A stretch of 64,000 nt of DNA from Herbiconiux sp. SALV-R1 (lineage in GTDB: Bacteria > Actinomycetota > Actinomycetes > Actinomycetales > Microbacteriaceae), in assembly GCF_013113715.1 (NCBI RefSeq), contig NZ_CP053344.1, positions 1,984,001-2,048,000 of the forward strand, in the 5' to 3' direction. The position numbers and the translations under genes were made by a program. Within the stretch, counting starts at the first letter, position 1. Every line of letters starts with the position of its first letter. Positions 1 through 64,000 of this stretch are shown piece after piece. A model generated the notes under the pieces. The model saw nothing but the letters and a program-made list of their open reading frames with translations, searched no databases and was not told the origin of the DNA.

Positions 1-1296
1 GTCGAGCTGCTCCTCCCCCACCCCGTGACGAGCGCACAGCGACTGCAGGTGCGCGCGCTCGTAGTTGGCGTAGTGGTAGACGTGCAGGCCCGGGTGCCTG
101 CGGAGCCGTGCGGTGACGTGGTCGAGGAAGGCGACGAGCGCCCGCTTCTCCTCCGCGTGGTCGTGGGCCCAGAACGGCCGGAAGACCGTGCCGCCGGGCA
201 GCAGCGGGTCGTGCTCGACCAGACCGAAGAGGTAGTCGAGGCCCCAGTCGTGGCCGTCGCCCTCGGTGTAGAGCGGGTCGCCCTCGAAATCGAAGAAGAT
301 GTCGCCCTCGTCGGGCTCGGGCAGCGCACCGAGGGGAGCGGCGTCGTAGACGCGGTAGACCAGACCTCCCGAGCGAGGCAGCCCGGCCGGAGGCGCCGCC
401 TGCATGCGTGCCTGGTCGCGCAGCGACTCGAGAGTGGAGGCGGCGAGGGCGGGAACCGCGCCCGTCGAGGCGGCGAGCTCGTCGATGGTGGTGATGCCCG
501 CGGCGCGCAGGCGCTCGCGCTGCGACGGGCGCATGCCGGCCACCAGCAGCAGGTCGCGGTGCAGCTCCACCTCGGGCTGGCACACCTCGCAGCGGCCGCA
601 GGCGGTGTACCTCGGGTCGCCCCACTGCACCGCCTCGTCGTCGAGACGGGAGTCGAGCAGCACTTCGAGCCGCTCCCGACGATCGAGGTAGACGGGGAGG
701 ATGTCGCGCAGCGCGTGGCTCGAGGTCGACCCGTCGCCGAGCAGCAGGTGCACCTGCTCCTCGACCGGGATTCCGGAGCGCACGAGCTGGTCGGCGTAGG
801 CCGCCACCTGGAGCAGCGCCGTGACCTTCGCCCGCCGCGCCAGCTTCGTGTCGTACACCGCGTACCGGGGGGCTCCGGCCTCCGACTCCCCCACGCGCAC
901 CAGGAAGTCGGCGTAGCCGAGGAAACGGCCGTCGAAGAACGCCGCCTGGAACACCACGTCGGCGCCGGCCCGCAGTGCCGCGAGCGACTCCGCCTTGGCC
1001 GTGACGAGACCGTCGGGGAAGGCCCGCTCGGGCCGGTCGATCTCGGCGACCCCGCGCCCCTCGGCGGGACGGAACGGGCCGAACCGCTCCCGGTACTGCT
1101 CGAGCACGCGCTCCTCATGACGGTCGCCGAGTCGCGCCGCCCGTTCGAGCATGGGATCGTCGGGGTCGGGCGGCGTCTCGACCCGGCCGAGCTTGGCGTC
1201 GAGACGCCGCACCAGGTTGAACTCGCAACGCGCTGCCGCGGTGAGGTCGGTGGCACTGTAGAGCACGGTGGGCCCCGGCCCGTCGACGACTATCAC
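1..1296 (-). CDS. TM0106-family RecB-like putative nuclease, 3' part missing
   Basis: The reading frame is open from a GTG at 1296 to the window edge (432 residues), so the C-terminal part lies outside. A GGGAG ribosome site sits 5 bases before the GTG. Visible motifs fit the TM0106 group: an N-terminal RecB-like nuclease region with GYADF and later YDTKLA, a Cys cluster reading ACGRCEVC, then an RNase H-like segment with FFDFEGDPL. In this family the missing part usually carries a superfamily I DNA helicase, giving a Dna2-like nuclease-helicase; that part is not visible here. The role in DNA repair or processing is inferred from the family. It is transcribed divergently from the SDR at 1368, with a possible -10 (TAGCCT) at 1321-1326 on this strand. 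Confidence 0.85.
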   Translation of the reverse strand, partial: MIVVDGPGPTVLYSATDLTAAARCEFNLVRRLDAKLGRVETPPDPDDPMLERAARLGDRHEERVLEQYRERFGPFRPAEGRGVAEIDRPERAFPDGLVTAKAESLAALRAGADVVFQAAFFDGRFLGYADFLVRVGESEAGAPRYAVYDTKLARRAKVTALLQVAAYADQLVRSGIPVEEQVHLLLGDGSTSSHALRDILPVYLDRRERLEVLLDSRLDDEAVQWGDPRYTACGRCEVCQPEVELHRDLLLVAGMRPSQRERLRAAGITTIDELAASTGAVPALAASTLESLRDQARMQAAPPAGLPRSGGLVYRVYDAAPLGALPEPDEGDIFFDFEGDPLYTEGDGHDWGLDYLFGLVEHDPLLPGGTVFRPFWAHDHAEEKRALVAFLDHVTARLRRHPGLHVYHYANYERAHLQSLCARHGVGEEQLD

Positions 1297-1367
1297 CTGT
1301 ACTCCCTCATGTCACGCCCCAGGCTAGTCGGGGCCACTGACAGCCGAGGGGTCTAGGGTCAAGCACC

Positions 1368-2189
1368 ATGGACAGGACGATCGTGGTGACGGGCGCGAGC
1401 GACGGGATCGGGGCCGCCGCCGCGCGCGCCTTCGCCGCCCAGGGAGATCGGGTCGTCGTGGTGGGGCGTTCGGCCGAGAAGACCCGCGCCGTCGCAGAGA
1501 GCATCGGGGCCGAGCACCACCTCGCCGACTTCTCCCGGCTCGAGCAGGTGCGCGACCTCGCCGATGTGCTGCTCGAGCGGCACGAGCGCATCGACGTGCT
1601 GGCGAACAACGCCGGCGGCATCATGGGCGAACGGACGATGACCGTCGACGGTCACGAGCTCACCTTCCAGGTGAACCACCTCGCACCGTTCCTGCTCACC
1701 ACCCTGCTCCTGCCGCGCCTCGTCGCCGCCGGAGGGCGGGTCATCACCACCTCGAGCGTGGCGCACCGCTTCGGCGGCCGCCTCGACCTCGACGACCTCG
1801 ACTCCGAGCGGCGGCACAGCCCGGAACGCGCCTACGGGGCGTCGAAGCTCGCGAACATCCTGTTCACCGTCGAGCTGCACCGGCGGTTTCGGGCCGAGGG
1901 ACTGCTCAGCGCCGCCTTCCACCCGGGGGTGGTCGCCACGGGTTTCTCGGCCGACTCGAGCACCGCACTCAGGCTGCTCTACCGCACGGGACTCAGCCGC
2001 TTCATCCGCTCCCCCGAGAACGGAGCCGAGACCCTGCTGTGGCTCGCGGACGGGGTGGAGGGCGTCGACTGGACGAGCGGCGGCTACTACGCCAAGCGCG
2101 CCCCGGCCCATCGCTCGAAGCAGTCTCGCGACCCCGAGCTGGCGCGCGGGCTGTGGGACCGTTCGGTGGAGCTCACGCGCCCGCGGTAG
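1368..2189 (+). CDS. short-chain dehydrogenase/reductase (retinol dehydrogenase/WWOX-like)
   Basis: A 273-residue Rossmann oxidoreductase. It has the NAD(P) site TGASDGIG at residues 8-15, NNAG at 80-83, and a catalytic Ser (about 129), Tyr156 and Lys160 in YGASK. The order and the bulky C-terminal substrate region resemble the retinol dehydrogenase/WWOX-like SDRs that actinobacteria carry in many copies; the substrate cannot be read from sequence. A -10-like TAGGGT lies at 1354-1359, eight bases before the ATG, with no ribosome site, so the message may be almost leaderless. The last 17 bases overlap the end of the convergent TetR gene. Confidence 0.9.
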   Translation: MDRTIVVTGASDGIGAAAARAFAAQGDRVVVVGRSAEKTRAVAESIGAEHHLADFSRLEQVRDLADVLLERHERIDVLANNAGGIMGERTMTVDGHELTFQVNHLAPFLLTTLLLPRLVAAGGRVITTSSVAHRFGGRLDLDDLDSERRHSPERAYGASKLANILFTVELHRRFRAEGLLSAAFHPGVVATGFSADSSTALRLLYRTGLSRFIRSPENGAETLLWLADGVEGVDWTSGGYYAKRAPAHRSKQSRDPELARGLWDRSVELTRPR

Positions 2190-2859
2190 CGGCGGCGCCC
2201 GCGGCGGTCGAGCCGACACCCGACGCGGAGAGCGGAGCGACTCCGGCCGCCGGCAAGATGACCCCGTCGATGATCTTCAGCAGGAACTCCCGGTCGACCG
2301 GCTTCTTCAGCACCAGCGTGCGGTAGGCCGCCATCGACGCCGAGACGTTCGAGAGCACCTCGATGTCGCAGTCGGGCGAGGCCTCACCACGGTCGACGGC
2401 CCGTTGCAGGAAGACGCGGTTGAGCCGCGCGCGCGGCTCGATGATGGCGGCGTCGACGGCTCCCGCCAACTCGGGCGATCGGGTGAGCACCGAGGCGAGC
2501 CCGGCCATCACCTGCACCTTCTTCTCGGCGTCTTCGATGGTGCGCGGCTTGATCATGGCCACGAGGTCGCCGCGCAGCGTGCCGGTGTCGGGGAGCGCGT
2601 CGAAGTCGATGTCGCCCTGCTTCATGCACGCGACGGCGTCGACGACGAGCTCGCCCTTCGACGCCCAGCGCCGGTAGAGCGTGGCCTTCCCGGCCTTGGC
2701 CCTGGCCGCCACCATGTCGATGGTCATGCCGTCGTACCCCTCCTCGGCGAGCACCTCGATGGCCGCGGTGAGGATGTCGGCGTCGCGGGTGTGGTCGCGC
2801 CGCCGACCGGGCCGGGGTGCCTCGGCGGGCGCATCGGCCGTCGCCTCGATCTGCGTCAT
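2173..2859 (-). CDS. TetR-family transcriptional regulator
   Basis: A 228-residue repressor. The TetR_N helix-turn-helix is at about residues 26-72 (MTIDMVAARAKAGKATLYRR and following), and a larger helical ligand domain follows. It is divergent from the DHA2 efflux transporter at 2950 with only 90 bases between them. That interval holds a palindrome overlapping the promoters of both genes, so local repression of the efflux pump and of itself is the natural reading. A GGAGG ribosome site precedes the ATG. The Ala/Gly-rich tail is probably unstructured. The ligand is unknown. Confidence 0.92.
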   Translation of the reverse strand: MTQIEATADAPAEAPRPGRRRDHTRDADILTAAIEVLAEEGYDGMTIDMVAARAKAGKATLYRRWASKGELVVDAVACMKQGDIDFDALPDTGTLRGDLVAMIKPRTIEDAEKKVQVMAGLASVLTRSPELAGAVDAAIIEPRARLNRVFLQRAVDRGEASPDCDIEVLSNVSASMAAYRTLVLKKPVDREFLLKIIDGVILPAAGVAPLSASGVGSTAAGAAATAGA

Positions 2860-2882
2860 CGCAGGCCTCCCTTCCTCCCCCG

Positions 2883-2943
2883 ATGATACGCACGAATGAA
2901 TCGAGACTCAAGGTTTCCGAAACTGGTCGGTCTCGTATAGAGT
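2883..2943. promoter_or_regulatory. divergent promoter/operator of tetR and DHA2 transporter
   Basis: GTTTCCGAAAC at 2913-2923 is a perfect odd-centred palindrome. An outer pair, CGAGAC (2902-2907) and GTCTCG (2930-2935), is centred half a base away. On the minus strand TTGAGT (2906-2911), 17 bases, then TATCAT (2883-2888) form a good promoter for tetR. On the plus strand TAGAGT (2938-2943) ends six bases before the transporter ATG, predicting a leaderless message. The palindrome covers both -35 regions. Confidence 0.65.
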
Positions 2944-2949
2944 CCTGCC

Positions 2950-4479
2950 ATGGCATCCGAAACCGCAGCGTCACCGACATCCGTCGCCGCACCCGCCGCC
3001 CCGTCGTCACGGCGCTGGCTCACCCTCACCACCGTTGCGCTCGCCCAGCTCATGGTGGTGCTCGACGCCACCGTCGTGAACATCGCCCTGCCCTCGGCCC
3101 AGGCCGACCTCGGCTTCTCCGACGGCGACCGCCAGTGGGTGGTCACCGCCTACTCCCTTGCCTTCGGCAGCCTGCTGCTGTTCGGCGGCAGACTCTCCGA
3201 CCTCATCGGCCGCAAGCGCGCCTTCATCATCGGCCTGGTCGGCTTCGCCGCCGCCTCCGCACTGGGCGGGGCCGCCGACAGCTTCGGCACCCTGGTGGCC
3301 GCCCGTGCGCTGCAGGGCGTCTTCGGCGCGTTGCTCGCGCCCACCGCCCTGGCCGTGCTCACCACCACCTTCACCATCCCGAAGGAGCGCGCTCGCGCCT
3401 TCGGCGTGTTCGGCGCGATCGCCGGAGCGGGCGGCGCGATCGGCCTCCTGCTCGGCGGCGTGCTCACCGAGAGCTTCGACTGGCGCTGGAACCTCTACAT
3501 CAACGTGGTCATCGCGGTCGTCGCCATCGCGGGCGCCCTGGTGTTCGTGCGGCACGTGCCCCGCACCGGCCCGCGACCGAAGCTCGACGTGCCGGGCACC
3601 CTCCTCGTCTCGGGCGCCCTGTTCGCCCTGGTGTTCGGCTTCTCGCACGCCGAGACCGACGGATGGGACGCCCCGCTCACCTGGGGCATGCTGGCCGGCA
3701 GCGTGGTGCTGCTCGTGGCGTTCGTGCTCTGGCAGCGTCGCGCCGAGCATCCGCTGCTCCCCCTCTCGATCGTGCTCGACCGCAACCGCGGCGCCGCGTA
3801 CAGCTCGGTGCTCATCGCCGGAGTCGGCATGTTCGCGATCTTTCTGTTCGTCACCTACTACCTGCAGGCGACGCTGAAATACACGCCCATCCAGACCGGC
3901 CTGTCGTTCCTGCCCATGATCGGCATGCTCGTGGTCGCCGCCCAGCTCGGCACCAACGTGTTCGTGCCGAGGTTCGGCCCCAAGGTGATGGTGCCGATCG
4001 GCATGAGCCTCGCCGTGGTGGGCATGGTGTACCTCACGCACCTCGGCCCCGACAGCGGATACGCGGCCGACCTGCTCGCGCCGCTGATGATCCTCGGAGC
4101 CGCGATGGGCACCATCATGCCGGCGTCGATCCAGACCGCGACGCTCGGGGTCGACCGGGAGTTCGCCGGAGTCGCCTCGGCCATGGTGAACACGAGTCAG
4201 CAGGTGGGCGGTTCGATCGGCACGGCGCTGCTCAACACGCTGGCGGCGACGGCGGCTGCCGACTACATCGCGGCGAACCTGCCCAGCACGCCCGAGGTGA
4301 TGGCCGAGGCCGCCGTGCACAGCTACGCCACGGCGTACTGGTGGGCCGCCGGGTTCTTCGCGGTGGGCGCGGTGCTCTCGGCACTGCTGTTCCGCCGCCG
4401 CAGCCAGGGTCGCGCCGCGCAGCAGGCTCCGGATGCGGCCCCCGGCACAGCAGAGGCCGTTCCGACGACCGCGCACTGA
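2950..4479 (+). CDS. DHA2-type (EmrB/QacA) MFS drug efflux transporter
   Basis: A 509-residue, approximately 14-helix membrane protein of the usual DHA2 length. Family motifs are LDATVVNIALP at residues 38-48 in helix 1 and the loop 2-3 motif GGRLSDLIGRKR at 79-90. Proton-driven export of lipophilic or cationic drugs is the family role; the substrate is not predictable. The ATG has no upstream ribosome site, but a -10 box ends six bases before it, so translation is probably leaderless. Control by the divergent TetR is inferred from the shared palindrome. Confidence 0.93.
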   Translation: MASETAASPTSVAAPAAPSSRRWLTLTTVALAQLMVVLDATVVNIALPSAQADLGFSDGDRQWVVTAYSLAFGSLLLFGGRLSDLIGRKRAFIIGLVGFAAASALGGAADSFGTLVAARALQGVFGALLAPTALAVLTTTFTIPKERARAFGVFGAIAGAGGAIGLLLGGVLTESFDWRWNLYINVVIAVVAIAGALVFVRHVPRTGPRPKLDVPGTLLVSGALFALVFGFSHAETDGWDAPLTWGMLAGSVVLLVAFVLWQRRAEHPLLPLSIVLDRNRGAAYSSVLIAGVGMFAIFLFVTYYLQATLKYTPIQTGLSFLPMIGMLVVAAQLGTNVFVPRFGPKVMVPIGMSLAVVGMVYLTHLGPDSGYAADLLAPLMILGAAMGTIMPASIQTATLGVDREFAGVASAMVNTSQQVGGSIGTALLNTLAATAAADYIAANLPSTPEVMAEAAVHSYATAYWWAAGFFAVGAVLSALLFRRRSQGRAAQQAPDAAPGTAEAVPTTAH

Positions 4480-4590
4480 GCCGGTCGGCCCGGCGGGCGC
4501 GGGCCCGGTCGTGAAGGCTGGGCCTGGCCGCCGCGCGCCGGGCCGTGGCGCCGCGCGCCGAGCGCCGCGTGCCGGGCGCCGGGCGCCAGA
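4480..4590. other. GC-rich degenerate repeat between convergent genes
   Basis: This 111-base gap between the convergent transporter and PhzF-like genes is made of degenerate GCGCCG/CCGGGCG words and holds no ORF. It resembles other repeat-filled gene ends in the window (14958-14985, 29943-29974, 31414-31441). No clear terminator with a T-run is visible. Confidence 0.5.
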
Positions 4591-5334
4591 TCAGTCGAGC
4601 TCGACGGTCACCGGGTCGACGCGGCGGGTGCGGCCGCCCACCTCGACGAGGCCGTCGCCGAGCACTCGGGTGAGGATGCGCGACCCGGCCCCCTGGTCGA
4701 TCATGAGGTCGCGGCCGAGCAGGGTGGTCAGCCGCACCGCCGCCGCACCGGTCGCCTCGTCTTCGACGATGCCGAGGTCGGGGGCGAACATGCGCGACCT
4801 CACGTGCCCCGCCGCCTCGTCGATCCACGCCCAGGCGTAGTGCTTGCCGCTCGGGAACTCCGCCGGATCGAGCCCGTCGACGGCGGCCGGGTCGGCCAGC
4901 TCGTGCCAGACGAACTCGGGCGCCCACTCCGCCCGCCCGGCAATCCAGGTGATGTCGCCGTCGGAGCGCACCGGCACGTCGCCCGCACCGACCGCGAGCC
5001 GGGTGACCGGCGTGCCCGCCGCGGCGAGCCACCACGCGACACCCACGCTCGGGTGCCCGGCGAAGGGCAGCTCCTCGGCGGGGGTGAAGATGCGCACGGT
5101 CGCCACCCGCTCGCGCGCAGCCCCCGGCTCGCGCGCCGCCCCCGACCCGTGCGCCGCCCCGGTCTCGAGCACCCCCTCGACGAACACCGTCTCGCTGTAC
5201 CCCAGAACACGGGCGATCTCCTGCTCGCGCCCCGCCGCAGCCGGCGAGCGCACGATGCCAAGGAGGTTGCCGTGCCCACCCTCGGAGTCGGTGAACACGG
5301 TGACGACGTCGACGGCGAGTTGCTCTGAGCTCAT
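4591..5334 (-). CDS. PhzF-family isomerase/epimerase-like protein
   Basis: A 247-residue protein with the PhzF fold motifs: GNLLGIV near the N-terminus, SETVFV with the catalytic-type Glu48, RIFTPAEELPFAGHPS, then EDEATGAAA and QGAGSRI near the C-terminus. Phenazine PhzF isomerises DHHA, but most members, including isolated ones like this, act on unknown substrates. No other phenazine gene is nearby, so phenazine synthesis is not implied. An Ala/Gly/Arg-rich insertion at about residues 55-75 looks like low-complexity expansion. Confidence 0.9.
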   Translation of the reverse strand: MSSEQLAVDVVTVFTDSEGGHGNLLGIVRSPAAAGREQEIARVLGYSETVFVEGVLETGAAHGSGAAREPGAARERVATVRIFTPAEELPFAGHPSVGVAWWLAAAGTPVTRLAVGAGDVPVRSDGDITWIAGRAEWAPEFVWHELADPAAVDGLDPAEFPSGKHYAWAWIDEAAGHVRSRMFAPDLGIVEDEATGAAAVRLTTLLGRDLMIDQGAGSRILTRVLGDGLVEVGGRTRRVDPVTVELD

Positions 5335-5365
5335 CCCCCGAGTCTGCCCGATGCGCGGGGCGCTG

Positions 5366-5803
5366 TCAGTCGCGCACGGCGATGTTGGGTGCGATCGAGG
5401 TCCAGCCCGCGCCCACCGTCATGTACTCGGTGTGCAGCCAGAAGCGCTGGCCGGGTTCGCCGACCTCGAGCGTCGCGCCGCGCGCACCGAAACGCTCCGC
5501 CTCGACGCACTCGGCCTGCGTGTCGCCCGACTCCGCGATGAAGCACACCCGGTCGTCGTTCGTCACGCCCACCCAGAACGAGGTGCCGTCGTGCTCGGTG
5601 AGGCGCCGCAGTGACGAGTCGACGATGCCCCCGTCGACCCCCGACACCACGGGCGGCAGCAGCGAGGCACCGGGGTGGTCGCCGGCCGCCAGGTGGGCGA
5701 GCTTCGACAGCGCTTCGGTGGGCTGGTCCGAGCAGCCGGCGAGGAGGATGCCGGTCACCGCCACGAGACAGGCCACGGCCGCCGTCGAACCCGGTCTGCG
5801 CAT
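5366..5803 (-). CDS. putative lipoprotein of unknown function
   Basis: A 145-residue exported protein. The leader runs from MRRPGS to a lipobox LAGC with Cys24 as the lipidation site, followed by a small polar domain. The mature part has two further cysteines (CFI and ECVE) about 15 residues apart that could form a disulfide. I recognise no family. It follows the PhzF-like gene's start by 31 bases on the same strand and may have its own promoter. Confidence 0.8.
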   Translation of the reverse strand: MRRPGSTAAVACLVAVTGILLAGCSDQPTEALSKLAHLAAGDHPGASLLPPVVSGVDGGIVDSSLRRLTEHDGTSFWVGVTNDDRVCFIAESGDTQAECVEAERFGARGATLEVGEPGQRFWLHTEYMTVGAGWTSIAPNIAVRD

Positions 5804-5926
5804 CCGTTCCCCACACTCCTAGAGCCCCGACGGCATCTGACGTCGGCGGTGACTCTACGGCACGAAGATGACCGCGCGCTCGGAGCGACGTCGCCCGACG
5901 TCGGGGGCCGGTGGTTGGATGGGGAG

Positions 5927-7216
5927 ATGGCCGACAGCACCGCGTACACAGACGACCTCGCCTCCTTCGTCACCGCCTCGCCGTCCTCCTACCACGCGGC
6001 GGCGGAGGTGGCGGCGAGGCTGCGCGCGGCGGGCTTCGAGCAGCTCGACGAGAGCGACGACTGGGGTTCGGCGACCGGCCGGTTCTTCGTCGTGCGCGAC
6101 GGGGCGGTGCTGGCCTGGGTGGTGCCCGAGGGGGCCGACGCGTCGACGCCCTTCCGCATCCTGGGCGCCCACACCGACTCACCCGGGTTCAAGCTCAAGC
6201 CGAAGCCCACGGTGGGCTCGCAGGGCTGGTTGCAGGCCGGCGTCGAGGTCTACGGCGGGCCGCTGCTGAACTCCTGGCTCGATCGCGAGCTCGAGCTCGC
6301 CGGGCGCCTGGTCACCGTGGGCGGCGAGGAGCTGCTGGTGCGCACGGGGCCGTTCCTGCGCATCCCGCAGCTGGCCATCCACCTCGACCGCGAGGTGAAC
6401 TCGGGCCTCACCCTCGACCGGCAGCGGCACACCGCCCCCGTGTTCGGCGTGGGGGCGCCGGGTGATGCCGACCTGGTGGGCATCCTCGCCGAGCTCGCGG
6501 GGGTCGGCGGCGGCGCCGAGGTCGCGGGGTACGACATCGTCATCGCCGACACGGCCGCCCCCGCGCGCTTCGGCCTCGACGGGGCGCTGTTCGCCTCGGG
6601 CAGGCTCGACAATCTGAGCTCGGTGCACGCGGGTGTGACGGCTCTCGTCTCGTCGGCTCACGAACCGGATGCGCGGGCCGGCCACATCTCGATGCTGGCC
6701 GCCTTCGACCACGAGGAGCTCGGCTCGGAGTCGCGCTCGGGGGCCAGCGGCCCCCTGCTCGACGACGTCACGGCACGCATCACCGATCTGCTCGGCGGCA
6801 CCCCGGCCACCCGAGCGCGGGCATTCGCCTCGTCGTGGTGCCTGTCGAGCGACGCGGGGCATTCCGTGCACCCCAACTACCCCGAGAAGCACGATCCGGC
6901 GAACCACCCGGTGGCGGGCGGGGGGCCGCTGCTCAAGATCAACGCGAACCAGCGCTACGCCACCGACGCCCACGGGGCCGCCCTGTGGCGTCGGCTCACC
7001 GAGGCCGCGGGCGTGCGCACGCAGGAGTTCGTGTCGAACAACACGGTGCCGTGCGGCTCGACGATCGGTCCGCTGACCGCGACCCGGCTGGGGTTGCGCA
7101 CGGTCGACGTCGGCGTGCCGCTGCTGTCGATGCACTCGGCCCGCGAGCTCGCGCACGTCGACGACCTGGTCGCGCTCGGCGCCGTGGCGCGGGAGTTCTT
7201 CGCCGGCACCGCCTGA
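5927..7216 (+). CDS. M18-family aminopeptidase (aspartyl aminopeptidase-like)
   Basis: A 429-residue zinc aminopeptidase with the M18 signatures: GAHTDSPGFK (zinc His82 and Asp84), SGRLDNLSS (metal-bridging Asp), DHEELGSES (catalytic and ligand Glu pair) and a C-terminal MHSARE that supplies the last zinc His. Length and order match bacterial M18 enzymes, which remove acidic or neutral N-terminal residues in the cytosol. The frame stays open upstream to 5675, but ATG 5927 starts the conserved domain. TTGGAT sits exactly six bases before it, like the leaderless -10 boxes elsewhere; TTG 5915 is an in-frame alternative. Confidence 0.93.
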   Translation: MADSTAYTDDLASFVTASPSSYHAAAEVAARLRAAGFEQLDESDDWGSATGRFFVVRDGAVLAWVVPEGADASTPFRILGAHTDSPGFKLKPKPTVGSQGWLQAGVEVYGGPLLNSWLDRELELAGRLVTVGGEELLVRTGPFLRIPQLAIHLDREVNSGLTLDRQRHTAPVFGVGAPGDADLVGILAELAGVGGGAEVAGYDIVIADTAAPARFGLDGALFASGRLDNLSSVHAGVTALVSSAHEPDARAGHISMLAAFDHEELGSESRSGASGPLLDDVTARITDLLGGTPATRARAFASSWCLSSDAGHSVHPNYPEKHDPANHPVAGGGPLLKINANQRYATDAHGAALWRRLTEAAGVRTQEFVSNNTVPCGSTIGPLTATRLGLRTVDVGVPLLSMHSARELAHVDDLVALGAVAREFFAGTA

Positions 7217-7241
7217 GCGGCGGGTGGGCCGGCGGCGGGGC

Positions 7242-7694
7242 TCAGACCGGCGGGCCCGCCACCAGCGCCACCACCGTGAGCAGAGCCACCACCACGACGA
7301 GGGCGGCCACGAACAGCCACGGCCGGTTGAGGAACCAGCGCAGCATCCGGTCAATGGGATGCGCGTCGCGCGGGTCGTCGCCCGCCTCGAGGCGCCAGCC
7401 GCCGACGAGTCGTCGCCGCCGCTCGAGCACGACGTCGGCGACGACCGTGCCGTAGGGCGGCACCGCCGCCAGCGCGGAGAGCACGATCGCCCACCAGGCC
7501 CAGCGCTGATTGAGCCCGACGACGACGCACACGGCGACGAAGGCGATGAAGACGACGCCGTGGGCGAGCCCGACGGCGAAGAAGAACGGAACCTCGGCCG
7601 AGAACCCGTAGCGGGCGACCATGGCCGCGATGAGCGCAGTCCAGGTGACGGCTTCGGCGACTGACGCGATGCGGAAGACGGTGCGGGGAGTCAT
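7242..7694 (-). CDS. DUF3817-family integral membrane protein
   Basis: A 150-residue protein with the N-terminal DUF3817 pattern (FRIASVAEAVTW, later VGLAHGVVFIAF), three or four transmembrane helices, a basic cytoplasmic loop (ERRRRL) and a last helix from about residue 128. GGGAGG lies directly before ATG 7694; a longer frame to 7763 has no better start and no homologous-looking sequence. The function of the family is unknown. Confidence 0.85.
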   Translation of the reverse strand: MTPRTVFRIASVAEAVTWTALIAAMVARYGFSAEVPFFFAVGLAHGVVFIAFVAVCVVVGLNQRWAWWAIVLSALAAVPPYGTVVADVVLERRRRLVGGWRLEAGDDPRDAHPIDRMLRWFLNRPWLFVAALVVVVALLTVVALVAGPPV

Positions 7695-7794
7695 CCCTCC
7701 CGAGCCTATCGGAGCCCGCCGAGCACCCCTCGACCGCCCGTGAGCCGCCCCTCCGCCGTCCAAGCGCCGCCCTCTACCGCGCGGGCGCCGCCTC

Positions 7795-7800
7795 TAGACT
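7795..7800 (+). promoter_or_regulatory. -10 box of a leaderless promoter
   Basis: TAGACT followed by exactly six bases and then the GTG start of the HAD gene at 7807. No ribosome site is present. Confidence 0.55.
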
Positions 7801-7806
7801 CGAACG

Positions 7807-8463
7807 GTGCTGCTCCTGCTCGACCTCGACAACACCCTCCTCGACCGGGCCGGCGCCTTCGCGCTCTGGGCCGAACGCTTCGCCGCGGAGTTCGCTCTGG
7901 GCGACGGCGCGGTCGCGTGGATCGTCGCCGCAGACCGCAACGGCCACACCCCGCGCCCCGAACTCGCCGCGGCCATCGTCTCGCACTGGCAGCTCGAGCT
8001 CGAGCCGGCGGCTCTCGTCGAGCGGCTCGTCTACGAGCACGTCGACACCATCGCGGTCTACGACGGGGTCGCCGAGCGACTGCACCGGCTCGCCGACTCC
8101 GGAGTCGTGCTCGTCATCGTGACGAACGGGCCGGTCGAGCAGCAGAGCCGCAAGATCAGGCGCACGGGCATCGACGAGCGGATGCTCGGCACCGTCATCT
8201 CCGAAGCGGTCGGCGTGAAGAAGCCCGAGCGGGGCATCTTCGACGCGGCGTTCGAGCTCGCCGGGGGCGCGCATCCGGAGACCTGGATGGTCGGAGACGA
8301 TGTCGTGAACGACATGCACGGCGGCCGGGCGCTCGGCCTGCGCACGGGCTGGGTGTCGCACGGCGCCGCCTGGACGGAGTCGTGGCGGCCCACGGTGGCG
8401 GCGGAGACCCCCGCCGAGGTGCTCGACCTGATCGCCGGGAGCGGGCACCCCCGCCACGCCTGA
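7807..8463 (+). CDS. HAD-superfamily phosphatase/hydrolase
   Basis: A 218-residue HAD enzyme. Motif I is DLDNT with nucleophile Asp6 and acid Asp8, motif II is IVTNG, the motif III lysine lies in KKPERGIFD, and motif IV is VGDDVVND. A helical cap at about residues 15-90 makes it subfamily I, like YjjG/GS1-type phosphatases. The substrate is unknown; small phosphomonoesters such as nucleotides or glycolytic side products are typical. The GTG start is supported by the -10 six bases upstream. Confidence 0.9.
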   Translation: MLLLLDLDNTLLDRAGAFALWAERFAAEFALGDGAVAWIVAADRNGHTPRPELAAAIVSHWQLELEPAALVERLVYEHVDTIAVYDGVAERLHRLADSGVVLVIVTNGPVEQQSRKIRRTGIDERMLGTVISEAVGVKKPERGIFDAAFELAGGAHPETWMVGDDVVNDMHGGRALGLRTGWVSHGAAWTESWRPTVAAETPAEVLDLIAGSGHPRHA

Positions 8464-8469
8464 CGCGCC

Positions 8470-9366
8470 TCAGCCGACGCTCCCGCGCAGCTCCCCGGCC
8501 ATCTCGCGGGTGCGGCGGCGCACCGCCTCCACCACGGCGGCGACGGCCGGCTGCGCCAGCGAGTCGGGCCGCAGCACCATCCAGTAGGGCAGCACCTCGG
8601 CGACCTCCTGCGGCAGCACGCGCACCAGGTCGGCGTGGCGATCGGCGACGAAGCACGGCAGGAAGCCGATGCCCGCGCCGGCGCGGGTCGCCTCGACGTG
8701 CACGAACACGTTCGTCGAGCTGAGCGAGTCGCGCATCGCGGGCACGAGTCTGCGGGGCGCGTCGAGGTCGTCGACCTGCAGCATGGAGTCGATGAAGTAG
8801 ACCAGCGGATGCGCGGCGAGATCGTCGATCGTGCGCGGCTCCCCGTGGCGGTCGAGGTACTCGCGGCAGGCGTACATACCGAGCACGTACTCCCCGAGCA
8901 GCACGGCCTCGGCACGGTGCACCTGCGGCCGGCCGACCACCACCTCGATGTCGAGACCGGAGCGCTGCTGGAGCGCGCGCCGGGTGACGGTGACGAGCTC
9001 GACCCTGAGCTGCGGATGCTCGCGCTGCAGGGCGGCGACGGCCGGCGCGGCGATGAGGGCGCTGAAACCGTCGGTCGCCGACATGCGCACCACTCCCGAC
9101 AGACTCGGGGTGGCGGCCTCGGAGTCGAGGGAGCCCACCGCCTGCTCCACCTCCTCGGCCGCGCGCACGGCGCGTCTGCCCAGCTCGGTGAGCTCCCAGC
9201 CGCCCGCGGCACGCGAGAGCACGCGGCCACCGAGGGCCCGCTCGAGCGCGGCGATGCGGCGCGAGACGGTGGTGTGGTTCTGGCCCAGCGCGTCGGCAGC
9301 CGAGGTGAAGCGGCCGGTGCGTGACACGGCGAGCAGCACGAGGAGATCCTGCGGATCGGGCTTCAT
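8470..9366 (-). CDS. LysR-family transcriptional regulator
   Basis: A 298-residue regulator. The winged helix is at residues 5-62 (SAADALGQNHTTVSRRIAAL) and the periplasmic-binding-like effector domain starts near residue 90. ATG 9366 begins the HTH directly; the longer frame to 9567 is not supported. It is divergent from an MHS transporter and 3-hydroxybutyrate dehydrogenase, with a dyad between them, so it probably controls their expression in response to the transported acid. That is inference from layout. Confidence 0.92.
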   Translation of the reverse strand: MKPDPQDLLVLLAVSRTGRFTSAADALGQNHTTVSRRIAALERALGGRVLSRAAGGWELTELGRRAVRAAEEVEQAVGSLDSEAATPSLSGVVRMSATDGFSALIAAPAVAALQREHPQLRVELVTVTRRALQQRSGLDIEVVVGRPQVHRAEAVLLGEYVLGMYACREYLDRHGEPRTIDDLAAHPLVYFIDSMLQVDDLDAPRRLVPAMRDSLSSTNVFVHVEATRAGAGIGFLPCFVADRHADLVRVLPQEVAEVLPYWMVLRPDSLAQPAVAAVVEAVRRRTREMAGELRGSVG

Positions 9367-9376
9367 TCTGCAATTA

Positions 9377-9424
9377 TGCACATCGGGTGTTCGGATTTGA
9401 CCATTGCTCACCCCGAGATGTGCA
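9377..9424. promoter_or_regulatory. LysR operator candidate, interrupted dyad
   Basis: TGCACATC (9377-9384) and GATGTGCA (9417-9424) are perfect inverted arms 32 bases apart. The inner flanks GGGTG and CACCC extend the symmetry with a small offset. A TTGACC at 9397-9402 inside could be a -35. The site is the only strong dyad between lysR and the transporter. Confidence 0.55.
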
Positions 9425-9466
9425 CGAATACTCGTTGCAGTCAACGACGACCAGCAAGGAGTCACC

Positions 9467-10915
9467 GTGAGCGTCAATCCCACAGTCACCCGATCAGCCC
9501 CCGCCGACAGGGGCGTGCCCGCGCCGACCGGCCTCAAGAAGGTCGTCGCCGCCTCGATGGTCGGCACGGTCGTCGAGTGGTACGAGTTCTTCCTCTACGC
9601 CACGGCGGCGAGCCTCGTCTTCGGCACGGTGTTCTTCCCGAACGCCGGCACCAAGCTCGACGGCATCATCGCCGCCTTCCTCACCTACGCTGTCGGGTTC
9701 GTCGCCCGTCCGCTCGGCGGCATCGTGTTCGGGCAGATCGGCGACCGCCTCGGCCGCAAGCACACCCTTCAGGTGACCATCGTGCTCATCGGCGTCGCCA
9801 CCTTCCTCATCGGCTGCCTTCCCGGCTTCGACACCATCGGCTACTGGGCGCCGGCGCTGCTCGTCGCGCTGCGCTTCATCCAGGGCTTCGCCCTCGGCGG
9901 CGAGTGGGGCGGAGCCGTGCTGCTGGTCGCCGAGCAGAGCCCCGACCGCTCGCGCGGCTTCTGGGCGAGCTGGCCGCAAGCCGCCGTGCCGGTGGGCAAC
10001 CTGCTCGCCACACTCGTGCTCCTCATCCTCTCGACCGCGCTGCCCGCCGGCCAGTTCCTCGGCTGGGGCTGGCGCGTCGCGTTCTGGATCTCGGCGGTGA
10101 TCGTGCTGGTGGGCTACTACATCCGCACCCACGTCAATGAGGCACCCATCTTCCTCGAGGCGCGCGCCGAGATGGAGGAGGAGAAGGCGAGCTCCTACGG
10201 GGTGTTCGAGGTGCTGCGGCGCTACCCGAAGGGCGTGCTCAAGGCGATGGGGCTGCGCTTCGCGGAGAACATCCTCTACTACCTCATCGTGAGCTTCTCG
10301 ATCGTCTACCTCACCACGGTGCACGAGTACGCCACGAGTCAGCTGCTGCTGGCGCTGCTCATCGCGCACGCGGTGCACTTCGCCGTCATCCCGCTGGTCG
10401 GCCGGCTCTCCGACCGCATCGGGCGGAAGCCGGTGTACTTCGCCGGAGCCGTGCTCGGCGCGAGCTGGGCGTTCTTCGCCTTCCCGATGTTCGACACGCT
10501 GAACCCCGTGCTCATCGTGCTCGCGGTGACGATCGGCCTGTGCTTCCACGCGCTCATGTACGCCGGGCAGCCGGCCATCATGGCCGAGATGTTCCCCACC
10601 CGCATGCGGTACTCGGGGGTGTCGCTCGGCTACCAGGTCACCTCCATCGTGGCGGGCTCGCTCGCGCCCATCATCGCCTCGGCGCTGCTGCAGCAGTACC
10701 ACGAGTGGTTGCCGGTGGCGCTGTACCTGCTCGCCGCCTGCGCGGTCACGGCCGTCACAGTGCTCACGCTGCGCGAGACGCGGGGCGCGTCGTTGCGGGC
10801 TGTCGACGAGGCCGACGCCATCCGGTTCGCCGCCGCGCGGGGACTCGGGTCGGGCGGGGCGCGGGGGTCGGGCGGCTCACGGGGGTCGGGCGGCTCGCGG
10901 GGGTCGCGGGCATGA
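9467..10915 (+). CDS. MHS-family MFS metabolite/H+ symporter
   Basis: A 482-residue, 12-helix transporter. The metabolite:H+ symporter signature WYEFFLYATAASL follows helix 1, and GDRLGRKHT is the loop 2-3 motif. GTG 9467 has AAGGAG six bases upstream, whereas the longer frame does not. Relatives carry shikimate, betaine, ketoglutarate or small hydroxy acids. The gene overlaps 3-hydroxybutyrate dehydrogenase by ATGA, so 3-hydroxybutyrate is the best substrate guess. The last about 22 residues are a Gly-Ser-Arg tail coded by 18-base repeats at 10845-10910. Confidence 0.9.
   Translation: MSVNPTVTRSAPADRGVPAPTGLKKVVAASMVGTVVEWYEFFLYATAASLVFGTVFFPNAGTKLDGIIAAFLTYAVGFVARPLGGIVFGQIGDRLGRKHTLQVTIVLIGVATFLIGCLPGFDTIGYWAPALLVALRFIQGFALGGEWGGAVLLVAEQSPDRSRGFWASWPQAAVPVGNLLATLVLLILSTALPAGQFLGWGWRVAFWISAVIVLVGYYIRTHVNEAPIFLEARAEMEEEKASSYGVFEVLRRYPKGVLKAMGLRFAENILYYLIVSFSIVYLTTVHEYATSQLLLALLIAHAVHFAVIPLVGRLSDRIGRKPVYFAGAVLGASWAFFAFPMFDTLNPVLIVLAVTIGLCFHALMYAGQPAIMAEMFPTRMRYSGVSLGYQVTSIVAGSLAPIIASALLQQYHEWLPVALYLLAACAVTAVTVLTLRETRGASLRAVDEADAIRFAAARGLGSGGARGSGGSRGSGGSRGSRA
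10845..10910 (+). repeat. 18-bp tandem repeat encoding a Gly/Ser/Arg tail
   Basis: Two nearly identical 18-base units lie at 10863-10880 and 10881-10898, flanked by degenerate partial copies. They code for repeated RGSGGS at the transporter C-terminus and end two bases before the downstream start codon at 10912. Confidence 0.7.
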
Positions 10916-11697
10916 CGAACCCGGAGCGCTCCCTGACGCTCCGGGGGCGCACAGCGCTCGTCACGGGCGGGGCCGGCGGCATCGGGGCCGCCGCCGCCCG
11001 TGAACTCGCGGGGCTCGGCGCGCGCGTGGTGGTCGCCGATCGCGACGGGGCTGCCGCCGGGCGGCTCGCCGACGAGCTCGACGGGGCGTCGTGGCAGGTC
11101 GATCTCGCCGAACTCGACGCGCCGGCGTTCGCTGACGAGGCGTTGCGGGAGCGGCTGGGCGACGTCGACATCCTCGTCAACAACGCCGGGCTGCAGCACG
11201 TGGCACCCATCGCGGAGTTCGGGCGGGAGGAGTACCGGCGCATCCTCGCGGTGATGCTCGAAGCGCCCTTCCTGCTCGTGCGGGCCGCGCTGCCCGGCAT
11301 GTACGAGCGCGGCTTCGGGAGAGTCATCAACGTCTCGTCGGTGCACGGACTGCGCGCCTCGCCGTTCAAGAGCGCCTACGTCGCGGCCAAGCACGGCCTA
11401 GAGGGGTTCTCGAAGGTGGTCGCGCTCGAGGGCGGCCCGCACGGGGTGACGAGCAGCTGCGTGAACCCCGGGTACGTGCGCACCGCGCTCGTGGAACAGC
11501 AGATCGCCCAGCAGTCGGCGTTGCACGGCATCCCGCCCCAGCAGGTGCTCGAGCGGGTGCTCCTCGCCGAGAGCGCGGTGAAGCGCCTCGTCGAGCCGGC
11601 CGAGGTCGCGTCGCTCATCGGCTGGCTCGCCTCCCCCGCCGCCGCCATGGTCACCGGCTCCAGCTACACCATGGACGGCGGCTGGACCGCCCACTGA
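10912..11697 (+). CDS. bdhA: 3-hydroxybutyrate dehydrogenase-like SDR
   Basis: A 261-residue SDR with TGGAGGIG at residues 18-25, NNAGLQHV at 90-97, catalytic Ser143, Tyr156 and Lys160 in SPFKSAYVAAKHG, and a C-terminal YTMDGGWTAH. The LQHV after NNAG and the SSVHG...SPFKSAYVAAKHG block are characteristic of D-3-hydroxybutyrate dehydrogenase, which oxidises 3-hydroxybutyrate to acetoacetate with NAD+. The ATG overlaps the transporter stop (ATGA), giving a coupled uptake-oxidation pair. The symbol rests on motif match only; related SDRs with other substrates cannot be excluded. Confidence 0.85.
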   Translation: MTNPERSLTLRGRTALVTGGAGGIGAAAARELAGLGARVVVADRDGAAAGRLADELDGASWQVDLAELDAPAFADEALRERLGDVDILVNNAGLQHVAPIAEFGREEYRRILAVMLEAPFLLVRAALPGMYERGFGRVINVSSVHGLRASPFKSAYVAAKHGLEGFSKVVALEGGPHGVTSSCVNPGYVRTALVEQQIAQQSALHGIPPQQVLERVLLAESAVKRLVEPAEVASLIGWLASPAAAMVTGSSYTMDGGWTAH

Positions 11698-11900
11698 GCG
11701 CCGCTCGCCCGCCGGCCGTTGCCGTGCGATGGTGCTCCCGCGCTGACACCGGCGGGGCGACCTCGTGAGGCCGAGCGCGCATCCATCGGCCGCTGGGGCC
11801 TGAGATGAGGCAGGCGCGCGAGCCGCACCCGCGGCGGGCCGCCTCGTGACGCCGTGCGCTCATCCGTCTACCGCCGTAGCGGGGCGCGGAGCGGCGCCGG
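11698..11900. other. gap with a degenerate 32-bp direct repeat
   Basis: This 203-base gap lies between convergent genes. Segments 11756-11787 and 11837-11868 match at about 26 of 32 positions in direct orientation, sharing CCTCGTGA and a later CATCC. No ORF with coding character and no strong hairpin were seen. Confidence 0.45.
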
Positions 11901-12515
11901 TCACGAGCGGAGGGCGAGGGCCTCGCTGCGCCAGCGGGTGTGGAGTTCCCAGGGGTCGACGCGGTCGGCGCGGAGCGCCTCGATGTGGGCGAGGAGGGCG
12001 GGGTCGCGCTCGAACCACTCGCGGCCCGCCCGGCAGGCGGCGAACTCGCGATGGCGTCGTTGCTCGAGGGCGCGGCCGCCGCGCTCGAAGGCAAGGAGTT
12101 CGTCGTGGGCGATCTGCGCCAGGCGGGCCCGCGGGTTGGAGGAGGTGCCGATCTTCACCAGGCCCCGCGAGGCGAGGTAGTACACGACATCGACCCGCAC
12201 CGGCCCCACGTCGTCGTCGGGAATTTCGCCGTGCCGCCACTCGCACACCGCGCACAGCCACCCCGTCGCGTAGCGCACCCCGAGCCGCGATCCGCAGGCG
12301 ATGCACGGCGACGGCAGCGGATCGGTCACGCCCACCTCCCCCACCACCGCCTCATGGGCGAGCAGCAGGTGCCGACGGCACAGGACGAGACCGGCGGATG
12401 CGCCCAGCGGGTCGCCCGGCTCACCGCACGGCGCCGAGGGGGTCGCGTCGGCGCCGTACTCGACGACACCGCATCGGGGCTCGAGGCGCCCGGGGGTCTC
12501 AGCCGGCTCGGACAT
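11901..12515 (-). CDS. zinc-ribbon protein with GIY-YIG (MUG113/T5orf172-like) nuclease domain
   Basis: A 204-residue protein. The N-terminal half has spaced Cys and His residues and a clear CxxC...CxxC ribbon (CIACG and CAVC about 18 residues apart). The C-terminal half carries a GIY-YIG-like core: VYYLASRGLVKIGTSSNPRA, then HREF...REWF. This subclass occurs in phage and mobile nucleases and as uncharacterised chromosomal proteins. Start ATG 12515 has GGAAGGAG about ten bases upstream; a longer frame to 12713 is not supported. It is divergent from another zinc-ribbon nuclease-like gene at 12658. Function is not established. Confidence 0.82.
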   Translation of the reverse strand: MSEPAETPGRLEPRCGVVEYGADATPSAPCGEPGDPLGASAGLVLCRRHLLLAHEAVVGEVGVTDPLPSPCIACGSRLGVRYATGWLCAVCEWRHGEIPDDDVGPVRVDVVYYLASRGLVKIGTSSNPRARLAQIAHDELLAFERGGRALEQRRHREFAACRAGREWFERDPALLAHIEALRADRVDPWELHTRWRSEALALRS

Positions 12516-12657
12516 CGCATCTCCTTCCTCGGGCCGAGGATACGCGCGGCCACCGACACCGCCGCCCGATGCCCGACAGGGCGAGAACGGATGTCGGTGG
12601 CCGCGGCTATCGTCGCGCGGGAGGGCGCGAGGGCGTCCGAGACGGGAGGAGCGGGTC

Positions 12658-14154
12658 GTGCCGGAGAACATCGAGGCCTGGTGGAGCAGGAGGCAGCGCT
12701 CCAAGGGTGTCAAGGTGCCCTACCCGGTGGGCAGCTACCGCGAGGCGTGGGCGCCCTACGCGGTGCTGAAGCGGCAGTACCATCCCGACCTCAACCGGGG
12801 TATCACGCTCACGCAGATCCCTCCCGCCGCCGACGTGTACCTCACCTGGCAGTGCGAGGTGGGGCACTACTTCATCGCCACCCCCGCCGAGCAGCGCAGC
12901 CGGCCCGGGGGCGGAGTGCGCCGCCGCTCGGTGTGGTGCACCCTCTGCACGCTGCTCGCCAACCCGCCGCGCATCGCCCCCGCCAAGCCGCCGGTGGCCG
13001 AGCGCGCTCCCGGTTCCCCACTCTCCGCGTTGGGAGCACCGGCACCCGCTCGAGCCGCCCCGCCGAAACCACCCTCGCGCCGTCGACGTGCGGCGACGGG
13101 TCTGCCGTCATCACACGCGGATGCGACCGGGAACCCGGGCGTGCAGGGAACCGCGGGCAGCCAAGGCACTCGCGACACCACAGGCAGCCGAGGCACGCAG
13201 GGCATCGCGAGCAGCCGAGGCACGCACGGCACCACGAGCAGCCGAGGCACCCACGGGACCGTGGGCAGCCGGGGCACGCAGGGCACCGCGGGCAGCCGGG
13301 GTGCGCCGGGCACCGTGGGCGGCCGGGGCACGCAGGGGTCCGCGGGCAGCCGAGGCATGCAAGGAACCACGGGCAGCCGGGATGCGCATGACACCGCAGG
13401 CAGCCAGGACACAAAGGGCACCGCAGGCAGCCAGGGCACAGAGGGCACCGTGGGCGGCCGGGGCACGCCGGGGTCCGCGGGCAGCCGGGGCACTCATGGG
13501 ACCACGGGCGGTGGCCCGGGCACCACGGCGGCGCGCCCGGACTGGGCCGGTGGGCGGGGTCGGGCGGCGGGTGTGCCGCGGGTTGAGAGTGCGACGCCGA
13601 GTCCGGGGGCGGCGGTTCCGGGGAGCATCGCGTGGCTGGAGTCGTCGGGAGCGGTGATCGACGAGGTGCCGACGGTGCGTGCTCCCGGCCAGGCGTTCTG
13701 GAGCGCTCGCGCTCCGAAGCCCGCCTCGGCGGCCGAGGCCGAGCTACGGCAGCGCCTCGGCGCCCGGCTCGATCTCGATCTCGGGTTGAACGCGATCGCC
13801 GTGCGACAGCCGTTCTTCGGCAAGCTCGAGGTGTGGCCCGACTTCGTTCTCGCCGAGCTGGCGGTGGCCGTCGAGTTCGACACACCGGGCCGCTTCGGGC
13901 TCGAGCACCTCGGCTCGCGCCTCGACGTCGACCGGCGCAAAGACCGCCTGCTGCGCGCCGTGGGGTGGGAGGTGGTGCGCATCCGGTGCGGTTCGCTGCC
14001 TCTGCTCGGCGAGCACGACATCGCGGCGTCGGGAGTGTCGGCGCGACTCGTCGATCGCCTGCTCGACACGCTGCGGGAGGTGCGCGGCCCCTTCCTCGTC
14101 GACGCCTACCTGTGCGAACCCGAGGCAAAGCGGGCAGCCGGCGAGCGCGCCTAG
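12658..14154 (+). CDS. zinc-ribbon / collagen-like repeat / DUF559-VSR-like endonuclease-fold protein
   Basis: A 498-residue protein in three parts. Residues 1-105 hold a DUF4379-like zinc ribbon (WQCEVGHYF then WCTLC). Residues about 161-286 are 14 tandem 9-residue units of Gly-X-Y type, for example GTQGTAGSR. Residues about 365-480 look like the DUF559/VSR PD-(D/E)xK fold, with VWPDFVL, AVEFD, RRKDRLL and GWEVVRIR. GTG 12658 has GGGAGGA seven bases upstream. The nuclease-like end suggests DNA cleavage or repair; the collagen-like spacer in a cytosolic-type protein (no signal peptide) is odd. All roles are inferred from domains. Confidence 0.85.
   Translation: MPENIEAWWSRRQRSKGVKVPYPVGSYREAWAPYAVLKRQYHPDLNRGITLTQIPPAADVYLTWQCEVGHYFIATPAEQRSRPGGGVRRRSVWCTLCTLLANPPRIAPAKPPVAERAPGSPLSALGAPAPARAAPPKPPSRRRRAATGLPSSHADATGNPGVQGTAGSQGTRDTTGSRGTQGIASSRGTHGTTSSRGTHGTVGSRGTQGTAGSRGAPGTVGGRGTQGSAGSRGMQGTTGSRDAHDTAGSQDTKGTAGSQGTEGTVGGRGTPGSAGSRGTHGTTGGGPGTTAARPDWAGGRGRAAGVPRVESATPSPGAAVPGSIAWLESSGAVIDEVPTVRAPGQAFWSARAPKPASAAEAELRQRLGARLDLDLGLNAIAVRQPFFGKLEVWPDFVLAELAVAVEFDTPGRFGLEHLGSRLDVDRRKDRLLRAVGWEVVRIRCGSLPLLGEHDIAASGVSARLVDRLLDTLREVRGPFLVDAYLCEPEAKRAAGERA
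13138..13515 (+). repeat. 27-bp minisatellite, 14 units, coding collagen-like Gly-X-Y
   Basis: Fourteen consecutive 27-base units encode variants of GTxGTxGSR, that is three Gly-X-Y triplets per unit. Units differ by point changes (some have GSQ, GGR or SSR endings, two begin with Asp), so the array is old or diversified rather than freshly expanded. It lies wholly in frame inside the zinc-ribbon/DUF559-like gene. Confidence 0.9.
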
Positions 14155-14157
14155 GCT
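14152..14157 (+). promoter_or_regulatory. -10 box of a leaderless promoter
   Basis: TAGGCT followed by exactly six bases and ATG 14164. It overlaps the stop codon (TAG) of the preceding gene. Confidence 0.5.
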
Positions 14158-14163
14158 GGAACC

Positions 14164-14868
14164 ATGGTGAGACGCAGGCCGCCGAACGACGCGAGGTTGA
14201 GCGCTGCGCGCTACCGCGTTCAGCAGGTCGCGCCGGTCGGCGACGACAGTGAGAGCGACGAGACCTCCGCGAACGGCGGGGCAGCGGCATCCGTCGGCGC
14301 CCACGGCGACCGCGCCCGCACCGGCCTCGGCACGGCGGGCCAGCAGGCCGGCGAGGAGGCCGATGCGGGCGCCCCCACGATGGAGCAGCGCGCGGCGGTC
14401 GTCGAGATCGCCATCACGCAGGCGATGCGGCGCGGCGACTTCGATGATCTTCCGGGCGCGGGCAAACCGCTGGCCGGACTGGGGAGCACCTACGATCCCG
14501 ACTGGTGGATCCGCCAGAAGATCGAGCGCGAACGTCTCACCGGGCTGGGCCCTCCCGCGCTGACGCTCCGCACCGAGCACGCCGAGCTCGACGCCCGCCT
14601 CGACACCCTCGGCAGCGAGCACGAGGTGCGCGAGGTGCTCCTCGACTTCAACCGCCGCGTGATCGAGGCCCGTCGCCAGCTGCTCGGCGGCCCTCCCGTC
14701 GTCACCCCGACGCGCGATGTCGATCCCGAGCTCGAGGCCTGGTCAGCCCGTCGCGCCGCCCGCCGCCGCGAGGCCGAACTCGCGCGCGCCCGCGCCGAGG
14801 AGGAATGGTCACGCCTCACCCGCCGCGAACGCCGCGCCGCCCGCCGCAACGGCACCGCCCCACGCTGA
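14164..14868 (+). CDS. DUF1992 (DnaJ-C28-like) protein
   Basis: A 234-residue soluble protein. The conserved DUF1992 core is at about residues 75-165, with EIAITQAMRRGDFDDLPGAG, then DPDWWIRQKIERER, then FNRRVIEARR. A charged, Arg-rich coiled C-terminus follows. The domain is shared with eukaryotic DNAJC28, but no J domain is present and the function is unknown. The start is supported by the -10 six bases upstream. Residues 1-70 look disordered. Confidence 0.85.
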   Translation: MVRRRPPNDARLSAARYRVQQVAPVGDDSESDETSANGGAAASVGAHGDRARTGLGTAGQQAGEEADAGAPTMEQRAAVVEIAITQAMRRGDFDDLPGAGKPLAGLGSTYDPDWWIRQKIERERLTGLGPPALTLRTEHAELDARLDTLGSEHEVREVLLDFNRRVIEARRQLLGGPPVVTPTRDVDPELEAWSARRAARRREAELARARAEEEWSRLTRRERRAARRNGTAPR

Positions 14869-15000
14869 CCCCTCCCGGCTCGGCGCCGGCGCCGCCCCCG
14901 AACACGGGCAGCACCCACCCCCCGCACCCACCGCCGCGCCCACCGGCCGGGCGCCTGCGCCCTGCGCCCTGCGCCCGGCGCCCTGCGCCGGAGCGGCGGC
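14869..15000. repeat. GC-rich gap with CGCCCTG heptamer repeats
   Basis: This non-coding gap lies between convergent genes. Positions 14958-14985 are four tandem heptamers (CGCCCTG, with one CGCCCGG variant) ending 15 bases before the SRPBCC stop codon. The rest is C-rich low-complexity sequence. Confidence 0.65.
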
Positions 15001-15525
15001 TCAGCCCCGCTCGACGAGCGCCGCCAGCTGCGCCGCGACCGTGCCCCACCCGTCGGCGAAGCCGGCCTCGTCGTGCATGTCGCGGTCGGCCCGGTCTTTG
15101 TGGAGCACCCTGGCCCGGTACTCCGTGCCGTCGGGATGCTCCACGAACTCGATCACCGCGGTCATGAACCCGTCGGCCGCAGGGCGCCATCCGCCGGCGA
15201 GCATCGTGGTGAAGACGATGCGCTCGTGGTCGCGCACGTCGAGGATGCACCCGGTGACGTGCGGCCGGAACCCCTCGCCGTCGTCGCTCATGAGCGTCGT
15301 GAAGGCCCCGCCCGGCCGCAGCTCGAGCGCCTCGACCCGGCACAGCGACGGCGCGGGAAGCCACCACTGCTCCAGCTGGCGCGGATCGGTCCAGGCCCGC
15401 CACACCACGTCGCGCGGCGCCCGGATGACCCGGCTGAAGCCCAGATCGCGCTCGGGGTCGAACCGTCCCGGCCCGCTGGTCTCATCGGCCGCCGCGGTGG
15501 CAAGGGTCTCGGTCATCTCAGTCAT
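15001..15525 (-). CDS. SRPBCC / AHSA1-like domain protein
   Basis: A 174-residue START-like fold protein: SRVIRAPRDVVWRAWTDP at the first strand and helix, LEQWWLPAP, LRPGGAFTTLM, and a C-terminal helix with GWGTVAAQLAALVE. The AHSA1/YndB-type subgroup probably binds small hydrophobic ligands. The start overlaps the end of the ArsR gene by eight bases, a pairing (ArsR plus SRPBCC) frequent in actinobacteria in which the ArsR controls both. ATG 15516 is an in-frame alternative (MTEMTE). Confidence 0.9.
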   Translation of the reverse strand: MTEMTETLATAAADETSGPGRFDPERDLGFSRVIRAPRDVVWRAWTDPRQLEQWWLPAPSLCRVEALELRPGGAFTTLMSDDGEGFRPHVTGCILDVRDHERIVFTTMLAGGWRPAADGFMTAVIEFVEHPDGTEYRARVLHKDRADRDMHDEAGFADGWGTVAAQLAALVERG

Positions 15526-15859
15526 CCTCTCCTCGTGCCTGCGCGACGGCGAACGCCTCGAGCCGGTCGGTCTGCTCCTCCCACGCGGCCCTCTCCCCCC
15601 GCAGCCAGTTCTCCACCTCGCCGAAGCTCTTCTTCTCGAGCGTGCAGAACCGCACCCGTCCGCGTTTGACGGTACGGATGCATCCGCTCTCTTCGAGCAC
15701 CCTCACGTGCTTGAGAAAAGAGGGAAGGGCCATGGCGAACGGCTCGGCGAGGTCGGTGACGCTCGCCGGCCCCCTGCCGAGACGACGCAGCACCGCCCGG
15801 CGCGTGGGGTCGGACAGCGCGTGGAACAGTCCGTCGAGCCGGTCGGAAGAGTTAGCCAT
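15518..15859 (-). CDS. ArsR-family winged-helix regulator
   Basis: A 113-residue regulator: LFHALSDPTRRAVLRRLGRG, recognition helix near LPSFLKHVRVLEESGCI, wing GRVRFCTLE. There is no metal-binding Cys pair in the helix, so metal sensing is unlikely. ATG 15859 is preferred over 15874 because TAGTTT (15865-15870, minus strand) ends five bases before it and would drive a leaderless message. An inverted repeat covers both the -10 and the start, implying self-repression. Confidence 0.88.
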   Translation of the reverse strand: MANSSDRLDGLFHALSDPTRRAVLRRLGRGPASVTDLAEPFAMALPSFLKHVRVLEESGCIRTVKRGRVRFCTLEKKSFGEVENWLRGERAAWEEQTDRLEAFAVAQARGEDD

Positions 15860-15872
15860 AAGGCAAACTAAC
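15851..15872 (-). promoter_or_regulatory. ArsR operator over the -10 box and start codon
   Basis: GTTAG (15851-15855) and CTAAC (15868-15872) are perfect inverted arms 12 bases apart. They enclose the TAGTTT -10 and the ATG at 15859 of the arsR-SRPBCC operon. Confidence 0.55.
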
Positions 15873-15910
15873 ATCGAGCGACAGTGAGCCGCAAGGCTAT
15901 CTTTCGGCGG

Positions 15911-18136
15911 CTAGTACAGTCCCTGCGAGGCGAGCTCCCAGCGGATGGCGGGCGCGACCTTCTCGGCATAGGCCGGGGTGAGGTGCACCTGGTCGTAGCG
16001 GGTGGGCACCGTTCCGGCGAAGGCCGGGCAGTATCCCTGAGCACAGCTGAAGCCGAGCGAGCTCACGTAGTGGTCGCCCGCTCCCGCCGCCGCGAGGGCG
16101 GCCTGGGTGGCCGACTCGAAGTCGTACCAGGCCTGGTCGACTCCGGTCATGCAGTTCTGCGGGCTGGTGACGGGCGAGTAGCAGGCGCCGAGGTTCGCGC
16201 CGAGCGGCGGCGGCGCGAGCTGCACGACGCGCCCGGGTACCTGGTAGGAGGCCGCCTCAGCCAGGGTCGACGCGACGATCTCGGTCGCCGACAGCGGGCG
16301 GCGCTCGGGCGTGGTGCCGAGCGCGTAGGCGTTCGACATCACCACGAGGCGCGGCTGGTCGGCGGCGATCATCGCCCGCACGTCGGCCTTGCGCTGTTCG
16401 CACCACTGCATGACGCCGTCGCCGTCGTTCTGCACCGCCACCTGCGTGAAGCGGCAGCCGTACAGCCCGATCGCGGTCACCCGCCACCGGCCCTCGCTCT
16501 GCTCGGCGAGCGCCTTGAACGCGGGGGCGTACGACAGGGCCGTCGAGTCGCCGACGAGGTAGAGGTGGTTCGGCGCGTCGCCGCTCCCCCAGGTGCAGCC
16601 GCCCTGGTCGGGCGTGGGCCCCGGGGTGAAGCAGTCGCGCGCCGGGTTGTGACTGGAGTTGTCGCTGATCGCCTGGTCGAGCGAGGGCGAGAGGTCGCCC
16701 GGCCACGCGGTGGCGGCGGCTGCCGCATACAGCTGGGTCTGCAGCTCGTCTTCGGGATTCACGGATGCCGGGGCCGCCGCATCACCCGCCCCTGCGGCGT
16801 TCTCTCCACCCGCGTCGCTCTGGTCACTCGGGGAGCCGGCCGCAGCATCCGGGGCCTGCCCGTCGGGGGTCTGCACGACCGGGGCGTTCGGCAGGAGCGC
16901 GGCGAGCGGCCCCTCCCCCTTCACCCCGAGCTGCACCACGACGGTCGCCGCGATGACGAGCACCACGAGCGCGGCGCCGGAGAGCATCGCCTGGGCGCCG
17001 AAGCGGTCGCGCCACTCCTGCCATGACTTCGCCCGTGTCTCGGCGGGGGTGCCGCGCGGCGACTGGGGTGCCCGGTGCAGGGGTTGCTCGACCAGGAAGT
17101 ACGACAGCAGCGAGATGACGATCACCAGCCCGAGCACGACGAGCGTGGTGGCGAGGGAGGCGGGCAGCAGCAGGGTGACGAAGACGAGCACCGGGAAGTG
17201 CCAGAGGTAGAGCGAGTACGACACGTCGCCGACGAAGCTGGTGACCGGGTTCACGATAGGCACGAGGTGCCGTTGGGCTCCCACGGTGGAGCCGGCCGGC
17301 GCGAGGCCCGCCACCACCACGGCGACCGTGGCGAGCACCGGGGCGGCGGCCCACGGCCCCGGGAAGGCCAGCGAGGAGTCGATCAGCAGCATCGAGGCGA
17401 CCACCCCGAGGAGGCCCGCCCAGCCGAGCAGCACCCGGGCGCCGAACGGCATGCGGGCGAACAGCGGGGCGGCCACGGCGACCAGCCCGCCGGCGCCGAG
17501 TTCCCAGACGCGGGTGAGGGTCGAGAAGTACGCGGTGGTGGGGGCGGCGCTGCTCTGCCAGAGGGCGAAGACGAAGGATGCGGTGACGATGACGGCGAGT
17601 ACGGCACCCAGGGTGGGTCGCAGTCGGGACCCACGGGCGCCACCCGACCGCAGCACCACCGCCACCACGATGAGCACCACGAGCGGCCACACCAGGTAGA
17701 ACTGCTCCTCGACCGAGAGGGTCCAGAAGTGCTGCAGCGGCGAGACGGCGGCACCCGCCGAGAAGTAGTCGGTGCCCTCGGCGGCGAAGCGCCAGTTCGA
17801 CACGAGGAGGAGCGCGGAGACGGCGTCTCCGACGGTGCTCCAGAACCTGGGCTGGTTGAACAGGAACCAGGCGGTGACGGTGGTGGCGACGAGCACGAGC
17901 ACGGCGGCCGGGGCGATGCGCCGCACCCTCCTGCCGAAGAACCCGGTGAGCGAGACCCGACCGGTGCGCTCGGCCTCGCGCAGCAGCAGGCCGGTGATGA
18001 GGAAGCCGGAGAGCACGAAGAAGACGTCGACCCCCACGAAGCCGCCCGACGGCCAGCCGAGAACGTGGTCGAGGATGACGGCGATGACGGCGAGGGCCCT
18101 GAGCCCCTGGATGTCGTGACGAACCTGAGACTTCAT
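15911..18136 (-). CDS. acyltransferase-3 (OafA/YrhL type) fused to SGNH domain
   Basis: A 741-residue membrane enzyme. Residues 1-370 form the acyltransferase-3 domain with about ten helices, beginning RHDIQGLRALAVIAVILDH and including FFVLSGFLITGLLL and VEEQFYLVWPL. An 11th helix near residue 390 leads to an extracytoplasmic SGNH hydrolase-like domain with VGDST near residue 515 and YDQVHLTPAYA near the end. Such fusions O-acetylate cell-surface glycans. The gene starts 12 bases after the SipW-like peptidase stop, so it probably belongs to the same transcript and may modify the surface material made by that operon. Confidence 0.9.
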   Translation of the reverse strand: MKSQVRHDIQGLRALAVIAVILDHVLGWPSGGFVGVDVFFVLSGFLITGLLLREAERTGRVSLTGFFGRRVRRIAPAAVLVLVATTVTAWFLFNQPRFWSTVGDAVSALLLVSNWRFAAEGTDYFSAGAAVSPLQHFWTLSVEEQFYLVWPLVVLIVVAVVLRSGGARGSRLRPTLGAVLAVIVTASFVFALWQSSAAPTTAYFSTLTRVWELGAGGLVAVAAPLFARMPFGARVLLGWAGLLGVVASMLLIDSSLAFPGPWAAAPVLATVAVVVAGLAPAGSTVGAQRHLVPIVNPVTSFVGDVSYSLYLWHFPVLVFVTLLLPASLATTLVVLGLVIVISLLSYFLVEQPLHRAPQSPRGTPAETRAKSWQEWRDRFGAQAMLSGAALVVLVIAATVVVQLGVKGEGPLAALLPNAPVVQTPDGQAPDAAAGSPSDQSDAGGENAAGAGDAAAPASVNPEDELQTQLYAAAAATAWPGDLSPSLDQAISDNSSHNPARDCFTPGPTPDQGGCTWGSGDAPNHLYLVGDSTALSYAPAFKALAEQSEGRWRVTAIGLYGCRFTQVAVQNDGDGVMQWCEQRKADVRAMIAADQPRLVVMSNAYALGTTPERRPLSATEIVASTLAEAASYQVPGRVVQLAPPPLGANLGACYSPVTSPQNCMTGVDQAWYDFESATQAALAAAGAGDHYVSSLGFSCAQGYCPAFAGTVPTRYDQVHLTPAYAEKVAPAIRWELASQGLY

Positions 18137-18148
18137 GGCTCGGGAAGC

Positions 18149-18787
18149 TTAGCGCGTAGCGCGACGCCCTTTTCGCCGGTCGAGAACGCTCGATAGCACC
18201 ATCCATCCGGCGTACCCGAACAGCAGGGTCACGGCCACCGGGACGATCACCGAGCGTGCCTCCCCGTTCACCGCCTGGTTCACCCAGCCGAGCAGCGGGA
18301 TGCTGTACCAGAGCGTTCCCACCACCTGCACCTCGCGCACCGGCTTCTCGTCGACGGCGTCGTTGTTGTCGCCCTTGGTGACGAACTCGATCTCGCCCCG
18401 GGAGCTCATCGACTTCTCGACGACGCGGTGGCTGACGACCCCGGGCTTGCCCGATTCGATCTGGTAGGTCAGCACGTCTCCCAACCGGATGTCCTGCGCC
18501 GGCATCGGTCGCACCACGACGAGGGTGCCGGGTGGGAACCCGGGCTCCATCGACGAGGTGAGCACGGTGAGCGCGCGACCCCCGACCAGGAGCGGGAGCA
18601 GGATGGTGAGCACCGCGAGCACGAGCACCAGCACGAGCGACGCGGCGCTGAGCGCGACGCCCACGTAGTGCAGCAGCGACCGCGAGCCGGGGCCCTGGTC
18701 GCTGCGGCCCTGGGTGCGGGCGCGGTGCCGCGCGGGCGGCGTGGCACGGTGCCTGGCGTCGGTGACGAACTCGCCCGCCGCGGTCAC
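18149..18787 (-). CDS. sipW: SipW-like signal peptidase I (Ser-His type)
   Basis: A 212-residue protein with an N-terminal helix at about residues 45-70, catalytic Ser79 in TSSMEP, and VSHRVV where His120 replaces the usual bacterial lysine. KGDNN follows, then a second helix near the C-terminus. The Ser-His pair is the SipW/ER-type signature. These enzymes cleave the alternate leaders of TasA-like fibre proteins, and four such exported proteins precede it here. The GTG start overlaps the previous stop (GTGA). The assignment of substrates is inference from operon order. Confidence 0.9.
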   Translation of the reverse strand: MTAAGEFVTDARHRATPPARHRARTQGRSDQGPGSRSLLHYVGVALSAASLVLVLVLAVLTILLPLLVGGRALTVLTSSMEPGFPPGTLVVVRPMPAQDIRLGDVLTYQIESGKPGVVSHRVVEKSMSSRGEIEFVTKGDNNDAVDEKPVREVQVVGTLWYSIPLLGWVNQAVNGEARSVIVPVAVTLLFGYAGWMVLSSVLDRRKGRRATR

Positions 18788-19617
18788 CCCGGCCGCCCCT
18801 CGCGCTGGGTCGGCACGGCGGCCTCTGCGCCCCGAGGGCTTCTCGCGGTGCGGCGGCGGCGCACAGAGGCGAGCGCTGCAGCGCCGGCGACCACACCCAC
18901 CGATCCGGCCATCGCGAGCGCCACCGCCGCGAGGCCGGTCGCGGCGATCGGATCGCCCGCCCCCGCCGAGGGCCGGTCAGGCAGAGCGGGCACCACGGCG
19001 CCGCCCGCGCAGTCGTCGGAGCCGGCGGTGGGATCGGCGGGGTCGCGCAGACCGGCCACGAGGTCGAAACCCGCCTCGGCGTCGTGGCCGGTGCGACCTG
19101 TCGCCGACGCCGCGAAGGTCACGGAGATCTGCAGCGCCACCGTCTCCCCGGGGTCGAGCTGCCCGCCGGAGAGCAGCACCGCACACTCCGCCCCTCGCGC
19201 GAGCGGAACGGCGTCGGTGCTCGACGGGGCGAGCTCCGCGCCCCCGGCCGGCGCGGCCACACCGGCCGGCTCTGCCGAGAGCAGCAGCTCCTCGGCGAAG
19301 GCGGCGCTGGTCCACCAGCCGTCGACGACGCTGAGTCTCAGCACGCCGGGGAGCTCGCCCGAGTTCCGCACCCAGAGCGTGCGGGTGACGCTGTCGCCGG
19401 GAACGACGGTCGGCGCTGCCTGGAACAGCGGGAGGTCGAGCGAGCGCGAGAAGCGGGCCCCGTCGGAGCTCACCTCCACCCCCGATTCCGTCGTCGTCGC
19501 CGCTGCCGCGCCGGTGCCGCCGGCCGCCCCCACGAGGGTCGCCATCAGCAGCACCCCTGTGATCAGCACGACGGTCAGCAGCGTGTGACGCACCCCGCGC
19601 ATCCGCTCGCCTCTCAT
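18784..19617 (-). CDS. exported, probably wall-anchored protein of the SipW operon
   Basis: A 277-residue protein with a leader helix at residues 8-38, a beta-rich middle (SVTRTLWVRNSGELPGVLRL resembles the DUF11/TasA-like strand pattern), and a C-terminal PIAATG followed by a hydrophobic helix and RRRRTAR. PIAATG is close to the LAxTG motif of class E sortases, though Ile replaces Leu. ATG 19617 overlaps the upstream stop (ATGA); ATG 19602 is an alternative. It probably sits at the base of, or caps, the secreted assembly. The exact role is unknown. Confidence 0.8.
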   Translation of the reverse strand: MRGERMRGVRHTLLTVVLITGVLLMATLVGAAGGTGAAAATTTESGVEVSSDGARFSRSLDLPLFQAAPTVVPGDSVTRTLWVRNSGELPGVLRLSVVDGWWTSAAFAEELLLSAEPAGVAAPAGGAELAPSSTDAVPLARGAECAVLLSGGQLDPGETVALQISVTFAASATGRTGHDAEAGFDLVAGLRDPADPTAGSDDCAGGAVVPALPDRPSAGAGDPIAATGLAAVALAMAGSVGVVAGAAALASVRRRRTARSPRGAEAAVPTQREGRPG

Positions 19618-20561
19618 GTGCCGCACGTCACGTTGAGCAGCACGCTGTAGTTCGCGTTGCGGGTCACCCCGGTCGACGTGGTGCCGTAGGTGGTCTCGTT
19701 GGCGGTGATGGTGATGGGGATGCTGCCCGCCGACAGCACCGTCGAGAGCCCGAGCTGCAGCGACCCGATGTCGACCTGGGGTCTCGTCGAGCCGGACGGC
19801 TGCGCCACCGTGGTGATGACCGTCGTGGTGCCCGAGACGGTGCGGCTCACCGTGTACGTGGTGGCACCGGGCACCTGCGCCCACGAGAACCGGGCGACGT
19901 CGCCCACACCGAGGATGGTGACGTTGGCGCACTGCAGATCGGTGGGCGGGCCGATGCGGTAGACGCTCTGGGTGAAGCCGGGGGTGGTTCCGGCGGTCGC
20001 CGTCCAGAGTCCGACGGATCCCGTGAGGGCGAAGCTCGCCGTGAGCGACAGGCCCTGCGACTGGGCGACGCTCGTGCTGAGGCGGGTGGCCGCGCAGAGG
20101 GTGAGGGTGGTGCCGGGGGCGACTGAGGAGAAGGCGCCCGGGAGCGAGGGTGTGGAGGCGAGGGTGCCGACAGTGGTTCCCGAGCCGGGAACGGATGCGG
20201 CGCACACCCCGGCGGCGCCGGTTCCGAGCCAGTAGGTCAGCGAGACGGCAGTCGCGGGGAGCGTGCCCGTGGTGGTGACGGCGACGCCGAAGGTCAGCGG
20301 CGAAGTGCCCGTGTTCTGGAAGGTGAACGGAACGATGGCCGGGCTCTGGTTCGCCGGGAGGGTAGCCGCGCTGAACTTGTATTCGAAGGTCGTCGCGCTT
20401 CCCCCGCCCGCGCTGACGGTCGCCGTCGCCACGTTCGCGGTGGCCGCGAGGGGAAGGGCTGGTGCCGTCCAGAGTGCTGCGGCGCCGATGTCGGCGGCGC
20501 CGACGAGGAAGACGAGGGCGAACACACCGAGCGTGAGCCGCAGCAGGCGTCGGCCGTTCAC
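19614..20561 (-). CDS. large exported protein with SipW-type leader
   Basis: A 315-residue protein with an N-terminal hydrophobic leader (LTLGVFALVFLVGAADIG, then AAALWTA at the likely cleavage zone). A Thr/Ser/Val-rich all-beta mature region follows, with paired cysteines and a fibronectin-III-like stretch in the second half (ARFSWAQVPGATTYTVSRTV). GTG 20561 overlaps the preceding stop by GTGA. It is probably a secreted fibre or adhesin component processed by the SipW-like peptidase; that is inference from context and leader type. Confidence 0.8.
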   Translation of the reverse strand: MNGRRLLRLTLGVFALVFLVGAADIGAAALWTAPALPLAATANVATATVSAGGGSATTFEYKFSAATLPANQSPAIVPFTFQNTGTSPLTFGVAVTTTGTLPATAVSLTYWLGTGAAGVCAASVPGSGTTVGTLASTPSLPGAFSSVAPGTTLTLCAATRLSTSVAQSQGLSLTASFALTGSVGLWTATAGTTPGFTQSVYRIGPPTDLQCANVTILGVGDVARFSWAQVPGATTYTVSRTVSGTTTVITTVAQPSGSTRPQVDIGSLQLGLSTVLSAGSIPITITANETTYGTTSTGVTRNANYSVLLNVTCGT

Positions 20562-21151
20562 GGCTGCCTCCCGTCGATGTTCACGGTGAAGGTGGTGCCT
20601 GCCAGCCCTTTGGACGCATCCGGAGCGGTCGTCGGCAGTTCGGCGATGACGCAGAGCACGCCGCTCGCCTGCTTGGCCAGCGTGAGCGGCAGGTCGGTGG
20701 TGGTCGCCGCGGCGAAGGTGCCGCTCCACGTGGTGGTGCTCGACGTCGTGCACGCGGCGATCGAGCTGACCACGCCGATGCGGATGACGAGGGCCTGCGA
20801 GAACGCGGTCGACGCGCTGGTGCGGGTGAGGCCGGCGGCGCGCACGACGAGCGGCACGTCGCCGGTGTTCTGCACGACCGCGGCCGCCGCCACCTTCGCA
20901 CCCGGGTACAGGGCCGTCGTGGGAAGGGCGAGCGGGGTGGTGACGGAGAGCGTCGCGGTGCCCGCGGTGATGGTGCCGCCGCCGGTGCTGCGAGACGCGT
21001 TGAGGAACGCGTAGGTGGCACCGGAGGCGGCGACGCCGAGCGCCACCGCCGCTGCGACCGCGGTGGTGGCCATCAGCATCCGTACGCCGAGCGACCGGGC
21101 CACCCCGCTGGGGGCGGCCCGGGCGTGCCGCGGCGAGAGAGCCGTGGTCAC
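20558..21151 (-). CDS. SipW-dependent-type signal peptide protein
   Basis: A 197-residue protein. Residues 25-50 give a long leader ending SGATYAFLNAS, the typical SipW-type cleavage context. The mature part is a beta-sandwich-like Thr/Ala-rich domain with two cysteines (AACTTS and VLCVIAE). GTG 21151 has GAGGAG six bases upstream. The gap to the upstream gene is 19 bases, and the overlap with the next is GTGA. It is a likely structural subunit of an extracellular fibre. Confidence 0.85.
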   Translation of the reverse strand: MTTALSPRHARAAPSGVARSLGVRMLMATTAVAAAVALGVAASGATYAFLNASRSTGGGTITAGTATLSVTTPLALPTTALYPGAKVAAAAVVQNTGDVPLVVRAAGLTRTSASTAFSQALVIRIGVVSSIAACTTSSTTTWSGTFAAATTTDLPLTLAKQASGVLCVIAELPTTAPDASKGLAGTTFTVNIDGRQP

Positions 21152-21170
21152 GGGGAACTCCTCGATGGTG

Positions 21171-21749
21171 CTACTGGATCTGGCTGAGGTTGACCGCCAT
21201 GTTGTCGAGCACGGCGGTGCCCAGCTTCGCGTCGTTGTTGCTGCCCGCGGTGCCGTAGGGGAACGGCACCGTGACGGTGACCACGACCGGCACGTTGGTG
21301 AGTCCGGAGGCTCCCGCGGTGATGGTGTAGGTGGGGCTCGTGCCCGAGATCGCCGGGTTGCTCGCGGTGAGGGACACCGTGCTGTTGGCCGTGAGGTAGC
21401 CGACCAGCGCCGTGTCGGCGGCGGTGGGCGTCGCGGGCGTGTGGATCGCGTTCGATGCGAGGCTCAGGGTCGCCTTGAGGTTCTGGCCGACGGCGGTGAC
21501 GAGCAGGGTGTCGGTGTAGGTCAGCGTGTCGCCGGGCACGATCTTGTAGGTCGAGAGGTTGACGGTGGTGCCGTTCTGGTCTTTCCAGACCCCGGCGGCT
21601 CCGTCGTCGGCCACCACGAGGTTGCCGGCGCTGATCGTGCCGCCCGTGACGGCGGCTGTCGAGTTCCAGAACGCGAAGGTTCCGGCGCCTCCCAGGAGGA
21701 GGACCAGGCCGGCGGCTCCGGCGATCGCGCCCTTGGCGAGCTTGTTCAT
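21171..21749 (-). CDS. alternate-type signal peptide protein (TasA/camelysin-like)
   Basis: A 192-residue protein. The short leader MNKLAKGAIAGAAGLVLLLG continues to AGTFAFWNSTAAV, the pattern of alternate signal-mediated exported proteins. The mature domain opens GGTISAGNLVV and stays beta-rich with IVPGDTLTYTDTLLV, like camelysin/TasA subunits. ATG 21749 has GGAAGGA about ten bases upstream. It is first in the operon, the usual position of the most abundant subunit. No cysteines are visible. Confidence 0.87.
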   Translation of the reverse strand: MNKLAKGAIAGAAGLVLLLGGAGTFAFWNSTAAVTGGTISAGNLVVADDGAAGVWKDQNGTTVNLSTYKIVPGDTLTYTDTLLVTAVGQNLKATLSLASNAIHTPATPTAADTALVGYLTANSTVSLTASNPAISGTSPTYTITAGASGLTNVPVVVTVTVPFPYGTAGSNNDAKLGTAVLDNMAVNLSQIQ

Positions 21750-21790
21750 TGCTGTGCTGTCCTTCCGTGCCATGTTCCGGCACACGTGCG

Positions 21791-21828
21791 CGACACTCGT
21801 CGCAGAGCGGGTGATGCATCGAGTGTCG
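21791..21828 (-). promoter_or_regulatory. inverted repeat upstream of the SipW operon
   Basis: CGACACTCG (21791-21799) and CGAGTGTCG (21820-21828) are perfect 9-base arms with a 20-base loop, 42-79 bases before the first start codon. It could be an operator or a leader hairpin; the sequence does not decide. Confidence 0.5.
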
Positions 21829-21984
21829 GAAATCCCGCACAGCAGACGGGACATGGGGGTGCTTCATGGCGCGCGCACGACGCCTCCTGTCGCGCAGGTC
21901 ATGCACTCCCCTCGCATGGGGGACAGCGATCGGCGGGGGGTGAGAAGCGGATGCTCGCGCAGGATGTCGGTCGGCCCCGGATGC

Positions 21985-23679
21985 TCAGACGGTGCGCCTC
22001 AGCTCCCGCCTGGCGTCGTCGGCGAGGGCGAGCGCTCTGGCCGCCTGGTCGCTCGCCCGCTGGTGGAGCACCCCGTAGGTGAACGACGACTCCCCCGCCG
22101 CGTCGGCGCGCTGGGCGGTGAGCAGCACGAAGTCGGCGAACAGGGAGGCGTCGCGGTGCCAGCCCAGCGCATCCTGCAGCTCTTCGGCGGCGTCGGCGAT
22201 GCGCTCGCCGCGGCCCCCCAGCGTGCTCGCCGGCGCGGTGTCGGCGAACTCGACGGTGTAGCGCAGTCGCCGGGCCGCCTTGCGCGAGGCGTGCAGGGCC
22301 GCGAGGGCGCGCGCCGCCTCGACCGGGTCGACGTCGTCGACGCGGCGGGCGTGCTTCGGCGTCACCGTGCGCTTCAGCGCCCTGGAGGCCTCCTTGCCGG
22401 CAACCTTGCGCGAGAACTTCTTCGGCGACGACGGACTCGAGGGGTCGTCGCTGAGCAGCGGCGGCACGGGGCCGTCGAGCAGGGCGTCGAGTTCGTCGAG
22501 CAGCCGGTAGTAGGGGGTGTCGCTCATCGCGGCGACGAGGCGGCGGTGGGCGTCGGCGTGCTCGGCCCGGGTGTCGTCGACGAGGCGTCGGCGGGCGTCG
22601 GCGTCGACAACACCCCGGTCGGCCTCGACCTCGGCGAGCGCGTCGGCAGCCCACCGGGCCCGCACCTCGAGGTCACGGGTCTCGCCGAGCAGGGCACCGA
22701 GGCGGGAGAGGGCGTCGCGGAGGCGGTCAAGGTGCGCGTCGTCGAAGAGGGCCCGGTGCGAGGCCAGCACCGAGCGGAGCCGCCGCACGACGACGCGCAG
22801 GCGGTGCACGGCGTCGTCGTCGTCGGCACGCACCCGGGGGTCGAGGTCGACGATCTGGGTCGCGAGATCGCGCACCCCCGCGAGCACCACGGCCGCGGCG
22901 GGGGTGAGGGCGGACTCGACGGTGCGGGCGGGCGCGGCGGGTGCGGCGTTGCCGGGCTGCTCCTCCGTGCCGCCCAACCCGGTGCGGCCCAGCGCCTGCG
23001 CGAGCTTCGACACGCTCGGCGACACCTCGGCGCCCGCGGCGAGCAGCAGTGCGGCCGCCTCCTCGAGCAGGGCGGCGCGCTTCTTCGGCGTTCCAGGCGC
23101 CGCCTCGCCGAGCTCGACCTCCCACTCGCGCCACGCACGCGCCACGCCCGCACGGGCGTCGCTCGCGACGACGCGGTCGTCGGCGAGCTCGATCACGACC
23201 CTCCCGTCGGCGTCGAGCAGATTCGTGACGGCACGGGTGGTCGAGATGCGCGCGAGCGGGGTGAGCCGGTGGTCGCGCACGTGCACGCGCACGGCGTCGA
23301 GCACCTCCTGCGGCACCTCGGTCGCCACACCGGTCTGCGCGGGCTCAGGATGGTCGGTGTCGGCATCGGCGCGCTCGGAGGGGGCGGCCTGCTGCACGGC
23401 GGGCGGCTCTACCGCGAGCGGCCACTGCAGCTCGGTGCGGCCCTCCGCCGCGGGCAGCTTCACATGCCAGCCCTCGTCGTGCCCACCTTGGCGGCGTCGC
23501 AGGGCGATGCGGCGACGGGCGAGCGCGAGGGAGTCGGTGTCGTAGTAGACGGCCTCCAGCACCACCGGGTCGAGGTGCTCGACCGATTCCACCGCACCGA
23601 TGCCGGTGAGCTCGGGCACCGGCCTGTCGTCGCCGATGGAGAACTTCTGCTCGATCTCGGTCTGCACGGTGTGGGCCAT
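21985..23679 (-). CDS. CYTH-CHAD domain protein
   Basis: A 564-residue soluble protein. The CYTH triphosphate-tunnel domain is at residues 1-210 (TEIEQKF with the ExExK-type motif, YYDTDSLALARRRIALRRR, GWHVKLP). The CHAD helical domain is from about residue 255 (VHRLRVVVRRLRSVL, conserved His and Arg). CYTH domains hydrolyse inorganic tri- or polyphosphate and CHAD binds polyphosphate, so a polyphosphate-linked role is likely. A Pro/Ser linker separates the domains. Confidence 0.92.
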   Translation of the reverse strand: MAHTVQTEIEQKFSIGDDRPVPELTGIGAVESVEHLDPVVLEAVYYDTDSLALARRRIALRRRQGGHDEGWHVKLPAAEGRTELQWPLAVEPPAVQQAAPSERADADTDHPEPAQTGVATEVPQEVLDAVRVHVRDHRLTPLARISTTRAVTNLLDADGRVVIELADDRVVASDARAGVARAWREWEVELGEAAPGTPKKRAALLEEAAALLLAAGAEVSPSVSKLAQALGRTGLGGTEEQPGNAAPAAPARTVESALTPAAAVVLAGVRDLATQIVDLDPRVRADDDDAVHRLRVVVRRLRSVLASHRALFDDAHLDRLRDALSRLGALLGETRDLEVRARWAADALAEVEADRGVVDADARRRLVDDTRAEHADAHRRLVAAMSDTPYYRLLDELDALLDGPVPPLLSDDPSSPSSPKKFSRKVAGKEASRALKRTVTPKHARRVDDVDPVEAARALAALHASRKAARRLRYTVEFADTAPASTLGGRGERIADAAEELQDALGWHRDASLFADFVLLTAQRADAAGESSFTYGVLHQRASDQAARALALADDARRELRRTV

Positions 23680-23747
23680 CGTTCCGGTCTACCTCTTCAC
23701 GGCGCGTTCCGCCCCAGGGGCGGGATCATACGGAGGACACTGGGAGC

Positions 23748-24662
23748 GTGTCGGCCCCCGTACTCATTCTGGTCACCCGGCCCGTCGAGGTCGAACCCGG
23801 CGGTGAGCCCGGCGAGGCGAACGCGAGCGCGTCAGCCGCGCCCCACCGGCTCGCCGACGTGACCGAGCCGCAGCTCAGCGTGCTCGACCTCGGCGTGACG
23901 CGCGGCGACGGCGTGTTCGAGAGCGTACGCGTGGGCCCGTCGGGCTCCCCCGACCTCGAGGCCCACCTGCGGCGTTTCGTCGTCTCGGCGAGCCTGCTCG
24001 ACCTTCCCACCCCCGACCTCGCGGTGTGGCGACAGGCCTTCGCCGCCGCCGTCACCGAGGCCCGCCGGCGCTTCGCCGACGACGAGGTGCTCGGAGTGAA
24101 GCTCGTGCTCACCCGGGGCATCGAGGGCCGAGGCCTGCCCACCGCCTGGGTGCTCGCCCAGCCCGCCCCCGACCACACGGCCGTGCGCCGCGACGGCGTC
24201 GCCGCGATCACGCTCGACCGCGGCTACCGGCACGACGCCGGCGCCACCTCGCCGTGGCTGCTGCTCGGAGCGAAGACGCTCTCCTACGAGGTGGCCGCGG
24301 CCGCGACGAGGGAGGCGGCGCGGCGGGGTGCCCGCGAGGTGGTCTTCGTGAGCTCCGACGGTTTCGTGCTCGAGGCCCCGACCTCGAGCGTCGTGGTGCG
24401 GTTCGGCGACCGCGTGGTCTCCCCGCCCGCCGAGGTCGGCATCATCGCCGGCACCACGGTCACCCGGGCACTCGACTTCTTCGCCCGACGCGGCTTCGAG
24501 ACGGCCGAGGAGCGCATCCCGGTCGCCGACCTCGCCCGAGCAGACGCGATCTGGCTCGTCTCGAGCGTGCGCCAAGCCGTGCCCCTCACCGCCCTCGACG
24601 GCCGCCCCCTCGCCCTCGACCCCACCCTCACGGCTGCCCTCAACACCCACCTGGGCGAGTAG
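23748..24662 (+). CDS. pabC: aminodeoxychorismate lyase / class IV aminotransferase
   Basis: A 304-residue fold-type IV PLP enzyme with RGDGVFE at residues 52-58, PLP-binding Lys176 in LGAKTLSY, DGFVLEAPTSSV and a late GIIAGTTVTRAL. Length and LGAKTLSY favour 4-amino-4-deoxychorismate lyase, which releases p-aminobenzoate for folate. D-amino-acid or branched-chain aminotransferases are the alternatives. No pabA/pabB is in the window. The GTG start is 69 bases from the divergent CYTH gene. Confidence 0.82.
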   Translation: MSAPVLILVTRPVEVEPGGEPGEANASASAAPHRLADVTEPQLSVLDLGVTRGDGVFESVRVGPSGSPDLEAHLRRFVVSASLLDLPTPDLAVWRQAFAAAVTEARRRFADDEVLGVKLVLTRGIEGRGLPTAWVLAQPAPDHTAVRRDGVAAITLDRGYRHDAGATSPWLLLGAKTLSYEVAAAATREAARRGAREVVFVSSDGFVLEAPTSSVVVRFGDRVVSPPAEVGIIAGTTVTRALDFFARRGFETAEERIPVADLARADAIWLVSSVRQAVPLTALDGRPLALDPTLTAALNTHLGE

Positions 24663-24678
24663 CAGCACCCGCGCCCCG

Positions 24679-24739
24679 ATCGACCCGTCACGATCCGCCC
24701 TGTGACGGGGCACGAGAGGGCGGATCGTGACGGGTCGAT
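24679..24739. terminator. 23-bp perfect hairpin between convergent genes
   Basis: Arms 24679-24701 and 24717-24739 are perfect inverted copies with a 15-base loop. The left arm and the loop also share a nested CCCGTCAC/GTGACGGG pair. It lies between the stops of pabC and the HxlR gene. No T-run is present, so a bidirectional, sequence-specific hairpin terminator is the best guess. Confidence 0.6.
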
Positions 24740-24743
24740 GAGG

Positions 24744-25124
24744 TCAGGATGCGCGCGCGAGGGGCAGGGAGGTGCGGTGCACGTTGTCGCCCACCCAGCG
24801 GACGAGGGGCACCAGTACCGCGGCGAGTTCGTGGCCGAGGGGGGTGAGGCTGTAGTCGACGCGGGGTGGCACGGTGCCGTGCGACTCGCGGAGCACGAAG
24901 CCGTCGGCTTCGAGGGCGCGGAGGGTCTGCGCGAGCATCTTCTCGCTGATGCCCTCGATGCGGCGGCGCAACTCGCCCCAGCGGCGGGGTTCCTCGGCGA
25001 GCGCCACCATGACGAGCACACCCCATTTGCTCGTCACGTGGTCGAGCACGACGCGGCTCGCGCAGCCCGAGGCGAACGGAGTCGCCACGCGCTCGCGGCC
25101 GAGGGTCTCCCAGATGTCGTCCAT
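24744..25124 (-). CDS. HxlR-family (DUF24) redox regulator, QorR-like
   Basis: A 126-residue winged-helix protein: SRVVLDHVTSKWGVLVMVAL, RRWGELRRRIEGISEKMLAQ and ALEADGFVLRE. Cys21 precedes the first helix at the position used for thiol sensing in HxlR/DUF24 regulators such as QorR and YodB. It is divergent from a quinone-oxidoreductase-like gene, the known QorR arrangement. Repression relieved by oxidation of Cys21 is inferred. GTG 25130 is an in-frame alternative start. Confidence 0.88.
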   Translation of the reverse strand: MDDIWETLGRERVATPFASGCASRVVLDHVTSKWGVLVMVALAEEPRRWGELRRRIEGISEKMLAQTLRALEADGFVLRESHGTVPPRVDYSLTPLGHELAAVLVPLVRWVGDNVHRTSLPLARAS

Positions 25125-25132
25125 GAGCACGA

Positions 25133-25151
25133 ACTTACCAAAAAGTGGGTA
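25133..25151. promoter_or_regulatory. HxlR operator candidate
   Basis: ACTTACC (25133-25139) faces AAGTGGGTA (25143-25151), giving nested ACTT/AAGT and TACC/GGTA dyads around an A-rich centre. The layout resembles reported HxlR sites and begins nine bases upstream of the regulator start. Confidence 0.5.
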
Positions 25152-25235
25152 CCCGCGGCGGGGAAGTGAGGCGCCGCATCCGTGGTTCACCCCTCTCGAC
25201 GGCCCGCGAGCGCGGCGCCGGAAAGGACACCCATC

Positions 25236-26105
25236 ATGACCATCGTCGTCACCGGAGCCACCGGACACCTCGGCCGCCTCGCCGTGGAGCACCTCGTCGC
25301 CCGGGGCGTTCCCGCACGCGACATCGTCGCCGCCGGCCGCACCGAGTCGAAGCTCGCCGCCCTCACCGAGGCCCTCGGCGTGCGCACCGCCACGATCGAC
25401 TACACCGAGCCGTCGACACTCGACGCCGCGCTGGCCGGCGCCGACACCCTCGTGCTGGTCTCCGGCAGCGAGGTCGGGCAGCGCGTCGACCAGCACCGCA
25501 ACGCCGTCGAGGCGGCGACACGAGCCGGCGTCTCCCGTCTGGTGTACACCAGCGCGCCGTTCGCCACCGAGAGCCCGCTCATCCTGGCGCCCGAGCACAA
25601 GGCGACCGAGGAGCTCATCGCCGCGAGCGGCATCCCCGCCGTCATCCTCCGCAACGGCTGGTACCACGAGAACTACGCCGGCGCCTTCGAGCAGGCCGCG
25701 GCGACGGGCACCTACACGGCGTCGACCGGCTCAGGCCGCGTGTCGAGCGCGGCGCGCAGCGACTACGCCGAAGCCATCGCCGCCGTGCTCACCACCGAGG
25801 GGCACCTCGGCCGGGTGTACGAGCTCTCGGGCGACTCCGCCTGGGACGGCACGGAGTTCGCCGCCGCCGCGTCGGAGGCGATCGGCAGCACCGTGGTCTT
25901 CAACCCGGTCTCGTCGGAGGAGCACCTCGCCCTGCTCACCGCGGCCGGTCTCGACGAGGGAACCGCGGGCTTCGTCGTCGCCCTCGACGCGAACATCGCC
26001 GAGGGGCTGCTCGGCCACACCCCCGGCACCCTGCGCGAGCTCATCGGCCACCCCACCCTGCCGCTCGTCGACTACTTCACAGCACTCGTGGCACAGCGCG
26101 GCTGA
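25236..26105 (+). CDS. NmrA-like NAD(P)H:quinone oxidoreductase (QorB/Qor2-like)
   Basis: A 289-residue atypical SDR with TGATGHLG at residues 6-13, later KATEELIAASG and ILRNGWYHENYAG, the signature of QorB/YtfG-type quinone reductases. The active-site Tyr-Lys pair of classic SDRs is absent, as usual in this group. GAAAGGA precedes the ATG by eight bases. The divergent HxlR regulator suggests induction by quinones or oxidative electrophiles. Confidence 0.88.
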   Translation: MTIVVTGATGHLGRLAVEHLVARGVPARDIVAAGRTESKLAALTEALGVRTATIDYTEPSTLDAALAGADTLVLVSGSEVGQRVDQHRNAVEAATRAGVSRLVYTSAPFATESPLILAPEHKATEELIAASGIPAVILRNGWYHENYAGAFEQAAATGTYTASTGSGRVSSAARSDYAEAIAAVLTTEGHLGRVYELSGDSAWDGTEFAAAASEAIGSTVVFNPVSSEEHLALLTAAGLDEGTAGFVVALDANIAEGLLGHTPGTLRELIGHPTLPLVDYFTALVAQRG

Positions 26106-26109
26106 GCGA

Positions 26110-26158
26110 CCGGTCGTGCGCCGAGGAAACTCCTCAAGAGCCGAAGGCGCACGACCGG
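26110..26158. terminator. 13-bp perfect hairpin with inner stem, between convergent genes
   Basis: CCGGTCGTGCGCC (26110-26122) and GGCGCACGACCGG (26146-26158) are perfect inverted arms. Inside, GAGGA/TCCTC (26123-26135) forms a second small stem. The element begins five bases after the quinone reductase stop and ends seven bases before the LLM gene's last codon. Confidence 0.6.
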
Positions 26159-26165
26159 CCCCCAC

Positions 26166-27131
26166 TTAGAGCGCCCGCAGCTTCTCGAGCAACGCCGGCG
26201 CCACCTCGGCCAGGAACCGGTCCTGCCCCTCGTCCCCCACCTGCACCACGGCGACGTCGGTGAACCCCGCCTCGAGGTAGGGCTTCACGCTCTCGGCGAG
26301 CTCGTCGAGGTCGGGCCCGCAGGCGATCGACCCCGCGACGTCCTCCTCGCGCACGAACTGCGAGGCCGCGGCGAAGCCGGCGGGCGTGGGCAGATCGGCG
26401 TTCACCGACCACCCGCCGCCGAACCAGCGGAACTGCTCGTGGGCCTGCTTGATCGCGGCCTCCTTGTCGGGCCCCCAGCAGATCGGGATCTGCCCGATGG
26501 CCCGGCTCGGCTCTCCCGCGACTGCCGACCAGCCCGAGACGAGCTCCGCATCCGGTTCGACGGCGATGAGGTGGTCGCCGAGCGGCGCGAAGCGCTCGAT
26601 CGACTTCTCGCCCGAGACGGCGAGCGCGATCGGCACGCCGCCCTCGGCGACGTCCCAGATGCGCGCGGAGTCGACCCGGAAGTAGTCGCCCTCCCAGGTC
26701 ACCAGCTCGCCGGTGTGCAGCTCGCGGATGATGTGCACCGCCTCCTCGAGCATGTCCTGCCGCGCGGCGACCGCGGGCCAGCCCTCGCCCACGACGTGCT
26801 CGTTGAGGTTCTCGCCCGAGCCGAGGCCGAGAATGAAACGCCCGTCGGAGAGCAGCCCGAGCGTCGCCGCCTTCTGCGCGACCACGGCGGGGTGATACCG
26901 GATGCTCGGGCAGGTCACATAGCTCACCAGCTCCACCCGGGAGGTGGCATGCGCGACAGCGCCGAGCACCGACCAGGCGTAGGGGGCGTGTCCCTGCTCG
27001 GTGAGCCAGGGCGAGTAGTGGTCGCTGGAGACCTCGAAGTCGAAGCCCGCCTCCTCGGCCGCCACGGCGTAGCGCACCAGGTCTTTGGGGCCGCTCTGCT
27101 CGGTCATCAGGGTGTAGCCGAAGCGCACCAT
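26166..27131 (-). CDS. LLM-class F420-dependent oxidoreductase (TIGR03557-like)
   Basis: A 321-residue TIM-barrel enzyme: RFGYTLMTEQSGP, SDHYSPWLTEQGHAPYAWSV, TCPSIRYHPAVVAQKAAT and GSGENLNEHVVGEGWP. These match the F420-dependent glucose-6-phosphate-dehydrogenase-like branch rather than FMN monooxygenases; the substrate is unknown. The preceding 123 bases (27132-27254) hold its promoter region and nothing else that I recognise. F420 use is inferred from family. Confidence 0.88.
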   Translation of the reverse strand: MVRFGYTLMTEQSGPKDLVRYAVAAEEAGFDFEVSSDHYSPWLTEQGHAPYAWSVLGAVAHATSRVELVSYVTCPSIRYHPAVVAQKAATLGLLSDGRFILGLGSGENLNEHVVGEGWPAVAARQDMLEEAVHIIRELHTGELVTWEGDYFRVDSARIWDVAEGGVPIALAVSGEKSIERFAPLGDHLIAVEPDAELVSGWSAVAGEPSRAIGQIPICWGPDKEAAIKQAHEQFRWFGGGWSVNADLPTPAGFAAASQFVREEDVAGSIACGPDLDELAESVKPYLEAGFTDVAVVQVGDEGQDRFLAEVAPALLEKLRAL

Positions 27132-27254
27132 GTCATCCTCCCGTCGCGGTCGCCCGCGGTCGCTCGCTCGGGCGGGCCGGACGGCCGCCCGTGCTCGACG
27201 CTGGCACCGATGCGCTCCGACCGCACGGGCTTGCGTGCGGGGCGTCGTTGGCGT

Positions 27255-27833
27255 TTACTCGGCTGCCGCGAACAGGGCGGGCTCGCGCTCGAGCGGCACG
27301 AGGGAGGTGAGCACGGCGGGGCCGAGCCGCAGCACTCCGTCGCCGAGCGGCTCGCAGCGCACGCCGCCGCGGCGGCGCAGCGCCTTGTGGGCGCCGTCGG
27401 CGAGCACCACGTTCATCCAGGCACAGGGGTTGGCCGCGCGATGCCCTTGGAAGCGCACCGGGCCGTCGCCGGAGTCGAGCTCGAAGGGCTGACCGACGAG
27501 TGCGTCGATGTCGGCGCCCCTGATGACGATGTTGCGACGGGCGAGGGCCGGGTCGAGGGGGCGGTCGAGGCCGAGCCCGGAGCGCACCTCGTCGAGCGAC
27601 TCCGCGGCCATCACCGTCACGGCCGCGCGGCGGTGGGCGCCGTGGCCGAAGAACCTGTCGCCCACGATGCCGAGTCCGGCCCGCACCTCGATGCGCTCCC
27701 GCGACTCGACGGCCCCCTCGGGCAGGGGCGCGGGGCCGTCGGCGGGCCGCCCGTCGTAGCGGTGCACGGGCGAGGCGAGCAGGTGCACGATCTCGACGTC
27801 GAGCCGGAACGTCATCGGGTCGGTGCCGCTCAT
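27255..27833 (-). CDS. MOSC-domain protein
   Basis: A 192-residue protein with the MOSC core: GDRFFGHG, NIVIRGADIDALVGQPFEL and NPCAWMN, whose Cys is the conserved sulfur- or molybdenum-cofactor-binding residue. MOSC proteins carry activated sulfur or bind Moco (YiiM/mARC-like). The ATG overlaps the acetolactate decarboxylase stop (ATGA), so the two are co-translated although no functional link is known. Confidence 0.88.
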   Translation of the reverse strand: MSGTDPMTFRLDVEIVHLLASPVHRYDGRPADGPAPLPEGAVESRERIEVRAGLGIVGDRFFGHGAHRRAAVTVMAAESLDEVRSGLGLDRPLDPALARRNIVIRGADIDALVGQPFELDSGDGPVRFQGHRAANPCAWMNVVLADGAHKALRRRGGVRCEPLGDGVLRLGPAVLTSLVPLEREPALFAAAE

Positions 27834-28582
27834 CGCTGGTGGTCCGACTCGGCGTGACGGATGGCGCCGTCGACGTCGCCCAGCTCGAGGTCGGCGGCCA
27901 GGAACTCGGGGCTGGTGGGCAGGCGCACCGTGACCCCCGGGTAGGTCTCCACGGCGAGCTCCCCCGTCGCGCCTCCGATGCCGAGCACGTGGCCGCCCAC
28001 GGCGCCGGTGGAGTCGAGGAAGTGGAAGTGCGGGCCCGCCACGCTGATGCCCTGGAACACGCTCGGCGCGACGAACCCCAGCAGCGTTCCCGTCACATCC
28101 GTCACCGTGTTCTCACGCTGGTCGTGCACCGCCTCGGCGAGCGGCAGGTAGGGCTTCGTCTGCCGCTTCGCCTCGCGCAGGCTGAGCGTGGCGAAGTGCG
28201 CGTCGAAGCGCACGGCGTGGAAGAGGTTCGGGCTCACCACGCGCTCGGCGACCAGGGCGGCGAGCGCGTCGATCGAGTCGACGGCTTCGACCAGCTCTGC
28301 CGGGACGGGGCCGAAGTCGACGACCTCGGCGAAGGCGAGCGTGTCGTCGGGAGCGAGCACACTCACCGTGCCGTCTCCGTGGCACAGGTGGAAGACGCCG
28401 TCGAGCACCACGAGCTCGCCGTCCATGTGGTCGCCGCAGCCGAGGCCGAGGTGGCCGCGCCGGCCCACCTCCTCGACGCTGAACACCCCGTCGAAGAGCC
28501 CGGCCACCAGGGCGTCGACGTGGGAGAACTGCTCGACGAGCTTGGCGTCGCGGCCGGCGGGTCTGTGGCGCATGTACGGCAT
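27830..28582 (-). CDS. budA: alpha-acetolactate decarboxylase
   Basis: A 250-residue protein with the acetolactate decarboxylase pattern: GDHMDGELVVLDG (Glu56), TKPYLPLAEAV, GFVAPSVFQGISVAGPHFHF and GGHVLG. His185, His187 and His198 are the zinc ligands. It converts 2-acetolactate to acetoin, consuming excess pyruvate-derived acid. No acetolactate synthase or butanediol dehydrogenase is nearby. ATG 28573 (residue 4) is an alternative start. Confidence 0.92.
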   Translation of the reverse strand: MPYMRHRPAGRDAKLVEQFSHVDALVAGLFDGVFSVEEVGRRGHLGLGCGDHMDGELVVLDGVFHLCHGDGTVSVLAPDDTLAFAEVVDFGPVPAELVEAVDSIDALAALVAERVVSPNLFHAVRFDAHFATLSLREAKRQTKPYLPLAEAVHDQRENTVTDVTGTLLGFVAPSVFQGISVAGPHFHFLDSTGAVGGHVLGIGGATGELAVETYPGVTVRLPTSPEFLAADLELGDVDGAIRHAESDHQR

Positions 28583-28621
28583 TCTCGCGCACTGCACAGC
28601 AGAACGCAGCAGAGTAGGAGT

Positions 28622-29452
28622 ATGTCGTCCCGAATCGAGCGCAATGTCGACCGCCTGCTGAGCGTGCACCGGCCGGTCGTGCTGGCGCACCTGCGCAGCA
28701 TCCGCCGCCTCCACCCGCAGGCCTCACCGGAGGAGCTGCTCGTCATTCTCGAGCGCCGCTACGTCGCGGCCGTCACCACGGGAGGCGCCGCCGTGGGGGC
28801 GAGCTCGATGCTGCCGTTCGTCGGCACCGGAATCTCGCTGGGGTTGAGCGCGCTGGAGACCGCCGGGTTCCTCGAGACGACCGCGCTGTTCGCGCAATCG
28901 GTCACCGAGGTGCACGGCATCGCCATCGACGACCCCGACCGGGCGCGGGCCCTCGTGATGACCCTGCTCATGGGCAAGGCGGGCACCGACCTGCTGAAGC
29001 AGATCGCCGGGCAGGCGACGGGCGGGCTCGGCCGCAACGCCTACTGGGGCCAGGTGGTGACCTCGAGCCTCCCGCAGTTCGTCGTGGGGCCGATCGCCGA
29101 CCAGCTGAAGAACCACTTCCTGCGGAGGTTCGCCGTGGGGCAGGGCACGAACGCGGTCGGGCGCCTGGTGCCGTTCGGCATCGGCGCCGCGATCGGCGGC
29201 GTCGGCAACCTGATGCTCGGGCGCACCGTCATCCAGAGTGCGCGCTCGGCGTTCGGCGCACCCCCGTTCGGCTTCCCGCCCGAGGTCGCCATCGAGATCA
29301 AGGTTCCGACGGCGAAGGCGGCGAAGACGCCGAAGGCCGTGCGCGAGGGCCGCAACCCGCTGGCGAAGCTCACGCCGCGCCGCCGCCGCGAGATCACGAT
29401 GGCGCCGCAGCACCCCTCCGACGTCGGCGCACCCGGCGACATCCGCATCTGA
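28622..29452 (+). CDS. unknown glycine-rich, partly hydrophobic protein (EcsC-like?)
   Basis: A 276-residue protein with no signal peptide. The N-terminus is a charged helical region (RIERNVDRLLSVHRPVVLAHLR). A long glycine-rich amphipathic or hydrophobic centre at about residues 55-220 includes GASSMLPFVGTGISLGLSAL and GIGAAIGGVGNLMLGRTV. The tail is basic and Lys/Arg-rich. The Gly-rich helices resemble EcsC-family proteins, but I cannot confirm this. AGGAG lies only one base before the ATG, so the exact start is uncertain. It is divergent from budA with 39 bases between. Confidence 0.7.
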   Translation: MSSRIERNVDRLLSVHRPVVLAHLRSIRRLHPQASPEELLVILERRYVAAVTTGGAAVGASSMLPFVGTGISLGLSALETAGFLETTALFAQSVTEVHGIAIDDPDRARALVMTLLMGKAGTDLLKQIAGQATGGLGRNAYWGQVVTSSLPQFVVGPIADQLKNHFLRRFAVGQGTNAVGRLVPFGIGAAIGGVGNLMLGRTVIQSARSAFGAPPFGFPPEVAIEIKVPTAKAAKTPKAVREGRNPLAKLTPRRRREITMAPQHPSDVGAPGDIRI

Positions 29453-29478
29453 AATACCGCTGTCCAGCAACCCGGTGA

Positions 29479-29484
29479 TAATCT
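29479..29484 (+). promoter_or_regulatory. extended -10 promoter of the small LAQTG gene
   Basis: TAATCT at 29479-29484 is preceded by TGA (29476-29478), giving an extended -10. The predicted leader is about 80 bases and includes a short GGGAGTTCCC dyad before the AGGAGG ribosome site at 29561-29566. Confidence 0.45.
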
Positions 29485-29572
29485 GGGGGTGTTGCCAGGG
29501 AGTTCCCGGGCGGCACGAAGCCACGAGACACGCGTGAAGCCGAGACGACGAGATGACGACAGGAGGCCGGGC

Positions 29573-29821
29573 ATGACCATCACCCGCCGCCTCCGCCGCG
29601 CTCTCGCCGCCTTCGTCGCGGTGCTCGCCACCACCGTCGCTGTCGTGCTCGGTGCCGGATCGGCAGCCTGGGCCGGGCAGCGAGACGAGACCCAGCCCGT
29701 GCTCGCGCAGACCGGCTACGACTTCACACCGATGCTCGTCACCGCCGCCGTCGTGCTGCTGGTCGCCGGCGTCGTCGTGCTCATCGCGAAGTACGCACTG
29801 GCCCGCTCCAGCCACTCCTGA
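29573..29821 (+). CDS. 82-residue exported micro-protein with LAQTG wall-anchor motif
   Basis: The ATG has a perfect AGGAGG six bases upstream. Residues 1-34 are a signal peptide (RRLRRALAAF...GSAAWAG). Only about 10 residues (QRDETQPV) separate it from LAQTG. A 21-residue hydrophobic helix and ARSSHS complete a sorting signal. LAxTG is the class E sortase motif of high-GC actinobacteria. The mature product would be a very short wall-linked peptide, or the protein may simply be a small two-helix membrane protein. No sortase is in the window. Confidence 0.8.
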   Translation: MTITRRLRRALAAFVAVLATTVAVVLGAGSAAWAGQRDETQPVLAQTGYDFTPMLVTAAVVLLVAGVVVLIAKYALARSSHS

Positions 29822-29969
29822 CGCACGTTCCGCGCCGGCTGGCCGCTGCGCGCCCCGTGGTCCCCGCTGCACGCCGCCCGCGCTGCGCGCTTGCCTCTGC
29901 GCGCCGCTCGCGCTGCCCGCTCTGCGCGCCGACCGTGCTGCGCGCCGCCCGCTCTACGCGCCGCCCGCT
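29822..29969. repeat. degenerate GC repeat between convergent genes
   Basis: This 148-base gap is built from CGCGCCGC and CGCTCTACG-type words. Two exact 16-base units occupy 29943-29958 and 29959-29974, the second containing the stop codon of the TagB/TagF-like gene. No ORF or T-run terminator. Confidence 0.6.
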
Positions 29970-31262
29970 CTACGCGCTGAGCCGCTCGTCGTCGTCGGCG
30001 GTCACCTCGTGGTCGCGCAGATCGACGGGGAGGTCGCGCGAGTGCAGCGCCGCGTTGCGGGCCCACTCGGCGAACAGGTGCTCGACCGCGGCGTGGAACC
30101 GCGCCGTCGCCGCCCCCGGCGTGGTGTCGCCGAAGTAGTGCTCCACCCAGCGCCCGAGGCGCACCCCCGCCGCGGAGTCGTGCGACACCTGGTCGAGCCG
30201 CGAGCGCACGGAGGGGGCCTCCTCGGCCGCCAGCCATTCGCAGTCGGAGAGGTAGCCGCCCGTGTCGAGCTGCGCATCCGGAGACACCGGGCGGGTGACG
30301 AGCAGCGGTTTGCCCGTGGCGAGCCGGTCGTAGATCATCGCCGACACGTCGACGATGGCCACGTCGGCGGCGGCGAGCTGCCAGCCGAGCTCGGGCCCGG
30401 TGTCGTGCACGTGCCCGGCCGACGGATCGGCGCGGTTGGCCGCCGCGATCATCGAGACGATCTCGCGGTTCGCCGCGCCGTAGGCCGGGTCGACGACCCC
30501 GCTGCGCGGGTGCGGGCGGTAGATGAGCCGGTGCTCGGGCGAGGCGAGCAGGTCGCGCACCAGCGCCACCCCGTGGCTCGCGATCGACCCGTAGTGGGCG
30601 GCGGCGCGGTCGCCCTCCCAGGTGGGGGCGTAGAGCACGACCTGACGGTGGTCGGGGGTGAACGGCACGGTGCCGGCGTAGTGATCGGCCTGCGGGCGCC
30701 CGATGCGGAGGGCGCGCTTGTCGAAGTCGTAGTCCCAGAGCACGCGCTGCAGCCGCGAGATGGCGGCGTCTCCGGCGACGAAGCTGTAGTCGTAGGCCTT
30801 GAACTGGTTCGTCGTCATGTACATCTTGTCGCTCTCGCCGTGGTTGATGAACACGTGCCAGCGACGGCCGTACCGCATCATCTGGAAGTTGCGAGCGTTC
30901 TGGTTGACGTAGAAGACGATCTTGAGCTCGTGGTCGAGCAGCAGCTCCTCGAGCGAGCTCACCGAGCGCACGTGCGCGACCGGCACGGGCGACTCCTCGA
31001 GCAGTGCCGAGCTCGCGGTGGGGTTGCGGCTCAGGATGACGACGGGGTGCGTCTTGTCGAGTTCGGCCAGCGGGCGGTACCACTGGCGCAGCTGGTAGAG
31101 GTTCACGTCGCCGTCGGCGAAGTAGACACCGATCTCGTAGCGGCGCTTCGGCAGCGGGCCGCGCGCCTCGAGCTGGGCGGCGAGCTTCGAGCGGATGCGC
31201 CGCGACCGCAGGAGGTCGCGCGCCACGCGCCAGCCGAGTTTCGCGTCGTTCATCAAGCCCAC
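29970..31262 (-). CDS. CDP-glycerol:glycerophosphate glycerophosphotransferase-like (TagB/TagF type)
   Basis: A 430-residue cytosolic or membrane-associated polymerase. Family motifs are INHGESDK (conserved His), VVLYAPTWEG, LIYRPHPRSG, AAADVAIVDVSAMIYD and GKPLLVTRP. These enzymes transfer glycerol- or ribitol-phosphate from CDP-polyol to build teichoic acid chains. It is last in a minus-strand set with two GT2 enzymes and a CDP-alcohol phosphatidyltransferase, so wall glycopolymer synthesis is likely. GTG 31262 and ATG 31253 are both possible starts. Confidence 0.9.
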   Translation of the reverse strand: MGLMNDAKLGWRVARDLLRSRRIRSKLAAQLEARGPLPKRRYEIGVYFADGDVNLYQLRQWYRPLAELDKTHPVVILSRNPTASSALLEESPVPVAHVRSVSSLEELLLDHELKIVFYVNQNARNFQMMRYGRRWHVFINHGESDKMYMTTNQFKAYDYSFVAGDAAISRLQRVLWDYDFDKRALRIGRPQADHYAGTVPFTPDHRQVVLYAPTWEGDRAAAHYGSIASHGVALVRDLLASPEHRLIYRPHPRSGVVDPAYGAANREIVSMIAAANRADPSAGHVHDTGPELGWQLAAADVAIVDVSAMIYDRLATGKPLLVTRPVSPDAQLDTGGYLSDCEWLAAEEAPSVRSRLDQVSHDSAAGVRLGRWVEHYFGDTTPGAATARFHAAVEHLFAEWARNAALHSRDLPVDLRDHEVTADDDERLSA

Positions 31263-31440
31263 CGCACAAGGCTAACCACGGGCCCGGCCCGAGCCCGCCC
31301 GTTCGGGGGCCGCACGGGTCTTCTTTAGGCAATCGTGACCTTCGCGGCCGGGCACCGGCTCGCGGCCGCGGTTCGCGACTCCCGGCTCGCGGCCGCGTCG
31401 CCGGCTCGCGGCCCCCGGCTCCCGGCTCCCGGCTCCCGGC
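31263..31440. repeat. low-complexity gap with CCCGGCT heptamer repeats
   Basis: This 178-base gap holds CGGCTCGCGGC-type repeats and then four exact CCCGGCT heptamers at 31414-31441, the last base being part of the GT2 stop codon. The start of the TagB/TagF-like gene lies at the other end; its promoter should be here but no clear -10 was found. Confidence 0.65.
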
Positions 31441-32313
31441 TCAGACGATCGGGGGCCGCCCCGCCCGCGCCATGCGCGCCACCGTGCCCCACGACATCGG
31501 CCGGCGCTCCCCCGCGTCGCTCCGCCAGCCCTCGGCCCACCCGCCGAACCACGCCCGGAGTGCGGCGGGTCGCCGCGCCCAGCGCAGCAGCTGGATGCCC
31601 GTCCAGCTCCCGACGTAGAGCGGCACCAGGGGCCAGGGCAGGTTGCGCTTGGCGAGCCAGACCCGATTGCGCGCGTTCAGCCGGTAGTAGTACGCGTGCC
31701 GGGTGGGTTCGATGGCCGGGTGGTTCGCCACGAGGTCTCCCGCGTACCAGGTGACGAGCCCCTGGTCCCACACCCGCCACGCCAGCTCGATGCCCTCGTG
31801 GGCGTAGAAGAAGGGCGCGGCCCACCCGCCGGTGCGGTCGAACACCGCCCGCGGCAGCAGCGTCGCCCCCTCCCACACCGAGAACACCGGCCCCGAGTCG
31901 CCCGCGTCGCCCTTGCGGATGCGCGGAACCCACCGCCGGGGATTGGTGGCCCCCGACGGGTCGACCACGCGCGGCTGCAGCAACCCGATGCGCGGGTCGG
32001 CGGCCAGCTTCGCGATCGCGTCGGCGAGGAACCCCGGGTCGGGCAGACTCGCGTCGTCGTCGAGGAAGAACACGTACTCCCCCGTCACCACCTCGGCGCC
32101 GGCGTTGCGGCCGGCCGGGATGCCGACGTTCTCGGGCAGTGCCAGCGTGCGCACCGCATCCGGAAGCCCTTCGGGCACCCAGCCGTTGCCGACGCAGACG
32201 ATGTCGAGCGTGACACCGCGCTGGGCGAGCAGCGACTCGGCGCCGCGGCGCAACTCGGCCGGCCGCGTGCCCCGGGTGAGCAGCACCACCCCGACGGTGG
32301 GCAGGGGGCTCAG
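31441..32313 (-). CDS. GT2-family glycosyltransferase (rhamnosyl/galactofuranosyl-like)
   Basis: About 290 residues of GT-A fold: TVGVVLLTRGTRPAELRRG, VGNGW, ENVGIPAGRNAGAEV, FLDDDASLPD (nucleotide-binding DDD near residue 86) and a late RLNARNRVWLAKRNLPW that forms a membrane-associated segment. The frame has no ATG, GTG or TTG before the first strand. The best fit is CTG 32313 overlapping the upstream stop as CTGA, matching the other 4-base overlaps; GTG 32289 or 32286 would truncate the fold. It probably adds sugars to a wall glycopolymer. Confidence 0.85.
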   Translation of the reverse strand: MSPLPTVGVVLLTRGTRPAELRRGAESLLAQRGVTLDIVCVGNGWVPEGLPDAVRTLALPENVGIPAGRNAGAEVVTGEYVFFLDDDASLPDPGFLADAIAKLAADPRIGLLQPRVVDPSGATNPRRWVPRIRKGDAGDSGPVFSVWEGATLLPRAVFDRTGGWAAPFFYAHEGIELAWRVWDQGLVTWYAGDLVANHPAIEPTRHAYYYRLNARNRVWLAKRNLPWPLVPLYVGSWTGIQLLRWARRPAALRAWFGGWAEGWRSDAGERRPMSWGTVARMARAGRPPIV

Positions 32314-33110
32314 GAGCGCACCCGCTTCGAGGCCATGATCGCCACGAAGTGCCCCACCAGCGCGAGCATCGACAGCGGCACCAGGGCGACCAGCAAGATG
32401 CGGTCGGCGAGCACACCGCCGATGAACAGCCCCAGCACGGCGAAGACGAAGATCAGCATGGTCAGCTCGACCGAGTGGTAGAGCCGGTGGAACGGCACGA
32501 AGCGCGCGGCACGCCGGAGCTTCGCCACGAGCGCCTGCGAGGGCTCCGACTCGCCCTGCTTGTCGGCGAGCTTCTCGAGCCCGGCGTTCGCGCGGGCGAC
32601 GTGCACCATGTCGTTGAGCGCCTTGTTCAGCACGATGACCAGGGCGAGCAGGAGGCCGAGGGTGGTCCACAGGAAGTCGGCCGGCGCCTCGAACGGGAAA
32701 CCCGCCGCTCGGAGCCCCAGCGCGATCGGGATGAGTGACTCGGTGGTGTAGTGCCCGACCTTGTCGAGGAACACGCCCGCGGGCGACGAGGTGCGCCGCC
32801 ATCGGGCGACCTCGCCGTCGCAGCAGTCGACCAGCATCTGCAGCTGCCCGAGCACGAGCGCGAGCGCAGCACCCGCGATGCCGGGGACGAGCAGGGCGGC
32901 GGCCGTGGCCCACCCGGTGAGGATCATCAGCCCGGTCACGCCGTTGGCCGAGATGGAGGTCTTGAGCAGCACCCAGGTGACGTAGGGCGAGAGGCGCCTG
33001 AGGTAGAGCGACGCCGTCCAGTGCTCGGCGTTGCGCCGGCCGCGCACCTCGGGCGGCTGCGCCACGGCCTTGAGCTCGGCGATCGAACGCGGGCGTGCGG
33101 TGTTCGGCAC
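32310..33110 (-). CDS. CDP-alcohol phosphatidyltransferase-family membrane enzyme
   Basis: A 266-residue polytopic protein with the CDP-alcohol motif CCDGEVAR...GVFLDKVGH. The first three Asp are present, but the fourth, normally the last Asp of DxxxD and the proposed base, is His. Several helices follow, and the N-terminus is soluble (EHWTASLYLRRLSPYVTWVLLK). It sits between two GT2 genes, so it may make a lipid-linked polyol phosphate or act on an unusual acceptor. GTG 33110 has GGAAGG five bases before it; GTG 33116, overlapping the upstream stop as GTGA, is an alternative. Confidence 0.85.
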   Translation of the reverse strand: MPNTARPRSIAELKAVAQPPEVRGRRNAEHWTASLYLRRLSPYVTWVLLKTSISANGVTGLMILTGWATAAALLVPGIAGAALALVLGQLQMLVDCCDGEVARWRRTSSPAGVFLDKVGHYTTESLIPIALGLRAAGFPFEAPADFLWTTLGLLLALVIVLNKALNDMVHVARANAGLEKLADKQGESEPSQALVAKLRRAARFVPFHRLYHSVELTMLIFVFAVLGLFIGGVLADRILLVALVPLSMLALVGHFVAIMASKRVRS

Positions 33111-33112
33111 TG

Positions 33113-34192
33113 TCACCTTCCCGTGTGCGCGGCGATGTTCTTCGTCAGCTTGAGGAAGCCGAGAATGAAGCCGAGACCCCAGCTGAAGTGGATGCACGGC
33201 AGGATTACGAGAAACCATACCCCGGTTCGCACACCCTCCTTCCGGGCCGCGCCCACCGCCGCCGCGCCCACGAACAGCAGGTAGACGAGGGGGACGACGA
33301 AGCCGAGCAGGAGCCAGGCGGCGGGCCCGCCGCCGCTCGCGCCCGCGGCCGCGGCGACCAGCCCGACCACACCGAGCACGAAGCCGAGCACCGCGGCGGC
33401 GACCATGACGGGCGGCACGAAGTACCGCAGCGCGTTCGCGGAGAAGAACCGGCGGGCGAGCTCGCCCCGCCAGAGACCGGTGGAGAAGAACTGCCGGGCC
33501 AGCCGCTCGAGCGACGGGCGCGGGCGGTAGACCACCACCAGCTTCGGCGTGAACCACACCACGCCCCCGGCGGCGCGCAGACGGCGGTTGAGCTCCCAGT
33601 CCTGCCCGCGCCTGATGTCCTCGTTGAACAGCCCGACCCGGGTGAGCCACTCGCGGTCGAACACGCCGAGATAGACCGTCTCGGCCGGACCCTCCTCGCC
33701 GCCGAGGTGGTGGGCGCCGCCGCCGAGCCCCGCCTTCGAGCCGTAGGCGAGAGCCACCGCCGACTCGAACGGGGTGGTGCCCTCGGCCTTCATGATGCCG
33801 CCCACGTTCGCGGCCTTCGTGCGGAGGATCGTCTCGACCGCCGTGCGCGCGTAGTCGCGCGGCAGCAGCGAGTGGGCGTCGACCCTGATGACGATCGGGT
33901 GCTGCGATGCCGCGATGGCGACGTTCAGCCCGCTGGGCGTGGAGCCCGTGGGGTTGTCGATGACCCGGATGCGGCGGTCGACCCGGGAGAGGCGCTCCAC
34001 CAGTTCTGTGGTGCCGTCGATGGAGGGGCCGAGGGCGACGATGACGTCGAAGGGGCCGCGGTAGTCCTGGTCGAGCAGGCTCGCGATCGCCGCCTCCACG
34101 TGCGTGACCTCGTTGAGCACCGGCATCACGTAGGAGACGCCCGGAAGCGCCTCGCCGCCTGGGGCCTCGGTCTCGTCGAGGGGCTGGGTCAT
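33113..34192 (-). CDS. GT2-family glycosyltransferase, ExoA-like membrane type
   Basis: A 359-residue protein. The GT-A domain is at residues 18-250: SYVMPVLNEVTHVEAAIASL, VALGPSIDGT, NPTGSTPSGLNVAI, VIRVDAHS (DxD-like) and the acceptor motif GQDWELNRRLR. Three or four C-terminal helices follow from about residue 262. The combination resembles succinoglycan ExoA-type enzymes that act on lipid-linked precursors at the membrane. It is first gene of the glycopolymer set. The 116 bases upstream (34193-34308) contain its promoter region and no ORF. Confidence 0.9.
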   Translation of the reverse strand: MTQPLDETEAPGGEALPGVSYVMPVLNEVTHVEAAIASLLDQDYRGPFDVIVALGPSIDGTTELVERLSRVDRRIRVIDNPTGSTPSGLNVAIAASQHPIVIRVDAHSLLPRDYARTAVETILRTKAANVGGIMKAEGTTPFESAVALAYGSKAGLGGGAHHLGGEEGPAETVYLGVFDREWLTRVGLFNEDIRRGQDWELNRRLRAAGGVVWFTPKLVVVYRPRPSLERLARQFFSTGLWRGELARRFFSANALRYFVPPVMVAAAVLGFVLGVVGLVAAAAGASGGGPAAWLLLGFVVPLVYLLFVGAAAVGAARKEGVRTGVWFLVILPCIHFSWGLGFILGFLKLTKNIAAHTGR

Positions 34193-34308
34193 CGCATCCG
34201 TTCGCTCGTCTCCGCACGCGGACGAGGCCGGTGGGCCGACGCCGCCTGAGGGCGACGACGAGCCTACCAGCCTCGTTCACGGGGGTCGGAGCACGGGCTC
34301 CCCCGCAG

Positions 34309-36075
34309 CTACTGGGTGAGCTGCCCCAGGGTGACCTCGACGGTCTTCGAGTCGCCGCCGCGGAGGTAGGTGATCTTCGCGGTCGCGTCGGCGGCCTGGG
34401 TGCGCACCAGCGCGGTGAGGTCGATGGAGTCGGTGACGGGGACGCCGTTGAACTCGGTGACCACGTCGCCGGCGGCGAGGCCAGCCTTCTCGGCGGCTCC
34501 GCCCGAGGTGACCGACTGGATGATCGCACCCGCGGTCGTGCTGCCTTCAGCCGAGGCCGCGTCGCCGACCGTCGCGCCGAGCAGGCCGTGGGTGGCGCTG
34601 CCGTTGTCGATGATCTCCTCGGTGATGCGCTTGACCAGGTTCACCGGGATGGAGAAGCCCACGCCGATGTTCCCCGACGAGCTGCTGCTCGACGAACCCG
34701 CGCTCGCGATGGCGACGTTGATGCCGATGAGCTTGCCCTCGGAGTCGAGCAGCGCACCACCGGAGTTACCGGGGTTGATCGCGGCGTCGGTCTGGATGAC
34801 CGAGAGCGAGATCGACTGCTGCTGCGACGGCGCCTGCTGACCCTGCTGGCCCTCCGAGCCGCCCTGGCCGGGGATGTCGAAGTTCCAGAAGTCGTACGGG
34901 CCCTGCGAGCCGTCGCCGTTCTGGTCGGGCGAAGGGTTCGTCTCGGTGTCGTCGGGGGCGGCGGAGGAGGCGACGGTGATGCTGCGGTTGAGCGCGCTCA
35001 CGATGCCGTTGGTGACGGTGCCGGAGAGCCCGAGCGGCGCACCGATGGCGATCGCCACGTCGCCGACGTTGAGCTTCGAGGAGTCGCCGAACTCGATCGG
35101 CGTGAGACCGGATGCGTCGGTCAGCTTGATGACGGCGAGGTCGGCCACCGGGTCGGTGCCGACGACGGTCGCCTTGTAGATCTTGCCGTCGTTCGTCTGC
35201 ACGTTGATGCTGGCGTCGGCGGTCTCGCCGTCGAGGGTGACCACGTGGGTGTTGGTGACGACGTAGCCGTCGGAGCTCAGGATGACGCCCGAGCCGGTTC
35301 CGGCGGCCTGGTCGCTCGCCACGGAGATGGTGACCACCGAGGGCGAGGCCTTCGCCGCCACCGCGGTGATGAGCGTGGCGTCGTCGGGGTTGTTCACCGT
35401 GATGCTGGTGGGGCTCGACGCACTGGTGCTCGAGCCGCCGCCGTTCTGGTTGACGGCCCAGGCCGTGACGCCGGCGCCCGAGGCACCGCCGATGAGGGCG
35501 CCGATGGCGAGGGCCGCGACGAGCGCGACGCCGCCGCGGCGCTGCTTCTTCGGCTTGCGCGGCTGGTTCGCCTGGTTGGTGAAGGCGCCGGAGGCCGCGT
35601 AGTGCGCCGAGTTGAAGTTCGGGTCGGGAACCGCGCCGTACTGGGCGCCGCCGGTGGGCGGGGTGCCGAAGGAGCCGTTGCCGTAGGAGGCGGCGGGGGC
35701 GGAGGAGGCCACCGGGCCGTAACCGGGGTGGCGCGGCGTCTGCTGCTGGCCGTAGCCGGGGTGCGCCGCCGGCTGGGCCGGGGTGTGCGGGGCCTGGTTG
35801 TAGGAGGCCGGTGCGCTCGGCGCCTGCGGGGCGGAGAAGCCCTGGGCGGGGTAGGGCGTGGTGGGCTGCGCTGCCGGCACCTGGTTCTGCACGGGGGCGA
35901 CCACCGGGGGGATGACCACGGTGGTGTTGTCGTTCGGAGCGGTGGGGGTCTCGGGGGTGGTCGAAGCCGGGGTGGTCGAGGCGGGGGTGGTCGAGGCGGC
36001 GGCGGACTCGTGGGCGGCGGCCTCGCCGGTGCTGTCGGCCGAGATGTGGTCGGGGTTCTCGGTGCTGTCTGACAT
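34309..36075 (-). CDS. HtrA/DegP-like S1C serine protease with PDZ domain
   Basis: A 588-residue membrane-anchored protease. Residues 1-175 are a Pro/Thr/Ala/Tyr-rich cytosolic region with PASTT repeats, helix 182-208 anchors it, and the trypsin-like domain carries His277 (VTNTHVV), Asp312 (DLAVI) and Ser438 (GNSGGAL). One PDZ domain ends the protein. A Gly/Gln/Ser-rich insertion lies at residues 371-420, just before the strand leading to Ser438. It degrades or refolds damaged exported proteins. GGAAGGAG precedes ATG 36075. Confidence 0.94.
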   Translation of the reverse strand: MSDSTENPDHISADSTGEAAAHESAAASTTPASTTPASTTPETPTAPNDNTTVVIPPVVAPVQNQVPAAQPTTPYPAQGFSAPQAPSAPASYNQAPHTPAQPAAHPGYGQQQTPRHPGYGPVASSAPAASYGNGSFGTPPTGGAQYGAVPDPNFNSAHYAASGAFTNQANQPRKPKKQRRGGVALVAALAIGALIGGASGAGVTAWAVNQNGGGSSTSASSPTSITVNNPDDATLITAVAAKASPSVVTISVASDQAAGTGSGVILSSDGYVVTNTHVVTLDGETADASINVQTNDGKIYKATVVGTDPVADLAVIKLTDASGLTPIEFGDSSKLNVGDVAIAIGAPLGLSGTVTNGIVSALNRSITVASSAAPDDTETNPSPDQNGDGSQGPYDFWNFDIPGQGGSEGQQGQQAPSQQQSISLSVIQTDAAINPGNSGGALLDSEGKLIGINVAIASAGSSSSSSSGNIGVGFSIPVNLVKRITEEIIDNGSATHGLLGATVGDAASAEGSTTAGAIIQSVTSGGAAEKAGLAAGDVVTEFNGVPVTDSIDLTALVRTQAADATAKITYLRGGDSKTVEVTLGQLTQ

Positions 36076-36271
36076 GTGGTGCTCCTTCCAAGCACTCGCA
36101 AGCTTCCTCACCCAAGCTGGGGGAACTCTATGGACAGGCTGTGCGCCGTCTGCCGTGTGGTTATGACGACGCCAAGGAACGCATCCGTGCCCCGTGACGC
36201 CGTGTTCCGCGCGGCGCGGCGCCCTGCCGCACAGCCGGTAGGTTGGACTGCGACCCGAATCGGAGACACCC

Positions 36272-37477
36272 ATGAGCATCAGCGGATCCTGGCAGCGCAC
36301 GGCACGCGGTGCCGGCCTCCTCGGCGCCGACGGCCGCATCGCCTCGACCATCTTCGCCGAGATGAGCGGACTCGCCCAGCGCACCGGTGCGATCAACCTG
36401 GGCCAGGGCTTCCCCGATGAGGACGGGCCCGCCGAGGTGCTCGAGATCGCTCGCCAGGCCATCGCCGACGGGGTGAACCAGTACCCGCCCGGCCCCGGCA
36501 TCCCGGCCCTCCGGCACGCGGTCGCCGACCACCAGAAGCGGTTCTACGACCTCGACGTCGACGGCGACGCCGAGGTGCTGGTGACCGCAGGGGCGACCGA
36601 GGCCCTCGCCGCCACCATCCTCGCCCTGGTCGACGAGGGCGACGAGGTGCTCACCCTCGAGCCCTTCTACGACGCCTACGGCGGCCTGATCGCCCTCGCG
36701 CGCGGCGTGCACACGACGGTTCCGCTCCGGCTCCCCGACTTCCAGCCCGACCACGACGACCTGAGGGCCGCCGTGACCGACCGCACCCGGGTCATCCTCA
36801 TCAACAACCCGCACAACCCGACGGGCGCTGTGCTCCCCCGTGAGACGCTCGAGCTCGTGGTCGAGCTGGCCGAGCTCCACGACGCCGTGATCGTCACCGA
36901 CGAGGTCTACGAGCACCTCACCTTCGGGGTGAAGCCGGTGCCGGTGGCGACCCTCCCGGGTGCGCGCGAGCGCACCGTCACGATCTCGTCGGCCGGCAAG
37001 ACCTTCAGCACCACGGGCTGGAAGATCGGCTGGATCGTCTCGACGCCCGAGCTGGTGACGGCGATCACCGCGGTGAAGCAGTTCCTCACCTTCACCTCGG
37101 GGGCACCGTTCCAACCGGCGGTCGCCGCGGGGCTGGCGCTCCCCGACTCGTTCTACGAGGGCATCGCCACGACCCTGGAGGCCAAGCGCGACCTGCTGTC
37201 GGCGGGTCTCAGGGCTGCCGGCTTCGACGTGTCGACGCCGCAGGGCACCTACTTCGTGGTGGCCGACGCCGCGCCGCTCGGCTACCGCGACGGGGCGGAG
37301 CTTTGCCGCGAGCTGCCGGGCCTCGCGGGCGTCGTGGGGGTGCCGATCAGCGCCTTTTGCCACCCCGGGCTGGCCGAGGAGTACTCGAGCCTCGTGCGTT
37401 TCGCCTTCTGCAAGAAGACCGAGGTGCTCGAGCGCGCCGCGAGCCAGCTCGCGCAGCTGCAGCTCAGCGCGGGCTGA
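36272..37477 (+). CDS. class I PLP aminotransferase
   Basis: A 401-residue fold-type I enzyme: INLGQGFPDEDGP, AGATEALAATI, NNPHNPTG, TDEVYEHLTF and the PLP lysine in SSAGKTFSTTGWKIGW, then a C-terminal RFAFCK arginine. The closest functional types are N-succinyl-diaminopimelate (DapC-like), methionine or kynurenine aminotransferases, which sequence alone does not separate. TAGGTT at about 36239-36244 and GGAG before the ATG give a conventional leader. The 196-base region 36076-36271 upstream also serves htrA. The 3' end overlaps the convergent nitrilase gene by 14 bases. Confidence 0.92.
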   Translation: MSISGSWQRTARGAGLLGADGRIASTIFAEMSGLAQRTGAINLGQGFPDEDGPAEVLEIARQAIADGVNQYPPGPGIPALRHAVADHQKRFYDLDVDGDAEVLVTAGATEALAATILALVDEGDEVLTLEPFYDAYGGLIALARGVHTTVPLRLPDFQPDHDDLRAAVTDRTRVILINNPHNPTGAVLPRETLELVVELAELHDAVIVTDEVYEHLTFGVKPVPVATLPGARERTVTISSAGKTFSTTGWKIGWIVSTPELVTAITAVKQFLTFTSGAPFQPAVAAGLALPDSFYEGIATTLEAKRDLLSAGLRAAGFDVSTPQGTYFVVADAAPLGYRDGAELCRELPGLAGVVGVPISAFCHPGLAEEYSSLVRFAFCKKTEVLERAASQLAQLQLSAG

Positions 37478-38303
37478 CGTCGAAGCGGCGGAGCGCCAGC
37501 GCCGGGTTCACCCGCCGCACCTCGTCGATGCGCCGAGGGTCGACCCAGGCGACCGCCACGTCTTCTCGCTCGCCGAGCGAGGCGATCGTCACCCCCATCG
37601 GGTCGACGACGAGACTCGACCCCACGCCGATCGGCGGGGTCTGGTCGGCGGCGGCCACGTAGATCGTGTTCTCGAGCGCCCTGGCCACGACGAGCGAGCG
37701 CCAGTGGTGCTCCTTGAGCGGCCCGCGCACCCACTCCGCGGGCACGGCCACGAGGTCGGCGCCGGCGTCGACGAGCCGACGCGACACCTCGGGGAAGCGG
37801 ATGTCGTAGCAGGTCTGCAAGCCGATGGTCACGCCCTCGATCGAGAAGGTCTCCGGCTCGGCGATGCTGCCGGCCTCCACCCAGTCGCTCTCGCGCCCGC
37901 CGAAGGCGTCGTAGAGGTGCAGCTTGCTGTAACGCGCGACCACCCCGTCGGTCGGCGACACGGCGACCAGCACGTTCGCGAAGCGCCCAGGGTCGGAGGC
38001 GGTGGCCACGAGACCGGCGACCAGGTGCACGTCGAGCTCGTTCGCCAGGGCGGAGAGCGCGGTGACGAACGGGCCGTCGAGCGGCTCCGCGTTCTCGACG
38101 AGGCGCTCGCCCAGCGGGTCGACGAAGTAGGAGGAGTACTCGGGGAACACCACGAGCGACGCACCGCGCGCCGCGGCCTCCGTGGCGAGTCGGCGGATGG
38201 TGTCGAGGTTGGCTGCCTTGTCGTCACCGGGCGCGAACTGCGCGACCGCGACGCCGAAGCCCGGCACGCCGGCGCCCGTGACGCCCGCAGCCGCCGCGCT
38301 CAC
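37464..38303 (-). CDS. carbon-nitrogen hydrolase (nitrilase superfamily)
   Basis: A 279-residue amidase with the complete triad Glu55 (VFPEYSS), Lys127 (RYSKLHLYD) and Cys165 (LQTCYDIRFPE). The Nit2/omega-amidase-like branch fits best, hydrolysing an amide to acid plus ammonia; a true nitrile substrate is less likely. GTG 38303 overlaps the dehydrogenase stop (GTGA). As last gene of a six-gene unit it may process a pathway amide or be a repair or housekeeping amidase. Confidence 0.9.
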   Translation of the reverse strand: MSAAAAGVTGAGVPGFGVAVAQFAPGDDKAANLDTIRRLATEAAARGASLVVFPEYSSYFVDPLGERLVENAEPLDGPFVTALSALANELDVHLVAGLVATASDPGRFANVLVAVSPTDGVVARYSKLHLYDAFGGRESDWVEAGSIAEPETFSIEGVTIGLQTCYDIRFPEVSRRLVDAGADLVAVPAEWVRGPLKEHHWRSLVVARALENTIYVAAADQTPPIGVGSSLVVDPMGVTIASLGEREDVAVAWVDPRRIDEVRRVNPALALRRFDVSPR

Positions 38304-39337
38304 GACACCCTCGCATAGGCCTTGACGGCCCGCCGTTCGTCCATCGCCGCGTAGCCTTCGGCGAGGTTCTCGAACGCGACCTCGTAGTCGAACACCCGCC
38401 CGGGCTCGACCGACCCCTCGAGCACCTCGGTGAGCAGCGGGGGCAGATAGGCGCGCGCCGGGGCGAGCCCGCCTCCGAGCCCGACGTTGTTGCGGAACGC
38501 GATGCCGAGCGGGAACTCCACGTCGTGCGGCATGCCCACGATGCCCACCCGGCTGCCCGGCCGTGCCAACGCGAACGCCGTGGTGAACGACTCGGCCGTG
38601 CCCACGCACTCCAGCGTGGCGTCGACCCCCACACCGCCGGTGAGCTCCACGACCTCGGCCACCGCATCCGCTCCCCTGGCCTCGACCAGGTCGGTGGCGC
38701 CGAAGGCGGTGGCGATGGCCTGACGAGCGGGGTTGCGGCTGAGCGCGATGATGCGCGAGGCCCCGAGGCGCGATGCCGCCAGCACCCCGCTGAGCCCGAC
38801 GGCGCCGTCACCCACCACGGCCACCACGTCACCGGGGCGCACCCCCGCAGTCGTCGCGGCGTGGAACCCCGTGCCGTACACGTCGGAGAGCGCGAGCAGG
38901 TGGGGCAGCAGCTCGTCGGCGGGCTGCCCGCCCGGAACCACCACGAGGGTGCCGTCGGCGAGCGGCACCCGCACGAACTGGCCCTGGCCGCCGTCGACCC
39001 CCTTCGCGGCGAAGAACCCGCCGTGCACGCAGGAGCTCGTGATGCCGTTCACGCAGTGCACGCAGCTGCCGTCGCTGTACATGAACGGCGACACCACGAA
39101 GTCGCCCACGGCGACGCGCCCGACGTCGGTGCCGACCTCTTCGACGACGCCGATGAACTCGTGGCCGATGCGGGAGCCCGGGGGCCGCTCCGACTGGCCG
39201 CGGTAGTACCAGAGGTCGGAGCCGCAGACGCAGGTGGCGACCACGCGCACGATGGCGTCGGTCGAGGCCTCGATGACGGGGTCGGGGACGTCGCTCATGG
39301 TGACCGAGTAGGCGTCGTTGTAGAGGAGCGCGCGCAT
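38300..39337 (-). CDS. zinc-dependent medium-chain alcohol dehydrogenase
   Basis: A 345-residue MDR enzyme. Catalytic zinc ligands Cys38, His59 and Glu60 (CVCGSD, GHE) are present. The structural zinc loop CVHCVNGITSSC keeps three cysteines. The NAD(P) site VVGDGAVGL opens the Rossmann half. It starts nine bases after the P450 stop, so it is coupled. It could oxidise an alcohol produced by the P450 or reduce an aldehyde intermediate; direction and substrate are unknown. Confidence 0.9.
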   Translation of the reverse strand: MRALLYNDAYSVTMSDVPDPVIEASTDAIVRVVATCVCGSDLWYYRGQSERPPGSRIGHEFIGVVEEVGTDVGRVAVGDFVVSPFMYSDGSCVHCVNGITSSCVHGGFFAAKGVDGGQGQFVRVPLADGTLVVVPGGQPADELLPHLLALSDVYGTGFHAATTAGVRPGDVVAVVGDGAVGLSGVLAASRLGASRIIALSRNPARQAIATAFGATDLVEARGADAVAEVVELTGGVGVDATLECVGTAESFTTAFALARPGSRVGIVGMPHDVEFPLGIAFRNNVGLGGGLAPARAYLPPLLTEVLEGSVEPGRVFDYEVAFENLAEGYAAMDERRAVKAYARVS

Positions 39338-39346
39338 GATCAGACT

Positions 39347-40525
39347 CTACCGGCGTGCGAGCACGAGGGAGCCGTAGCCCGGGATGAGCGTGCGGCGCTG
39401 TGCCCGCCGGTGCACGATCTCGAGCGGGCCGGCCCGCTCCGCCGCGAGCACGGCGTCGAGCACGAGCCCGATCTGGGCCATGGCGAGCGGCGCGCCGAGG
39501 CAGAAGTGCGCGCCGGCGCCGAACCACAGCTGCTTGAGCGAGGCCGCCGGGTTCGCCACGGGGTCGAAGGCCCCGGATGCGCGGTCGGCCAGGAAGGTCG
39601 CCAGCACCAGGCGGTCTCCCGGTCGCACCCGCACTCCCGCGAGCGTCGCCTCGGCGACGACGCTGCGCAGCATCACCGGGGAGGGGGTCGTGACACGGAG
39701 TCCCTCGGCGACCGCGGCGTCGACGAGGGCTCGGTCGTGGGCGAGCCGGTGCAGCCAGCCGGTGTCGGCGAGCACGGCGACCAGGCGCGGCAGGTACGAC
39801 ACGAGGGTCTCCGTGCCGGTGAGCACGAAGGCTCCGACGGCCCCCATCGCCTCGTCTTCGCCGAGGCCGAGTTCGCGCATCCGCCCCGGCACCGTGTCGC
39901 CGCCGCCCTCGCGGTAGGCGCGGCGGGCGTGCCGGGTGAGGTCGTCGAGCACCGCGCGGGCCGCGGCGGCCTGCCGGTCGCTGAACCGCGGGCGGGAGAG
40001 CCGCACGAGCCCGGTGACGCCCGAGACCCGGGCGAACAGCTCCTCGCCCAGCACCTCCTCGTCGAGCCCGACCAGCCGGCTGATCACCCTCCCCGCGTAC
40101 TCGCGCACCTCGGCCACCAGGTCGACCCGTTCGCCCCGGTCGAGCCGCTCGGTGAGTCGCTCGGCCGAGGCACCCACGGTCTCCCGCGTGAGCTCGGCGA
40201 CGTACCCGGGGGCGAACAGCGGTGCGAGCCGCCGGCGCAGGGCGTGGTGGTCGGCGCCCTCCATGTTGAGCAGCACCGAGGGCCCGAGCACGGGCGTCCA
40301 GAGATCGGCGGGCGAGCCGGGGCCGGTCTTGGTGAAGCGCTCCTGGTCGAGCAGCACCGAGCGCAGCACGGCGGCATCGGAGACGACGACGCCGATGCGC
40401 GGCACGCGCAGCACGGGCCTCCGCACCCGGCTGAGCAGCGGGTAGACGAGCGGATGCGCGGTGCGCTGCACCCGCTCCTCCCACCGCCGCTCGGGTGCGA
40501 CGGGCCGCGCACCCACGAGGGTCAC
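39347..40525 (-). CDS. cytochrome P450
   Basis: A 392-residue soluble bacterial P450. The I-helix motif is TGTET (236-240), ExxR is EGLR (274-277), and the haem loop is FGAGAHFCLG with ligand Cys342. The C-terminal end lacks a fused reductase, and no ferredoxin or ferredoxin reductase is in the window, so redox partners must come from elsewhere. GTG 40525 overlaps the KAS III stop (GTGA). It is probably a tailoring hydroxylase for the product of the upstream genes. It is not CYP152/OleT-like: no such motif is visible. Confidence 0.94.
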   Translation of the reverse strand: MTLVGARPVAPERRWEERVQRTAHPLVYPLLSRVRRPVLRVPRIGVVVSDAAVLRSVLLDQERFTKTGPGSPADLWTPVLGPSVLLNMEGADHHALRRRLAPLFAPGYVAELTRETVGASAERLTERLDRGERVDLVAEVREYAGRVISRLVGLDEEVLGEELFARVSGVTGLVRLSRPRFSDRQAAAARAVLDDLTRHARRAYREGGGDTVPGRMRELGLGEDEAMGAVGAFVLTGTETLVSYLPRLVAVLADTGWLHRLAHDRALVDAAVAEGLRVTTPSPVMLRSVVAEATLAGVRVRPGDRLVLATFLADRASGAFDPVANPAASLKQLWFGAGAHFCLGAPLAMAQIGLVLDAVLAAERAGPLEIVHRRAQRRTLIPGYGSLVLARR

Positions 40526-41535
40526 AGCCGCACCACCATCACACCCAGCGAGATGCCGCCGGCCAGACCGACCAGCGCCACGAGGCTCCCCGGCCCCACG
40601 AGCCCCTGCTCCCTCGCCCGTTCGAGCTGCAGCGGCAGGGTCACGGAGGCGAGGTTGCCGTGCTCGGCGACGGTGAGCAGCGAGCGACGCGGATCGAGCC
40701 CGAGCGCCGCGACGATGGTGTCGTGATAGGCCGCCGCCACCTGGTGCACCGCGACGAAGTCGAGCTCGTCGACGGTGTGCCCCACCTCGGCGAGCGCCTC
40801 CTCGACGAGCCCGACGCCGAGCTCGGCGAAGGCGCGCTGCAGGGCGGCGCCGTCCATGTCGAAGTAGCTGCCGCCCTCGGCGTGCGGGTTCACCGATCCG
40901 CCGGTGGGGAGGGTGCCGACCGGCCAGTGCTCCGAGTGGGCGACGAACCTGCTGCCGAGGATGCCCTGCTCCACCTCGGCTGGCGCCGCCTCGAGCACTA
41001 CGGCGGCACCCCCGTCGCTCATCGTGTACCCCGCGAAGCTGCGCAGGAACTGCTCCTTGTCGCGGAGGCGCCAGCGCACCGCGTGGGAGGGCTGCTCGCC
41101 GCTGGCCACCAGCACCCGCCGGTAGCGGCCGCCCGCGATGAGCGCCTCGGCGACCTCGAGGGCGTTGATGACGCTGTTGCAGGCGTTCTTGACGTCCATC
41201 ACCGGGCAGTCGAGCCCGAGCTTGGCCGAGACGATGTGGCTGGTGGCGGGCTCGATGAGGTCTTGGCTGGCGGAGGCGAACAGCAGCAGGTCGACCGGCC
41301 CGGGTGACTCGGCGAGCGCCGTGCGGGCCGCCGCCACGGCCAGGTCGGAGGTCTGCCAGCCCTCGGGGCGCAGGTGCACCGCCTCCACCCCGGTGAGGCG
41401 TCTCACGAGGCCGGCCGGGAGGGCCAGCTCGGGGTTCTCCTGCCGCAGCCGCTCCTCGGTCTCGGCAGCCGAACGGCGCTCCTCGGGGAGGTAGGTGGCG
41501 ACGGCGGCGACGCGGGCACGCATCCGTGCCGTCAC
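40522..41535 (-). CDS. 3-oxoacyl-ACP synthase III-family condensing enzyme (OleA-like)
   Basis: A 337-residue thiolase-fold enzyme with a complete Cys-His-Asn triad: Cys119 in VKNACNSV, His264 in VHQVAAAY and Asn294 in EHGNLAS. NAC rather than AACS around the nucleophile is closer to OleA-type head-to-head condensing enzymes than to housekeeping FabH; this is a motif-level judgement. It would join two activated acyl units, or one with malonyl-ACP. GTG 41535 overlaps the epimerase stop (GTGA). Confidence 0.88.
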   Translation of the reverse strand: MTARMRARVAAVATYLPEERRSAAETEERLRQENPELALPAGLVRRLTGVEAVHLRPEGWQTSDLAVAAARTALAESPGPVDLLLFASASQDLIEPATSHIVSAKLGLDCPVMDVKNACNSVINALEVAEALIAGGRYRRVLVASGEQPSHAVRWRLRDKEQFLRSFAGYTMSDGGAAVVLEAAPAEVEQGILGSRFVAHSEHWPVGTLPTGGSVNPHAEGGSYFDMDGAALQRAFAELGVGLVEEALAEVGHTVDELDFVAVHQVAAAYHDTIVAALGLDPRRSLLTVAEHGNLASVTLPLQLERAREQGLVGPGSLVALVGLAGGISLGVMVVRL

Positions 41536-42560
41536 TCCCCCGCCTCCCGCAGCGAGGCGACGAAGCGCTCGATCCCCTCGTCGAGCGTCACGGCGGGCGG
41601 GCCGAGCAGCGCGAGGCACGGGCTCACGTCGAAGGTCTTGCTGAAGGCTGACACGATGATCGAGTATCTCGTGATCGGCGGCTCCCCGCGACGCCGCAGC
41701 ACCCGCCACGCCGTCTCGACCGCCGTCGCCGCGGCGAGCGCGACCCGTCGCGACACGATGCGCGTGGGTGCCGGCAGCCCGGCGCCGGTGAGGATGCGCG
41801 CCAGCGTCGCCTGCAGCGGCACCGGCTGCGCGTTGGTGACGGCGAGTGTGCGCCCGGGTACGCCGTCGGCGGTGAGCGCCCGGACGAGGTACTCCACCAG
41901 CGTGTCGATGTACACCAGGTCGCTCAGCACCGGGCGATCGTGCGGCTCCCCGAACCGTGGCAGCCTCCCGCGCTCGGCCAGGGCGGCCAGGCGCGGGTAG
42001 AGCGTGGTGTCGCCCGGGCCGAACACCGCGCGCGGGCGCAGCACCACCCACTCGCCGCGGTAGCCGCGCACCACCTCCTCGGCCTCCGCCTTGGTGGCCG
42101 CATAGCGGTTCACGAAACGGGCGGGCAGGGGCGCGTCGTCGCGCAGCAGGAGCTGGTCGCGGGCCTCGTAGAGAACGGATGCGGTCGACACGAACACCAG
42201 GCGCGGCGCCTGGTCGAGACCCACGGCATAGCGCACGACCGCCCGGGTGGCCTCGACGTTCTCGGCGGTGAACTCGGCTGCGGTGCCCCACGGGGCGCTG
42301 CGCGCCGCCGCGTGCACGATCACGTCGGGCTCGAACGGCGCCAGGGCGGCGAGCTCCTCCGCCGCAGTGGACGAAGTGAGGTCGACGGAGCGGTAGAGCT
42401 CGTCGTCGAGGCGGCGGCGGCCGGTGCCCCGCACGGCGAAGGAGGGGTCGTGGCGCAGGCGCTCGAGGAGGGCACCGCCGACGAAGCCCGAGGCACCGGT
42501 CACGAGCACCCGGGTAGGGGCCGGCGCCGGTGTCGCCGCCGCGGGGGTCGGGGCGGTCAT
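41532..42560 (-). CDS. NAD-dependent epimerase/dehydratase (3beta-HSD/OleD-like)
   Basis: A 342-residue extended SDR with TGASGFVG at residues 21-28, VHAAA near 82, a catalytic Ser/Thr in VSTASVLYE, and Tyr153 and Lys157 in RYAATKAEAEE. The FVSTAS...YAATK layout resembles the 3beta-hydroxysteroid dehydrogenase/OleD group that reduces beta-keto acids after condensation. The ATG overlaps the adenylate-forming gene (ATGA). Partnering with the neighbouring KAS III is inferred. Confidence 0.88.
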   Translation of the reverse strand: MTAPTPAAATPAPAPTRVLVTGASGFVGGALLERLRHDPSFAVRGTGRRRLDDELYRSVDLTSSTAAEELAALAPFEPDVIVHAAARSAPWGTAAEFTAENVEATRAVVRYAVGLDQAPRLVFVSTASVLYEARDQLLLRDDAPLPARFVNRYAATKAEAEEVVRGYRGEWVVLRPRAVFGPGDTTLYPRLAALAERGRLPRFGEPHDRPVLSDLVYIDTLVEYLVRALTADGVPGRTLAVTNAQPVPLQATLARILTGAGLPAPTRIVSRRVALAAATAVETAWRVLRRRGEPPITRYSIIVSAFSKTFDVSPCLALLGPPAVTLDEGIERFVASLREAGE

Positions 42561-43942
42561 ACGGCGTGCTCCCGCGCGATGCGCCGCAGCTTCGTGGCGG
42601 GGTCGCGCGCGACCCAGGGTTCCTCGATCACCCTGGCCGAGCATCCGTGAGTCTCGAGCAGGTGCTCGATCGACGAGGTCGCGGCCTCGGCGGCCCCCGG
42701 GGCCGCGTCGCGCAGCGAGAAGTGGAGATCGAGGCCGCGCTGGCGCAGCGTCCAGTCGGTGAAGGGCTCGCCGTCCTGCGGCGTCAGCACGGAGGCGAAG
42801 GCCTGCCGCACCGTGTCGGGGAACAGCTCGACGAGACGGCGCCCGTCGGTCGACGGGAGCTCGAGCACGGCGTCGGCGCGGCCCTCGACTTCGGCGACCA
42901 CCGTGGTCACGCGGCCGCAGGCGCAGCGCTCGGGAGCCTGCGGGTCGACGCGCAGCACGTCGTCGAGGCGGTAGCGCAGCACCAGCTGCGTGCGACGCTC
43001 CACGTCGCTCAGCACGGGCACGAAGCGGGTGCGGGCCGCATCGAGCCACTCGCGCTCGACGACGACCGACTCCTCGTTGAGGTGGAGCGCCCCCGCGTGG
43101 CAGCTGACTCCGAGCAGTCCCTCCGTCGCCTGGTACACCTGCCGCACGGGCCGGCCCCAGGCCGCGACGATGCGCTCGGCGAGATCGGGCTCGAGCACCT
43201 CGGCGACCGACACCACCTGCAGCGGCCGGAACCCGGAGGCGCCGCGCAGCGCGTCTCGGGCCAGGGCGTCGAGCACCGACGCGGGGGCCACGAGGAGCTC
43301 GGGGGCTTCGCCCGCGGCCTCGGCGCGGGCGAGCTCGGTGCGGTGCGTGTCGAGGGGTTCGGTGAGGTCGAAGAAGGTGAAGCGCACCCGCGAGCTCGAC
43401 ACCGATTCGTACAGGTGCCCGCCCGCCCTCAGGAAGAAGCCGATGCGCAGCGGCGGCTCCCAGAAGCGGGCGATCCGGCCCAGTGCGGTGGTGTCGAGGA
43501 GGCGGCCGAGCACGGTTCCGGCCCAGAGCATGCGTTCGCGCGGGCTCACGAGGAACACGCCCCGCCGGCCCGAGGTGCCGCTCGACAGCCCCACGGTGAG
43601 GTCGCCGGCGACGACCGGCGCGAAGTCGCGGCTGCGCTCGGCCTCGAGCGCGACGCCCAGCGCCTCGGCGAGACGGACGCCCCGGATGTTCAGCTCGTCG
43701 AAGTGGGCGAGCACAGTCTGCTTGTCGACGACCGGGAAGTCGTCGAGACGGCGGCGACCACCTGGAGCGACCCGCGACGCGTAGAAGGGCGAGCGGGCCG
43801 CGCGCCTCAGCAGTGCGGCGAGGCGGCGCGCCTGGTGGCGTTCGATGGCGGCACGCGACCGGAAGCGGCGGCCCCAGCGCGCCCGCACGAAACGGCCGAG
43901 CAGCGCCGCGGTGTGGAGGTGCTCCGAGAGGTGGCGCGTCAC
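42557..43942 (-). CDS. adenylate-forming enzyme, CapK/F390-synthetase-related
   Basis: A 461-residue AMP-forming ligase of the phenylacetate-CoA ligase/coenzyme F390 synthetase-related type (TIGR02304-like). ATP loop SSGTSGRRG starts at residue 120, YQATEG is the A5-like motif, and RYRLDDVLRVD with a later CACGR cysteine cluster follows. Such enzymes activate a carboxylate as acyl-AMP. First gene of the unit, it would prime the substrate for the KAS III. GTG 43942 has no ribosome site, but TATTCT ends six bases before it. Confidence 0.88.
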   Translation of the reverse strand: MTRHLSEHLHTAALLGRFVRARWGRRFRSRAAIERHQARRLAALLRRAARSPFYASRVAPGGRRRLDDFPVVDKQTVLAHFDELNIRGVRLAEALGVALEAERSRDFAPVVAGDLTVGLSSGTSGRRGVFLVSPRERMLWAGTVLGRLLDTTALGRIARFWEPPLRIGFFLRAGGHLYESVSSSRVRFTFFDLTEPLDTHRTELARAEAAGEAPELLVAPASVLDALARDALRGASGFRPLQVVSVAEVLEPDLAERIVAAWGRPVRQVYQATEGLLGVSCHAGALHLNEESVVVEREWLDAARTRFVPVLSDVERRTQLVLRYRLDDVLRVDPQAPERCACGRVTTVVAEVEGRADAVLELPSTDGRRLVELFPDTVRQAFASVLTPQDGEPFTDWTLRQRGLDLHFSLRDAAPGAAEAATSSIEHLLETHGCSARVIEEPWVARDPATKLRRIAREHAV

Positions 43943-43948
43943 TTCCCC

Positions 43949-43999
43949 AGAATAGGGGCAGGAGTCGGCGGCCGGATGCCTCGTGCTGCCTCGTAGACT
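43949..43999. promoter_or_regulatory. divergent leaderless promoters
   Basis: On the minus strand TATTCT (43949-43954) ends six bases before GTG 43942 of the adenylate-forming gene. On the plus strand TAGACT (43994-43999) ends six bases before ATG 44006. Both predict transcription beginning at the start codon. Confidence 0.6.
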
Positions 44000-44005
44000 T
44001 GCGGC

Positions 44006-44713
44006 ATGGCGGGGATCATCGGGCACATCCTGCCTCTCGCGCTCGGGGTGGCGCTCAGTTCGGTGCCCATCGTGGTGATGGTGCTCATCCTGCTCTCGCC
44101 GCGCGGTCGATGGTCGGGCCTTGCCTACCTCATCGGGGCCGTCGTCGGCCTCGCCGGACTCACCGGTCTGTTCACGGCGATCGCCTCGCTCATCCCACCC
44201 GTGCCCGGGTCGGATCACAGTCCCCTCATCGCGGTGATCGAGTGGGTGGTCGGCGCCGGCCTCATCGTGATGGCGGTCATCCGTCTGGTGCGCTCCCGGC
44301 GCAAGGCGCGGTCGTCGACCGACGGCCTCGAGCTCTTCGACGACGAGGTGCCGGCCACGACCCCGGCGTGGATGACGAGACTCACGAGGCTCGGGCCGCT
44401 GCCCTCTCTCGGCGTGGGCTTCGTGCTCATGCTGCGGCCGAAGAACCTGCTGCTCACCATCGCCGCGGGCGTCGCCATCGCGACCGGAGACGCGTCGTTC
44501 GCCGAGACCGTGGTGGCCGTCGTCATCTTCGTCGTGCTCGGCATCTCGACCCTCGCCGCCCCGATCATCTTCGCCCTCGCCGACCCCGCCCGCACGGCGA
44601 AGCCGCTCGAGGAGACGCGCGTGTGGATCACCCGCAACAGCGCGACGGTCACCACCATCGTGCTGCTCGTGCTCGGCACCGTCGTCATCGGCAGCGGCCT
44701 CACCCACTTCTGA
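44006..44713 (+). CDS. GAP-family (Sap, sulfolipid-addressing-like) membrane protein
   Basis: A 235-residue protein with six predicted helices: LPLALGVALSSVPIVVMVLIL first, then GLAYLIGAVVGLAG, and a cytosolic basic loop RSRRKARS before GPLPSLGVGFVLMLRPKNLLL, the family hallmark. Mycobacterial members help export surface glycolipids. It may export a lipid-like product; the divergent cluster next door is suggestive, but nothing in the sequence proves a link. No family-specific catalytic residues are visible. Confidence 0.87.
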   Translation: MAGIIGHILPLALGVALSSVPIVVMVLILLSPRGRWSGLAYLIGAVVGLAGLTGLFTAIASLIPPVPGSDHSPLIAVIEWVVGAGLIVMAVIRLVRSRRKARSSTDGLELFDDEVPATTPAWMTRLTRLGPLPSLGVGFVLMLRPKNLLLTIAAGVAIATGDASFAETVVAVVIFVVLGISTLAAPIIFALADPARTAKPLEETRVWITRNSATVTTIVLLVLGTVVIGSGLTHF

Positions 44714-44742
44714 GCGGGCCGCCGCCGACAGCTCGCCGCGGC

Positions 44743-46281
44743 TCAGTGGAAGTCGCGCAGGAAGCGCTCGAACTCCACCCTGCCCGTCGAGGCCGGTGAG
44801 CCCGTCACCTCGCCGATGCGGAGCACGGTGAGCCCGGAGTAGGCGGAGGGCGTGCCGGAGAATGCGTCTCGGATGTGCGACCAGCCCACCCAGCTGGGTG
44901 TGCCGCTGGCTCCGAGGTTGCCCGCCAGCGCGTTCTCACCCTTCAGCGTTACCCCGGCTTTGTTCGCTGCGGCGCCGACCCAGCGCACGAGCGACGCCGC
45001 GTCGGAGTAGGCGTGGGCCCCGCCGTCCCACTCCCGGCCGTCGGGCATCTCGAGAGCGGTGAAGTGCAGCACCACCGGGTGCGGGCCCGAGCTGGCAGCG
45101 ATGCTCTTCACCCCGGCGAGGAGCGGTTCGTAGCCGAAGTCGGTGGCCGAGCCGTTGTAGTCCTGGTCGGTGTGCACGAGCCCCGCCGCGATCTCGGGAG
45201 CCCGGCGGATCGGGCTCGTCGACATGGTCTGCCAGTGCACTCCGGGGATCTTGATGCCGAGCGGCACCGTGCCGAAGCCGCCGTCGAAGGCCCGTGCCGC
45301 CTCGGCCATCACCTCGCTGCCGTGCCGCAGGAGGCTCTCGTGGTACCAGCGGGTGAAGTCGCGCCCGTAGCGGAGCGAGTGGTACGACCCCGAGGTGATG
45401 AAACGGTCGTGGTCGGTCGGCGGCGTGATGGCGGAGTACGTCAGACCCGGGATGCTCCAGGCCGTCGCGACACCCGCGACCGACCCGTAACGGGCCACCG
45501 CCCAGTCGGCGAACGACCGCACCGCGGAGTCGGTGTAGCTCTGGAAGGTGCCGCGGTTGGGGTAGCCTGCCGGGTCTCCCGCGACTTTGGCGTCGTGGGA
45601 GTTGTACGAGGGGTACCGCAACTCACCCGCGGGGCCCGTGCTCACCGAGATCTCCTGCACCCGCCCGGTGTAGTCGTGACCGGCCGAGGTGAAGTGATCT
45701 TCGAAGGCGTTCATGAACTCGCGCATGTCGGCGAGCGTGCGATCGGCCCCTACACCCCACGGGGCAGGTGCTTCCTTGCTGATGTTGCCGTACTCGCTGA
45801 CGAAGTAGTCGTCGACCGGCGCGCTCGAGCAGCCGGCGATGCCGCAGAGCTGATAGGGCTCCCATACCCAGGAGGGCACCGGGATGTCGCAGTCGTCGCC
45901 GACGTTGCCACCGCACTGGTGGAACGACATCAACGGCACCAGGTCGAGCCCCGCATCCGTCACCGCGGCGAACAGCTTGTCGTAGTAGCCCCAGTCGAAG
46001 GAGCCCCTGGCCGGCTCTGCCTTGCCCCACCAGACGTCGACGGCGACCGCGTCGACCCCCTGGCTCGCCGCCACCGTGAGCGAGGAGGTGAAGGCGCGCC
46101 AGCGCGGACCGTCGCCCGCCCAGTCGTCGATCCACAGCGGGGCCATGACATTGACCGTCTGGGCGGGGCCGGGCACCGCCGCGGTGGCCGCCGGGACGAG
46201 ACCCGGGGCGGCGGCGAGGGCCGAGGAGAGGAGGGTGGCCGCGAGCGCGAGGCCCGTGCGGGAGGTGATGCGAGATGACAT
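44743..46281 (-). CDS. secreted beta-amylase (GH14)
   Basis: A 512-residue exported glycoside hydrolase with a signal peptide of about 35 residues (LALAATLLSSALAAAPGL). GH14 blocks are VDVWWGKAEP, LMSFHQCGGNVGDDC, STGPAGELRYPSY with catalytic acid Glu220, GIKIPGVHW and LKGENAL with base Glu449. It releases beta-maltose from starch non-reducing ends. No starch-binding domain is visible at the C-terminus. Beta-amylase is well known in plants and some bacilli and sparse elsewhere. Confidence 0.95.
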   Translation of the reverse strand: MSSRITSRTGLALAATLLSSALAAAPGLVPAATAAVPGPAQTVNVMAPLWIDDWAGDGPRWRAFTSSLTVAASQGVDAVAVDVWWGKAEPARGSFDWGYYDKLFAAVTDAGLDLVPLMSFHQCGGNVGDDCDIPVPSWVWEPYQLCGIAGCSSAPVDDYFVSEYGNISKEAPAPWGVGADRTLADMREFMNAFEDHFTSAGHDYTGRVQEISVSTGPAGELRYPSYNSHDAKVAGDPAGYPNRGTFQSYTDSAVRSFADWAVARYGSVAGVATAWSIPGLTYSAITPPTDHDRFITSGSYHSLRYGRDFTRWYHESLLRHGSEVMAEAARAFDGGFGTVPLGIKIPGVHWQTMSTSPIRRAPEIAAGLVHTDQDYNGSATDFGYEPLLAGVKSIAASSGPHPVVLHFTALEMPDGREWDGGAHAYSDAASLVRWVGAAANKAGVTLKGENALAGNLGASGTPSWVGWSHIRDAFSGTPSAYSGLTVLRIGEVTGSPASTGRVEFERFLRDFH

Positions 46282-46327
46282 CCCGTCACGTTAGGCGCAC
46301 GCGGCCACCGGTTCTCCTGAGTACTTT

Positions 46328-46342
46328 CCACCTAGCAGGTGG
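46328..46342. terminator. short hairpin after the M28 peptidase gene
   Basis: CCACCT (46328-46333) and AGGTGG (46337-46342) flank a 3-base loop, five bases beyond the M28 stop on the minus strand. No T-run; weak terminator candidate. Confidence 0.4.
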
Positions 46343-46347
46343 CGCGA

Positions 46348-48048
46348 CTACCGCGTCGAGTGACTCTTCCGTCGCACCGCCACGAGCACGGCGCCGGCGA
46401 CCACCAGCAGCAGGGCACCGGGCACGACGGCACCGAAGGCCGCCGCGTCCGCTCCCGTCGCCGCGAGCTCGCCGCCGCCCGAGCCGCCGCCCGAGCCGCC
46501 GGGTACCGGCGTCGAGGTGGGTGCGGGGGTCGGCGCGGGAGTCTCGGTGGGCTCGGGGCCCGGCAGCGGAGCCACCCCGTTGATGGCCGAGGTGTCGTTC
46601 GCGAGCTCGGCGGTCACCGAGGAGATGGCCCCGAGCATGATGCCGAGCGCCTCCTGGTTGACGTTCGAGATGTCGTCGGCGGCCGAGTGGTAGTTCGGGT
46701 CGTGGGTGATGCCCTCGGTGCCCCCGAACAGCTCGACCTGCTCTGCGGTCTTCACGTCGTCGGCGCCCGTGAACAGACCCGAGGCGGGAATGTCGTTGAG
46801 GATGAACGCCTCGTAGTCGCTGCGGCCGTCGAAGGCCGTGTCGATCCACGGCTGGCCCTCGGCGTCGAAGTGGTCGGTGAAGAACTTCTCGGTGGCGATG
46901 GAGCCCTCGGGCACCTCGACCGGCGCCTCGAAGCTCGACTGATCGGCGTCGTAGACGCTGATGACATAGTTCGGCGAGGCCACCATGTCGAAGTTGAGGT
47001 ACGTCGCGATCTTGTCGAGCTCGCCCTCGCCCTCGGGAAGCTCCTCGTCGGCGAGCGCGAGCTGGTCGACGTAGTAGGTGGAGCCGACGAGCCCCACCTC
47101 CTCGGCTCCCCACCAGGCGAAGCGCACCGCGTTCTCCAGCTCGCCCGAGGCGGCGAGCTGCACCGCGGTCTCGAGGATGGCGGCAGACCCGCTGCCGTTG
47201 TCGTTGATGCCGGGGCCCTCCGGCACCGAGTCGAGGTGGGCACCGAGCATCACCACGTTGTCGGTGCGGCCCGTCGGCGTCTGGGCGACGATGTTGAAGG
47301 TGTCGACGATCGTGGTGGTCTCCTGGAGCTGCAGGTCGACGGTCACCGGCCCCTCGGCGAGCGCGGCGACGACCTCGGCGCCCTCCTCCTGGGTGAGGCC
47401 CACCGAGGGCACGAAGTCGGGCTGCTGCTCGCCGAGTGTTCCCGCCAGGGCGCCCGGCTCGTTGTTGTACACCAGTACGGCCTCAGCACCCGCGGCGCCC
47501 GCGGCGATCGACTTCTCGGCGAAGGAGCAGATTCCGCGCGAGACGACAGCGACCTTGCCCGTCGCGTCGACGTCGCCCCACTCGGAAGCGTCGCATCCGG
47601 TGGCCGTCGGCGGCGCGATGAGCTCGAGACCCGTCAGCCCCTCGGCGGGCGTCGCGGTCGTGCCCTCCATGGGCAACCGCGTGGCGTCGGGCCCCTCGAT
47701 GTCGTCGAGGTCGGTCGTGGTGCCGAGCAGCGTGATCGAGAAGGCGTCGATCGACTGCGTCGTGGCCTGGAACTCCTGACGCTCGGGCGTGTAGCCCGCC
47801 GCGCTGAGCACCTGCTCGATGTACTGGCCGCTGGCCTCGTAGCCCGAGGTGCCGATGGCGCGGTTGCCGTCGTTGTCGTCGGCGATCTGCTGGAGCGCCT
47901 CGAGGTGACCCATCACCCCGGCGACGGTGACCCTGCTCTCGAGGTCGTCGGGCTCGACGGCCCAGGCGGCACCGCCGCCCGCGACACCCGCCACCACCAC
48001 CCCCGCTCCCACTCCGAATGCGGTGAGCCTGCGATGGCGTCTTGTCAC
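46348..48048 (-). CDS. M28-family zinc aminopeptidase with PA domain and LAATG wall anchor
   Basis: A 566-residue exported enzyme: signal peptide to about residue 30, PA insert with VVSRGICSFAEKS, then the M28 catalytic core with zinc ligands in GAHLDS, INDNGSGS, GAEEVG and a late YHSAADD. A Pro/Thr-rich wall-spanning stretch (PTETPAPTPAPTSTPVPG) and a Gly/Ser linker lead to LAATG, a helix and RRKS. GTG 48048 has GGGGAG six bases upstream. It is probably attached to the wall by a class E sortase located elsewhere. Confidence 0.93.
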   Translation of the reverse strand: MTRRHRRLTAFGVGAGVVVAGVAGGGAAWAVEPDDLESRVTVAGVMGHLEALQQIADDNDGNRAIGTSGYEASGQYIEQVLSAAGYTPERQEFQATTQSIDAFSITLLGTTTDLDDIEGPDATRLPMEGTTATPAEGLTGLELIAPPTATGCDASEWGDVDATGKVAVVSRGICSFAEKSIAAGAAGAEAVLVYNNEPGALAGTLGEQQPDFVPSVGLTQEEGAEVVAALAEGPVTVDLQLQETTTIVDTFNIVAQTPTGRTDNVVMLGAHLDSVPEGPGINDNGSGSAAILETAVQLAASGELENAVRFAWWGAEEVGLVGSTYYVDQLALADEELPEGEGELDKIATYLNFDMVASPNYVISVYDADQSSFEAPVEVPEGSIATEKFFTDHFDAEGQPWIDTAFDGRSDYEAFILNDIPASGLFTGADDVKTAEQVELFGGTEGITHDPNYHSAADDISNVNQEALGIMLGAISSVTAELANDTSAINGVAPLPGPEPTETPAPTPAPTSTPVPGGSGGGSGGGELAATGADAAAFGAVVPGALLLVVAGAVLVAVRRKSHSTR

Positions 48049-48086
48049 GTGTGTCTCCCCTGATCGCGTGAACGTTTGCAGAAGAG

Positions 48087-48104
48087 TACCCCGAGAGGGG
48101 GGTA
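48087..48104 (-). terminator. hairpin after the ABC transporter operon
   Basis: TACCCC (48087-48092) and GGGGTA (48099-48104) with a 6-base loop begin five bases beyond the stop of the last ABC gene, read on the minus strand. No T-run. Confidence 0.5.
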
Positions 48105-48109
48105 TCAGA

Positions 48110-48973
48110 TCAAGAGCCGAGGGCGGAGTGAGCCGCCAGTTCCCTCCGCAGGCGTCCCCTGGTCTCCCGGTCGACGCCGCCGCCGCTGAGCGTGGTCGCG
48201 GAGCCGATGAGCAGCCGGGTGTACGGGTGCTGCGGGCGGGCGATCACCTCGCGGGTGGCACCGGTCTCGACGATCTCGCCGTGGTAGAGCACGGCGATGC
48301 GGTCGGCGACGCCGGCCACCGAGCCCAGGTCGTGCGAGATGAAGAGCTGGGCGATGCCGTTCTCCCGGCCGAGCCGGCGGAGCAGGTCGAGCACCTGGAT
48401 GCGGTTGGCGGCATCCAGGGCACTCACCGGCTCGTCGAGCAGCAGCAGGCGCGGCTCCACCGCGAGGGCGCGGGCGATCACCACCCGCTGACGCTGTCCC
48501 CCCGACAGCTGCGCGGGGAGTCTCTCGAGGAGTGCCCGGTCGAGGCCCACCGCCGCGAGCGCGCGGGCCACAGCGGCGTCGACGGCGTCGCGACCGAGGC
48601 CGCCGCGGAGCAGGAGCCCCTCGGCGATCGAGGCGCGCACCGTGAGGTCGGGGTCGAGGCTGAGCAGCGGGTCTTGGAAGACGTACTGCAGGGCCCCCGA
48701 CCGGCGCACCTCGCGCAGCGCCCGGCCTCGCAGGCCGGAGATCGTCGCCCCGTCGAAGCGCACCGAGCCCGAGGTGAGGCGGGTGAGCCCCAGCACCGTG
48801 CGCGCGAGCGTCGTCTTGCCCGAGCCCGTCTCGCCGATGAGCCCGACGGCCTCGCCGGGTGCGACCTCGAGCGACACGCCCTTCAGCACCCGTCGCTCCG
48901 CCCGGCCGCGGCCGTACGAGACGTCGACGGCGTCGACCGACAGCAGGGCTCCCGCCCGATCACGCTCGGACAT
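48110..48973 (-). CDS. ABC transporter ATPase (OppF/DppF-like)
   Basis: A 287-residue ATPase with Walker A GETGSGKTT (47-55), Q-loop FQDP, signature LSGGQRQR (156-163), Walker B LLLLDEP (177-183) and the oligopeptide C-terminal motif RPQHPYTRLL. It is last in the Opp-type set and overlaps the OppD-like gene by 14 bases. Together they energise uptake of the ligand bound by the lipoprotein encoded at 51745-53304. Confidence 0.93.
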   Translation of the reverse strand: MSERDRAGALLSVDAVDVSYGRGRAERRVLKGVSLEVAPGEAVGLIGETGSGKTTLARTVLGLTRLTSGSVRFDGATISGLRGRALREVRRSGALQYVFQDPLLSLDPDLTVRASIAEGLLLRGGLGRDAVDAAVARALAAVGLDRALLERLPAQLSGGQRQRVVIARALAVEPRLLLLDEPVSALDAANRIQVLDLLRRLGRENGIAQLFISHDLGSVAGVADRIAVLYHGEIVETGATREVIARPQHPYTRLLIGSATTLSGGGVDRETRGRLRRELAAHSALGS

Positions 48974-49787
48974 GGCGTTCTCCCTCCTCGAGGAACCGTT
49001 CGATGCCGTAGGCGGCGTGATGCTCGAGGAGCGACCTCGTGTAGTCGTGGGCGGGCGCGCGCAGCACCTGCTCGGTGGCCCCGGCCTCGACGATCTCGCC
49101 GTCCCTCATCACCACGACGTGGTCGCACACCTGCGCCACGACGGCGAGGTCGTGCGACACCAGCACGAGCGTGAGCGAGCGCTCGCGCCTGAGGTCGTCG
49201 AGCAGGTCGAGCACCTCGGCCTGCACGGTGACGTCGAGGGCGGTGGTCGCCTCGTCGGCGATGAGCAGCTCCGGCTCGGCGGCGAGCGCGATGGCGATGA
49301 GCACGCGCTGCAGCATGCCGCCCGAGAGCTCGAACGGGTACTGGTGGTAGACGTGGGCGGGTTCGCGCAGCCCCATGCCGGCGAACAGCTCGACCGCCCG
49401 CTGGTGCGCCGCGCGCCGGCCGAGACCTGTCTTCACCCGCAGCACCTCGGCGAGCTGCCGGCCGACGGTGAGCGAGGGGTTGAGGTAGGAGGCGGGGTCT
49501 TGGAACACGGCCGAGATGCGCGAGCCGCGCAGCGACTGCCACTCCCGGTAGCCGAGGCGCGACACCTCCTGGCCGTCGAACACGATCGAGCCCGTCGTGG
49601 TGCTGAGGCCAGGCGGAAGGATGCCGAGCACGGCACGGCAGGTCAATGACTTGCCGCTGCCCGACTCGCCGACGATGCCGAGCGTGCCACCTCGCGGCAC
49701 CGAGAACGAGACGCCGTGCACCAGCTCGGTGCCCGCATCCGTGCGGATGCGCAGGGCGTCGACACGGAGCAGGTCGTCATGCGACAT
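48960..49787 (-). CDS. ABC transporter ATPase (OppD/DppD-like)
   Basis: A 275-residue ATPase: Walker A GESGSGKS (40-47), FQDP Q-loop, signature LSGGMLQRV (154-162, the Met variant common in DppD), Walker B LLIADEATTALD and an atypical C-terminal APAHDYTRSLL. It overlaps the permease by 11 bases and the next ATPase by 14. It pairs with the OppF-like subunit. Confidence 0.93.
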   Translation of the reverse strand: MSHDDLLRVDALRIRTDAGTELVHGVSFSVPRGGTLGIVGESGSGKSLTCRAVLGILPPGLSTTTGSIVFDGQEVSRLGYREWQSLRGSRISAVFQDPASYLNPSLTVGRQLAEVLRVKTGLGRRAAHQRAVELFAGMGLREPAHVYHQYPFELSGGMLQRVLIAIALAAEPELLIADEATTALDVTVQAEVLDLLDDLRRERSLTLVLVSHDLAVVAQVCDHVVVMRDGEIVEAGATEQVLRAPAHDYTRSLLEHHAAYGIERFLEEGERHVRA

Positions 49788-50634
49788 GGCTGAGCTCCCT
49801 CCTGGTCTTCTTCGACACCGGCTGCGCGGCGCCGGTGGAGTCTTTCAAGGCGTCGGCGAGGGCGTTCAGCGCCCAGACCGTGCCGATGATGACGAGAGCG
49901 GGCACCACCGGGCCGAACGGCCGCTGATAGAGGTTCGCCAGGTCGGTGGCGAGGAGCCCGCCCCAGGTCGGCTCCGGCGGCACGATGCCGATGCCGAGGA
50001 AGGTGAGTGACGCGACGATGACGAGGCTCGCGCCCGTCATCCCCGCGGTCGTGACGGCGACCGCGGGGAACACCTTGCGCCAGACGTGCTTGCGCACCAC
50101 CCACGTCGTGGAGGCTCCGAGCAGCTGCGCCGCCTCGACGTAGGGCGAGTGCGACACGGCGAGCGCAGCCGCCCGGGTGACGCGGTAGAAGGCGGGGGCG
50201 ATGAGGATGCCGACGGCGATCATCGCTTGGGTGAGGCCGTTGCCGAGCAGCGCCGTCATGGCGATCGCGAAGACGAGGAACGGGAGGGTGATGAAGCTGT
50301 CCATGAGGCGGAGGGTCACCCACTCGAAGGCGCGCCCGAGGTAGACCGACAGCAGGCCGGGCAGGGCGCCCAGCACGAGGCCGACGACGACCGACTGCAG
50401 GGCGGCGAGCACCGAGACCGTGGAGCCCGCGAGCAGGCGGCTGAACACGTCGCGGCCGAGACCGTCGGTGCCGAGCCAGTGCTCGGCGGTGGGGCCCTGG
50501 AGGATGTCCTTCGAGTTCTGCGCGAGCGGGTCGAGCGGCGCGAGCAGGGGCCCGAACAGCGCGAGCACGGCGATGACGACGAGGATGCCGACGGCGATCC
50601 TGGCACTCGGGAGACGGAGGGCGGAGCGGAGCAT
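49777..50634 (-). CDS. ABC transporter permease (OppC/DppC-like)
   Basis: A 285-residue permease with the OppC N-terminal anchor helix, periplasmic segment HWLGTDGLGRDVFSRLLAGS, and the EAA loop YVEAAQLLGASTTWVVRKHV. ATG 50634 has GGGAGG eight bases upstream. GTG 50643, overlapping the previous stop as GTGA, is in frame but has poor spacing. Confidence 0.92.
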   Translation of the reverse strand: MLRSALRLPSARIAVGILVVIAVLALFGPLLAPLDPLAQNSKDILQGPTAEHWLGTDGLGRDVFSRLLAGSTVSVLAALQSVVVGLVLGALPGLLSVYLGRAFEWVTLRLMDSFITLPFLVFAIAMTALLGNGLTQAMIAVGILIAPAFYRVTRAAALAVSHSPYVEAAQLLGASTTWVVRKHVWRKVFPAVAVTTAGMTGASLVIVASLTFLGIGIVPPEPTWGGLLATDLANLYQRPFGPVVPALVIIGTVWALNALADALKDSTGAAQPVSKKTRRELSHVA

Positions 50635-50639
50635 CGCCG

Positions 50640-51701
50640 TCACCTCCCCCGCCGGGAGGCGGGTCGCAGACTGCCCAGAACGACGTTCACGACGACGTTG
50701 CAGAACAGCACCAGCACGATGGCCACGACCAGCGTGCCCTGCACCACGGGCACGTCGCCGCGGAGTGCGGAGTCGGCCGACAGCATCCCGAACCCCGGCA
50801 TGCTGAAGATGGTCTCGGTCACCACCGCGCCGCCGAGGAGAGTCGGGACCTTCATGCCCAGGATGGCGACGGCAGGCCCGGCACCGTTGCGCAGCGCATG
50901 CCCGAACAGCACCCGCCGCCGGCTGAGACCGCGCACCACCGCCCCGGTGATGTAGTTCTCGTGCAGGGTCGAGACGAGGCCCGTGCGCAGCTGCCTGGCG
51001 AGCTCGGCGACCGTGTCGAGGCTCAGCGCGATGGCCGGCATGGTGATGAGCGATAGCCAGCGCCAGAAGTCCTGCTGCGGCGGCACGTAGCCGGCCGAGG
51101 GCAGCAGGTGCAGCCAGATGCTCAGCACGACGATGAGGCCGATCGACACGACGAAAGGCGGCAGCGTCGACATGAACGAGGCGACGGCGGTGACGGCCCG
51201 GTCGACGAAGCGACCCTGGTTCACCGCGGCGACGAGCCCGAGGAGGGTGCCGAACACCACGCCGAGCACCAGGGCGAAGCCGGCGATCGACGCGCTGATG
51301 GCCAGGCGCTGGCCGATCAGCTCGGCCACCGGGGTGTTGTTGAACCAGGAGGTGCCGAGGTCGCCGGTGAGCACGCCGCCGATCCACTGCAGGTACTGCG
51401 CGAAGAACGGCTGGTCGAGCCCGTACTGCGCGTTGATCTGGGCGATCATCTCGGGGGTGGCGTTGTCGCCCGCGAGGGCGGCGGCGGGGTTGAGCCCGCT
51501 CGCCGCCCCCAGGGCGAAGGTGATGAGGGTCGAGAAGAGGAAGACCGGCACCACGACCAGCAGGGTGCGCGCGAGCCACCAGAGCACGGTGCGCACGCGG
51601 CGCCATCCGTCGCCCCGCACCGGGTGCCTGAGTTCGGCGGCGCGCGGCGCGAGCGGCGCGGCCAGCGCCTCGCCCGGCGGTGCGATGAGCTGGGTGGTCA
51701 T
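50640..51701 (-). CDS. ABC transporter permease (OppB/DppB-like)
   Basis: A 353-residue permease. A long cytosolic N-terminus of about 35 residues precedes helix 1 (TLLVVVPVFLFSTLITFAL). The periplasmic loop has GLDQPFFAQYLQWIGGVLTG-type OppB sequence, the EAA loop is YITGAVVRGLSRRRVLFGHA, and the last conserved segment is VTETIFSMPGFG. It forms the channel with the OppC-like subunit. Confidence 0.93.
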   Translation of the reverse strand: MTTQLIAPPGEALAAPLAPRAAELRHPVRGDGWRRVRTVLWWLARTLLVVVPVFLFSTLITFALGAASGLNPAAALAGDNATPEMIAQINAQYGLDQPFFAQYLQWIGGVLTGDLGTSWFNNTPVAELIGQRLAISASIAGFALVLGVVFGTLLGLVAAVNQGRFVDRAVTAVASFMSTLPPFVVSIGLIVVLSIWLHLLPSAGYVPPQQDFWRWLSLITMPAIALSLDTVAELARQLRTGLVSTLHENYITGAVVRGLSRRRVLFGHALRNGAGPAVAILGMKVPTLLGGAVVTETIFSMPGFGMLSADSALRGDVPVVQGTLVVAIVLVLFCNVVVNVVLGSLRPASRRGR

Positions 51702-51744
51702 GGTCGTGGTCCTCTCCTCGACATGGATGGGGGCGTTCCGCGGC

Positions 51745-53304
51745 CTACTGGCCCACCGTCACGCCCTCCCAGCGGAACTGCGACGGCAGCAGGTTGAGCT
51801 CGCTCACCGACGAGCTCGACGCGATCACCCACGGCGAGCTGTAGATGTAGTTGGTGGGCGATTGCTCGACACCCGCCTTCACGGCGGCCTGCAGCACCTC
51901 GGAGTAGGAGGCGTCGTCGAGCGGCGTCTCGCGCACCTTCTGCAGCGCGGCGAGGAACTCGTCGGAGGCGTTCGGGCCCGAGAGGTTCATGATGCCCTGG
52001 GGGCCGTAGACCGCGAGCAGGTTCTGCACGGGGGTCTCGCGCCCGATGGTGCCGTCGATGGCCAGCTGCGGGTTCTTGGCGACGTACACCTCGCTCTGCC
52101 AGGTCGACGAGCCCGGGGGCACGAGGGAGATCGTCGAGTTGACGCCGATCTCGGCGAGCTGCGCCTGGGCGATCTCGGCACCTTGCTCGCTGAACGAGGC
52201 GGCCGTGATCTCGATCGAGAGCTCACCCTCGTCGTAGCCCGCCTCCTTGAGCAGGGCCTTGGCCTTCTCGGGGTCGTAGTCCCAGAGCTTCTCGACCTCG
52301 GGGTTGAAGGCGGGGTTACCCTTCGGGAAGGGCTGGTGCGTGGTCTCCCCCTTGCCCGAGGTGATGACGTCGACGAACTGCTGGCGGTCGAAGGCGTAGC
52401 GGAACGCCTCGACCACCTTGGGGTCGTCGAAGGGGGCCTTGTTGGCGTTGATGGAGACGTCGCTCACCGCGAGCGACGGCTTCACCGTGACGGTGAGACC
52501 CGCCGCCTCGGCCTCCTCGATCTTCGAGGCCGGGAGCGTCGCCACGTCGAAGGAGCCCGACTGGATGCCGGCCACCAGGGTCGCCGCGTCGGGCGCGACG
52601 GTCAGCTCGAAGCGGTCGATGTGGATGTCGTCGGCATCCCAGTAGTCGGGGTTCTTCTCGAAGGTGGCGTGCGACTCCGGCACGAACTCGGTGATCGTGA
52701 AGGGGCCGGCACCCACCGGCCAGGCGGCGAGCTTCTCGGGGTCGGTCTCGGCGGCGGTGGGGCTCGCGATGGCTCCCGTGCGGCCGGCGACGAGGGCCGG
52801 GACCTGGTAGTCGACGCCGGTGAGGTGCAGGGTGACGTCGGTCTCGCTGTCGGCGCTCACGGTGTCGACGGTCGCCAGCTGGTCGCGCAGGAAGGAGTCC
52901 TCCTGGGTCTTGCCGCGCTCGAAGAACTCCTTCACGGCTTCGGCGTCGAGCGGGGTGCCGTCGCTGAAGACGAGGTCGGGCCGCAGGTGGAAGGTCACCG
53001 CTGTGCCCTCGTCGTTGTAGTCCCAGCTCTCCGCCAGCGCCGGCAGCACCTTCCCGTCGGCGTCGATCTGGGTGAGCGAGGCGTAGGCGAGGCTGATCGT
53101 GTTGATGTCGTTGCCGGTGCGGCTGGTCACCGGGTCCCACGAGGTGGGGAGGCTGAACGCCCAGCGCAGAACGCTCGGTTCGGTGCTGGTCGCGTCGGTC
53201 GAGTTGGCGGGGGCCGCGCATCCGGTGAACAGGAGTGCTGCGGCGGCGACGACGGCTGCCGCCCGAGCCGCGCGGAACAGGGGTCTGGGGGGTGAGGTGG
53301 TCAT
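51745..53304 (-). CDS. extracellular solute-binding lipoprotein, SBP_bac_5 family
   Basis: A 519-residue lipoprotein. The leader ends LLFTGC with lipidated Cys29, and the mature protein has the family-5 pattern: WDYNDEGTAVTFHLRPDLVFSDG-type segment, YWDADDIHIDRFEL and a C-terminal RWEGVTVGQ. Family-5 proteins bind peptides, nickel or other amino-acid-derived ligands. The setting among sulfur-related monooxygenases suggests a sulfur-containing, amino-acid-like ligand, by inference. First gene of the ABC set. Confidence 0.92.
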   Translation of the reverse strand: MTTSPPRPLFRAARAAAVVAAAALLFTGCAAPANSTDATSTEPSVLRWAFSLPTSWDPVTSRTGNDINTISLAYASLTQIDADGKVLPALAESWDYNDEGTAVTFHLRPDLVFSDGTPLDAEAVKEFFERGKTQEDSFLRDQLATVDTVSADSETDVTLHLTGVDYQVPALVAGRTGAIASPTAAETDPEKLAAWPVGAGPFTITEFVPESHATFEKNPDYWDADDIHIDRFELTVAPDAATLVAGIQSGSFDVATLPASKIEEAEAAGLTVTVKPSLAVSDVSINANKAPFDDPKVVEAFRYAFDRQQFVDVITSGKGETTHQPFPKGNPAFNPEVEKLWDYDPEKAKALLKEAGYDEGELSIEITAASFSEQGAEIAQAQLAEIGVNSTISLVPPGSSTWQSEVYVAKNPQLAIDGTIGRETPVQNLLAVYGPQGIMNLSGPNASDEFLAALQKVRETPLDDASYSEVLQAAVKAGVEQSPTNYIYSSPWVIASSSSVSELNLLPSQFRWEGVTVGQ

Positions 53305-53380
53305 GGTTCTCCGGGGTGCTGTGTGAGGGCGGAAGGGGGGAAGAAGACGGATGCGGTGAGTCGCCTCGAGGCCGCTCTGG

Positions 53381-54787
53381 TCAGGCGTTCGCCACGAGGC
53401 CGTGCTCGGCGTCGAGCTCGGCGCGCTCGCTCTCCTCGGCGCGCCGGCGGGCGACGGTGTGGCGGTTCTCGACGAACGGGAGCCCGAGGTTCTCGCGCAG
53501 GGTCGTTCCGCTGTACTCCTCGCGGAACAGGCCGCGCGCGCGCAGGATCGGCAGCACCTCGTTGACGAACCGGCGGAACTGGTCAGGCCTGCCGACGTGC
53601 AGGTTGAAGCCGTCGACGGCTCCCGCCTCGAACCACTGCTGCAGCGCGTCGGCGACCGTCTCGGCCGTGCCGGTGAAGGGGCCCGGCTTCGGGCTCGCGA
53701 CCGCCTCGACCACCTGACGGAGGGTGAGACCGTCGGCCTCGGCGAAGGCGACGATCTTCTCGGCCTGGGTGCGGAAGCTCCGCTCCGCGAAGCGCAGCAC
53801 CCCGGCGGGGAAGGGAGCGTCGAGGTCGTACTGCCTGAAGTCGTGCCAGCCGAAGGAGCGCCCGAATTCGCCGAGCGCCTTCTCGAAGCCGCCGTCGGCG
53901 AGCTGGGTGGCGCGTTCGATCTCGCGGGCCTGGTCGTCGGTGTCGCCGACGAAGATCGTCGTACCCGGCAGGATGAGCACCCCGGAGGGCTCGCGGCCCA
54001 GCGCCGCCGCCCGTGCCTTGAGGTCGGCGGCGAACGCCTTTCCCGCCTCGAGGGTGGGGGCGAAGGTGAAGATGCCCTCGCCGATGCGCGCGCCGAGGTC
54101 GCGGCCCTGCTCGGAGTCGCCGGCCTGGAAGATGACCGGCTGGCCCTGCGGCGAGCGCGAGATGTTGAGCGGGCCCGCCACCTGGAAGTGCTCGCCGCGG
54201 TGGTGCAGTGCGTGCAGCTTCGACGGGTCGAGGAAGACCCCCGACTCGCGGTCGCGCGGGAAGGCGTCGTCTTCGTAGGAGTCCCAGAGGGCCTTCACCA
54301 CCTCGACGTGCTCGAGGGCGCGGCCATAGCGGGTGTCGTAGTCGAAGTGCTCGTCGAGGCTGAAGTTCGACGCGGTTCCCGCGTCGCCGCTCGTGACGAC
54401 GTTCCAGCCCGCGCGGCCACCCGAGATGAGGTCGAGCGAGGCGAAACGGCGGGCGGTGTTGAACGGGTCGTTGTAGCTCGTGGTGACGGTGCCGACGAGA
54501 CCGATGTGCGTCGTGGTGACCGCGAGGGCCGAGAGCACCGTGAACGGCTCGAGGCGGTTGAGGTAGTGCGGCGGCGAGTCGGGGGTGATGAACTGCGAGT
54601 CGACGATGAACACCAGGTCGAGCTTCGCCTGCTCCGCGAGGCGGGCCTGCTCGATGTACCAGCCGACGTCGATCGAGGAGTCGGCCTGCACCTGCGGGTC
54701 GCGCCAGGCGTTGGCGTGGCCGGGGCCGCCCGCCCCGGTGAGGATGGCGCCGAAGATGATCTGACGGCCGTTGCTCTGTTCGCTCAT
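53381..54787 (-). CDS. NtaA/SnaA/DszA (YtnJ/CmoJ-like) FMN-dependent LLM monooxygenase
   Basis: A 468-residue TIM-barrel flavin monooxygenase: GPGHANAWRDP near the start, FIVDSQFITPDS, LDLISGGRAGWNVVTS, NFSLDEHFDYDTRYGRA, VIFQAGDSEQGRDL and a C-terminal GFNLHVG. This branch includes NtaA, DszA and Bacillus CmoJ/YtnJ, which open C-S or C-N bonds using FMNH2 from a separate reductase (none in the window). It lies directly upstream of the ABC set, with two TTTGTT boxes before it. Confidence 0.92.
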   Translation of the reverse strand: MSEQSNGRQIIFGAILTGAGGPGHANAWRDPQVQADSSIDVGWYIEQARLAEQAKLDLVFIVDSQFITPDSPPHYLNRLEPFTVLSALAVTTTHIGLVGTVTTSYNDPFNTARRFASLDLISGGRAGWNVVTSGDAGTASNFSLDEHFDYDTRYGRALEHVEVVKALWDSYEDDAFPRDRESGVFLDPSKLHALHHRGEHFQVAGPLNISRSPQGQPVIFQAGDSEQGRDLGARIGEGIFTFAPTLEAGKAFAADLKARAAALGREPSGVLILPGTTIFVGDTDDQAREIERATQLADGGFEKALGEFGRSFGWHDFRQYDLDAPFPAGVLRFAERSFRTQAEKIVAFAEADGLTLRQVVEAVASPKPGPFTGTAETVADALQQWFEAGAVDGFNLHVGRPDQFRRFVNEVLPILRARGLFREEYSGTTLRENLGLPFVENRHTVARRRAEESERAELDAEHGLVANA

Positions 54788-54810
54788 GCCTCGATCTTGG
54801 CGAGCTGACG

Positions 54811-54839
54811 AACAAAGATCCCGAACGTTGCACTTTGTT
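54811..54839. promoter_or_regulatory. MocR box candidate before the LLM-ABC operon
   Basis: AACAAA (54811-54816) and TTTGTT (54834-54839) are inverted hexamers, AT-rich islands in GC-rich DNA, 24-52 bases upstream of the LLM start. The same hexamer is at 57057-57062 and 57089-57094. Confidence 0.5.
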
Positions 54840-54864
54840 TCGGTCACAGACCGTTACAAAGCGA

Positions 54865-56217
54865 TCAGTCGAAGAACTCCCTCGTGCCGCCACGCGCCGC
54901 CGCGGCGACCGCGTGCGCGAGCTCGGCCACGCGCTCGGCGTCGTCAGGAAGCTGCGTGACGGAGATGCGCAGGAGCGGAACCGGCGTGGCGCTCGCGAAC
55001 GACTTCGAGCCGAGCCCCACGTACATGCCCGCGCGCGCCAGGGCCACCGCCGCCGTCGCCTCGTCGGCGACCTCGACCCAGACCACGAGCGAGTGCTCCC
55101 CCGAGCGCGCGACGGCGCCCTCCCGCTCCAGCGCGGCGAGCAGCGCCGCCCGGCGCGAGGCGTAGGCGGCGCGAGCCACACCCACCGAACGCGCGGCTGC
55201 GGGCGACTCCACGAGGTGCGCGAGCGTGTTCTGCAGGATGCGGCTGTTCGAGCCCACCCCGAAGCTGCGCAGACGGATGCTGCGGTCGACGAGCTCGCGG
55301 GCGCCGCCGATCACGGAGGTGCGCACGTCGATGCCGAAGGCCTTGCAGTAACTGCGGATGCGGATGACCCGTTCGGGGAGAACCGCACCCAGGGAGGGCG
55401 GCTCGGAGCCGGCCAGCGGCCCGATCGAGTCGTCTTCGACCACCCAGAACGGGGTGCCGACCGCACTCCGCTCGATGACGGAGGGGAGCTCGGCGGCACG
55501 CCCGGCCGTGACCGCGTAGCGGTCGGCGAAGGGGGCGCCCGGCTGGAAGACGAAGGCGACGGCGCCCGCCGCGATGGCGGCGGCGAGCGCCTCCGGCAGC
55601 GGCCCCTCCTCGTCGGCCGCCACGGCGACCGGGGTGAGGTCGAGGTCGCGCAGCGTGTCGAGGAAGCCGGGGCTGAGCGGCTCGTCGACGGCGACGAGAC
55701 TGCCGCGGGGTGCTGCGGCGGCGGTGGCGAGGAGCAGCGCCTCGGTGCCGCCGCCCGCCGTCGTCCAGGCCCCCGGGGCGAACGGCCAGCTCGGCGCGAC
55801 GGCGTCGCGGAGCTTCGAGGTCATGTGGTCGCGACCGAAGACGTTGAGGTCCTTGTCGCCGAGGGAGGCCAGCAGCGCCTCCCCCAGCTCGGGTTGAAGA
55901 GTGATGTCGGGTGCGCTCTGGGCGAGATCGACGGCGGCCCAGCCCGGGAAGGGCGGAGCTTCGGGCGCGGGGCCGGCGGCGAGCACGGTGGTGCCGCCGC
56001 GGCGGTGGGTCTCGATGAGACCGCGCTCGCGGAGCAGGTTCCAGGCAGCCAGCACGGTGCCGATCGAGGTGTCGGCGACCCCGGCGAACTCGCGCACGGT
56101 CGGCAGGCGTGAGCCCTGCTCGAGCTCGCCCGAGGCGATGAGCGACTCGATCGCCGCGGCCACTCCTGCGGCGGTGCGATCGCCGAGGCGCTCCACGAGC
56201 CAGCTCGAGTCGACCAC
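54865..56217 (-). CDS. MocR-type GntR/aminotransferase-fold regulator
   Basis: A 450-residue regulator: GntR winged helix at residues 10-75 (GSRLPTVREFAGVADTSIGTV), linker, then a class I aminotransferase-like domain with TAGGGTEALLL and PLP-binding Lys292 in RSYCKAFG. MocR proteins sense PLP plus an amino-acid-like effector. It sits between the hydrolase and LLM genes of the sulfur-related region, so control of that regulon is likely. Confidence 0.92.
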   Translation of the reverse strand: MVDSSWLVERLGDRTAAGVAAAIESLIASGELEQGSRLPTVREFAGVADTSIGTVLAAWNLLRERGLIETHRRGGTTVLAAGPAPEAPPFPGWAAVDLAQSAPDITLQPELGEALLASLGDKDLNVFGRDHMTSKLRDAVAPSWPFAPGAWTTAGGGTEALLLATAAAAPRGSLVAVDEPLSPGFLDTLRDLDLTPVAVAADEEGPLPEALAAAIAAGAVAFVFQPGAPFADRYAVTAGRAAELPSVIERSAVGTPFWVVEDDSIGPLAGSEPPSLGAVLPERVIRIRSYCKAFGIDVRTSVIGGARELVDRSIRLRSFGVGSNSRILQNTLAHLVESPAAARSVGVARAAYASRRAALLAALEREGAVARSGEHSLVVWVEVADEATAAVALARAGMYVGLGSKSFASATPVPLLRISVTQLPDDAERVAELAHAVAAAARGGTREFFD

Positions 56218-56283
56218 CCGGCGGCCGGTCTGGGAGAGAACGATGGTGGTGCCCTTCGATCCGCACGCCGCCGGGCGACGGCG

Positions 56284-57057
56284 TCAGACCTTCATCGTAG
56301 CCAGCGGCAGCGCCTCGCGGGCGGGCAGCACCACCCGCTCGCGGCCCGGCGAGCGCAGGCGCTCGAGGAAGAGCACGACGGTCGCCGCCACCGAGCGGTG
56401 CGTGACGTCGTTGAGGATGTCGTGCCGCCCGCCCTCGATGAGGTAGCTCTCGACCTCGGGGGCCGCGTCGTAGACCGCTGCGGCCGCCTCGACCGGGCTG
56501 ATCACGTCGGCGGTGCCGTGCAGGGTCAGCACGGGCACGAGAACACCGGCCAGGGTGGCGGCGTCGACGGCGTCGAGCACCGGGTCGCGTCGCGAGAGGG
56601 AGCCGTGGTCGAGGGCGCCCGCCTCGTCGAGCACTCCGCGGTGCACGGGGCAGGCGCTGCGCGCCTCGAGCTCCGCGCTCCAGTCCAGCTCGCCGGTGGC
56701 CCCGGCGACGGGCAGCCCGGCCAGCACGGCGACGTCGGCGAAGGCGAGCCCCTGCGCGAGGAGGGTCGCCGCGACGGAGGCCCCGGTGTCCGAGCCCACG
56801 AGGATCCGCGGCACGTCGGTGCGATCCTGCAGGAGGCGCGCGACCTCGGCGGCGGTTCCGTCGAGGTCGGCGGCGGCGTCGGCGACCACCGCGACACGGT
56901 AGCCGTCGTAGGCAAGGCGGGCGGCGAACCGGCGGTACACCGCCTGTTGCTCGCCCCTGCCGGCCAGCACGACGATCGATCCCCGGAGGGCGGCGGTGGG
57001 CTCGGCCCAGACTTCTGAACTCACGGTGCTCCTCGGCTGGTCGTTCTGCACATCCAT
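56284..57057 (-). CDS. alpha/beta hydrolase with apparent Asp nucleophile
   Basis: A 257-residue alpha/beta hydrolase fold. The nucleophile elbow reads VGSDTG, placing Asp90 where GxSxG enzymes have Ser. The acid is likely the Asp of HGTADVISP and the base His lies in EGGRHDIL. Asp nucleophiles occur in dehalogenases and epoxide hydrolases. ATG 57057 lies inside a TTTGTT box region. It precedes the MocR and LLM genes on the same strand and may deacylate or cleave a pathway intermediate. Confidence 0.82.
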   Translation of the reverse strand: MDVQNDQPRSTVSSEVWAEPTAALRGSIVVLAGRGEQQAVYRRFAARLAYDGYRVAVVADAAADLDGTAAEVARLLQDRTDVPRILVGSDTGASVAATLLAQGLAFADVAVLAGLPVAGATGELDWSAELEARSACPVHRGVLDEAGALDHGSLSRRDPVLDAVDAATLAGVLVPVLTLHGTADVISPVEAAAAVYDAAPEVESYLIEGGRHDILNDVTHRSVAATVVLFLERLRSPGRERVVLPAREALPLATMKV

Positions 57058-57104
57058 TTGTTTTGGTCAGTATGGCGCACAGGCCTCGTTTGTTCTGAAA
57101 CAAA
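57055..57104. promoter_or_regulatory. MocR boxes in the divergent hydrolase/metY promoter
   Basis: TTTGTT occurs at 57057-57062 and 57089-57094 in direct orientation, 32 bases apart (about three helical turns). The second copy is also half of a dyad, TTTGTT-CTGA-AACAAA, at 57089-57104. A weak -10 (CATACT, 57069-57074, minus strand) for the hydrolase lies between them. Confidence 0.55.
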
Positions 57105-57151
57105 TCGTAAGACGATTGCCGAGTGCGACACCGCGCCGTGAGACTCGGGGG

Positions 57152-58477
57152 GTGACCACAGACGACAGCGTGACCGGCGACCGGTTCTCGACGCTCCAGA
57201 CCCGCGCCGGCTTCACCACGGCGACCGCCCAGAACCCTGCTGTGGTGCCGATCTACCAGACAGCGGCTTATGAGTTCGAGAGCTTCGCCGCGGCCAGGGC
57301 CATCTTCGCGCTGGAGAGGAAGGGCAACCTCTACAGTCGCACCGGAAACCCGACCCAGACGGTGCTCGAGGAGCGGGTTGCAGCACTCGACGGCGGTGTC
57401 GCGGCGCTCGCCACCGCCTCGGGGCAGTCGGCGGTGCTCGTCTCCCTGCTCGCGCTGGCGAAGACGGGCGAGCACATCGTCGCCGCCCGCCAGCTCTACG
57501 GGGGCACCCTCGACCTGCTCACCGACACCTTCGCCGACTTCGGCATCGACGTGACCCTGGTCGACCAGAACGACCTCGAGGCCTGGCGGGCCGCGGTCCG
57601 CCCCACCACCCGGGCCTTCTTCGCCGAGACCATCACCAACCCCACGGCCTCGGTGCTCGACGTGCAGGCCGTCGCCGACATCGCGCACGCCGCGGGAGTG
57701 CCGCTCATCGTCGACAACACGGTCGCCACCCCCTACCTGCAGCGCCCGAAGGAGTTCGGCGCCGACATCGTGGTGTACTCCGCCACCAAGTTCCTGGGCG
57801 GCCACGGCAGCTCGCTCGCCGGCGTCATCGTCGACCTCGGCACCTTCGACTTCGGTGCCGACCGCGCGCGCTGGCCGCAGTTCACCGAGCCGTTCGAGCG
57901 GGTCGGCGACGTGGTGCTCTGGGACGCCTTCGGCAGCGCGCGCAGTGCGTACCTCGTCTACGCGAAGGTCAAGCTCGTGCACGACCTGGGCCCTGCGCTC
58001 TCCCCCTTCAACAGCTTCCAGATCATCCAGGGTCTCGAGACCCTCGACCTGCGGGTGGCGAAGCACTCGGCCAACGCCCTCGCCGTCGCCGCCTTCCTCG
58101 ACTCGCACCCCGCCGTGTCGCTCGTGCGCTACCCGGGCCTCCCCGACGACCCGGGGTACGAGGCGGCTCGCCGCTACCTCCCCCGCGGCGCGGGCTCCGT
58201 GTTCTCGTTCGATCTCGTGTCGGGCGACGAGCGGGTGGAGGAGTTCATCGACAGCCTCCGGGTGTTCAAGCTGGTCGCCAACATCGGCGACGCCCGGAGC
58301 CTCGTCATCCACCCCGCCACCACGACGCACAGCCACCTCACCGACCACGACCTCGAGGGCGCCGGCTTCACCCGCGGCACCGTGCGGGTCTCGATCGGTC
58401 TCGAAGACGTCGAAGACCTCATCGCCGACCTCGACAGCTCCCTCACCCGGCTGCTCGAGCCGGCCGGCCTGCTCTAG
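57152..58477 (+). CDS. metY: O-acetylhomoserine sulfhydrylase-like PLP enzyme
   Basis: A 441-residue Cys/Met-metabolism PLP enzyme: YSRTGNPT (61-68), [20 protein letters not shown] Lys213 in [16 protein letters not shown] near the end. Length and sequence type fit O-acetylhomoserine aminocarboxypropyltransferase, which makes homocysteine from sulfide or methionine from methanethiol. GTG 57152 is preferred, since upstream sequence shows no conservation. A co-transcribed LLM enzyme follows after 18 bases. Confidence 0.9.
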
Positions 58478-58495
58478 TCACCCCACAGGAGAATC

Positions 58496-59560
58496 ATGCA
58501 CTTCGGATACTGGACCCCCGTCTACGGCGGCTTCCTCCGCAACGTCGGCGACGAGGGGATGCCCGCCACCTGGGACTACATCAGGCAGGTTTCGACGCTG
58601 GCCGACCGGCTCGGCTTCCACACCACCCTCGTGCCCGAGCTCTACCTCAACGACCGGAAGGGTGTCGAGGCGCCGAGCCTCGAGGCCTGGTCGCTGTCGT
58701 CGGCGATCCTCGCCGTCACCGAGCGGCTGCGCGTCATGACGGCGGTGCGCCCCGGGTTCCACCTGCCCACGGTGGTCGCCAAGACCTCGGCCACCATCAG
58801 CGACATCGGGTACGCGGCATCCGGAACCGACCGCTTCGCGCTCAACCTGGTGGCCGCCTGGTGGGCGGAGGAGGCCAAGCAGTACGGCGGCACCTTCGCC
58901 CCGCACGACGACCGGTACGTGCAGGCGGGGGAGTTCGTCGAGGTGCTGAGGGGGCTGTGGCGCGAGACGCCGTTCTCGTTCTCGGGCAGCTACTACGACG
59001 TCGACCAGGCCGTGCTGTCGCCGAAGCCCGCGAGCGCTCCCGTCGTCTTCGCGGGCGGCGAGAGCGAGTCGGGCCGCGAGGCGATCGCCTCGTTCGCCGA
59101 CGCCTACGTGCTGCACGGCGGCACAGTCGACGAGGCGCGCGAGAAGGTCGCCGACCTCGACGCCCGGAGGGTGCGGCTCGTGGGTGAGCCGTTCCGCGAG
59201 TTCGGCATGGCCGCGTACGTCATCGTGCGCGACACCGAGGCCGAGGCGCAGCGCGAACTCGAGCGCATCACCACGGTCGACCCGGCCTCCCCCGGTTACG
59301 CGTCGTTCGAGGAGTTCCGCGCCAACTCCCGGCTCGACGTCGAGCTCTCCAAGCGCGAGTACTCGGTGGGCACCAGGGGCCTCCGGCCGAACCTCGTCGG
59401 CACGCCCGAGCAGGTGGCCGAGCGCATCCTGGAGTTCGAGCTGGCCGGCATCACCCTGCTGCTCATCCAGTCGTCGCCCCTCCACGAGGAGCTCGAGCGC
59501 ATCGCCACCCAGGTCTTCCCCCTGGTACAGCAGGCCTCCCCCACCCTCGTCTACGGGTAG
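58496..59560 (+). CDS. SsuD/SfnG-like FMN-dependent LLM monooxygenase
   Basis: A 354-residue LLM enzyme: FGYWTPVYGGFLRN, VPELYLNDRKG, AVRPGFHLPTVVAKTSATI, NLVAAWWAEEAKQYG, FAGGESESGREAI and a late LVGTPEQVAERI. It resembles alkanesulfonate and dimethylsulfone monooxygenases that release sulfite or sulfinate. AGGAG sits eight bases before the ATG. Paired with metY it would free inorganic sulfur for assimilation. A reduced-flavin-supplying reductase is not present in the window. Confidence 0.9.
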   Translation: MHFGYWTPVYGGFLRNVGDEGMPATWDYIRQVSTLADRLGFHTTLVPELYLNDRKGVEAPSLEAWSLSSAILAVTERLRVMTAVRPGFHLPTVVAKTSATISDIGYAASGTDRFALNLVAAWWAEEAKQYGGTFAPHDDRYVQAGEFVEVLRGLWRETPFSFSGSYYDVDQAVLSPKPASAPVVFAGGESESGREAIASFADAYVLHGGTVDEAREKVADLDARRVRLVGEPFREFGMAAYVIVRDTEAEAQRELERITTVDPASPGYASFEEFRANSRLDVELSKREYSVGTRGLRPNLVGTPEQVAERILEFELAGITLLLIQSSPLHEELERIATQVFPLVQQASPTLVYG

Positions 59561-59564
59561 CCCA

Positions 59565-59639
59565 CGTTCGAAAGCGCAAACGTCGCGGCAACCGAGCCCC
59601 CTACGGGGCCGGTTGCCGCGACGTTTGCGCTTTCGAACG
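59565..59639. terminator. 30-bp perfect hairpin (plus 5-bp inner stem) between convergent genes
   Basis: Arms 59565-59594 and 59610-59639 are perfect inverted copies. GCCCC (59596-59600) and GGGGC (59605-59609) continue the stem across one bulged A to a CTAC tetraloop. It begins four bases after one stop and ends 14 bases before the other gene's stop. No flanking T-run on the plus strand. Confidence 0.7.
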
Positions 59640-59653
59640 CTGCGCGCCGCGCT

Positions 59654-61003
59654 CTAGGCCGTGACCTCGGCCCGCTGCCGCGCGTGCCGGTTCGCCGGCA
59701 CCTCGAGCTCGAGGTTCGCCCGGAGGGTGTCGCCCTCGTAGCCTGCGAATCCGTCGCGCACGAGACCGCGCTCGACGAGCAGCGGCAGCACCTCGGCACG
59801 GAAGCGCGCGAAGTCTTCGGGGTACTGCACGAACAGGTTGAAGCCGTCGGCGGCGCCCGCCTCGTACCAGCGCTCGATCTCGTGCGCGACCGTCTCGGGC
59901 GCGCCCACGAAGGTCGCCCAGTGGTCGCGCTGCAGGGTGCGCAGCGTCTGCCGCAGCGTGAGGCCCTCGGCCACCGCTCGCGCCTTGACGGCCGCGGCTC
60001 CCCCGAGCGCCCCGCTCTCGCGGCGGGCGTCGACGTCGGGAAAGGGTGCGTCGAGCGGGTAGCCGGTGAAGTCGTGCCCGCCGAACACCCTGCCCAGCTG
60101 GAACAGCAGCGGCGGCAGTGCCACGGCCTCCCGGCGTGCCGCGTGCAGTGCGGCGGCCTCGTCGTCGGTGTCGGCGACGACGATCGTGAGGCCCGGGATG
60201 ACGAGCACCTCGTCACCCTCCCGCCCGTACGCCTCGAGGCGCGAACGGATGTCGCGGGCGAACTCGGCCCCCCACTCGAGGTCGGGCGCGAAGGTGAAGA
60301 TGATCTCGCCCACCCGGGCACTCAGGTCGCGGCCCTCCTCCGAGGTGCCGGCCTGCACGAGCACCGGACGCCCCTGGCGTGAGGCGATGAGGTTGAGCGG
60401 GCCCGTGACCGAGTAGAACTCTCCCGTGTGATCGATGCGGTGCTGCTTCTGCGGGTCGAGGAAGCGTTCGGCAGTCTTGTCGGTGCTGAACGCATCCGGT
60501 TCGTAGGAGTCCCAGAGGGCGGTGACGGTCTCGACGTTCTCGAGCGCCCGCCGGTAGCGCGTCGGGTAGTCCTCGTGCGCCTCGCGGCCGAAGTTGCCCG
60601 CCGTGCCGGGGTCTTGGCTGGTGACGATGTTCCAGCCCGCGCGACCCCGGCTGATGAGGTCGAGGGAGCCGACCCGGCGGGCGACGTCGAACGGCTCGGT
60701 GTAGGTGGTGCTCACGGTGGCGACGAGGCCGATGCGGCTGGTCTGCACGGCCACCGCCGACAGCAGCGTCGTCGGTTCGAGACGGTTGAGGTGGTGGTTC
60801 GGAAAGTTCGGCTCCACGTACTGGCTGTCGACGATGAACACGAAGTCGAAGCCCGACTGCTCGGCCTGCCTCGACTGCTCGACGTACCAGTCGATGTCGA
60901 TCGAGGCGTCGGTCGGCACGGCGGGGTGCCGCCAGAGTTCGGGAGTGCTGCCGTCGCCGACACCCACGAGAACCGCGCCCAGCTTCAGCTTGCGTCGTGA
61001 CAT
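59654..61003 (-). CDS. second NtaA/SnaA/DszA-like FMN-dependent LLM monooxygenase
   Basis: A 449-residue enzyme collinear with the one at 53381-54787: SIDIDWYVEQSRQAEQSGFD, FIVDSQYVEPNF, LDLISRGRAGWNIVTSQD, NFGREAHEDYPTRYRRA, VLVQAGTSEEGRDL and GFNLFVQ. The divergence suggests a different substrate rather than a recent duplicate. GAGGGAG lies six bases before ATG 61003. It probably oxidises another organosulfur or amine compound. Confidence 0.9.
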   Translation of the reverse strand: MSRRKLKLGAVLVGVGDGSTPELWRHPAVPTDASIDIDWYVEQSRQAEQSGFDFVFIVDSQYVEPNFPNHHLNRLEPTTLLSAVAVQTSRIGLVATVSTTYTEPFDVARRVGSLDLISRGRAGWNIVTSQDPGTAGNFGREAHEDYPTRYRRALENVETVTALWDSYEPDAFSTDKTAERFLDPQKQHRIDHTGEFYSVTGPLNLIASRQGRPVLVQAGTSEEGRDLSARVGEIIFTFAPDLEWGAEFARDIRSRLEAYGREGDEVLVIPGLTIVVADTDDEAAALHAARREAVALPPLLFQLGRVFGGHDFTGYPLDAPFPDVDARRESGALGGAAAVKARAVAEGLTLRQTLRTLQRDHWATFVGAPETVAHEIERWYEAGAADGFNLFVQYPEDFARFRAEVLPLLVERGLVRDGFAGYEGDTLRANLELEVPANRHARQRAEVTA

Positions 61004-61106
61004 GGCGATCTCCCTCGAGTCGTGGATCGGTTTCCTCAACGCTAGGAAAGGCGGCCGGCCGCCGCCGAGGCGTGACGGAATGTGACGGCGTAGACTCGCC
61101 CGCATC

Positions 61107-61451
61107 ATGCAGGATGGCCAGAAGGAGCCCGACCCCGACGACGACCCCACCCGGGTCGTCAACCAGCCCTCGCTCACCCGCTCGCAGGGAACCGTGTGGC
61201 TCGTGGTGGGCGGCGTCATGGCCGCCATCTCGGTGGTGCTGCTGCTGGCGCTCCGCGACGTCGACAGTGGGGCGACGCCGCTCGTCGCGGTCGCGGTGAT
61301 CGTGCTGCTCTACCTCGCGATGGTCGAGGTGCGCCTTCTCGTGCGGCCGTTGCGGCTGCGGCTCGGGCTCATGGCGGTGTGCTTCGGGGCGATCGCCGCG
61401 GTCGCGCTGCTCGCGGTGGTGCTCATCGGCATGGGGCAGGTGCTGCCCTAG
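61107..61451 (+). CDS. small membrane protein of unknown function
   Basis: A 114-residue protein with an acidic N-terminus (DGQKEPDPDDDPTRVV) and three predicted helices (about 30-50, 57-75 and 85-110), the pattern of DUF3017-like actinobacterial proteins; I cannot confirm the family. TAGACT at 61091-61096 lies ten bases before the ATG, so the leader would be only a few bases. It is divergent from the LLM gene and convergent with the glucosidase gene. Confidence 0.75.
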   Translation: MQDGQKEPDPDDDPTRVVNQPSLTRSQGTVWLVVGGVMAAISVVLLLALRDVDSGATPLVAVAVIVLLYLAMVEVRLLVRPLRLRLGLMAVCFGAIAAVALLAVVLIGMGQVLP

Positions 61452-61482
61452 GCGCAGCCCGCGGGTCGGCGCCGCTCCGCGC

Positions 61483-64000
61483 TCAGTGCCGCCGCGTCAC
61501 GATCAGGTGCGCCACGAGCGCCGTCCACCCCGTCTGGTGCGAGGCGCCGAGGCCCTGCCCGGTGTCGCCGTGGAAGTACTCGTAGAACGCGATGTTCTCC
61601 CGCCACCGCGGATGCTCCGAGAGCAGCGGATACCGCGCATCCGCCGGCCTCGGCCCCCCGTCGGGTGTTCGCCTGAACAGCGACACCAGCCGCTTCGCCA
61701 GGTCGTCGGCCACCTCGCCGAAGCTGTGCTGCACGCCCGACCCGGCCGGGTACTCCACGGTGTGCCGCTCCCCGAGACTCACGTCGTACCCGCGCAGCGA
61801 CTCGATGATGAGCACGTTGAGCGGGAACCACACCGGCCCCCGCCAGTTCGAGTTGCCGCCGAACAGGCCCGAGGTCGACTCCCCCGGCTCGTAGTCGACG
61901 ACCGCCTCCACCCCGTCGACCTCGACCCGGAACGGATGCTCGCGGTGCCAGGCAGAGATGCTCCGGATTCCGTAGGGTGACAGCATCCGCTGCTCGTCGA
62001 CCACGCCCGTGAGCACGCGCTCGAGCTTCTCGGGCGTCACGAAGGCGAGCAGGCTCTTCACCCCGTCGGCACCGCGGCGGATGTGCACGAGCGAGCGGTA
62101 GCCGGGGTGGCGCTCGAGGAAGGCGGCGCCGCGGCGCACGAACTCGTCGAGCTCGCCCATCTTCTCGCGCTCGAACACCAGCGAGGCCGTCACCGGGACG
62201 AGGCCCACCAGCGACCGCACCTTCATCGGCACGTCGCGACCGTCGGCGAGGTGCAGCACGTCGTAGTAGAAGGCGTCGGTGTCGTCCCACAACCCCGCCT
62301 CGTTGGCGCTGCCGGCGATCGCCAAAAAATGCTCGAGGAACTTCGTCGCCACGTCTTCGTAGGCCGGGTCGTGAGCGGTGAGCAGCAGCGCCATGTCGAG
62401 CAGGTGCAGCGCGTAGGTCGCCATCCAGCCGGTGGCGTCGGCCTGCTCGAGGGTGCCGACCTCGGGCGGCAGGGTCGAGCGGTCGAGGGGGGCGATGTTG
62501 TCGAGGCCCATGAAGCCGCCCTCGAACAGGTTGTTGTCACCGTGGTCTTTGTTGTTCGTCCACCAGGTGAAGTTCATCAGCAGCTTGTGGAAGATGCGGC
62601 TGAGGAAGTGGAAGTCGCGCGACCCGTCGATCTCGAACACGCGGAGCGCCGCCCACGCCTCGATCGGCGGGTTCACGTCACCGAAGTCCCACTCGTAGGC
62701 GGGGAGCTGACCGTTCGGGTGCATGTACCACTCGCGCAGGATGAGCACGAGCTGCCGCTTGGCGAACTCGGGGTCGATGTGGGCGAGGGTGACGCAGTGG
62801 AAGGCGAGGTCCCAGGCGGCGAACCACGGGTACTCCCAGGGGTCGGGCATGAGGATGACGTCGTGGCTCGACAGGTGCCGCCAGTCGCCGTTGCGCACGG
62901 CTCCGCGGCCGTGCGGAGGGGGCGGCGAGGTGGGGTCGCCGGCGAGCCAGCGGCGCACGTCGAAGTGGTAGAACTGCTTTGACCAGAGCAGACCCGCGAA
63001 GGCCTGGCGGGCGATGCGGCGTTCCTCCTCGTCGGCCTGGGCGGGGAGAACGGATGCGTAGAACTCGTCGGCCTCGGCCCGTCGCGTCGCGATCGTGGCG
63101 GAGAAGTCGGCGAACGCGGTTGGTGCGGCAGGAGCATCCGCTCGTCGGGTGAGCCTCAGGCGCAGCTCGCGGCTCCCGCCGGGCGGGACAGTGAGGATGC
63201 GGTGGAACGCGGCCTTGCTGCCCTCGCCAGCCGGGTTCACGGTGGGCGCGCCCGAGACGACGTGGTCGCCGATGCCGTCTTTGGGGTACGGGGTGGTGGC
63301 GGATTCGTCGTAGAGGCGGGCGCGGTTGCTCTCGTTCTCGCAGAACAGCAGGCGATCGGTGTGGTCGGCGCCCGCGGGGTCGAGGCGCAGCAGCAGGTCG
63401 TCGTCGCCGGGGAGCTCGGCGACGACCGCGCCGGGCTCGCCGTCGGCGGTGCGGAGGCGGGGCCGCGGGGGCTGCTCGAGGTCCCAGCTCCAGGTGTCGC
63501 GCAGCCACAGGCTCGGCAGCACGTGGATGCTCGCCTCGTCGGGGCCCGCGTTCTCGACGGTCACGGTCATGAGCAGGTCGTGGGCGCTGGCCTTGGCGTA
63601 GTCGACGCTGACCACCCAGAACCGGTCGTCGTCGAACACGCCGGTGTCGGCGAGCTCGAACTCGGGCTCGTCCTTGCCGCGGCGGGCGTTCTCCTCCACC
63701 AGCTGCTCGTAGGGGAACGCGGACTGCGGGTAGTGGTACCGCCAGCGCTGCCACGAGTGCGAGGGGGTGGCGTCGAGGTACCACCAGTACTCCTTGGCGT
63801 CTTCGCCGTGGTTGCCCTCGGGGCCGGCCAGCCCGAACATCCGTTCCTTGAGGATCGGGTCGACCCCGTTCCACAGCGCGAGCCCCAGGCACCAGCGCTG
63901 CTGCTCGTCGCAGAAGCCCGCCATGCCGTCTTCGTTCCACCGGTAGCTGCGCGACCGCGCGTCGTCGTGCGGGAAGAACCGCCACGCGTCGCCGCTCGCG
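61483..64000 (-). CDS. MGH1/GH63-like glucosidase, 5' part missing
   Basis: At least 838 residues remain; the frame runs off the window, with upstream residues RFFPHDDARSRSYRWNEDG before the first internal Met. An (alpha/alpha)6 barrel is indicated by DPWEYPWFAAWDLAFHCV, NPPIEAWAAL, EQADATGWMATYAL, GNSNWRGPVWFPLNVLIIESL and a final YEYFHGDTG...GASHQTGWTAL. This is the mannosylglycerate hydrolase/GH63-like group; hydrolysis of a glucosyl- or mannosyl-glycerate-type compatible solute or glucoside is inferred. The catalytic Asp/Glu pair is probably in the DLAFH and GDTG-proximal blocks. Confidence 0.88.
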   Translation of the reverse strand, partial: ASGDAWRFFPHDDARSRSYRWNEDGMAGFCDEQQRWCLGLALWNGVDPILKERMFGLAGPEGNHGEDAKEYWWYLDATPSHSWQRWRYHYPQSAFPYEQLVEENARRGKDEPEFELADTGVFDDDRFWVVSVDYAKASAHDLLMTVTVENAGPDEASIHVLPSLWLRDTWSWDLEQPPRPRLRTADGEPGAVVAELPGDDDLLLRLDPAGADHTDRLLFCENESNRARLYDESATTPYPKDGIGDHVVSGAPTVNPAGEGSKAAFHRILTVPPGGSRELRLRLTRRADAPAAPTAFADFSATIATRRAEADEFYASVLPAQADEEERRIARQAFAGLLWSKQFYHFDVRRWLAGDPTSPPPPHGRGAVRNGDWRHLSSHDVILMPDPWEYPWFAAWDLAFHCVTLAHIDPEFAKRQLVLILREWYMHPNGQLPAYEWDFGDVNPPIEAWAALRVFEIDGSRDFHFLSRIFHKLLMNFTWWTNNKDHGDNNLFEGGFMGLDNIAPLDRSTLPPEVGTLEQADATGWMATYALHLLDMALLLTAHDPAYEDVATKFLEHFLAIAGSANEAGLWDDTDAFYYDVLHLADGRDVPMKVRSLVGLVPVTASLVFEREKMGELDEFVRRGAAFLERHPGYRSLVHIRRGADGVKSLLAFVTPEKLERVLTGVVDEQRMLSPYGIRSISAWHREHPFRVEVDGVEAVVDYEPGESTSGLFGGNSNWRGPVWFPLNVLIIESLRGYDVSLGERHTVEYPAGSGVQHSFGEVADDLAKRLVSLFRRTPDGGPRPADARYPLLSEHPRWRENIAFYEYFHGDTGQGLGASHQTGWTALVAHLIVTRRH

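Follow-up and report, generated by a model that had tools for sequence, protein, structure and literature searches.

Six genes follow one another closely on the minus strand of a 64,000-nucleotide stretch of Herbiconiux sp. SALV-R1 (the window), which raises the question of which of them form one pathway and what it would make in this soil and plant bacterium. Our main reading, to which we give a probability of roughly 0.6, is that the genes called CAPK, OLED, OLEA, and P450 below constitute an Ole-type operon for a modified 2-alkyl-3-hydroxy acid, the carboxyl group of which would be activated by CAPK for closure to a beta-lactone or for transfer to an acceptor, and that the nitrilase is excluded from it. 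The features of the region are as follows.

36272..37477, plus strand: presumably a pyridoxal-phosphate aminotransferase that seems to pair with the nitrilase
37464..38303, minus strand: nitrilase-superfamily amidase (deaminated glutathione amidase-like), 279 aa; best NCBIfam family NF033621, below cut-off
38300..39337, minus strand: zinc alcohol dehydrogenase (zinc ADH), 345 aa, PF08240/PF00107; accessory and variable
39347..40525, minus strand: cytochrome P450, 392 aa, PF00067; motifs FGAGAHFCLG, TGTET, and EGLR
40522..41535, minus strand: OLEA, an OleA-like thiolase/KAS III, 337 aa; Cys119-His264-Asn294 and OleA-type Glu95
41532..42560, minus strand: OLED, an OleD-like NAD(P)-dependent SDR, 342 aa; Tyr153xxxLys157
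42557..43942, minus strand: CAPK, a PaaK/F390-synthetase-related adenylate-forming ligase, 461 aa; TIGR02304
43949..43954, minus strand: −10 hexamer TATTCT of the putative leaderless promoter of the operon, exactly 6 bases upstream of the GTG start
43994..43999, plus strand: −10 hexamer TAGACT of the putative leaderless promoter driving the SfLAP gene in the divergent direction
44006..44713, plus strand: divergent SfLAP/GAP-family membrane protein (PF11139, 126.4 bits)

The initial annotation had described six coupled minus-strand genes behind one TATTCT promoter, and all of these are present, from CAPK (43942-42557) to the nitrilase (38303-37464), with the hexamer at 43954-43949 and the catalytic residues named for each gene at their positions in the translations; Cys119, His264, and Asn294 of OLEA were also confirmed as alignment columns. 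The run of overlaps comprises three junctions rather than the four that had been counted (ATGA between the first two genes and GTGA at the next two), although the 9-base gap that follows and the GTGA overlap between the zinc ADH and nitrilase genes are as described. Overlap counts outside the window are approximate, as they come from our own gene caller. A TANNNT-N6-NTG start opens the CAPK frame in 15 of 16 regions (the window, 14 Herbiconiux regions, and G040) and is absent in L049, and TANNNT stands at −12 to −7 of the divergent membrane protein gene in 15 of 16 regions, the gene caller having chosen another start in L043. Because the same spacing precedes only 88 of 20,747 NTG triplets in this DNA (0.4%), this conservation is far above chance, and the spacing of the hexamers is, on sequence grounds, that of leaderless promoters. 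The SfLAP gene adjoins CAPK in 15/15 regions in which that side is covered (14 Herbiconiux and G040; G014 lies outside the coverage).

The core genes, whose cohesion across genera had been proposed as a check, were found together in more than one genus. We distinguish type 1 loci (OleA-GT2-P450-ligase-OleD), type 2 loci (the CAPK variant), and a type 3 module (KAS III/SDR/MBL/TIGR02304). Among the best 80 of 181 related loci, the full type 1 order is seen in 55 and the CAPK/Agromyces type in 11, with 4 cut by contig ends and 10 partial, and across related loci the KAS III and the P450 are a fixed pair. The derived variant that lacks the type 1 ligase occurs in Herbiconiux, one further Microbacteriaceae genus, and Agromyces, and in it the TIGR02304 ligase adjoins OleD. 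Of the 198 genomes of the order, 82 have a KAS III above the PRK09258 cut-off; neighbors were examined in six of these, L214 being unclear to the gene caller. Mobile origins were considered and rejected: 6 pattern matches in viral contigs include no relative, and the 112 matching plasmid records are all below 60% identity.

The condensing enzyme was classified by two features, the Cys-His-Asn triad and a glutamate at the position of Xanthomonas campestris OleA Glu117, a residue whose role in that enzyme is reported in a study cited by PMC7064751. OLEA has both, with Glu95 aligning with Glu117. The glutamate is present in 109/109 cluster KAS III rows (104 distinct sequences, window included) and in 7/7 OleAs of Ole clusters (5 above and 2 below the PRK09258 cut-off), and it is found in 0/9 type 3 KAS IIIs and in 0/2 other KAS-like proteins of the window's genome. 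Since OLEA and all 104 distinct cluster sequences keep this residue, OLEA is OleA-like rather than FabH-like, in agreement with the initial annotation. The tree also groups it with OleA (support 92), apart from both type 3 KAS III and the housekeeping FabH, placement within which had been set beforehand as grounds for abandoning the proposal. Rows dropped from the trees were L097 to L104 (genomes already present as G-handle loci), KAS III calls of less than 250 aa, and L280, which has no KAS III call. OLEA scores 158.6 of 285 bits on PRK09258/NF006720, taken as the OleA model, which is below the cut-off. The best PDB sequence matches of OLEA are FabHs, and a Foldseek search with its AlphaFold model (pLDDT 88) places FabHs at the top and OleA twelfth, a search that does not separate the two; an identity as a housekeeping-type FabH in an accidental neighborhood is nonetheless very improbable and was rejected in view of Glu95, the grouping with OleA, and a gene order that is fixed across several families.

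For OLED, the best NCBIfam family is 2-alkyl-3-oxoalkanoate reductase OleD (NF042422), on which it scores 152.2 of 580 bits, far below the cut-off. This score and that of OLEA on its model count against the main reading, but the OleD-like assignment made earlier is supported. Type 2 OLEDs group in one clade (99) beside the OleDs of the widespread type 1 cluster (94), in a tree in which type 3 row L280 is only a 69-aa piece, owing to a faulty gene call, and L282 is missing. Import of OLED from the type 3 module together with CAPK is unsupported, as type 2 OLEDs do not fall among those of type 3. By motif search, P450 homologues retain the Cys loop and ExxR in 107/107 cases and an I-helix motif in 104/107. 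The P450, which had been assigned to a late oxidation, is instead the partner that stays with the KAS III most consistently. No zinc ADH was found in the operon region of 4/16 Herbiconiux genomes (G003, G004, G010, and G012).

The nitrilase had been counted as the sixth member of the cluster. It occurs in 70/80 family genomes, and by tblastn the aminotransferase adjoins it in 22/30 loci; among the 22 genomes that have the two side by side, only the window's own (G000) and G040 had an OLEA match. Because of this broad occurrence and recurrent pairing, the nitrilase is probably outside the pathway, forming a housekeeping-like pair with the aminotransferase, and both genes were ruled out as pathway members.

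CAPK scores 318.2 bits on TIGR02304, above the curated cut-off of 251.9, and is thus a member of the CapK/PaaK/F390 class to which it had been assigned; it has neither a Pfam nor a PDB-sequence match. The SSGTSG, YQATEG, and GRxD motifs and C-terminal Lys451 are invariant across 11 aligned CAPKs. Fold search with the CAPK model (pLDDT only 73) finds as nearest folds PaaK-family AMP-ligases, including NatL2, ClxA, AjiA1, and PaaK1, with a TM of 0.46 to 0.48 to the best chains and an rmsd of >11 Å. CAPK shares 14 to 20% identity with these four, and their known substrates are aryl acids; the NatL2 benzoxazole is formed via an ester, itself a product of the adenylating enzyme, according to PMC7204872. 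We found no tested function for TIGR02304, the exact name “F390 synthetase-related” has no match in the openly licensed PMC literature, and “F390 synthetase” occurs once in PMC2649909, on ladderane gene clusters.

The origin of the variant was approached through trees for which type 1 rows were selected (47 loci, chosen by hand, for OLEA plus P450, and likewise for OLED, KAS III, and the topology tests). In the OLEA-P450 tree, type 2 and Microbacteriaceae type 1 loci lie on one side of a branch (100), with the 17 type 1 loci from other families opposite. By this placement, OLEA and P450 are taken as orthologous to those of the type 1 cluster. Psychromicrobium stands apart from the other type 2 loci, and a joint type 2 grouping is not rejected (p-AU 0.36). 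With KAS III alone, type 1 as a single group is not rejected either (p-AU 0.32), so this gene gives no statistical proof of a nesting of type 2 within type 1; what points to a type 1 ancestry of type 2 is the branching order in the best trees, together with parsimony. The operon would then descend from an actinobacterial OleA-GT2-P450-ligase-OleD cluster by loss of GT2 and the ligase, neither of which has a match at 1e-10 in the window's genome, and by gain of a CAPK whose nearest kin would be the ligases of the separate type 3 module. Type 2 CAPKs fall within the radiation of those ligases (98; L282, a 71-aa call, left out). Distant TIGR02304-like proteins of other actinobacteria (24 to 34% identity) were never adjacent to OLEA or OLED in 14 regions, some of them on short contigs.

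The Herbiconiux operon shares with the oleABCD olefin pathway (OleA, an OleBC fusion, and OleD in Micrococcales) the OleA glutamate, the catalytic triad, and an OleD-like SDR, but it lacks OleB and an OleC-type ligase and has a P450 and an ADH in addition. Both absences had been claimed previously and hold: the OleB part of an OleBC fusion, although found in 3/3 ole-bearing controls, gave no match at 1e-5 in G000, G015, or G040, and the sole ligase in the operon is the TIGR02304 protein. We take the lipstatin and nocardiolactone clusters to follow an OleA/C/D logic without OleB and to give beta-lactone products; as described, these differ from the Herbiconiux operon, which has a single KAS III, a TIGR02304 ligase in the place of OleC, and a P450. 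PMC7064751, which also covers lipstatin LstA/LstB, reports from Actinoplanes atraurantiacus an OleA-glycosyltransferase-OleC-P450-OleD cluster with an active OleA and a predicted beta-lactone product. This cluster likewise combines the OleA, OleD, and P450 classes without OleB. By description, the Herbiconiux operon differs in having no glycosyltransferase or OleC-type ligase and in having the TIGR02304 ligase and the zinc ADH. The order given for A. atraurantiacus, with the ligase before the P450, is that of Streptomyces viridifaciens and differs from the order seen in the 55 type 1 loci. The initial annotation's description of the pathway as uncharacterized therefore needs qualifying, and of the described cluster with a known product that would have spoken against its proposal, only the gene set is on record, the product there being a prediction. 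In PMC7158056, on ole genes in Gram-positives, P450, Herbiconiux, Agromyces, and Microbacteriaceae are not mentioned, and no publication on a CAPK/OLED/OLEA operon was among the matches listed for the openly licensed PMC literature. The operon looks like a variant of this known gene set, with an uncharacterized ligase in place of the usual carboxyl-activating enzyme. The OleA-P450 pair, found in print for one strain only, becomes a broad actinobacterial system with an exchangeable activating enzyme.

From the observed gene content, residues, linkage, and trees, we infer the reactions, their order, and the product. OLEA would condense two acyl-thioesters non-decarboxylatively to a 2-alkyl-3-keto acid, which OLED would reduce to the 2-alkyl-3-hydroxy acid. 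The P450 would modify an acyl chain, here perhaps with the zinc ADH and elsewhere with glycosyltransferases. CAPK would take over from the parent cluster's OleC-type ligase in adenylating the carboxyl group, and attack by the hydroxyl would yield a beta-lactone or, less specifically, an ester or amide with another acceptor. A lipid-type product, as foreseen in the initial annotation, is plausible. That annotation had also made the ligase the starter of the pathway, activating a free carboxylic acid that feeds OLEA. CAPK is indeed the first gene, the CoA ligase PaaK1 is among its fold relatives, and it persists in three species without OLEA, but this order is rather unlikely: CAPK adjoins OLED, the parent cluster has its ligase next to OleD, and that ligase is read in PMC7064751 as an OleC acting after OleD. 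The same source states that X. campestris OleA uses acyl-CoAs, and in type 3 one MBL gene separates the SDR from CAPK. On these grounds, all of them indirect, CAPK more likely acts after OLED, in the place of OleC.

The main reading shares its steps up to OLED with a possible, somewhat less probable alternative that denies only the lactone, in which CAPK hands the 2-alkyl-3-hydroxyacyl group to a head-group hydroxyl or amine, giving a complex, mycolate-like lipid with SfLAP aiding export. This alternative draws on the conserved divergent SfLAP-family gene, on two glycosyltransferases inside the Agromyces operon, on an ATP-grasp/GNAT protein between CAPK and OLEA in Psychromicrobium, and on the extra genes of type 3 modules (ATP-grasp in 3/7, GNAT in 2/7, and in Escherichia coli PAP2, fatty-acid hydroxylase, and desaturase genes). 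However, the Herbiconiux operon has no acceptor or acyltransferase gene, and the SfLAP gene remains where OLEA has been lost.

Such losses affect 3/16 Herbiconiux genomes (G003, G004, and G012), which keep CAPK and of which G003 also lacks OLED. Three species with CAPK but without OLEA argue against strict coupling; CAPK may act independently of OLEA there, or the operons may be undergoing reduction. Free variation of neighbors, named beforehand as evidence against the cluster, is confined to the zinc ADH and, in these three species, the KAS III. A wider reduction, in which the operon is shrinking to CAPK-P450 in the genus, OLEA and OLED are dispensable, and there is no single pathway product, is improbable. 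It would accommodate the losses of OLEA, OLED (one genome), and ADH and the greater divergence within the genus (near-identical G015 aside) of CAPK (51 to 65% identity) and OLED (56 to 63%) than of OLEA (63 to 80%) or the nitrilase (81 to 88%). Against it, OLEA is retained in 13/16 genomes, where the four residues that were checked are all intact, the leaderless promoter is conserved in the OLEA-less species, these species form one clade (100) in the tree, and G004 has OLED and P450 within a single stop-free reading frame of 812 aa, an oddity that does not look like simple decay.

In Pseudomonadota and Bacillota, the TIGR02304 ligase is found again, together with a different KAS III, an SDR, and a metallo-hydrolase. 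This type 3 module resembles the Herbiconiux operon in its ligase, KAS III, and SDR (36 to 39% identity to OLED in the Microbacteriaceae cases) but has an MBL hydrolase and no P450, and since its KAS IIIs lack the glutamate, association of TIGR02304 with a KAS III does not imply association with a true OleA. We tentatively suggest, as a doubtful generalization, that TIGR02304 is a second, PaaK-type class acting after a KAS III/SDR pair to cyclize 3-hydroxyacyl groups or pass them on, having replaced OleC as beta-lactone (or ester) synthetase in type 2 operons and serving an unrecognized lipid pathway in type 3. If true, the family would gain a specific substrate prediction, which could be tested by asking whether CAPK replaces OleC. 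All four type 3 genes are present in three Microbacteriaceae genomes and in 7/9 plasmid regions looked at (of 26 records with a match), and the module ranges from Paenibacillus to E. coli, where it occurs in 672 of 5,426 genomes.

The Herbiconiux operon is best read as a ligase-swapped variant of an actinobacterial OleA-P450 lipid pathway, with predicted reactions and a putative product. The core of the initial annotation is retained, but this reading replaces its uncharacterized six-gene pathway. The window (G000:C1:1984001-2048000) lies within a 4.5-Mb genome with a G+C content of about 72%, and the genes considered are as follows.

Gene 1 (CAPK), minus strand: TIGR02304, F390 synthetase-related ligase, 318.2 bits against a cut-off of 251.9
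Gene 2 (OLED), minus strand: best match to the OleD reductase model, 152.2 bits, far below the cut-off of 580
Gene 3 (OLEA), minus strand: KAS III, PRK09258 at 158.6 bits against a cut-off of 285
Gene 4, minus strand: P450 with no closely related solved structure
Gene 5, minus strand: zinc ADH
Gene 6, minus strand: nitrilase-superfamily amidase
Divergent gene, plus strand, upstream of CAPK: SfLAP membrane protein, PF11139
44743-46281, minus strand: 512-aa glycosyl hydrolase of family 14 (beta-amylase family), PF01373 at 290 bits; this family is uncommon in bacteria

The six genes and the catalytic residues assigned to each were as initially described, but the overlaps had been miscounted: three 4-base overlaps follow in a row (1/2, 2/3, and 3/4), then 9 bases and one further overlap. 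The proposed head promoter, TATTCT, is present 6 bases upstream of the GTG of gene 1. A TANNNT-N6-NTG start opens the CAPK frame in 15 of the 16 regions compared (the window, 14 Herbiconiux relatives, and G040, from a further Microbacteriaceae genus). For the divergent SfLAP gene, TANNNT lies at -12 to -7, again in 15/16. Since such a hexamer stands at that distance before only 88 of 20,747 NTG triplets (0.4%) in the same DNA, the predicted leaderless promoters of the CAPK operon and SfLAP, back to back, are conserved.

On alignment and tree, the KAS III is OleA-like, as had been proposed. Glu95 aligns with Glu117 of Xanthomonas campestris OleA, at a position with no acid in the two FabHs compared. 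It is kept in all 109 cluster rows of a 127-row KAS III alignment (104 distinct sequences, window included) and in 7/7 OleAs encoded beside an 840- to 946-aa ligase-type protein and OleD (five above the PRK09258 cut-off, two below). Another residue stands there in 9/9 KAS IIIs of type 3 modules (KAS III, SDR, MBL-fold hydrolase, and TIGR02304 ligase) and in two further KAS-like proteins of the window's genome; every one of the 127 rows has Cys119, His264, and Asn294. The cluster KAS IIIs group with OleAs, separate from the others (support 92, with a long-branch warning). The OLEA model (pLDDT 88) matches FabH and OleA about equally (TM 0.81 to 0.87, FabHs ranked first), and thus the fold cannot decide between them.

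Genome contigs were scanned for relatives of this KAS III, and 181 were found. Among the best 80, according to our own gene calls, 55 lie in a complete OLEA-GT2-P450-ligase-OleD cluster (type 1) and 10 in incomplete or interrupted ones; contig ends truncate 4 loci, and the remaining 11 belong to the CAPK or Agromyces type. About 160 of the 220 junctions in the 55 loci overlap, an approximate figure based on start sites from our own gene calls. Host families include Microbacteriaceae (OLEA-type KAS III in 25/299 sampled genomes and 14/85 genera), Micrococcaceae, Promicromonosporaceae, Cellulomonadaceae, Jonesiaceae, and Pseudonocardiaceae. The five gene classes are already reported for Actinoplanes atraurantiacus (PMC7064751), with an active OleA and a product guessed to be a hydroxylated, glycosylated beta-lactone; there, the ligase stands ahead of the P450, as on a Streptomyces viridifaciens plasmid. 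In many Promicromonosporaceae and Cellulomonadaceae loci, a second P450 (34 to 38% identical to the operon P450) lies on the opposite strand upstream of the operon, just upstream of OLEA in L124-L126, L131, L133, L134, L136-L138, and others.

The Herbiconiux-like CAPK variant is termed type 2. CAPK is found in 16/16 Herbiconiux genomes (1e-20) and OLEA in 13 (1e-30), with the order CAPK-OLED-OLEA-P450-ADH-NIT complete in 11; G010 lacks only ADH, and in G014 the operon is split between contigs. G003, G004, and G012, a single clade in the CAPK tree (support 100), lack OLEA and ADH (G003 also OLED) and retain CAPK, P450, SfLAP, and nitrilase (L044, L045, and L053). In G003, CAPK runs into P450 with a 4-base overlap, and OLED and P450 share a single open frame of 812 aa in G004. 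Outside the genus, G040 shows the same order as Herbiconiux. The row in Agromyces sp. Root81 is CAPK-OLED-GT21-190 aa-MGT-OLEA-P450, and A. tardus has the same row from GT21 to the contig end. Psychromicrobium has, in order, CAPK, a 761-aa protein with ATP-grasp and GNAT-type domains (L119:6702-8987), OLEA, and P450, with OleD behind.

In an OLEA plus P450 tree of 47 chosen loci, a branch with support of 100 separates type 2 and Microbacteriaceae type 1 from 17 type 1 loci of other families. With OleA taken as the outside group from the KAS III tree, type 1 is both neighbor and outgroup of type 2, so the simplest reading of these sequences is that type 2 would have arisen from type 1 by losing GT2 and the ligase and acquiring CAPK. 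A single type 2 clade including Psychromicrobium is neither supported nor rejected (p-AU 0.36); on KAS III alone, a grouping of all type 1 loci is likewise not rejected (p-AU 0.32). Searches of G000 at 1e-10 found neither the type 1 ligase (29 to 36% matches in 4/7 genomes searched) nor GT2 (partial, 38 to 43% matches in 5/7). OleB was not found in G000, the near-identical Herbiconiux G015, or G040 by a search positive in 3/3 controls.

Within the phylum sample, TIGR02304 proteins are rare: the cut-off is exceeded in 1 of 396 genomes (that of the window), and 20 others give weaker matches. CAPK relatives occur in 13/299 Microbacteriaceae genomes. In the CAPK tree, type 2 falls inside the type 3 radiation (support 98); a 20-row set (support 95) unites it with a single Paraburkholderia sequence. 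Acquisition of the reductase together with CAPK is opposed by the OLED tree, where type 2 OLEDs adjoin those of type 1 (94), separate from type 3 reductases. The Psychromicrobium operon looks like a mosaic, with type 3-style ATP-grasp/GNAT domains beside a type 1-like OLEA and P450. Three Microbacteriaceae without an OLEA match (G148, G268, and G086, the last divided over two contigs) carry SDR-MBL-fold-CAPK-KAS III. CAPK relatives occur in 26 plasmid records; of nine neighborhoods examined, seven hold the type 3 gene set (with ATP-grasp in 3/7 and GNAT in 2/7), and the other two, on Pseudomonas megaplasmids, do not. The Escherichia coli region (plasmid NZ_CP141085.1, L281:4041-10922) adjoins narGHJI and adds PAP2, fatty-acid hydroxylase, and fatty-acid desaturase genes to KAS III, SDR, MBL-fold, and F390 synthetase-related genes. 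This seven-gene lipid-like operon, on which a literature search found no publication, is matched in 672 of the 5,426 E. coli genomes searched (671 chromosomal places and 2 on plasmids).

The adenylation motifs and C-terminal lysine are invariant in 11 aligned CAPKs. Pfam and PDB sequence searches gave no match; the nearest folds to the CAPK model (pLDDT 73) are the PaaK-family AMP-ligases AjiA1, PaaK1, NatL2, and ClxA, at a TM of about 0.45 to 0.48 and an rmsd of >10 Å that indicate fold class only. ClxA is reported to yield phenyl benzoate esters, so hydroxyl attack on an acyl-adenylate by a PaaK-type enzyme has a precedent; OleC carries out this chemistry intramolecularly.

ADH varies among operons, and the nitrilase, initially counted as the sixth pathway gene, is instead read as a general-metabolism neighbor outside the pathway. 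It occurs in 70/80 Microbacteriaceae genomes, is retained in Herbiconiux species that lost OLEA, and lies beside the window's neighboring aminotransferase (36272-37477, plus strand) at 22 of the 30 top-ranking nitrilase loci, the two presumably forming an amidase/transaminase pair with a role in general metabolism. An OLEA match is present in just two of the 22 genomes, G000 and G040.

Two very small Microbacteriaceae genomes (1.3 to 1.4 Mb) also carry these genes: G260 keeps a type 1 operon (L094), and G258 (1.3 Mb; L093) has CAPK, OLEA, and a P450 that is truncated at a contig end. The OLEA-operon product perhaps matters to these bacteria.
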